Origin: a virus
Strand: one strand, 5' to 3'
Length of the DNA stretch: 20,309 bases
Virus record (IMG/VR): IMGVR_UViG_3300001842_000192
Location: 1 to 20,309 of that record
Shown: positions 1 through 20,309 of the stretch, one piece after another
Layout of the letters: every line of letters begins with the position of its first letter
Position numbering within the stretch: position 1 is the stretch's first letter
Translations under genes and position numbers: made by a program
Notes under the pieces: generated by a model
Told to the model about the DNA's origin: nothing
Seen by the model: the letters and a program-made list of their open reading frames with translations, nothing else
Database searches by the model: none

Positions 1-288
1 TTGACCTACTTGCTGTTGAGTTTGCTGAAAAGCACGATTCAGACCAGCTAGATCAACCTTAGGTGCCTGAGGCATCTGGATGCGTGGTGCTTGGATATTA
101 ATCTGAGGCAGCCGTATAGTCGGAACTTTTGGTACAACGCTTCTCACGGCCTGCTGTGCGGTTCTAGCGGCATTCTGTTCGGCTTGGCCGACAGCACGAG
201 CTACATTACCAGAAATCTGTCCAATAGTACGCTGAGCACCACCAAATAGTCCCCCTAAGAATTGTTTGGCTCTATTTAGCCAATCCAT
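1..288 (-). CDS. Probable internal virion protein, N-terminal part (runs off left edge)
   Basis: An open frame starts with ATG at 288 and is still open at base 1, giving 96 residues of a longer protein. It begins MDWLNRAKQFLGGLFGGAQ, an amphipathic, glycine-rich start, and continues with an Ala/Gln-rich stretch (ARAVGQAEQNAARTAQQAV) and then a run of short proline-spaced beta-like units (PTIRLPQINIQAPRIQMPQ). The start lies one base after the stop of the upstream gene, with GGGAG before it. No family is recognised. Its place at the end of the structural module, after a coiled-coil protein, suggests a virion-internal or ejected protein or a tail component; that is inference. The C terminus is outside the window, so no enzyme domain such as a lytic transglycosylase can be excluded. 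Confidence 0.7.
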   Translation of the reverse strand, partial: MDWLNRAKQFLGGLFGGAQRTIGQISGNVARAVGQAEQNAARTAQQAVRSVVPKVPTIRLPQINIQAPRIQMPQAPKVDLAGLNRAFQQTQQQVGQ

Positions 289-289
289 A

Positions 290-1264
290 TTACGCTCCCG
301 GGCTTACTGTTGGTGTGCCACCCTGCTGTTGCTTGAGAAGCTTGTCGAAGTAATCAGTGTAATAACCTTGGTCTTGACCAGATTGACTGATATAACCTTT
401 AGCTATGGTTTGTTTAGCGAATGAAGGAATTGATTGTGACGATAGTTCCTGAAGTTTAGTTTCTAGTTGAGCACCGGTTGAAGTAGGTGCTGGGGCTATG
501 TTTTGAAGTGCACCACGATATCCTGCTTGAGTACCTAAACCGGCACGTTGCTGTGCAAGGCTACCAAGCTGTGATTCAAGAGCAGTTACATCAGCTTGAG
601 TACCATATTGTGGAAGTCCACCAAGTTGTGATTGACCAGCCTGTAAAGCGGCTCTTTGTGTTTCATAAGCACGGCCTAATTCACCAAGTTTAGCTTCTTT
701 TTGAGTTTGGATATCTTGTATGGCTTGGTTATATAAATCGGATGCTGAGCCGGCAGCTTTGGCATAGTAAGATGAATCACCTACACCCATAGCACCATAT
801 TGAAGTGGTAATGCACGAGCTGTGGTTTCATATTGAGTTTGAGCTGTTTGACCTTGTTGTGCGTAACCTTTTTCAATCAAGTCACGCTGTTCTTTAGTCA
901 TTGTGCCTAAATCTTGGTAAATAAGATTATATAGTTCATTAAGAGCGTTTATTTTATCAGTTAGTCTAAACATAGGGGTAAATGAACCACTGCCAACGTT
1001 TGCTGCTTGTGCATTTGGATCATCAATTCTTATTGCTTGCCCAGATAAATTAGCTGCATCAAATCCATAATCGCTAGTACTAATAGCTTTACCATAATTA
1101 GTAACATTACCATCTGGTGTTTGTAAATATACATTTCCATCTTGACCAACCCAATAATAATTATTAGGTTTAGTAGGACCAATTTTTGCGTTAGCCCATC
1201 TAGGATCTGTCATTGATGCTTTTACAGCTGCTAATTGTGAAGCTGTTAAATCTGCTGCTGCCAT
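290..1264 (-). CDS. Putative internal virion / structural coiled-coil protein
   Basis: A 324-residue protein, rich in Gln, Ala and Gly, with no signal peptide or membrane segment. Residues 1-100 look globular and include a YYWVGQDGNVYLQTPDGNV stretch. From about residue 105 to 250 it is mostly helical and likely coiled coil (for example EQRDLIEKGYAQQGQTAQTQ and QTQKEAKLGELGRAYETQRA). The tail is Gln/Gly-rich (LLKQQQGG). The start is supported by AAAGG 11 bases upstream. It follows the tail protein gene after a 40-base gap and precedes another Ala/Gln-rich gene. Long Gln/Ala-rich helical proteins after the tail hub are typical of internal or ejected proteins of short-tailed phages, but no specific family is recognised here. 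Confidence 0.75.
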   Translation of the reverse strand: MAAADLTASQLAAVKASMTDPRWANAKIGPTKPNNYYWVGQDGNVYLQTPDGNVTNYGKAISTSDYGFDAANLSGQAIRIDDPNAQAANVGSGSFTPMFRLTDKINALNELYNLIYQDLGTMTKEQRDLIEKGYAQQGQTAQTQYETTARALPLQYGAMGVGDSSYYAKAAGSASDLYNQAIQDIQTQKEAKLGELGRAYETQRAALQAGQSQLGGLPQYGTQADVTALESQLGSLAQQRAGLGTQAGYRGALQNIAPAPTSTGAQLETKLQELSSQSIPSFAKQTIAKGYISQSGQDQGYYTDYFDKLLKQQQGGTPTVSPGA

Positions 1265-1304
1265 TAAAATTTACCTTTCATAATCATATTATTACACTTT
1301 TACA

Positions 1305-2945
1305 TTATTGTATCTTTAGACTACTAGGCCATGATTGTCTATTATATGGAACAAATGATATAACGAACCCAAGCACTACGAAGTTTTGATTATCACTACT
1401 GTTGCTGATTTTTATTTTAATCGTGCGTGATTTGGTATTTACCTTGAACCTGTACGGCACGTTATTAGTTGTACTTGTGGATGAAGCTGTACCTGTACCA
1501 CCAAATATAGGTGAACCCATCAAAGTTGTACCAATCGAGCCGGTATAGTCAGTGTCAGCACTAATACTAGTAGATTTTACTACTTGGTCGTTATCAGCAT
1601 AAAAAGTTACTGTAACCGAACCGGATATCTGTCTAAATAGAATAGTTACATCTAACCATCGCTTGTACTCGTCAAAGTTATCAGCATCAAAGCTTTTAGA
1701 TATCCAATAGGAATCAATCGCTGTACCGTTCTTAGAGTAGTTGCCTTCGACTATTTCATACACTTTAGCACTGTTGTCATCAGCGAAATAAAGATGAGTA
1801 GCACCATTTGTATCAATATATTCGGTCCAAGAGTTAGCTGTGTAATAATCAGCCTTAGACCAAGCTAAATACCTACGGTCATATATGAGGGTTTGATTGT
1901 TATAACTGTTACCACCGGTAGCAAATGAGCCATAGAATTTGAAGTTAGAAAAAATAGAAGCTGCTTTGGTTATCTGGGCAGTGTTAATTGTCTGAATAAT
2001 AGGGTTAATACGATTAGAAAGTTCGTTAGATCGTACAGCATTGTAGTAGTTTGGCTCATTACCAAGTACGTAATATCCCTTACGTGAAAGGTAAAATACG
2101 TCATTCTCTACATTATCAATTGACTTATGGGATACAGCACCGGTAGCTTGAGTAATCTGAGTAATAGTTGGTACACCACTTGATGAAAGACTCATCTGAT
2201 ACACCGAGCGTTCTTTGAATATGATTACAACACCTTGAAACTTAGCAAGTCCGGTAATCTTATCACCATCACCTTTATTTATATCTATATAGTTAGCACC
2301 TGATCCAGCATAAGGTGCAGATGATCCTGGATGAGTTGTGCCATCATATACAGAATAAAGACCTGTTCCAGTAGGATTAGTGTTAGTAAAGTCGCCAGGG
2401 TTTGTAGTGTTATCTGAAATATAAATTCTATTAGGCTGACTAGATACCCCTGAAGCTATTTGAAAACCTTGATACCAGATTGAAAATGATCCAGATATAG
2501 TTGTATTAGGTCTTGTTAATGTAAGTGATGAATCCAACTGTGCACCTGCTTCAGTACCGTTCCAGATGTATAAGTTATTATCACATTGAGTGAAATTAAC
2601 TTCTTTAGCTGAAGTAAACGCTACACCAGATATAGTAGTCCAAGTTGAACCATTTAGATATTTAAGTGACGTGCCGTCTACAGTTAAAAGATATTTGTTA
2701 CCAGCAGTTGTGTAGAACACACCTAGTCCTTTTGGATTATTAGAAAGTCCCGTACCAACCGATTGAATGCCGTAGGATTTATTGATACAGCCACTCTCAA
2801 CGAACATAATGTTATTTAGATCAGATGCTTCGGTATCTTGAATAAAAGTATCAGAAACAAGGTTATTAAGACCCTTACCAGGATTCTTAACAGTTATTTC
2901 AGGCAGTTTTGCTGGTGATTTACGAGCAGGAATCTTGACTGCCAT
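1305..2945 (-). CDS. Beta-rich tail protein (tail hub/nozzle-like)
   Basis: A 546-residue protein made mostly of short beta strands with many Thr, Ser, Asn and Gly residues. It has propeller-like repeats such as NKYLLTVDGTSLKYLNGSTW, NNLYIWNGTEAG and NRIYISDNTTNPGDF, then FQGVVIIFKERSVYQMSL and DVFYLSRKGYYVLG. The C-terminal 150 residues (from about KRWLDVTILFRQISGSV) look like a beta sandwich. The layout resembles the beta-propeller nozzle or hub proteins of podoviruses, which close the tail below the adaptor ring. This is judged from fold-like patterning and gene order, not a named family match. GAGGAG lies before the ATG, inside the end of the upstream adaptor gene, which stops one base before this start. 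Confidence 0.75.
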   Translation of the reverse strand: MAVKIPARKSPAKLPEITVKNPGKGLNNLVSDTFIQDTEASDLNNIMFVESGCINKSYGIQSVGTGLSNNPKGLGVFYTTAGNKYLLTVDGTSLKYLNGSTWTTISGVAFTSAKEVNFTQCDNNLYIWNGTEAGAQLDSSLTLTRPNTTISGSFSIWYQGFQIASGVSSQPNRIYISDNTTNPGDFTNTNPTGTGLYSVYDGTTHPGSSAPYAGSGANYIDINKGDGDKITGLAKFQGVVIIFKERSVYQMSLSSSGVPTITQITQATGAVSHKSIDNVENDVFYLSRKGYYVLGNEPNYYNAVRSNELSNRINPIIQTINTAQITKAASIFSNFKFYGSFATGGNSYNNQTLIYDRRYLAWSKADYYTANSWTEYIDTNGATHLYFADDNSAKVYEIVEGNYSKNGTAIDSYWISKSFDADNFDEYKRWLDVTILFRQISGSVTVTFYADNDQVVKSTSISADTDYTGSIGTTLMGSPIFGGTGTASSTSTTNNVPYRFKVNTKSRTIKIKISNSSDNQNFVVLGFVISFVPYNRQSWPSSLKIQ

Positions 2946-2946
2946 A

Positions 2947-3606
2947 TTACCACTCCTCTACTTGACCAGTGAATATACCATTTAATTCTTGAACACTGAC
3001 AGCCCTGCCAACAGCGTTATTACGTTGCTGTCGGGAAATAACTTCTTCTAGTTCACGTTGGAATAGTGCTTCGTCTTGGCCGATATCAGCTAGTGGGTTT
3101 TCAGCTTGCTTGTAATATACAAGTGCGGCACGTGCAATCACGATGCTAGATGGGAATGTTGTTGATATGGAAGCGTTGATAGTCGGAGCTTTTTGTAGGT
3201 AACGAACTGTAACAGCACTTACGTTATCACGTGTGGTCATTGTATAATCACCGGTGGAGCCTGTCAGCCAGTATTTATACTCACCTGCTTGGGCTTTGTC
3301 TTGGTCTTCATAAGGTATCTTGGTGAATACGTAATCATCATTAGTGCCAGAGTTTATGGTTCGTACGTCTAAGTCGGGTGATTCGCCTGAATCGGTTGGA
3401 AGTGTGCCGGTGTAGAATCCATTACTACCTGCAGTAAGAGATACTGTAGCGATAGCATACATTTCATTGAAATCATAAATACGAGCTATTCTTTCGAGTC
3501 CTCGCTGAATAAATCTTTTTCTGTCGTCTATACCACTGGTAGGAACAGATGCCTCACCAAGTAGGTATGACATATCTTGTAATACGTCTGTTTGATTGAT
3601 TGCCAT
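2947..3606 (-). CDS. Head-tail adaptor/connector protein
   Basis: A 219-residue protein lying between the capsid region and the large tail protein, the usual place of the adaptor that docks under the portal. The N terminus is helical (DVLQDMSYLLGEASVP, then DDRKRFIQRGLERIARIYDF). The centre is a beta domain (residues about 50-145), and the C terminus is helical (SSIVIARAALVYYKQAENP, EALFQRELEEVISRQQRNN). Helix, beta insert, helix with a C-terminal ELEEVISRQQRNN-type helix is common in podovirus adaptors. The start is unusual: no Shine-Dalgarno is visible, and a perfect TATAAT lies 6 bases before the ATG (see separate entry). It stops one base before the next gene. The family is not certain. 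Confidence 0.75.
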   Translation of the reverse strand: MAINQTDVLQDMSYLLGEASVPTSGIDDRKRFIQRGLERIARIYDFNEMYAIATVSLTAGSNGFYTGTLPTDSGESPDLDVRTINSGTNDDYVFTKIPYEDQDKAQAGEYKYWLTGSTGDYTMTTRDNVSAVTVRYLQKAPTINASISTTFPSSIVIARAALVYYKQAENPLADIGQDEALFQRELEEVISRQQRNNAVGRAVSVQELNGIFTGQVEEW

Positions 3607-3612
3607 ATACTT

Positions 3613-3618
3613 ATTATA
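3613..3618 (-). promoter_or_regulatory. Possible -10 element next to adaptor start
   Basis: On the minus strand the sequence reads CTCTATAATAAGTATATGG, a perfect TATAAT placed 6 bases before the ATG at 3606. No Shine-Dalgarno precedes this ATG. The same AAGTATATG start context, preceded by TATGAT, occurs at the portal gene. A transcript from here would be nearly leaderless. The -35 at 17 bases is poor (TCGGTA), so this stays a weak promoter call. Confidence 0.3.
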
Positions 3619-3627
3619 GAGTTTTTA

Positions 3628-3975
3628 CTAATACTTACCGATGGCGAATTCCGGAAATGCCTTAGCTAATTGAGCGGTAATCTTTTCACCGTGCTTTCCA
3701 TTACGTACAGGGAAGTTGTCTGGATCAACCACTGACAGGATATCCTCGACTACTACCGGCATACGAAGTCCCAAACGCATAGATTGGGTGGTGTTAGCAC
3801 CATACTCGTTGTGCAAAGATTCACGTGTAACCTTATTATCTTTTATGATAGCCAGAACATCTTTAGCTATCGTAGGGTTAGTTTTAACAGCTAAATGTAC
3901 TGCTTCTTTCCACAGTGCCGGGCCACTATACTTATCTACTAATTTACCTACCTGATCTTTTAATGTATTTTCCAT
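3628..3975 (-). CDS. Small structural-module protein of unknown function
   Basis: A 115-residue, mostly helical protein directly after the capsid gene. It contains LVDKYSGPALWKEAVHLAV, TIAKDVLAIIKDNKVTRESL and a C-terminal PEFAIGKY. No family is recognised. A gene in this slot, between major capsid and adaptor, often encodes a head decoration, head completion or capsid-associated protein, which is only a positional guess. GGAGG lies 8 bases before the ATG. A UUCG-capped hairpin sits just upstream between it and the capsid gene, so its expression may be set separately from that of the capsid protein. Confidence 0.7.
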   Translation of the reverse strand: MENTLKDQVGKLVDKYSGPALWKEAVHLAVKTNPTIAKDVLAIIKDNKVTRESLHNEYGANTTQSMRLGLRMPVVVEDILSVVDPDNFPVRNGKHGEKITAQLAKAFPEFAIGKY

Positions 3976-3988
3976 TAAAGTCCTCCAT

Positions 3989-4010
3989 AAGAGGTTCCGA
4001 AGAACCCCTT
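3989..4010 (-). terminator. UUCG-capped RNA hairpin after capsid gene
   Basis: Ten bases after the capsid stop codon the minus-strand RNA reads AAGGGGUUC UUCG GAACCUCUU, a 9-pair stem with one G-U pair closed by the very stable C(UUCG)G loop. On the plus strand the same pair would be an A-C mismatch, so the structure fits minus-strand RNA. No U-run follows; the Shine-Dalgarno of the next gene comes 4 bases later. It is therefore a partial terminator, an RNA-processing or stability element, or both, rather than a classic intrinsic terminator. Confidence 0.55.
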
Positions 4011-4019
4011 AGCAGACCT

Positions 4020-4904
4020 CTAAAGGTGTGCGGTACCCTTGAATGAGCTGTTTTCTGCAAGATACTCTAAGGTGATTTCACCTTCGATCATACCTTTAGT
4101 GGCAGAACCAGTCTTAGCAAGAGAAATGTGCTCTGGTTGTCGCAAGTAAGCAACTCGGAACTTGTCAGGCTGGATACCTAGAACGTCAGCGTTAGTGTCA
4201 CCACTTACGGTAACGAATCTGTGTAGTCTGATTCGGAATACACCAAAGTCAGAGTAGTAGGTATCAACAACGTTGTGCAAGGTTTCGTTTTCACTTGTGC
4301 TGAAGCGAGTAGTGTTAGCGGTAAAACCACTAATACGCCTCTTAAGCTTGGAACCTACAAGTATGTCAGTAGGTTCACCACCTTGTGACCAAGCGTTCTG
4401 CATGTAGTCGTTTAGGATGCTTTCTGAAAGAGAAACACCAGACTGAGCAGTAGCGTTGGTAGTGATGGCAGCTTTAAGACCGACCATAGTACGAGCAGCA
4501 GAACCAGTACCTGTGGCTACGGTTGAACGTAGTAGGTTAAACTCTGCATCGTTTGCCCACTCTTTCATAGCCTTTTGCATTTCGTAAGCATAGCGGTCTT
4601 TGAAACCAGGATAGTTTCTAGCACGCTCTGTATCAGTTACAGCAAAGTCGATGCGAACGATTTGGGTTTGGTTCTGAACACGAGTAGGGTTGGTGCGGCT
4701 TGCAAATGAAGCATCGCTACCTTCAACAACAGATTGAGCAGCAGGAGTCTTTAGAGTGTCAGTTACCCACTCGTGAAGAGTGTTACTAGCACTAGAACGA
4801 CCTAGCAAGCTCATCAAGCCGTTTTCAACAGGGCTGATGTTCGTAATTATGTCTAGAAGACTTTCTTTACGAGCATTTGAATCGTATGTATATACTGAAG
4901 CCAT
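4020..4904 (-). CDS. Major capsid protein, SU10-like (DUF5309) type
   Basis: A 294-residue protein that assembles the phage head. Its N terminus (SLLDIITNISPVENGLMSLL, then ASNTLHEWVTDTL at about 40-52) is the hallmark of the SU10 major head protein / DUF5309 family, an HK97-fold capsid lineage first described in podovirus phiEco32-like phages. The central part has the usual long helix (FKDRYAYEMQKAMKEWANDAEF), and a late beta section has DTYYSDFGVFRIRLHRFV and PDKFRVAYLRQPEHISLAKTG, again typical. The C terminus GEITLEYLAENSSFKGTAHL matches the family end, so the protein is complete. GAGG lies about 10 bases before the ATG. It follows the scaffold gene after a 97-base gap that folds into tandem hairpins, and a UUCG hairpin follows it. 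Confidence 0.9.
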   Translation of the reverse strand: MASVYTYDSNARKESLLDIITNISPVENGLMSLLGRSSASNTLHEWVTDTLKTPAAQSVVEGSDASFASRTNPTRVQNQTQIVRIDFAVTDTERARNYPGFKDRYAYEMQKAMKEWANDAEFNLLRSTVATGTGSAARTMVGLKAAITTNATAQSGVSLSESILNDYMQNAWSQGGEPTDILVGSKLKRRISGFTANTTRFSTSENETLHNVVDTYYSDFGVFRIRLHRFVTVSGDTNADVLGIQPDKFRVAYLRQPEHISLAKTGSATKGMIEGEITLEYLAENSSFKGTAHL

Positions 4905-4939
4905 ATTTTTTTACCTCGATGTTAGTTGATTTAATACTG

Positions 4940-5003
4940 GCTCAAGCTCGACCTCACTTGAGCGACTTACCATTGGATAAGTCCTATAAACGCTAGTGCG
5001 TCT
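4940..5003 (-). promoter_or_regulatory. Three tandem RNA hairpins in the capsid gene leader
   Basis: The 97-base gap between scaffold and capsid genes has no ORF but folds almost end to end as minus-strand RNA. In order of transcription: AGACGC-ACUA-GCGUUU (4988-5003, starting at the scaffold stop codon), GACUUAUC-CAAU-GGUAAGUC (4964-4983), and the perfect 7-pair inverted repeat GCUCAAG...CUUGAGC with a 10-base loop (4940-4963). The first two each have one G-U pair that would be an A-C mismatch in plus-strand RNA, which supports folding of the minus-strand transcript. About 35 unstructured bases and the GAGG ribosome site follow. Likely roles are mRNA stability, processing or control of capsid output; this is inference. 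Confidence 0.5.
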
Positions 5004-5787
5004 ATTCGCCAATTTTGATATCACCGGCATCTATAAGGGTCTTTAGTAACTCGTTGGTGGCAGAATCTTTCTGCTCTCGAGTATTGGCTGATGCAACTCT
5101 GGTACGCAAGTCTGCTTGCGGAGATGCTGATGCGGTGTTAGAAGCTGTTTCAAGTGCGGCAGTTTCCTGGATACGCACATTGTTTTGAGCTTGTTCTACG
5201 CCCATTTTCTTAGCTTGACCTATTTTATTGAAGAGTTTGTCAGCTATTTGCTTAGGTGAAGGGTTTTTCTGGCCATTAGTGGCTACCCATTCTCCCCAGC
5301 GAGCGTTTTTAACCATATCCCTGAGCTCTTTATCTTGTTTAAGTTCCGGGTAAGCGTTTTCGGCTTGTTCCCATAACTTTTGCTCCTTGATTTGCTCTTG
5401 GGCTTCGGCACGAGCTGCCTGTCTGGCCTGTTCGGTTGCTTGCGTGATCTGCTGGTTAATTGCAGCAGCGAAAGCGTTTGGATCGATGTTACCTTCTACG
5501 TCTTGTGGTAACTGTGTCCAATCGAATGGGGCTACTTCAGGTGTCTGGTAAGTAGGTAGGGTATCAAGTTCAATCTCATCGTTCTGAACTTCTACCTCTT
5601 GTGCCGGTTGGTTTTGTGTAGGTTCGGCAGGAACTTCTTGTGTGGCTTCCTGCACTGTTTCGACCTGTTCAACTGGTGCTTCAGGTGCTTCTACTGGAGC
5701 TTCCTGATTAATAGTTGGTTGTTCGGCTGGTGCCGATGTTGCCTGTGATTCTGGAGCTACAGGCTGTTGTAATGATTGCTCTTCCAT
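5002..5787 (-). CDS. Putative capsid scaffolding protein
   Basis: A 261-residue acidic protein placed directly before the major capsid gene. Residues 1-85 are low complexity, dominated by Glu, Pro, Gln, Val and Thr, and likely disordered. Residues about 95-200 are helical and Gln/Ala/Glu-rich (INQQITQATEQARQAARAEA, QKLWEQAENAYPELKQDKEL). The C terminus has TREQKDSATNELLKTLIDAG and ends IKIGE. Disordered start, coiled middle and short helical C terminus next to the capsid gene is the usual pattern of phage scaffolds, which guide head assembly and then leave. No named family is claimed. GGAGG lies about 8 bases before the ATG. The 56-base gap before it holds only an A/T-rich leader. Confidence 0.7.
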   Translation of the reverse strand: MEEQSLQQPVAPESQATSAPAEQPTINQEAPVEAPEAPVEQVETVQEATQEVPAEPTQNQPAQEVEVQNDEIELDTLPTYQTPEVAPFDWTQLPQDVEGNIDPNAFAAAINQQITQATEQARQAARAEAQEQIKEQKLWEQAENAYPELKQDKELRDMVKNARWGEWVATNGQKNPSPKQIADKLFNKIGQAKKMGVEQAQNNVRIQETAALETASNTASASPQADLRTRVASANTREQKDSATNELLKTLIDAGDIKIGE

Positions 5788-5843
5788 TTTTTTCCTCCAT
5801 TTAATTGCATTTACACAATCAATATAGCGGATTTACAAACAGA

Positions 5844-6065
5844 CTATTTTTCACGCAAAATTAGCTTACCCAAAGGGCATTTCTTGCATTTGATACCAAA
5901 TACAAAGTCGGTATCCTCGGTGTGGTCAGGTTCCCACTCGTGTTCGCAGTCAGGATCATTCAACTGTCGCATATCTTCTTTTTTAATTACTTGGGTTTCA
6001 CCTACTGCAGGCTTGCCCTCATCATCAAAACCTATTACTTCAGATATGGTGATATCATTCTCCAT
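5844..6065 (-). CDS. Small zinc-binding-type protein
   Basis: A 73-residue protein with a likely zinc site made of CEHEW (Cys and His near residues 40-42) and KCKKC (near residues 60-63), a Cx(H)...CxxC layout. The C-terminal CPLGKLILREK resembles small phage proteins with a C-H-E-W start and a CxxC end. The acidic N terminus has no recognised motif. It overlaps the upstream gene by 11 bases, with the ATG inside the last codons of that gene, so translation is probably coupled. Its function is unknown. Its place between portal and scaffold suggests a role tied to head assembly, or simply a stowaway gene. Confidence 0.65.
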   Translation of the reverse strand: MENDITISEVIGFDDEGKPAVGETQVIKKEDMRQLNDPDCEHEWEPDHTEDTDFVFGIKCKKCPLGKLILREK

Positions 6066-6336
6066 TAATCGCTTTCAATCCCTCTTCGGCTTGCTTGCCG
6101 TTACGTTCTATCGCATCGAATGCACTGGAAACTAATCGTAATCCTTCTATTTGGTAACGAATCTTAACATAATCATCGTGATCCACTGGATCATCATTCA
6201 ATAACTGACTAGCTAGACTAGATATAAGCCCGCTAATAGTATCATTTACAATCGACCATTCTGGCTGTTCTTTTAATACATCCAGTTTGGTTTTCTTTTC
6301 TATTGCTTCTATAAATGGTTTATTTTGTTCACTCAT
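6055..6336 (-). CDS. Small protein of unknown function after portal
   Basis: A 93-residue, mostly helical and acidic protein (DTISGLISSLASQLLNDD, YQIEGLRLVSSAFDAIERNG). No family is recognised. It starts 8 bases inside the portal gene, with a strong AGGAGG 6 bases before the ATG, and overlaps the next gene by 11 bases. Many phages carry a small helical protein immediately after the portal; the role here cannot be told from sequence. Confidence 0.65.
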   Translation of the reverse strand: MSEQNKPFIEAIEKKTKLDVLKEQPEWSIVNDTISGLISSLASQLLNDDPVDHDDYVKIRYQIEGLRLVSSAFDAIERNGKQAEEGLKAINGE

Positions 6337-8200
6337 ACTGACCTCCTAATGCTTGCTGTGGGCTTACTGGTGGTTGTTGTGGCATCTGTGGCGACATCTC
6401 AGGGCCTTGTGGGGGCATTTCCGGCTGTCCTGGCATCATTGGCTGTCCAGGCATTCCAGGCTGTTCTGGCTGCTCCTGTGCAAGCTCCTGTGGGTCTATA
6501 ACGATAGACTGTTCGGACTTGATACCAAACTTTTCTGACATCTGCTCGAATAGTTCCTTAAAGTCTACAAACAGTGGTTCAGTTTTTCCTTGAGATGCTT
6601 GTTGCTGAGCCAAGGAAGCTTGTTGTAGTGATAAGGTCTGTTGTACGTATTGTAAGTATGCTGCACGCTGATCTTCTTTGCTAATGGGTTCCATTGAAGC
6701 ATCGTCAATGCGTAGTTCCATATCACCTTGTATCATAGCTGGGTGCACTTCTTCTGATTTGCCTTTTTCACCTGGCACAGTAATTGGTCGGTCTAGATAC
6801 TGTTGGTTATTAGATAGCCACATTGAACCAATCTGGTTAATAGTCTGCTGGAAGTTAGATCGCATGAATGAAATCATATCCCCGGCTGCTTGCTGAAGTC
6901 GGATTATACCGGTAGCAGTGCCTTTGGTCTTATCGGTAGCTGAACTTGTCTGGCCACTGGCGTAACTAGATATAGTGGCATCTTCTACGCTTCTTTGAAG
7001 TACAGCAAGTACGTTTTGTACCGAGTTAGGGTTAGGTTCTGGTAGTTTGAACTGTGATGGTGGTGTGCCTTGGTAAGTAACCTGTCCGCCTGGCTGGACT
7101 ACGAAGTTAGATACACGTGAGTTTTCAGGAATCATATACATACCATCAACAGATAGGTTCCAGTTGTCCATGTAGTGGTTGAATACGTCATTCACGGCAC
7201 TCTGTAAGCGTTCTGTAAGCTCGAATACACCTTCACCCCATACATCGTAAGGTCGTTGTTTGACTACAAATCGTACTAGAGGGAACTTACCGTGCCAGTA
7301 AGGATTCTCTTGCTCACGAAGCTCTATCCAGCCCTGTGACTTGCCATTCTTAGTACCGGCATCAGCGTAGGTGCATATCTTGTTGCCTTCGTAACACTCA
7401 TATACAGCTACGTAATCGACAGTTTTATCGGTTACGATTGGGTCTTGGTCATTAGTTAGACGGTTGCGTGATTTCTTGTATTGTGCGAATTGGTCGGCAT
7501 CTACACGAGCGTTCTCTAGTTGGTCAATGTTATTGTAGATTTTCTCGCTAGTGTTCATCGCTTTAAGTTGATCGATTGTCTTGTATTCTTTGATAATTAC
7601 CCATGGAGCTTTGTAAAGGTTGGTTGATCCTGGTGCGATAAATACGTTAAAGATATTGACTGGGACTAAGTCATTACAGCCATATTTGCTCTCAATAACT
7701 TTTTGCTTAGTAAGGTCTACAGTGCCATCTTCACCAATGATTCGTTCGTAACGTTTCTTGGTTTTAACGTGCCATGGGACTTTAGCGAAGCCTGTGCCGG
7801 TTACTACTGCATCTACAAGGCAGTTGATCATCTTATCTCTAATTGGTTCGTCTAGGCTTGGGTTATCGTAGTCGTATTCAAGTTTGAGTTGCATGATACG
7901 AGCCATCTCTTTTTGTACATCGTCAGATGCGTCTGGATTACGCAGGGCTACTTCAAAGCCCGGTTTAAGACCAACAAACTTAGCGATAAGGTTCCAAGCC
8001 TTACCGGCCATCATAGGGATGAATACTTTAGATCGCCAAAGTGCGATGTTACTGTCGTCAACAGTTGCGTACATTAACTTGTACCAGTCCGAGAACTTCT
8101 TGAACATGGTTTCCTGGTTATTGACCGCTATATCATAACGTTCTTTCCAAGTATCAGCAGATGTCTTGGCTGTTGATTTTTTCTTAGATTCTTTCTTCAT
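6329..8200 (-). CDS. Portal protein
   Basis: A 623-residue protein forming the dodecameric ring at the head vertex through which DNA passes. Length and layout fit podovirus-type portals. The N terminus is basic. Residues about 55-85 (LWRSKVFIPMMAGKAWNLIA) and 130-150 (LVDAVVTGTGFAKVPW) match the wing/stem start of this class, followed by KYGCNDLVPVNIFNVFIAPG and, after about residue 320, VWGEGVFELTERLQSAVNDV, the conserved stretch of helix before the stem. The region STSSATDKTKGTATGIIRLQ-like (near 420-440) and SFMRSNFQQTINQIGSMW also fit. The C terminus from about 565 is a low-complexity Pro/Met/Gln tail with repeated GMPGQP and MPP/MSP units, probably disordered. No Shine-Dalgarno precedes the ATG; a TATGAT lies 6 bases before it (separate entry). 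Confidence 0.85.
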   Translation of the reverse strand: MKKESKKKSTAKTSADTWKERYDIAVNNQETMFKKFSDWYKLMYATVDDSNIALWRSKVFIPMMAGKAWNLIAKFVGLKPGFEVALRNPDASDDVQKEMARIMQLKLEYDYDNPSLDEPIRDKMINCLVDAVVTGTGFAKVPWHVKTKKRYERIIGEDGTVDLTKQKVIESKYGCNDLVPVNIFNVFIAPGSTNLYKAPWVIIKEYKTIDQLKAMNTSEKIYNNIDQLENARVDADQFAQYKKSRNRLTNDQDPIVTDKTVDYVAVYECYEGNKICTYADAGTKNGKSQGWIELREQENPYWHGKFPLVRFVVKQRPYDVWGEGVFELTERLQSAVNDVFNHYMDNWNLSVDGMYMIPENSRVSNFVVQPGGQVTYQGTPPSQFKLPEPNPNSVQNVLAVLQRSVEDATISSYASGQTSSATDKTKGTATGIIRLQQAAGDMISFMRSNFQQTINQIGSMWLSNNQQYLDRPITVPGEKGKSEEVHPAMIQGDMELRIDDASMEPISKEDQRAAYLQYVQQTLSLQQASLAQQQASQGKTEPLFVDFKELFEQMSEKFGIKSEQSIVIDPQELAQEQPEQPGMPGQPMMPGQPEMPPQGPEMSPQMPQQPPVSPQQALGGQYE

Positions 8201-8206
8201 ATACTT

Positions 8207-8212
8207 ATCATA
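8207..8212 (-). promoter_or_regulatory. Possible -10 element next to portal start
   Basis: The minus strand reads GGTATGATAAGTATATGAAG. TATGAT (5 of 6 to consensus) lies 6 bases before the portal ATG, at the same spacing and with the same AAGTATATG context as at the adaptor gene. No good -35 is seen at 16-18 bases. If active it would start a nearly leaderless mRNA for the head genes. Confidence 0.3.
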
Positions 8213-8213
8213 C

Positions 8214-8384
8214 CTAACTTACAAAACTTATTTCAGAACTCGGCTGGACTTGCACCACCTGATAATAAGGATTATTTAATTCTTCTAATTTAGCCAAAGC
8301 TTCTGATTCTGTTTCAAATCGTTCCATACCAATTTCAGTTGGTGTCATAGCACTATTGGCAATATAAAATCCAGGTTCAATCAT
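8214..8384 (-). CDS. Small protein of unknown function between fibre and portal
   Basis: A 56-residue ORF, MIEPGFYIANSAMTPTEIG... to ...SSEISFVS. AAGGAG lies 6 bases before the ATG, and its start overlaps the fibre stop (ATGA), so it is almost certainly translated. It has an acidic helix in the middle (ERFETESEALAKLEELNN), flanked by beta-like ends (YYQVVQVQP). This resembles small proteins that read as a single alpha/beta unit, but no family is recognised. It stops 13 bases before the portal ATG. Confidence 0.65.
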   Translation of the reverse strand: MIEPGFYIANSAMTPTEIGMERFETESEALAKLEELNNPYYQVVQVQPSSEISFVS

Positions 8385-11300
8385 AGGTAACTCCTTAATC
8401 TAAATCTTGCCCAAACAAAAGGACAAGGACCATTATCTTCAACTGGTGTAGCACTACTTGGTAGAGCTCCAGTTACACCTGTTTCAGCTAAGAAGTAGCT
8501 CAATGTTGTGCCTGTAGTTATAGAACCTTTAGGAATAGCCGTAGGAAGTATATAGTTAGCACCTGTTATAGTCCTGACACCACCTGCAGTTGTACCTTGA
8601 TTTACTACTCCAATAAAATACCAGCCTGGTTCTAAGACTTTATAACAAGTTACTTCTGCGGCTGATGCAGTACTTGTTGTTGCCGCAGTACCAAGTTCTT
8701 GAATGAGTGAACCTGGTCGGCTTCTATACCAGTCAGTATCATATAAACCAAATCTTGCAGTAGTTGCTGTACCGGCAGATGTACCTGTTACGATTGCTAC
8801 TCTATCTAAAATACAAGTATCTGAAACATACACAGGCCAGTACCATAATTTATCTTTTGTAAAAGTAGTGTTGGCTGTTAAAGTACCTGCAGTTGGTATC
8901 TGTTGATAATGGGCATCACGCATACCAAGGACAGACATACGGTTATTTTGAGTGGATACCCCTACTCCTATTGCGTGTCCATAGGTGGTCATCTGGCAAG
9001 TCTTGAATGCGTCATAAATAATTTGAGCTCTTACAGCGTGCCCTAAAGCGTTAGGGTGAACGCCATCGGTGTGCATCCAGGTCATATCGGATATTAGTCT
9101 TGTTGTACCATGACTTATTTTAGTTGAACCAGCAAAACCTCTTGTAAGTGTTACGCTGAATGTACTACCAGAAACTAAACTGTTAGCAGTAACTAACATC
9201 TGTTCGCCGTTTTCGTAAGCTATCCAACCTGTGCCAAGTGATGCGAATGTAGTAGCATCATTGGCTGTTACATTTACAGTAGTAGTAGCATCAGTGTTAT
9301 TGAGTGTAGAATTAGGGTAAAATCCTCGTTTATAAAAAGCATCATCTACATCCGCTATTTGAACTACGCTATCAAATTCATTTTTGATTGTAGTAATATC
9401 AGTATTAAAATCAGAGTATTGGCTTGGTGTTAAATAAGCATACCCACCTGTGTAACCGTATCTAGCAACATTTTCTATAACTGCGGCAGGTGGTTCTTTT
9501 GTTTCCAACCAAACTGCGTCAAACTGCACATAAGAGTAAGTATCATTGGTTATCTTACCTGCTACAGTAGCCCTAATAGTTTTGCCTGCGTCTGCGGTAG
9601 TGCAGGCGAATCGCTTAACCATCCCTAGGGGTGCACCTAAAATGCCTGGTTGTTGTATATCCATACTCCCTGTAGCACTAGAAGCTGTGCCTGAAAAATC
9701 TACTTTTAATGTATTAGTACCACCAGAGATTGGTTGATAAACTTCAGCATTTATCAAGTGAGTTGCGGCTGTAGTACCATTGACACCTCTAGTAACAGTC
9801 CAAGTTGTTGTACCTTGACCAGCGGTTACTAACATTTGTTCACTATCTATTTGTATTACATAATTACCGCTTGCAGGAAAATACGCTGCACTTGAAACAG
9901 TTATTGATGTAGATGAAGTGCTAGTTATAGCGGCAGTGATAGTTGATTTATTACCACCTTGCCCTATAAATGACATAGCTATAGTTCCACCTGTATAATG
10001 ACTCGGAATAGTAAATTCTACATAATCAGTATTTGTATTACTGCGTTTAATGTTAGGACCAGATCCTACGCCAGTAGAAGCAGAATCAGACCAAGTACCA
10101 CTAAATGTAATAGCTGAGTTCCAAGTGGAAGTGCCTGATGAATTGTAATAGTTTCCATATTCAGCACCACTTCTATGTTTAGATAAAGTAGCTCTTAAAG
10201 CGTGTTTCCAAGCATTTCTAACTATTGTATGCGTAGTACTAGTAGCACCAGTCCCATAAGCGGCTGCATCATTTATACCGTGAGATATTAGTAATGGATA
10301 TGGCTGAGCGACAGCAGGTACAGAAATTATAGAAGTAGAGGTATCTGCATAATTAGGTGATGAATAACTACCTAAAAAAGAATACGCAGCTGACCAACCA
10401 GAAAAAGCTGTACCAAAAGCAGATGAGTTTCTAGTTAAATACGAGCCTGCTATACCAAGGTGTTTAAGATTGCTTTCGTGAATGTTGAACATAGCAGCCA
10501 AACGACCTGCAAATCCTTGCTGTTGAAAACGAGGTGTTCCTGTAGCACTTAAAGCTACACCTGCAGTCCAAGAGTGTCCAATTATACACAATGAACCCAT
10601 TTCAGTATTTTGTAGTCCCGGTACTGTAGGAGAGCTTGCTGTGCCACCTAAATCATTAGTTAATTTGACTACACCGCTTGTAGAGCTTGTAGCATCTTGT
10701 TTGATGTTTGAAAAAGATGTTGAAGCATTTGATACATCAGATAGGTTAGAGCTTTTAGCTAGTTTTGTATCGGCATAAGTCTTAGTGGCTTTCTGAGATG
10801 CGTATTTGGTGTCTGAATTAGCAGCAAGTGTTCCGTCGGTATCTTTATTTGAACTGTCTTCTTTTGCACTTAATCCAGTATCGACATAAGTCTTAACAGC
10901 TTTTTGACTAGGATATTTAGTATCAGATGTTCCTAGAGTAGTGGTGGTGTCTTTATTGGCTGAATCTTCTGCTGTATAACCCAATGAATTTTGTTTTGTA
11001 GCTAATCCTGTATCTACATAAGTTTTAGTTGCTTTTTGTGAAGCATACTTAGTATCACTGTTAGCTGCTAGAGTACCGTCTGTGTCCTTATTAGCAGTGT
11101 TCTCGGCTGTGTAGCCTAGACTGGCTTGTTTGCCATCTATCTGAGTCTGAATACTTGAAGTAACGCCATCTAGGTACCCAAATTCAGTATTAGATACGTT
11201 AGCGTTAATATCGGTAGCGGCAACAGCTCGGTTTTTCCAAAGACTTGTGGCTGAGTCGTAAAACAATGAATCTTTGTTTGCTACTGAAGTAATTAGAACA

Positions 11301-11935
11301 TCGTGTATTTCATCCAACTCATACCCATTCTGTATGCGGTAAATAATTTTTCCATCTGTTGGTGAGGTTTCTACTACAAATCCTACATAAACTAAGTGAT
11401 TAGGAGCTACTGGTTTGGTCTTTGTAACATATCCAGCAGTAGTAGGATCAAGATAAACTACATCACCTGCAGCTAGGGTATCAGAAGTAAAAGGGTTAGT
11501 TGCAGTGCTGCGAGTATCTAAACCATCTACTAAACCAGTCTGTAATACTTTCCCAGTAGAGTTATTAGCAATATCCTCATAAGCTACGCCAAATGTTCGT
11601 GCAGAATGTGCGTCTGAGTCTGCTTGAGCTTTTACTGCATCTGGGTTAGAACCTGTAGCCCCCGAGAGATAAACTATAGTTCCCTTATAAAGTGTTGCAC
11701 CTGTTCCGTTATGAACTGTGGTGAATTTAAGCTGGTCATCGTAAATAAGTTGCCAGTACGAAGTATCAGTTGGTGAGTTACCTGTTGAAGTTTGTTTACA
11801 GATATAACTAAAACCATTATAAGTAACAACATCACCTACTGAGTATGTAGTTGAGTTGCTGTATGCTCCCATAGGATTAACGTTTACATTTACGTTAATT
11901 GGTGGATCTGTTAATTTGACTATTTGAAATCCCAT
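8381..11935 (-). CDS. Tail fibre / receptor-binding protein with SGNH esterase domain
   Basis: An 1184-residue fibre. Residues about 23-63 (YSVGDVVTYNGFSYICKQTS ... SYWQL) match the CBM5/12-like chitin-binding fold often seen in fibres. A beta domain follows (about 70-210), then a shaft with three repeats (274-394). An SGNH hydrolase domain then starts. Block I is IGHSWTAG with Ser455 as nucleophile (GHS in place of the usual GDS), block III is GIND with Asn555, and block V is DGVHPN with Asp957 and His960. Such domains deacetylate surface sugars. Between blocks III and V lie unusually long insertions: a jelly-roll-like stretch and two related EQMLVT modules (near 699 and 911). The C-terminal 190 residues look like a beta-sandwich tip (ARFGLYDTDWYRSRPG, VLEPGWYFIGVVNQG). 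It overlaps both neighbours by 1-4 bases. Confidence 0.85.
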   Translation of the reverse strand: MGFQIVKLTDPPINVNVNVNPMGAYSNSTTYSVGDVVTYNGFSYICKQTSTGNSPTDTSYWQLIYDDQLKFTTVHNGTGATLYKGTIVYLSGATGSNPDAVKAQADSDAHSARTFGVAYEDIANNSTGKVLQTGLVDGLDTRSTATNPFTSDTLAAGDVVYLDPTTAGYVTKTKPVAPNHLVYVGFVVETSPTDGKIIYRIQNGYELDEIHDVLITSVANKDSLFYDSATSLWKNRAVAATDINANVSNTEFGYLDGVTSSIQTQIDGKQASLGYTAENTANKDTDGTLAANSDTKYASQKATKTYVDTGLATKQNSLGYTAEDSANKDTTTTLGTSDTKYPSQKAVKTYVDTGLSAKEDSSNKDTDGTLAANSDTKYASQKATKTYADTKLAKSSNLSDVSNASTSFSNIKQDATSSTSGVVKLTNDLGGTASSPTVPGLQNTEMGSLCIIGHSWTAGVALSATGTPRFQQQGFAGRLAAMFNIHESNLKHLGIAGSYLTRNSSAFGTAFSGWSAAYSFLGSYSSPNYADTSTSIISVPAVAQPYPLLISHGINDAAAYGTGATSTTHTIVRNAWKHALRATLSKHRSGAEYGNYYNSSGTSTWNSAITFSGTWSDSASTGVGSGPNIKRSNTNTDYVEFTIPSHYTGGTIAMSFIGQGGNKSTITAAITSTSSTSITVSSAAYFPASGNYVIQIDSEQMLVTAGQGTTTWTVTRGVNGTTAATHLINAEVYQPISGGTNTLKVDFSGTASSATGSMDIQQPGILGAPLGMVKRFACTTADAGKTIRATVAGKITNDTYSYVQFDAVWLETKEPPAAVIENVARYGYTGGYAYLTPSQYSDFNTDITTIKNEFDSVVQIADVDDAFYKRGFYPNSTLNNTDATTTVNVTANDATTFASLGTGWIAYENGEQMLVTANSLVSGSTFSVTLTRGFAGSTKISHGTTRLISDMTWMHTDGVHPNALGHAVRAQIIYDAFKTCQMTTYGHAIGVGVSTQNNRMSVLGMRDAHYQQIPTAGTLTANTTFTKDKLWYWPVYVSDTCILDRVAIVTGTSAGTATTARFGLYDTDWYRSRPGSLIQELGTAATTSTASAAEVTCYKVLEPGWYFIGVVNQGTTAGGVRTITGANYILPTAIPKGSITTGTTLSYFLAETGVTGALPSSATPVEDNGPCPFVWARFRLRSYL
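10754..11116 (-). repeat. Triplicated shaft repeat within tail fibre gene
   Basis: Residues 274-394 of the fibre hold three imperfect copies, 35-45 residues each, of a unit with the core NKDT..TL..SDTKY.SQKA.KTY.DT. Copies one and three are nearly identical (KDTDGTLAANSDTKYASQKA in both), and copy two is divergent (KDTTTTLGTSDTKYPSQKA). GYTAE linkers precede copies one and two. Such repeats commonly form the trimeric shaft of a fibre. The DNA copies differ at many third codon positions, so the duplication is not recent. Confidence 0.7.
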
Positions 11936-12261
11936 TATGCGTATGTCCCTGATGATCTATTATTCCAGCTAACATCGGTGGCTATTTTACCACTAGCGTT
12001 AGACGAACTACTTAAATCGTATTTAGTTATTCTCCATCCAGTACTACTATCACTTGTACCTACATCAGCACTGCCAACATAGATAGTTGTACTGCTAGAG
12101 TAATCATATCTTTCTGTAACGGCAGCACCTAATCGGTCAGCTCGTTCCCAAGTCCCGGTGTTACTATTCCAGATATAATTATTGACACGCTTGGCATGAT
12201 TCTGCTCATCGTGTTCTAACTGTGGTAATTGACCTGAAGATGGGAATTTGTCTGTTGCCAT
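11935..12261 (-). CDS. Small virion-associated protein next to the fibre
   Basis: A 108-residue protein. After a polar N terminus with NYIWNSNTGTWERAD, the C-terminal half TERYDYSSSTTIYVGSADVG ... WRITKYDLSSSSNASGKIAT ... WNNRSSGTYA is a small beta domain. I recognise this type from metagenomic phages, where it stands alone or is part of tail proteins, with a (W)xIxKYDLxSSSNASG core. Its role is unknown; placement right before the fibre suggests an adaptor or decoration of the fibre. Its stop overlaps the fibre start (TAATG), and its own start overlaps the tiny gene before it. Confidence 0.7.
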   Translation of the reverse strand: MATDKFPSSGQLPQLEHDEQNHAKRVNNYIWNSNTGTWERADRLGAAVTERYDYSSSTTIYVGSADVGTSDSSTGWRITKYDLSSSSNASGKIATDVSWNNRSSGTYA

Positions 12262-12392
12262 TATATTTCCATTATAGCTTTCTTACAGGCTGACTCTAAC
12301 TGACCCTCAGTGATGTCTAAAAACTTTAGTATCTTTTCTGAAGGTATCTCATAGATATTATCTTGATCCTCGTACTGTACCTTGATGATCAT
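12261..12392 (-). CDS. Tiny unknown protein (43 aa)
   Basis: A 43-residue ORF beginning MIIKVQYEDQDNIYEIPSEK and ending KKAIMEI. It starts with an ATGA overlap at the stop of the gene before it and ends with a TAATG overlap at the next gene, which fills the only gap between them; this tight fit is the main support. The predicted shape is two beta strands followed by a helix. No family is recognised. Confidence 0.55.
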   Translation of the reverse strand: MIIKVQYEDQDNIYEIPSEKILKFLDITEGQLESACKKAIMEI

Positions 12393-12724
12393 AGCTCGTT
12401 TAGCAATCGCTCGTTAGTTTCTATGTCTTTTCTGATACGTGCATACTCATAAACCTTACCTAGCCTTGTTTCACCCATTTTAAGCACTCCTAAGCGGTTC
12501 TCAACGCTTTTTATTGCATACATGAGCTCTGCATCGGTCATACCTTCTTTGTAGAAGTAATCCCTTACAAACTTAGCTTGGTTTGAGGCGTCTGTGTCAT
12601 GTTCTTTGCCACCAAGTAAGTTAACTATCTTAACTGCTTCAATTTCTACCGGTGCTGACTTCTGTTCGACTGTGACATCGACCACATCACCGTCATGCTT
12701 TGGGGTAACTGTTATTTCATCCAC
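12389..12724 (-). CDS. Unknown protein with helical C terminus
   Basis: A 111-residue protein. Residues 1-40 are beta-like and acidic (VTPKHDGDVVDVTVEQKSAP). Residues 50-111 are helical with heptad character (MTDAELMYAIKSVENRLGVL, YEYARIRKDIETNERLLNEL), so it may oligomerise. It starts 8 bases before the end of the GT4 gene and ends with an ATGA overlap. No family is recognised; a tail fibre chaperone or a structural accessory protein are positional guesses only. Confidence 0.6.
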   Translation of the reverse strand: MDEITVTPKHDGDVVDVTVEQKSAPVEIEAVKIVNLLGGKEHDTDASNQAKFVRDYFYKEGMTDAELMYAIKSVENRLGVLKMGETRLGKVYEYARIRKDIETNERLLNEL

Positions 12725-13655
12725 TGTAAACTCCTATCGCTGTTAATAATTTATCGGTTGAATCTTTCCAATCGCTAAATGGTTCTACCTGCAACTTATA
12801 TCTTAGTATTTTCTGGTGTGCTTCGTCATTCATGGTAGCTACCAATCGATCGGCAAAGTCGGTCTTATCACATCGGATACCATATCGGACTGTTTCAGCT
12901 AATGCCATGGTCGGATAAATCACCGGTATTGCCTGAGCAACCTGTGCCTTGACAGCCGACATACAGAATAACTCACCATCGGTGCAAGGATGTAGCCAGA
13001 AGTCGCTGGTTCGGAATAATTGGCTCATTAGATCATCATCTACCTTACCCAAGAACATCGTATTGGGTAAATCAATCGGTTCAATGCCATAAGTTACAAG
13101 TAAAATTGCGTCTGGAACTTTCTCAACTACCTTGGGCCAGTGTTTTACAAGCTCATCGAAGCCCCGGTCGGGACTGCTGGCGTATAAACACTGATTCTTA
13201 GTCTTTTGTTCAGGGTAAATCTTACTGCTGTCATATCCATGAGGTACGATTCGCACGTTACCTTCGTAACCAAGGTTGTCCATAGCCCACTTACTAGGGA
13301 AAATAACCCCGGCAAAGCGTTCTACTTCATCTTTCTTGTCTGCGATATTAGTTTCATTGGTCAGATACCAGACATTCTTGTCGTCAGCGTGCCTAAACTC
13401 GGAGTACTTAACGTTTATCTCACGTTCGTGTGGCTCGTAATCGTCATAAACCTTGTATTCCACTCCCTCATACTCGGTAGGAAAGCCATTGTAGTAGACC
13501 GTAACATCAAATCCCTGGCGTTTTATTTCACTAGCCCACTCCCGGACTGATTCCTCGGTGCCGGCAAGGAATGGATCATAGGGAGACCAGCCTATTTCTG
13601 TATAAGTAAAGACAGGATTACAAATAAAAGCTATTGAATTGTAAAAGCGTTTCAT
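12717..13655 (-). CDS. GT4-family glycosyltransferase (GT-B fold), intact
   Basis: A 312-residue GT-B enzyme that would move a sugar from a nucleotide donor to an acceptor. The N-terminal Rossmann half (about 1-140) has GTEESVREWASEIKRQGFDV, then VIFPSKWAMDNLG and RIVPHGYD. The C-terminal half (about 155-312) begins CLYASSPDRGFDELVKHWP and has the donor-site stretch DGELFCMSAVKAQVAQAIPV near 226-245, where the second Glu of the usual E-x7-E is Lys. It is a little short for GT4, but both halves are complete. It starts with an ATGA overlap and GGAG upstream. It is the unbroken counterpart of the GT4 that is split at 16147-20012. The acceptor is unknown. Confidence 0.85.
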   Translation of the reverse strand: MKRFYNSIAFICNPVFTYTEIGWSPYDPFLAGTEESVREWASEIKRQGFDVTVYYNGFPTEYEGVEYKVYDDYEPHEREINVKYSEFRHADDKNVWYLTNETNIADKKDEVERFAGVIFPSKWAMDNLGYEGNVRIVPHGYDSSKIYPEQKTKNQCLYASSPDRGFDELVKHWPKVVEKVPDAILLVTYGIEPIDLPNTMFLGKVDDDLMSQLFRTSDFWLHPCTDGELFCMSAVKAQVAQAIPVIYPTMALAETVRYGIRCDKTDFADRLVATMNDEAHQKILRYKLQVEPFSDWKDSTDKLLTAIGVYSG

Positions 13656-14290
13656 TCTATCACTCCGTATTTATCTTTGTATTTCATTAAAGCATCCATA
13701 TAGTATTCATCATCTGGGTCTATTACCTTAAAAGTTTTCTTTCCTTCGTGGAATATCGTAGCGTTATGGTTTTTGCCTATCTTGTAACCCTTTTCCTTGG
13801 CATCATGCCATAGAGCCAAGTCTTCAGCGTATCCTCTACCAAAATCTGTACTTAGCATACCTAAATCATAAAAGACTGGTGAACGAACAGCCCAACAGCT
13901 ACCAAACTTGTCATTCTCGGTAATTTTATCTTCGGTCTTGAAGCCATCGCTGTCTGTAGTGCGTATGGAAGCTATGTCATAACCACGCTCTATGAGCTCT
14001 ATAAGCCCTTGTATCGAGTTTTCTAGCACTAACGTGTCATTGTTTAAGATGATTAGAATATCGCCTTCAGCAACGTCTACGCCAGTATTAACAGCATGTG
14101 CATAACCACCATTCTCTTCTCTGCGTATGTTCTTGGCAAAATCTATTTCGGCTTTAATTGGTGAGCAGTCATCGACTACGATTATCTCATCTACATCACT
14201 GTGGGCTTTGACCGAATTCACACAGTCCTGTGTCATCTCAACGTAGTCATCGTTTATATAATAGGCTGGTATGATAACTGATACTTTCAT
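13652..14290 (-). CDS. GT2-family glycosyltransferase
   Basis: A 212-residue GT-A enzyme. It opens with VSVIIPAYYINDD, the nucleotide-binding start of GT2, followed by VDEIIVVDDCSP, with the uridine-contact Asp residues near 40-41. GGYAHAVNTGVDVAEGDILI leads into the metal site NND at 83-85, the variant of DxD in rhamnosyl- and galactofuranosyl-type GT2s. The acceptor-side acid motif is GYAEDLAL (Glu156, Asp157), followed by TIFHEGKKTF with His181. All blocks are present in order and the length is normal for a minimal GT2. It overlaps both neighbours by four bases (ATGA), so it belongs to the same transcript as the methyltransferase and GT4. Confidence 0.88.
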   Translation of the reverse strand: MKVSVIIPAYYINDDYVEMTQDCVNSVKAHSDVDEIIVVDDCSPIKAEIDFAKNIRREENGGYAHAVNTGVDVAEGDILIILNNDTLVLENSIQGLIELIERGYDIASIRTTDSDGFKTEDKITENDKFGSCWAVRSPVFYDLGMLSTDFGRGYAEDLALWHDAKEKGYKIGKNHNATIFHEGKKTFKVIDPDDEYYMDALMKYKDKYGVIE

Positions 14291-14793
14291 TTGATTAGCT
14301 TTACACTTAAATTCTCTTCACACGGGTAAAAGTCTGGTTCTCGGCGTGCTATTACCTTAAAGCCAGCACCTTTGGCATATTTCTCTATTAAAGCGAAGTT
14401 AAATGGATTACGGTGTATGCTTCCAGCATGGTGTTCCCAATCCTTGTATCTATCCTTATCCCAAGGTCTGTGGTATTCACCTACAAGATTATGTCGCCAT
14501 TGTTCAGTGATACCTTCTTCTAAAATCTTTCGTGCTACTACGTCAATGTCTGGTGTTTCAAGTATTACAGTCCCCCCAGGTTTAAGTACACGATAGAATT
14601 CTTGAAACATTTTATCGTTTTGGTTATAAGGAACATGTTCTATTACTTGGTAAGCTACTATCTCATCGATAGAGTTATCCCCATACGGGAATTCAGTCAT
14701 ATCTGCTTGAACGTCTGCTGCTTTATCGTATTTATCTACATTAATGTAGCCTTCGAGTAAGTTATCGCCACAACCTAGGTTTAGTTTAGCCAT
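14287..14793 (-). CDS. SAM-dependent methyltransferase (Methyltransf_11 type)
   Basis: A 168-residue class I methyltransferase. Motif I is LNLGCGDN (4-11), followed by INVDKYD with the acidic ribose contact at Asp20 and VQADMTEFPYGDNSIDEIVA (28-47). The post-motif IIEHV-like IEHVPYNQNDKMFQEFYRVL precedes the LKPGG loop (about 70-75). It has no DNA-methylase NPPY motif, so the substrate is more likely a sugar or small molecule. Between glycosyltransferases it may methylate the glycan they build; that is inference from the neighbours. A strong AGGAGG lies 7 bases before the ATG, inside the last codons of the cytosine-methylase remnant. Confidence 0.85.
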   Translation of the reverse strand: MAKLNLGCGDNLLEGYINVDKYDKAADVQADMTEFPYGDNSIDEIVAYQVIEHVPYNQNDKMFQEFYRVLKPGGTVILETPDIDVVARKILEEGITEQWRHNLVGEYHRPWDKDRYKDWEHHAGSIHRNPFNFALIEKYAKGAGFKVIARREPDFYPCEENLSVKLIK

Positions 14794-14875
14794 ATAAACC
14801 TCCTATTACAGCAGTTATTACATTAGTAGTTACTGCATTACCACACATCTTGTATTGCACCAAATTATTTATCAT
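14786..14875 (-). pseudogene. C-terminal stub of a cytosine-C5 DNA methyltransferase (motif X)
   Basis: A 29-codon frame reads MINNLVQYKMCGNAVTTNVI then TAVIGGLYG. The part QYKMCGNAVTTNVITAV is the signature end of C5 cytosine DNA methylases (motif X, GNxV...V), normally about 20 residues from the C terminus as here. The MINNLV part probably comes from the junction with the inserted gene. It opens with an ATGA overlap at the NPPY methyltransferase stop and ends inside the start of the next gene. It may still be translated but cannot be an enzyme. The matching N-terminal stub is at 15393-15443. Confidence 0.85.
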
Positions 14876-15396
14876 TTTTTAATTTCCATATCTTCTAAAA
14901 TGATGTCTTGTAAAAATATATTGCTACCAAAATAGCTTGCTTTGAAAGTTGGTTGATTACCAGTTTCTCCAGTTAAAGCATTATAAAATCGCATTCTGCG
15001 AGAAGGTATAAGTAATTGCAAATTGCGATTTTTCATAGTGGAATTAATAATTGAATCACTAAGTATATTAATTGGCAATAATAAAGCAAATGGTTTATTA
15101 AAACTTAAAGCTCTTTCCCAATAAACTCTTTTATTTTTATAGGGCGGATTGCTAATTAAAACATCCCAATTATCAGGTTCATATTTTAGAAAATCTTGTC
15201 CATATTCAATATGTGAATTTATGACTGTAAATCCATCAGCTTTTAATAACTTCACAAATTGACTATCTGCTTTATCAAAAGGACACCAAATAATCTTATC
15301 CTTGAGATGCTGAATATGTTTTAACATAATTTCTACTCCATAATCAGGAGTATATTGCTCATCACCACCACCTTGAGCATAATATATTTGACTCAT
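14872..15396 (-). CDS. NPPY-type DNA adenine methyltransferase-like protein
   Basis: A 174-residue protein with the amino-methylase catalytic motif SNPPYKNK (near 82-88) following WDVLI. The N terminus DEQYTPDYGVEIMLKHI and IIWCPFDKADSQFVKLLKADG act as the SAM-side region; a classic FxGxG motif I is not obvious. ALLLPINILSDS follows the catalytic loop. N6-adenine (or N4-cytosine) methylation of DNA is the likely reaction, although the family has many unassigned members. The gene is clearly A/T-richer than its neighbours: two sample 60-base lines here have 15 and 16 G/C, against 27 in a line of the adjacent GT2. It replaces the body of a C5 methylase and uses the AGGAGG inside that gene's motif I as its ribosome site. 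Confidence 0.75.
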   Translation of the reverse strand: MSQIYYAQGGGDEQYTPDYGVEIMLKHIQHLKDKIIWCPFDKADSQFVKLLKADGFTVINSHIEYGQDFLKYEPDNWDVLISNPPYKNKRVYWERALSFNKPFALLLPINILSDSIINSTMKNRNLQLLIPSRRMRFYNALTGETGNQPTFKASYFGSNIFLQDIILEDMEIKK

Positions 15397-15443
15397 TCAA
15401 ATCCTCCTATTCCACTAAACATTGAAAAGTATCTTATGGCCAT
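15393..15443 (-). pseudogene. N-terminal stub of a cytosine-C5 DNA methyltransferase (motif I)
   Basis: A 16-codon frame reads MAIRYFSMFSGIGGFE and then stops at TGA, where the NPPY methyltransferase starts (ATGA). FSGIGGFE is motif I, the SAM-binding start of C5 cytosine DNA methylases, and is found within the first 20 residues in that family, so this is a true gene start. It overlaps the end of the GT2 gene by 10 bases and has AAAGG upstream. The motif's two Gly codons (GGAGGA) double as the Shine-Dalgarno of the following gene. The missing middle would be some 250 residues or more, including the PC catalytic motif. Confidence 0.87.
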
Positions 15444-16150
15444 AGGTTTAACCTTTCAAGTTCCGGTGGTAATTCTGCCGGTATTAAATTATGTAATGTA
15501 TCTGGACTGGTTGGATGGACATCTGTCATACCTGGTTCCCACTTCATCCATACATCTCTAAACCACTTCTCGGTATCGAAGTCGTTGGCGTGAGCATAGT
15601 GGGTAATCTTTTCGTGTACTTCTACGTCTGTTCTAGCCCAACTAAAGTGGTGGGTATAAATATCTATAAGACCAAAGCTTGAACTGACTACACGCTTGTC
15701 TACAAATCGAACACCGGGCTTTACAAGTATCAAAGGTGTGCAATCTCTGTCTGGATCAGCTTTCCAACCATCTTTCCAATAGACCTTTTGCGATGTAGCA
15801 CAGTAAGCATCGCATTCTGGGTTGTTTTCTATAAACTTGCGTAGCTTGTACCAAGTGTTGTTATCAAAGAATTCATCAGGATCTAGCACTATAATCCAAT
15901 CGTAGTCACCGAATAAGTCCTGACCGAAGTTACGCTGGTCGTGTTCTGTTGGCCAATCTCTTTTGATAACCATGGCTCCGGCTTCCTCTGCTACCTCATA
16001 GGTTTTATCCCTATAGATATTCTGGTCACCGAACCATGGTTTCTCACTTATCAGCACACACTTAGTATCGACCCAGTCTGGGATGTGCTGTAACCATGGC
16101 TTAATAAATCGTTCTTCATTAAGAGCCACAGCTACAACAGCTACTTTCAT
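15434..16150 (-). CDS. GT2-like glycosyltransferase
   Basis: A 238-residue GT-A type protein. VAVVAVALNEERFI (3-16) is the nucleotide-binding start of the NEE/NEER class of GT2. The middle has DQRNFGQDLF and the metal site LDPDEFF (Asp90, Asp92, Glu93). Then come YWKDGW, the HHFSW stretch (167-171) and EVHEKITHYAH (177-187), features shared by small phage and bacterial GT2s of this class. The C terminus NLIPAELPPELERLNLWP is complete. It starts with an ATGA overlap on the GT4 C-terminal half, so the two are translationally coupled. Its last 10 bases overlap the cytosine-methylase stub. The acceptor is unknown. Confidence 0.83.
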   Translation of the reverse strand: MKVAVVAVALNEERFIKPWLQHIPDWVDTKCVLISEKPWFGDQNIYRDKTYEVAEEAGAMVIKRDWPTEHDQRNFGQDLFGDYDWIIVLDPDEFFDNNTWYKLRKFIENNPECDAYCATSQKVYWKDGWKADPDRDCTPLILVKPGVRFVDKRVVSSSFGLIDIYTHHFSWARTDVEVHEKITHYAHANDFDTEKWFRDVWMKWEPGMTDVHPTSPDTLHNLIPAELPPELERLNLWP

Positions 16151-16704
16151 CTCAGTGCCTCATCCCACACCTGAGCGACATCAGACCAGTCTACATTTGG
16201 CACTGGTTTTGTTTGATGTCCACTCTTTAATGCTGCTACAAGTTTTTGCATGAATTCAGCCTGTTTCTCTTTGTTTGAGTATATGTCTTCACACTGAACT
16301 GAATAGTTTTTATCATGCACAGTTTCATTTAGTGCATAACAGTCAGTGGTCACAGGGATACAGCCAGCTTCTTGGGCTTTTAGGGCGGTGATACAGTGGA
16401 TTTCAGTAAATTCTGTGGGATATGCCCAAACCTTAATGCCTCTCATGGCTTTAGCTAACTCTTGGTGGGATACTCGACCATGTTCGCTCACACCCTCCGA
16501 ACCAAGTGAACGAATCTTCTGTGCCATAATGAATCTCCATCGCATAAGCTCTGGGTTTTTGGCATTGACCTTATCGAATATGTCCCATCCATAGTAAATG
16601 TCTAATGTGGCATCTTTTACTTGCTTGCGTACCTCTGGCCACATATCTAGCAAACATTCTAAGCCTCTATCGTATGAACTGAAGTAACCGACAGTATTAA
16701 TCAT
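16147..16704 (-). CDS. C-terminal half of a split GT4 glycosyltransferase
   Basis: A 185-residue protein containing only the donor-binding Rossmann half of a GT-B enzyme. It opens MINTVGYFSSYDRGLECLLD, the same block that lies at residues 157-173 of the intact GT4 in this window (CLYASSPDRGFDELVKHWP). It continues with ATLDIYYGWDIFD, HGRVSHQELAKAMRGIKVWA and the donor site PTEFTEIHCITALKAQEAG. No acceptor half is present. The missing half is the end of the gene at 18276-20012, interrupted by the DNA methyltransferase cassette. The two parts may still pair as separate chains, or the enzyme may be dead. Its ATG sits inside the last codons of the 56-residue gene before it. Confidence 0.85.
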   Translation of the reverse strand: MINTVGYFSSYDRGLECLLDMWPEVRKQVKDATLDIYYGWDIFDKVNAKNPELMRWRFIMAQKIRSLGSEGVSEHGRVSHQELAKAMRGIKVWAYPTEFTEIHCITALKAQEAGCIPVTTDCYALNETVHDKNYSVQCEDIYSNKEKQAEFMQKLVAALKSGHQTKPVPNVDWSDVAQVWDEALR

Positions 16705-16867
16705 TAGTTCGCTCCAGCTCTGCTTCTACCTGGTTAGCTTTATTTTGTAGTTTAACTGTTTGTTTAGCTGTTAGGATTGGTAATTCCATCCACGCACTAC
16801 CGACATATTCATATATCTTGTTGCGGCGTTTCAAGAACAACCCATAGCCTGTTTCTATAATCTTCAT
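16697..16867 (-). CDS. Small unknown protein (56 aa) in methyltransferase cassette
   Basis: A 56-residue ORF beginning MKIIETGYGLFLKRRNKIYE and ending VEAELERTND. It starts directly after the stop of the gene before it (TAGATG), with GGAGG 5 bases before the ATG, and overlaps the GT4 C-terminal half by 8 bases. The first half is beta-like and basic, the second a charged helix that could form a coiled coil. No family is recognised. With the next entry it travels with the methyltransferase that splits the GT4. Confidence 0.65.
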   Translation of the reverse strand: MKIIETGYGLFLKRRNKIYEYVGSAWMELPILTAKQTVKLQNKANQVEAELERTND

Positions 16868-17026
16868 CTAATCCTCCACGATTTTAGTCTTAACTTCTTT
16901 TACAAGTAATGATCCAGGGTTCTTTTGTCGTACTCCATAAGCTTCGGCTAGTGTAGCGAATGGCCCTAAGCGTTTGACGACATCTATCTCACCGGTTTCT
17001 ATTAAGATGTAATAAAATGGTTTCAT
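16868..17026 (-). CDS. Small unknown protein (52 aa) in methyltransferase cassette
   Basis: A 52-residue ORF beginning MKPFYYILIETGEIDVVKRL and ending TKIVED. It starts with an ATGA overlap at the stop of the DNA methyltransferase, with AGGAGA upstream, so it is very likely co-translated. A beta-hairpin-like start is followed by a short helix (ATLAEAYGVRQK) and a last strand (SLLVKEVKTKIV). No family is recognised. A role linked to the methyltransferase is possible but unproven. Confidence 0.65.
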   Translation of the reverse strand: MKPFYYILIETGEIDVVKRLGPFATLAEAYGVRQKNPGSLLVKEVKTKIVED

Positions 17027-18279
17027 ATTAACTTCTCCTGTTTATCTGCTTCCCAAGCTTCAATTCTAGCTTCACTTATTTTGCAGTATTCAGGGTCTAG
17101 CTCGATACCGATGTATTCCATACTCTCTAACTTGCAAGCGATACCTGTAGTACCTGAGCCATTAAAAGGGTCTAATACTGTTCCGCTTTTGGGTGTTACA
17201 AGTCTGACTAGGTATTGCATGAGTTTTACTGGTTTGACGGTGGGGTGGATATTAGCACTAACTGTATTCTTGTGTTCACCAGCTAATCCTTGTCTTATAA
17301 CCTCTAGCCCCTCTAGCCCTTTATTTCTTTCACTCTTACTTGCTTTAGCACAGTAAAAGAAGCGAGCAGCAGAGCCAGAGTCGCCATATTGGTCAGGTGC
17401 ATTTGATGTTCCACTCCTACTATCAGTTGTTCCTAGTCCAAGACCATTGTTTCTGATTCTAGCATTTGGTGCTTTATATTTGCCTCCACCAGTATCAGGA
17501 AACAACTCTACTACTTCATCAGAGCCATCATGTATAAAGTTAGCAGGGAAGCGGCCTTTTAAGTAATCATCTGTAACACTACCTCTAACTTTACTAGCAT
17601 TCATTCCAGCACTTGGTGATATATCTTTATACTCAGTAGGTTTGCGGTATAATTCTTTACTATCTGCCTCAACCCTACACCCATCTATATTTAATCCACC
17701 TACGCCATGTTCTAGAACATTATTAGCTACTGAGCCTTTAATAGGTTTTCTAGCTACTGTAATAGGTTCTAGTGCTGGTTTGAGAGCAGTACCCCAGCCT
17801 TCCCAAGGTGAGTTACCTTTGGTAAGTGTTACATCTATTGGTTTTACACCGACTGCATTGGTATTGCTAGCGTATGTACCACCCTTTTCTTTAGTACTTT
17901 GAGCTGCATTGCCACCTAACTTTTGTGTGCCAACAACCTCTCTTTTATTACCTTGTATCTTGTCTACTGCTTTACCTATATTTAGCGATTTAGGAAATCC
18001 TGATCCATAAACCCAAGCAATCATATCTCTAATTTCAAACCCTGCATCTTCTATATTTACTGCCATGCGATGCTGCGTGCGAGTACCTGCGAATGCTAGT
18101 AGATGTCCACCAGGTTTAAGCACTCTAAATACTTCTGTCCATAACTCTGTGCTTGGCACATCATAATCCCATTTCTTACCCATAAAAGATAATCCATAAG
18201 GTGGGTCGGTTACCACTGAATCAATACTGTTGTCTTCAAAGGTCTTTAGTACTTCTAAGCTGTCACCATTGATAATCAT
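17023..18279 (-). CDS. DNA methyltransferase, beta class (N6-adenine or N4-cytosine)
   Basis: A 418-residue DNA amino-methylase. The catalytic motif IV TDPPYGLSF is at 24-32, after INGDSLEVLKTFEDNSID. ELWTEVFRVLKPGGHLLAFA follows (45-64). The long middle, about 100-340, is the target-recognition part. Motif X HPTVKPVKLM is at 345-354, and motif I LDPFNGSGTTG at 369-379, followed by YIGIELDPEYCKIAEARI-like residues (read here as ISEARI). The order IV, recognition, X, I defines the beta class. No restriction endonuclease is adjacent, so it is an orphan enzyme that likely protects phage DNA from host restriction. It starts at the TGA that ends the GT4 N-terminal half and, with two small genes, forms the cassette that splits that gene. 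Confidence 0.9.
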   Translation of the reverse strand: MIINGDSLEVLKTFEDNSIDSVVTDPPYGLSFMGKKWDYDVPSTELWTEVFRVLKPGGHLLAFAGTRTQHRMAVNIEDAGFEIRDMIAWVYGSGFPKSLNIGKAVDKIQGNKREVVGTQKLGGNAAQSTKEKGGTYASNTNAVGVKPIDVTLTKGNSPWEGWGTALKPALEPITVARKPIKGSVANNVLEHGVGGLNIDGCRVEADSKELYRKPTEYKDISPSAGMNASKVRGSVTDDYLKGRFPANFIHDGSDEVVELFPDTGGGKYKAPNARIRNNGLGLGTTDSRSGTSNAPDQYGDSGSAARFFYCAKASKSERNKGLEGLEVIRQGLAGEHKNTVSANIHPTVKPVKLMQYLVRLVTPKSGTVLDPFNGSGTTGIACKLESMEYIGIELDPEYCKISEARIEAWEADKQEKLI

Positions 18280-20012
18280 TGAAACTGCCCTCTCACGATT
18301 CCATTACCTACGATTACAAACTTATCATCTGCTACGTTAGGATACAGGCTTCGGTGATACTTGGACTTTACAAAGAACTTATCCACAACATCCACAACTT
18401 TTTCCACACGTGATGGCTGTATGGTGTCATGCAGATCAACGACTAGCTTCTTAGCTTTGAAGCTATCAGCTAACTCAGGAGCTCGCCATACCACTAAAGT
18501 ATTGAAGTCATCTAGGGTATTGATAGCATTCCATGGCAAGTACCGGACAACCACACCATTTTCTTTCAGTTCACCATCTACAAAGTCAGTAGAGTGTTCT
18601 ATGTAATCAATGTATTCATCATCACGTTCGTTATACACAGTAACTTCCCAGCCTAGTCGTGCTAGTTCCCGGGATAGATAAACGATTGCTTCTTCACTGC
18701 CACCCATGCCTTGAATCAGTGTATCTGGTCCCCATACTTCATTAGTTGGCCCACAAAAGAACACAACGCTTTTATCTGACCAAACCTTAGGCGTAACATA
18801 CAGTTGTTTAATCTTAGCAATACGGGCATCAAAGGCTAACTCGTTAGGTAGTGTCTGGAATAACTTTTTAACATCACCTTTGTTTTCTTTGAGGAACTTA
18901 GCTAACTCACCAATGTTCTGTACTGCGATAGACTCTTCATAGTTGTATTTGATAAGCGGTAGCCAGTAGCGTGCATCTTCATTGTTAGGTGATTGATTAA
19001 GTACTTCTAGTAAGGTTTCGTAAGCGTTGACATTGTCTAGTAGGTGCATATAAGCGACTGCTGAGTACACTAGGCATCGAAGCTTAATGTTAGGATCAAT
19101 AATACTGAATGTCTTAGGCTGTGGCTTAGCTAGGGCTGTTTTCATCCAATCGATTACTTGTTGCCACTCTTCTTTCTGGAAACATATCTGAGCCTTAATA
19201 TAATAGGCATCCGGGTAGCTAGGTAGGATATCTATAGCAGCACTAGCCGCAGCGTGGGCTTTGTCAGGGTTATCAGTGATGATGTGTATCTCGGCTATCT
19301 TGCACCAGGAGCGATACTTTTCTTCGTCCCACCCAGATGTCTGGATATGTTCTAAAAACTTTTCTACAGCCTTGTCATAGCGTTTGAGGGCGAAGTAATT
19401 GAGTGCCAAGTAGTGAGTGATACGTGGGTCTTTGGTTTTCTTGTATTCTCTCAGCAGTATCTTCTGATTACGCTCAGTGCTGGCTGTGGCATCCTCTGGT
19501 CGTTTGTTGTGCTTTACTACGATGCGTTCGTCATAGCCGGGAACAGGATTATCACCTATCAGTGTTTCGTGAATAGCACCAACCCACTTGAATGGGTGTT
19601 CTCTGCGTATCAAGCGTTCTCTATCGTGTAAGGCAATACATTCACCGGCTTCGTTCTGCATATAGTTATAAGGCCAGAAGATAACGTCTAACGCATCTCG
19701 TTCCATGCGTGCTACCTGCTCAGGCAAGAAGTCAGCATGCTGCAATTTATCGTCTGAGTCTAGCCAAAACCAATAGTCAGTATTGATTTGCTTTAAGTTA
19801 TAATTGCGAGCCTTAGCAAAATCAGCTACCCAATGAAAGTAGCTGACTCTTAGTTTGGGATATTTCTCTATCAAATCTTCAAAGGCATCTAAGCTACCCT
19901 CGTCAGTTACTGTTAGAAAGCAGTTATCTATGTAATCGTAGACACTGTTTAGTATTGCTTCAAACTCTTTTACTTCATCCTTGACGATCATCGCCAGACC
20001 TAATGTTGCCAT
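18276..20012 (-). CDS. GT2-TPR-GT4 glycosyltransferase, truncated within the GT4 domain
   Basis: A 578-residue fusion. Residues 1-180 form a GT2 of the TPR-linked class: LGLAMIVKDE at the start, FAKARNYNL near 65-73, metal site LDSDD at 84-88, and later PFKWVGAIHETL. TPR helices follow (about 195-350; HYLALNYFALKRYDKAVEKF, DAYYIKAQICFQKEEWQQVI). From about 410 comes the acceptor half of a GT4: VVFFCGPTNEVWGPDTLIQG, GGSEEAIVYLSRELARLGWE, FFVKSKYHRSLYP, FVIVGNGIV. The protein then stops at RGQFQ, exactly where the intact GT4 in this window runs on through a short linker into its donor half. That donor half is at 16147-16704. GGAGGTG lies before the ATG, inside the gene upstream. Confidence 0.87.
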   Translation of the reverse strand: MATLGLAMIVKDEVKEFEAILNSVYDYIDNCFLTVTDEGSLDAFEDLIEKYPKLRVSYFHWVADFAKARNYNLKQINTDYWFWLDSDDKLQHADFLPEQVARMERDALDVIFWPYNYMQNEAGECIALHDRERLIRREHPFKWVGAIHETLIGDNPVPGYDERIVVKHNKRPEDATASTERNQKILLREYKKTKDPRITHYLALNYFALKRYDKAVEKFLEHIQTSGWDEEKYRSWCKIAEIHIITDNPDKAHAAASAAIDILPSYPDAYYIKAQICFQKEEWQQVIDWMKTALAKPQPKTFSIIDPNIKLRCLVYSAVAYMHLLDNVNAYETLLEVLNQSPNNEDARYWLPLIKYNYEESIAVQNIGELAKFLKENKGDVKKLFQTLPNELAFDARIAKIKQLYVTPKVWSDKSVVFFCGPTNEVWGPDTLIQGMGGSEEAIVYLSRELARLGWEVTVYNERDDEYIDYIEHSTDFVDGELKENGVVVRYLPWNAINTLDDFNTLVVWRAPELADSFKAKKLVVDLHDTIQPSRVEKVVDVVDKFFVKSKYHRSLYPNVADDKFVIVGNGIVRGQFQ

Positions 20013-20260
20013 TACACCTCCACTGGCTGCCTAACAGCCTTACCAACTCGATGGATACAGCGTGCATATCTGCGTGCCTCTACCTCTGCACCATCTTCGA
20101 ATTGCTTAATAAGTTCATCAATGTCTGCTCTAAATAAAAATACAATCATATTGCTACCAGGCTTGTCAGTTGTGGCTGAACCAAGCAGTTCTAGCTCGTT
20201 ATAGAGCAGGAACGCTGCTAGTGGTAAATCTCTGGTTTGATACGTTTGTACTTTTGGCAT
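20012..20260 (-). CDS. DUF5659-like small protein
   Basis: An 82-residue protein starting MPKVQTYQTRDLPLAAFLLY. The pattern of an RDL-AAFLL start, a central short strand pair (NMIVFLFRADIDELIKQF) and an AEVEARRYARCIHRVGKAVR end matches DUF5659, a family common in phages and without known function. I chose the ATG at 20260 because AAAAGGG lies just before it; a GTG at 20266 in the same frame would add two residues but overlaps that ribosome site less well. It is the first gene after the promoter at the right edge and ends with a TAATG overlap on the large glycosyltransferase. Confidence 0.7.
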   Translation of the reverse strand: MPKVQTYQTRDLPLAAFLLYNELELLGSATTDKPGSNMIVFLFRADIDELIKQFEDGAEVEARRYARCIHRVGKAVRQPVEV

Positions 20261-20278
20261 ACTCACCCTTTTGCCTGG

Positions 20279-20307
20279 AGCATACCACTTAGGCTTAGTT
20301 TAGTCAA
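20279..20307 (-). promoter_or_regulatory. Sigma70-type promoter at right edge
   Basis: On the minus strand TTGACT (20302-20307) and TATGCT (20279-20284) are separated by exactly 17 bases. The -35 matches consensus at 5 of 6 positions, the -10 at 4 of 6. A start about 7 bases after the -10 would leave a leader of only about 12 bases holding the AAGGG ribosome site and the ATG at 20260. It would drive the whole leftward gene run. The upstream neighbour is outside the window. Confidence 0.55.
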
Positions 20308-20309
20308 GC

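Follow-up and report, generated by a model that had tools for sequence, protein, structure and literature searches.

Probable replacement of the inside of a phage cytosine-C5 DNA methylase gene by an unrelated NPPY methylase gene

Phages gain and lose DNA methylases, and the gene that is replaced usually leaves no trace. Methylase exchange has been described among phages and their hosts (PMC10477858) and in streptococcal phages (PMC10320759), HNH insertion elements such as the ShiLan element occur in phage methylase genes (PMC11855218), and intronless homing is known from T4-like phages (PMC2988022). The locus described here joins two enzyme families. Its two short stubs correspond to the motif I and motif X ends of phage C5-cytosine DNA methylases (PF00145, TIGR00675 dcm, PHROG 116; intact in viral loci L001 and L024), but the catalytic PCQ, ENV and QRR motifs and the target recognition region that these enzymes possess are missing. 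The gene between the stubs is a full-length member, with all invariant blocks, of the small phage NPPY methylases (PHROG 799; remotely similar to the EcoRI methylase, PF13651), and its placement between C5 ends is found only here. We propose that the NPPY gene probably took the place of the interior of a C5 methylase gene in an evolutionarily recent event, and that the retained edges look functional for translation.

The stretch of DNA that was analysed, hereafter the window, is an environmental phage record of 20,309 bases from metagenomic viral sequence. The gene order is GT2a - stub 1 - NPPY ORF - stub 2 - SAM gene, all on the minus strand, with overlaps of a few bases joining each gene to the next; the coordinates and the strand given in the original prediction, and the ATGA overlap it describes at each joint, proved correct when checked against the sequence. 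The features are as follows.

15434..16150, minus strand: GT2a, the upstream neighbour, glycosyltransferase family 2-like, whose stop codon shares bases with the beginning of stub 1
15393..15443, minus strand: stub 1, the N-terminal remnant of a C5 methylase (MAIRYFSMFSGIGGFE, then stop), ending just past motif I
15403..15408, minus strand: AGGAGG Shine-Dalgarno element in the motif-I codons GGA ATA GGA GGA, 6 nt before the NPPY start
14872..15396, minus strand: complete NPPY methylase gene, 174 aa, a putative N6-adenine methylase (from PHROG 799, alignment, fold, composition and dN)
14786..14875, minus strand: stub 2, the C-terminal remnant of a C5 methylase (MINNLVQYKMCGNAVTTNVITAVIGGLYG, then stop), with the motif X tail YKMCGNAVTTNVITAVIGGLYG and stop preceded by 7 residues
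14799..14804, minus strand: AGGAGG Shine-Dalgarno element in the C5 tail of stub 2, 5 nt before the SAM-methylase start
14287..14793, minus strand: SAM-dependent methyltransferase gene of the Methyltransf_11 class, downstream; its start falls within the C5 tail
13652..14290, minus strand: GT2b, glycosyltransferase family 2, which in L001 and L033 comes directly after an intact C5 gene
17023..18279, minus strand: intact, separate N4/N6-type DNA methylase of the window phage (PF01555, E 1e-34)

Several glycosyltransferase and methyltransferase genes are interleaved between 12717 and 20012, from the tail region to the contig end.

To place the stubs within the C5 family, we used an N-terminal profile of 35 peptides of 16 residues and a C-terminal profile of 56 peptides of 20 residues, both drawn from C5 methylases in viral loci. 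Stub 1 matched the N-terminal profile with 35.3 bits (E 4e-10) and stub 2 the C-terminal profile with 45.6 bits (E 2e-13), each being the sole match in the six-frame window; the best scores among 100 mononucleotide shuffles of the window were 10.7 and 12.3 bits, respectively. Matches to curated libraries are weak, which is expected for pieces of this length (joined stubs against Pfam PF00145, E 8.5e-4; stub 2 alone against PHROG 116, E 3e-3, and against TIGR00675 dcm, E 0.026). At the level of single genes, the tail of stub 2 equals the end of the intact L024 C5 methylase in 22 of 22 residues, with 53 of 60 nt identical and 8 of 22 codons differing, all synonymously, and stub 1 agrees with the starts of intact C5 genes in 39 of 42 nt (L094) or 37 of 42 nt (L024 and L026). 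Motif I (F-GIGG) and motif X (GNAV) are present at the two stub ends, in the right order and on the same strand. Given these profile scores and the homology to intact C5 genes in residues and nucleotides, both stubs are, by sequence, genuine C5-methylase ends, as the original prediction had claimed. Stub 1 opens with codons (MA-) that seem to derive from the former start of the downstream SAM-methylase gene and not from the C5 gene, and no match was obtained for the 7 residues of stub 2 that come after the NPPY stop, ahead of the C5 tail; their origin is uncertain. When the L024 C5 methylase was searched against the whole 20,309-base record, only the tail was recovered, with none of the catalytic motifs or the recognition region, and the segment between the stubs contains the NPPY gene and nothing else. 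The earlier claim that nearly the whole C5 body is missing thus holds, and from the remnants in the window no C5 enzyme is predicted to be made.

The same homology to intact C5 ends counts against reading the stubs as conserved small genes, or functional small peptides, unrelated to C5 methylases. Both stubs do carry a start and a stop codon in register with the operon, and stub 2 shows no amino-acid change relative to L024, but their own start sites are weak (anti-Shine-Dalgarno duplex energies of -3.4 and -3.3 kcal/mol), and a free-standing FSGIGGFE-TGA pattern had 0 matches in 2.9 million viral contigs and 0 in about 85,000 species genomes. We consider such small genes hardly credible. Since these searches returned no match, there is no second exact stub case in the viral and genome contigs covered; a DNA pattern for QYKMCGNAVTT likewise had 0 matches in the viral contigs, other members having RYK.

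Between the stubs lies an unrelated and complete methylase, exactly where the original prediction had put it. The NPPY protein matches PHROG 799 (DNA methyltransferase) with E 2e-24, and its alignment retains the invariant blocks DE.YT, WCPFD, SNPP and RM.F, the NPP[YF] motif and the family blocks being present over the full length. Its similarity to the EcoRI methylase family PF13651 is marginal (16.7 bits, below the Pfam cut-off of 26.4), it had no match in NCBIfam, and a sequence search against the PDB gave nothing convincing. The predicted model (pLDDT 79, pTM 0.78) adopts a class I SAM-dependent methylase fold, with modest best matches in the PDB to PacII M1M2S, ZCCHC4 and Erm38 (query TM 0.5-0.6), and also to METTL5. 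The modelled fold is like that of N6-adenine (m6A) methylases of DNA and RNA and, because the matches include rRNA m6A enzymes, the family may act on RNA. Numerous viral contigs, as well as bacterial genomes and isolated phages of Fusobacterium, Prochlorococcus and Thermus, encode relatives of like size; identity is 45-56% to Fusobacterium phage Fnu1 and Prochlorococcus phage P-SSM2, and reaches 78% against viral contigs. Against the nearest relatives dN is about 0.2 and dS exceeds 1, and the G+C content is 29% (17% at third positions) compared to 39-43% in the neighbouring genes. Judged by alignment, substitution rates and base composition, the NPPY gene is intact, belongs to a family under constraint and is foreign in composition.

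This shift in composition at the joints, the metagenomic origin of the 20,309-base viral record and the lack of the exact stub pattern in any other contig searched would all suit an assembly chimera, in which the assembler joined an NPPY segment to C5 fragments. A chimera would, however, require the assembler to have erred twice, independently, within 700 bp, each time keeping the operon register and an ATGA overlap, and the C5 sequence outside both joints is continuous with the correct phage genes; we regard this explanation as improbable. Elsewhere NPPY genes are free-standing, with no C5 stubs around them in the 143 other NPPY loci that were fetched (some overlapping), which indicates that the arrangement in the window is secondary. 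Among these loci, NPPY and C5 genes are neighbours only in L123 (C5, then NPPY) and L194 (NPPY, then C5), and a search of plasmids with the whole stub-NPPY-stub segment gave one weak partial match, to the NPPY part. In L123 (540-1184), the NPPY relative directly follows the C5 gene and lies between 33-nt near-direct repeats of the next gene's start (beginning AAAATGAAGATTAAAAACTG), with a 22-codon stub ORF left upstream; by its repeats, this is another insertion at a start-codon joint.

The surroundings of the swap can be compared across six viral contigs that share the same glycosyltransferase cluster, in which GT2a is 73-89% and the SAM-methyltransferase 79-90% identical to the window's. Their gene orders are as follows.

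L001: GT2a-SAM-C5-GT2b, with the C5 gene intact
L002: GT2a-SAM-GT-GT2b
L103: GT2a-SAM, then contig end
L104: GT2a-SAM-GT2b
L106: GT2a-N4/N6 methylase-SAM-GT2b
L033: C5-GT2b, the contig beginning inside the C5 gene

The slot between GT2a and the SAM gene is empty in L001, L002, L103 and L104 and holds an N4/N6 methylase in L106, a relative of the window's own N4/N6 gene at 17023-18279. The comparison with phages having the same glycosyltransferase and SAM neighbours, which the original prediction had put forward, did reveal intact C5 genes, in L001 and L033, but these lie directly before GT2b, in L001 one gene downstream of the window's slot; none of the six relatives carries an intact C5 gene in the exact GT2a-SAM slot, and none of the six cluster records has an NPPY relative. 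The idea of a fixed locus for methylase exchange is therefore too strong. As the relatives variously carry an intact C5 gene, an N4/N6 gene or no methylase at all, methylases, to judge from gene order, come and go at several junctions of the cluster.

At the upstream junction, GT2a ends in CCT(A/G)TGGCC in all five relatives that show it, and (A/G)TGGCC also serves to start the gene that follows, which in L106 is the N4/N6 methylase, with GTGGCC. In the window, ATGGCC passes straight into C5 sequence (ATAAGATACTTT), and because it continues at once as C5, the C5 gene seems to have been inserted at what was once the SAM start codon. Today the window's SAM gene begins within the C5 tail, at GTAATAGGAGGTTTATATGGCTAA, where the L024 C5 tail has AATAGGAGGATTATATGG; the Shine-Dalgarno element of stub 2 is also present at the end of the L024 C5 gene. 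The NPPY start in turn is preceded by GGAATAGGAGGATTTGA, that is, by the motif I codons. In anti-Shine-Dalgarno duplex energy, the NPPY start (-10.2 kcal/mol) ranks fourth and the SAM start (-10.9 kcal/mol) joint first among 26 start sites. Each stub thus contains a predicted strong Shine-Dalgarno element of the next gene, a feature that was not part of the earlier reading. Since loss of the stub edges would weaken the next gene, we infer that they have probably been kept by selection for its ribosome-binding site; the retention of promoters that lie within mobile genes of T4 has been argued in a comparable way (PMC2988022). The motif-I element is partly a by-product of the GGA codons, and the NPPY gene may make use of it by mere chance, as AGGAGG is found at motif I in 17 of 52 intact C5 starts, among those listed. 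A simple deletion between two AATAGGAGG repeats was considered as the origin of the arrangement and rejected; stub 2 reaches about 70 nt further upstream.

What triggered the swap may be sought in homing. HNH enzymes of mobile genes would have cut the C5 gene at motifs I and X, and repair would have brought in the NPPY fragment, leaving the stubs at the cut sites. Two C5 loci show HNH genes at these motifs: in L039 (3597-4001), a C5 start, MKYLSLFSGIG, continues into an HNH gene that is followed by an intact C5 gene, the HNH part sharing 48% identity with HNH endonucleases annotated in Gordonia phages, and in L054 (5074-5612), an HNH_3 gene (E 3.5e-9) after the C5 gene is followed by an orphan C5 tail, ending LGNAVTVNVIKAVMDKIRVTR, that begins at the GNAV motif. 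The window stubs end at the same two motifs, and HNH elements concealed within phage methylases have already been described (PMC11855218). The replaced segment, however, holds only the NPPY gene and no endonuclease gene was seen in the window, and HNH genes occur at these motifs in only two of about 80 C5 loci. Homing is a reasonable rival for the trigger of the swap, not for its outcome; we rate it as unlikely.

C5 genes elsewhere show further irregularities. A 500-nt insertion in the C5 methylase of L093 (373-873) is open in the methylase frame, while a different frame conceals a zinc-finger/HNH-like ORF (454-873); the insertion resembles the published ShiLan element (PMC11855218) and has no match in Pfam. 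In L082 (4923-5282), an HNH-like ORF (PF13392 E 5e-4, PF01844 E 7e-4) lies in another frame of the extended variable region of a C5 gene that is still open. An extra T in TTTTGAG after FSGIGGF shifts the C5 frame in L054 (3970-4020) so that FSGIGGF is followed by a stop, either a real frameshift or a sequencing error. In the C5 gene of L084 (4001-4685), sequence around the target recognition region is deleted, and the C-terminal part connects to the front part's +1 frame. Intact C5 genes in L001 (5538-6203), L024, L082, L090 and L094 have a long open +1 frame of about 180-240 codons with a conserved peptide containing SLSDILEENVDEKYFLSEK; we considered a hidden gene in this frame but set the idea aside, as the frame is probably a shadow of the main one: it has no Pfam match above the cut-off, and the tblastn match in Streptococcus phage Javan83 falls in the +1 frame of the annotated methylase.

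A tentative and rather doubtful idea is that C5 motifs I and X are standing exchange joints, that is, recurrent sites of cutting or recombination with ready-made ribosome-binding sites. The hints are the window itself, the HNH genes in L039 and L054, and the presence of AATAGGAGGATT at both ends of the intact L024 C5 gene. If true, unrelated modification or mobile genes could be swapped in between the two motifs without breaking translation of the operon.

The history that we favour, a replacement of the C5 body with its edges kept as translation joints, would have begun when an ancestor of this phage acquired a whole C5 methylase gene at the junction of GT2a and the SAM-methylase gene. Later, the body of this gene would have been exchanged for the complete, unrelated NPPY ORF, and the C5 edges alone would have survived, most likely because they serve as joints for translation of the operon. 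From the motif-I codons the NPPY gene would now draw its Shine-Dalgarno element and the ATGA stop/start overlap, and from the C5 tail the SAM-methylase gene would draw its Shine-Dalgarno element and start codon. The C5 enzyme would thereby be lost and the putative NPPY methylase probably made; this enzyme probably modifies the phage DNA with another specificity, as a presumed protection against host restriction. Because stub 2 differs from its L024 counterpart by synonymous changes only, the loss of the C5 gene would be recent relative to the divergence from L024. We consider this account as a whole to be likely.

Because both C5 edges are preserved, the breakpoints are resolved to single bases, and they coincide with translation signals and with the sites at which homing-endonuclease genes interrupt other phage C5 genes. 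The window thus offers a testable case of non-homologous gene replacement within tightly overlapped phage operons. The case is a variant of the already known exchange of phage methylases and not a revolutionary one. It resembles HNH elements and intronless homing in that conserved methylase motifs are interrupted and partial gene ends are found, here also in L039 and L054, but the insert in the window is a methylase rather than an endonuclease and the interrupted gene stays unrestored. With known methylase exchange it shares the gain, loss and swapping of methylases in otherwise related phages, but in the window the edges of the replaced gene are kept with single-base precision and fall on translation signals.
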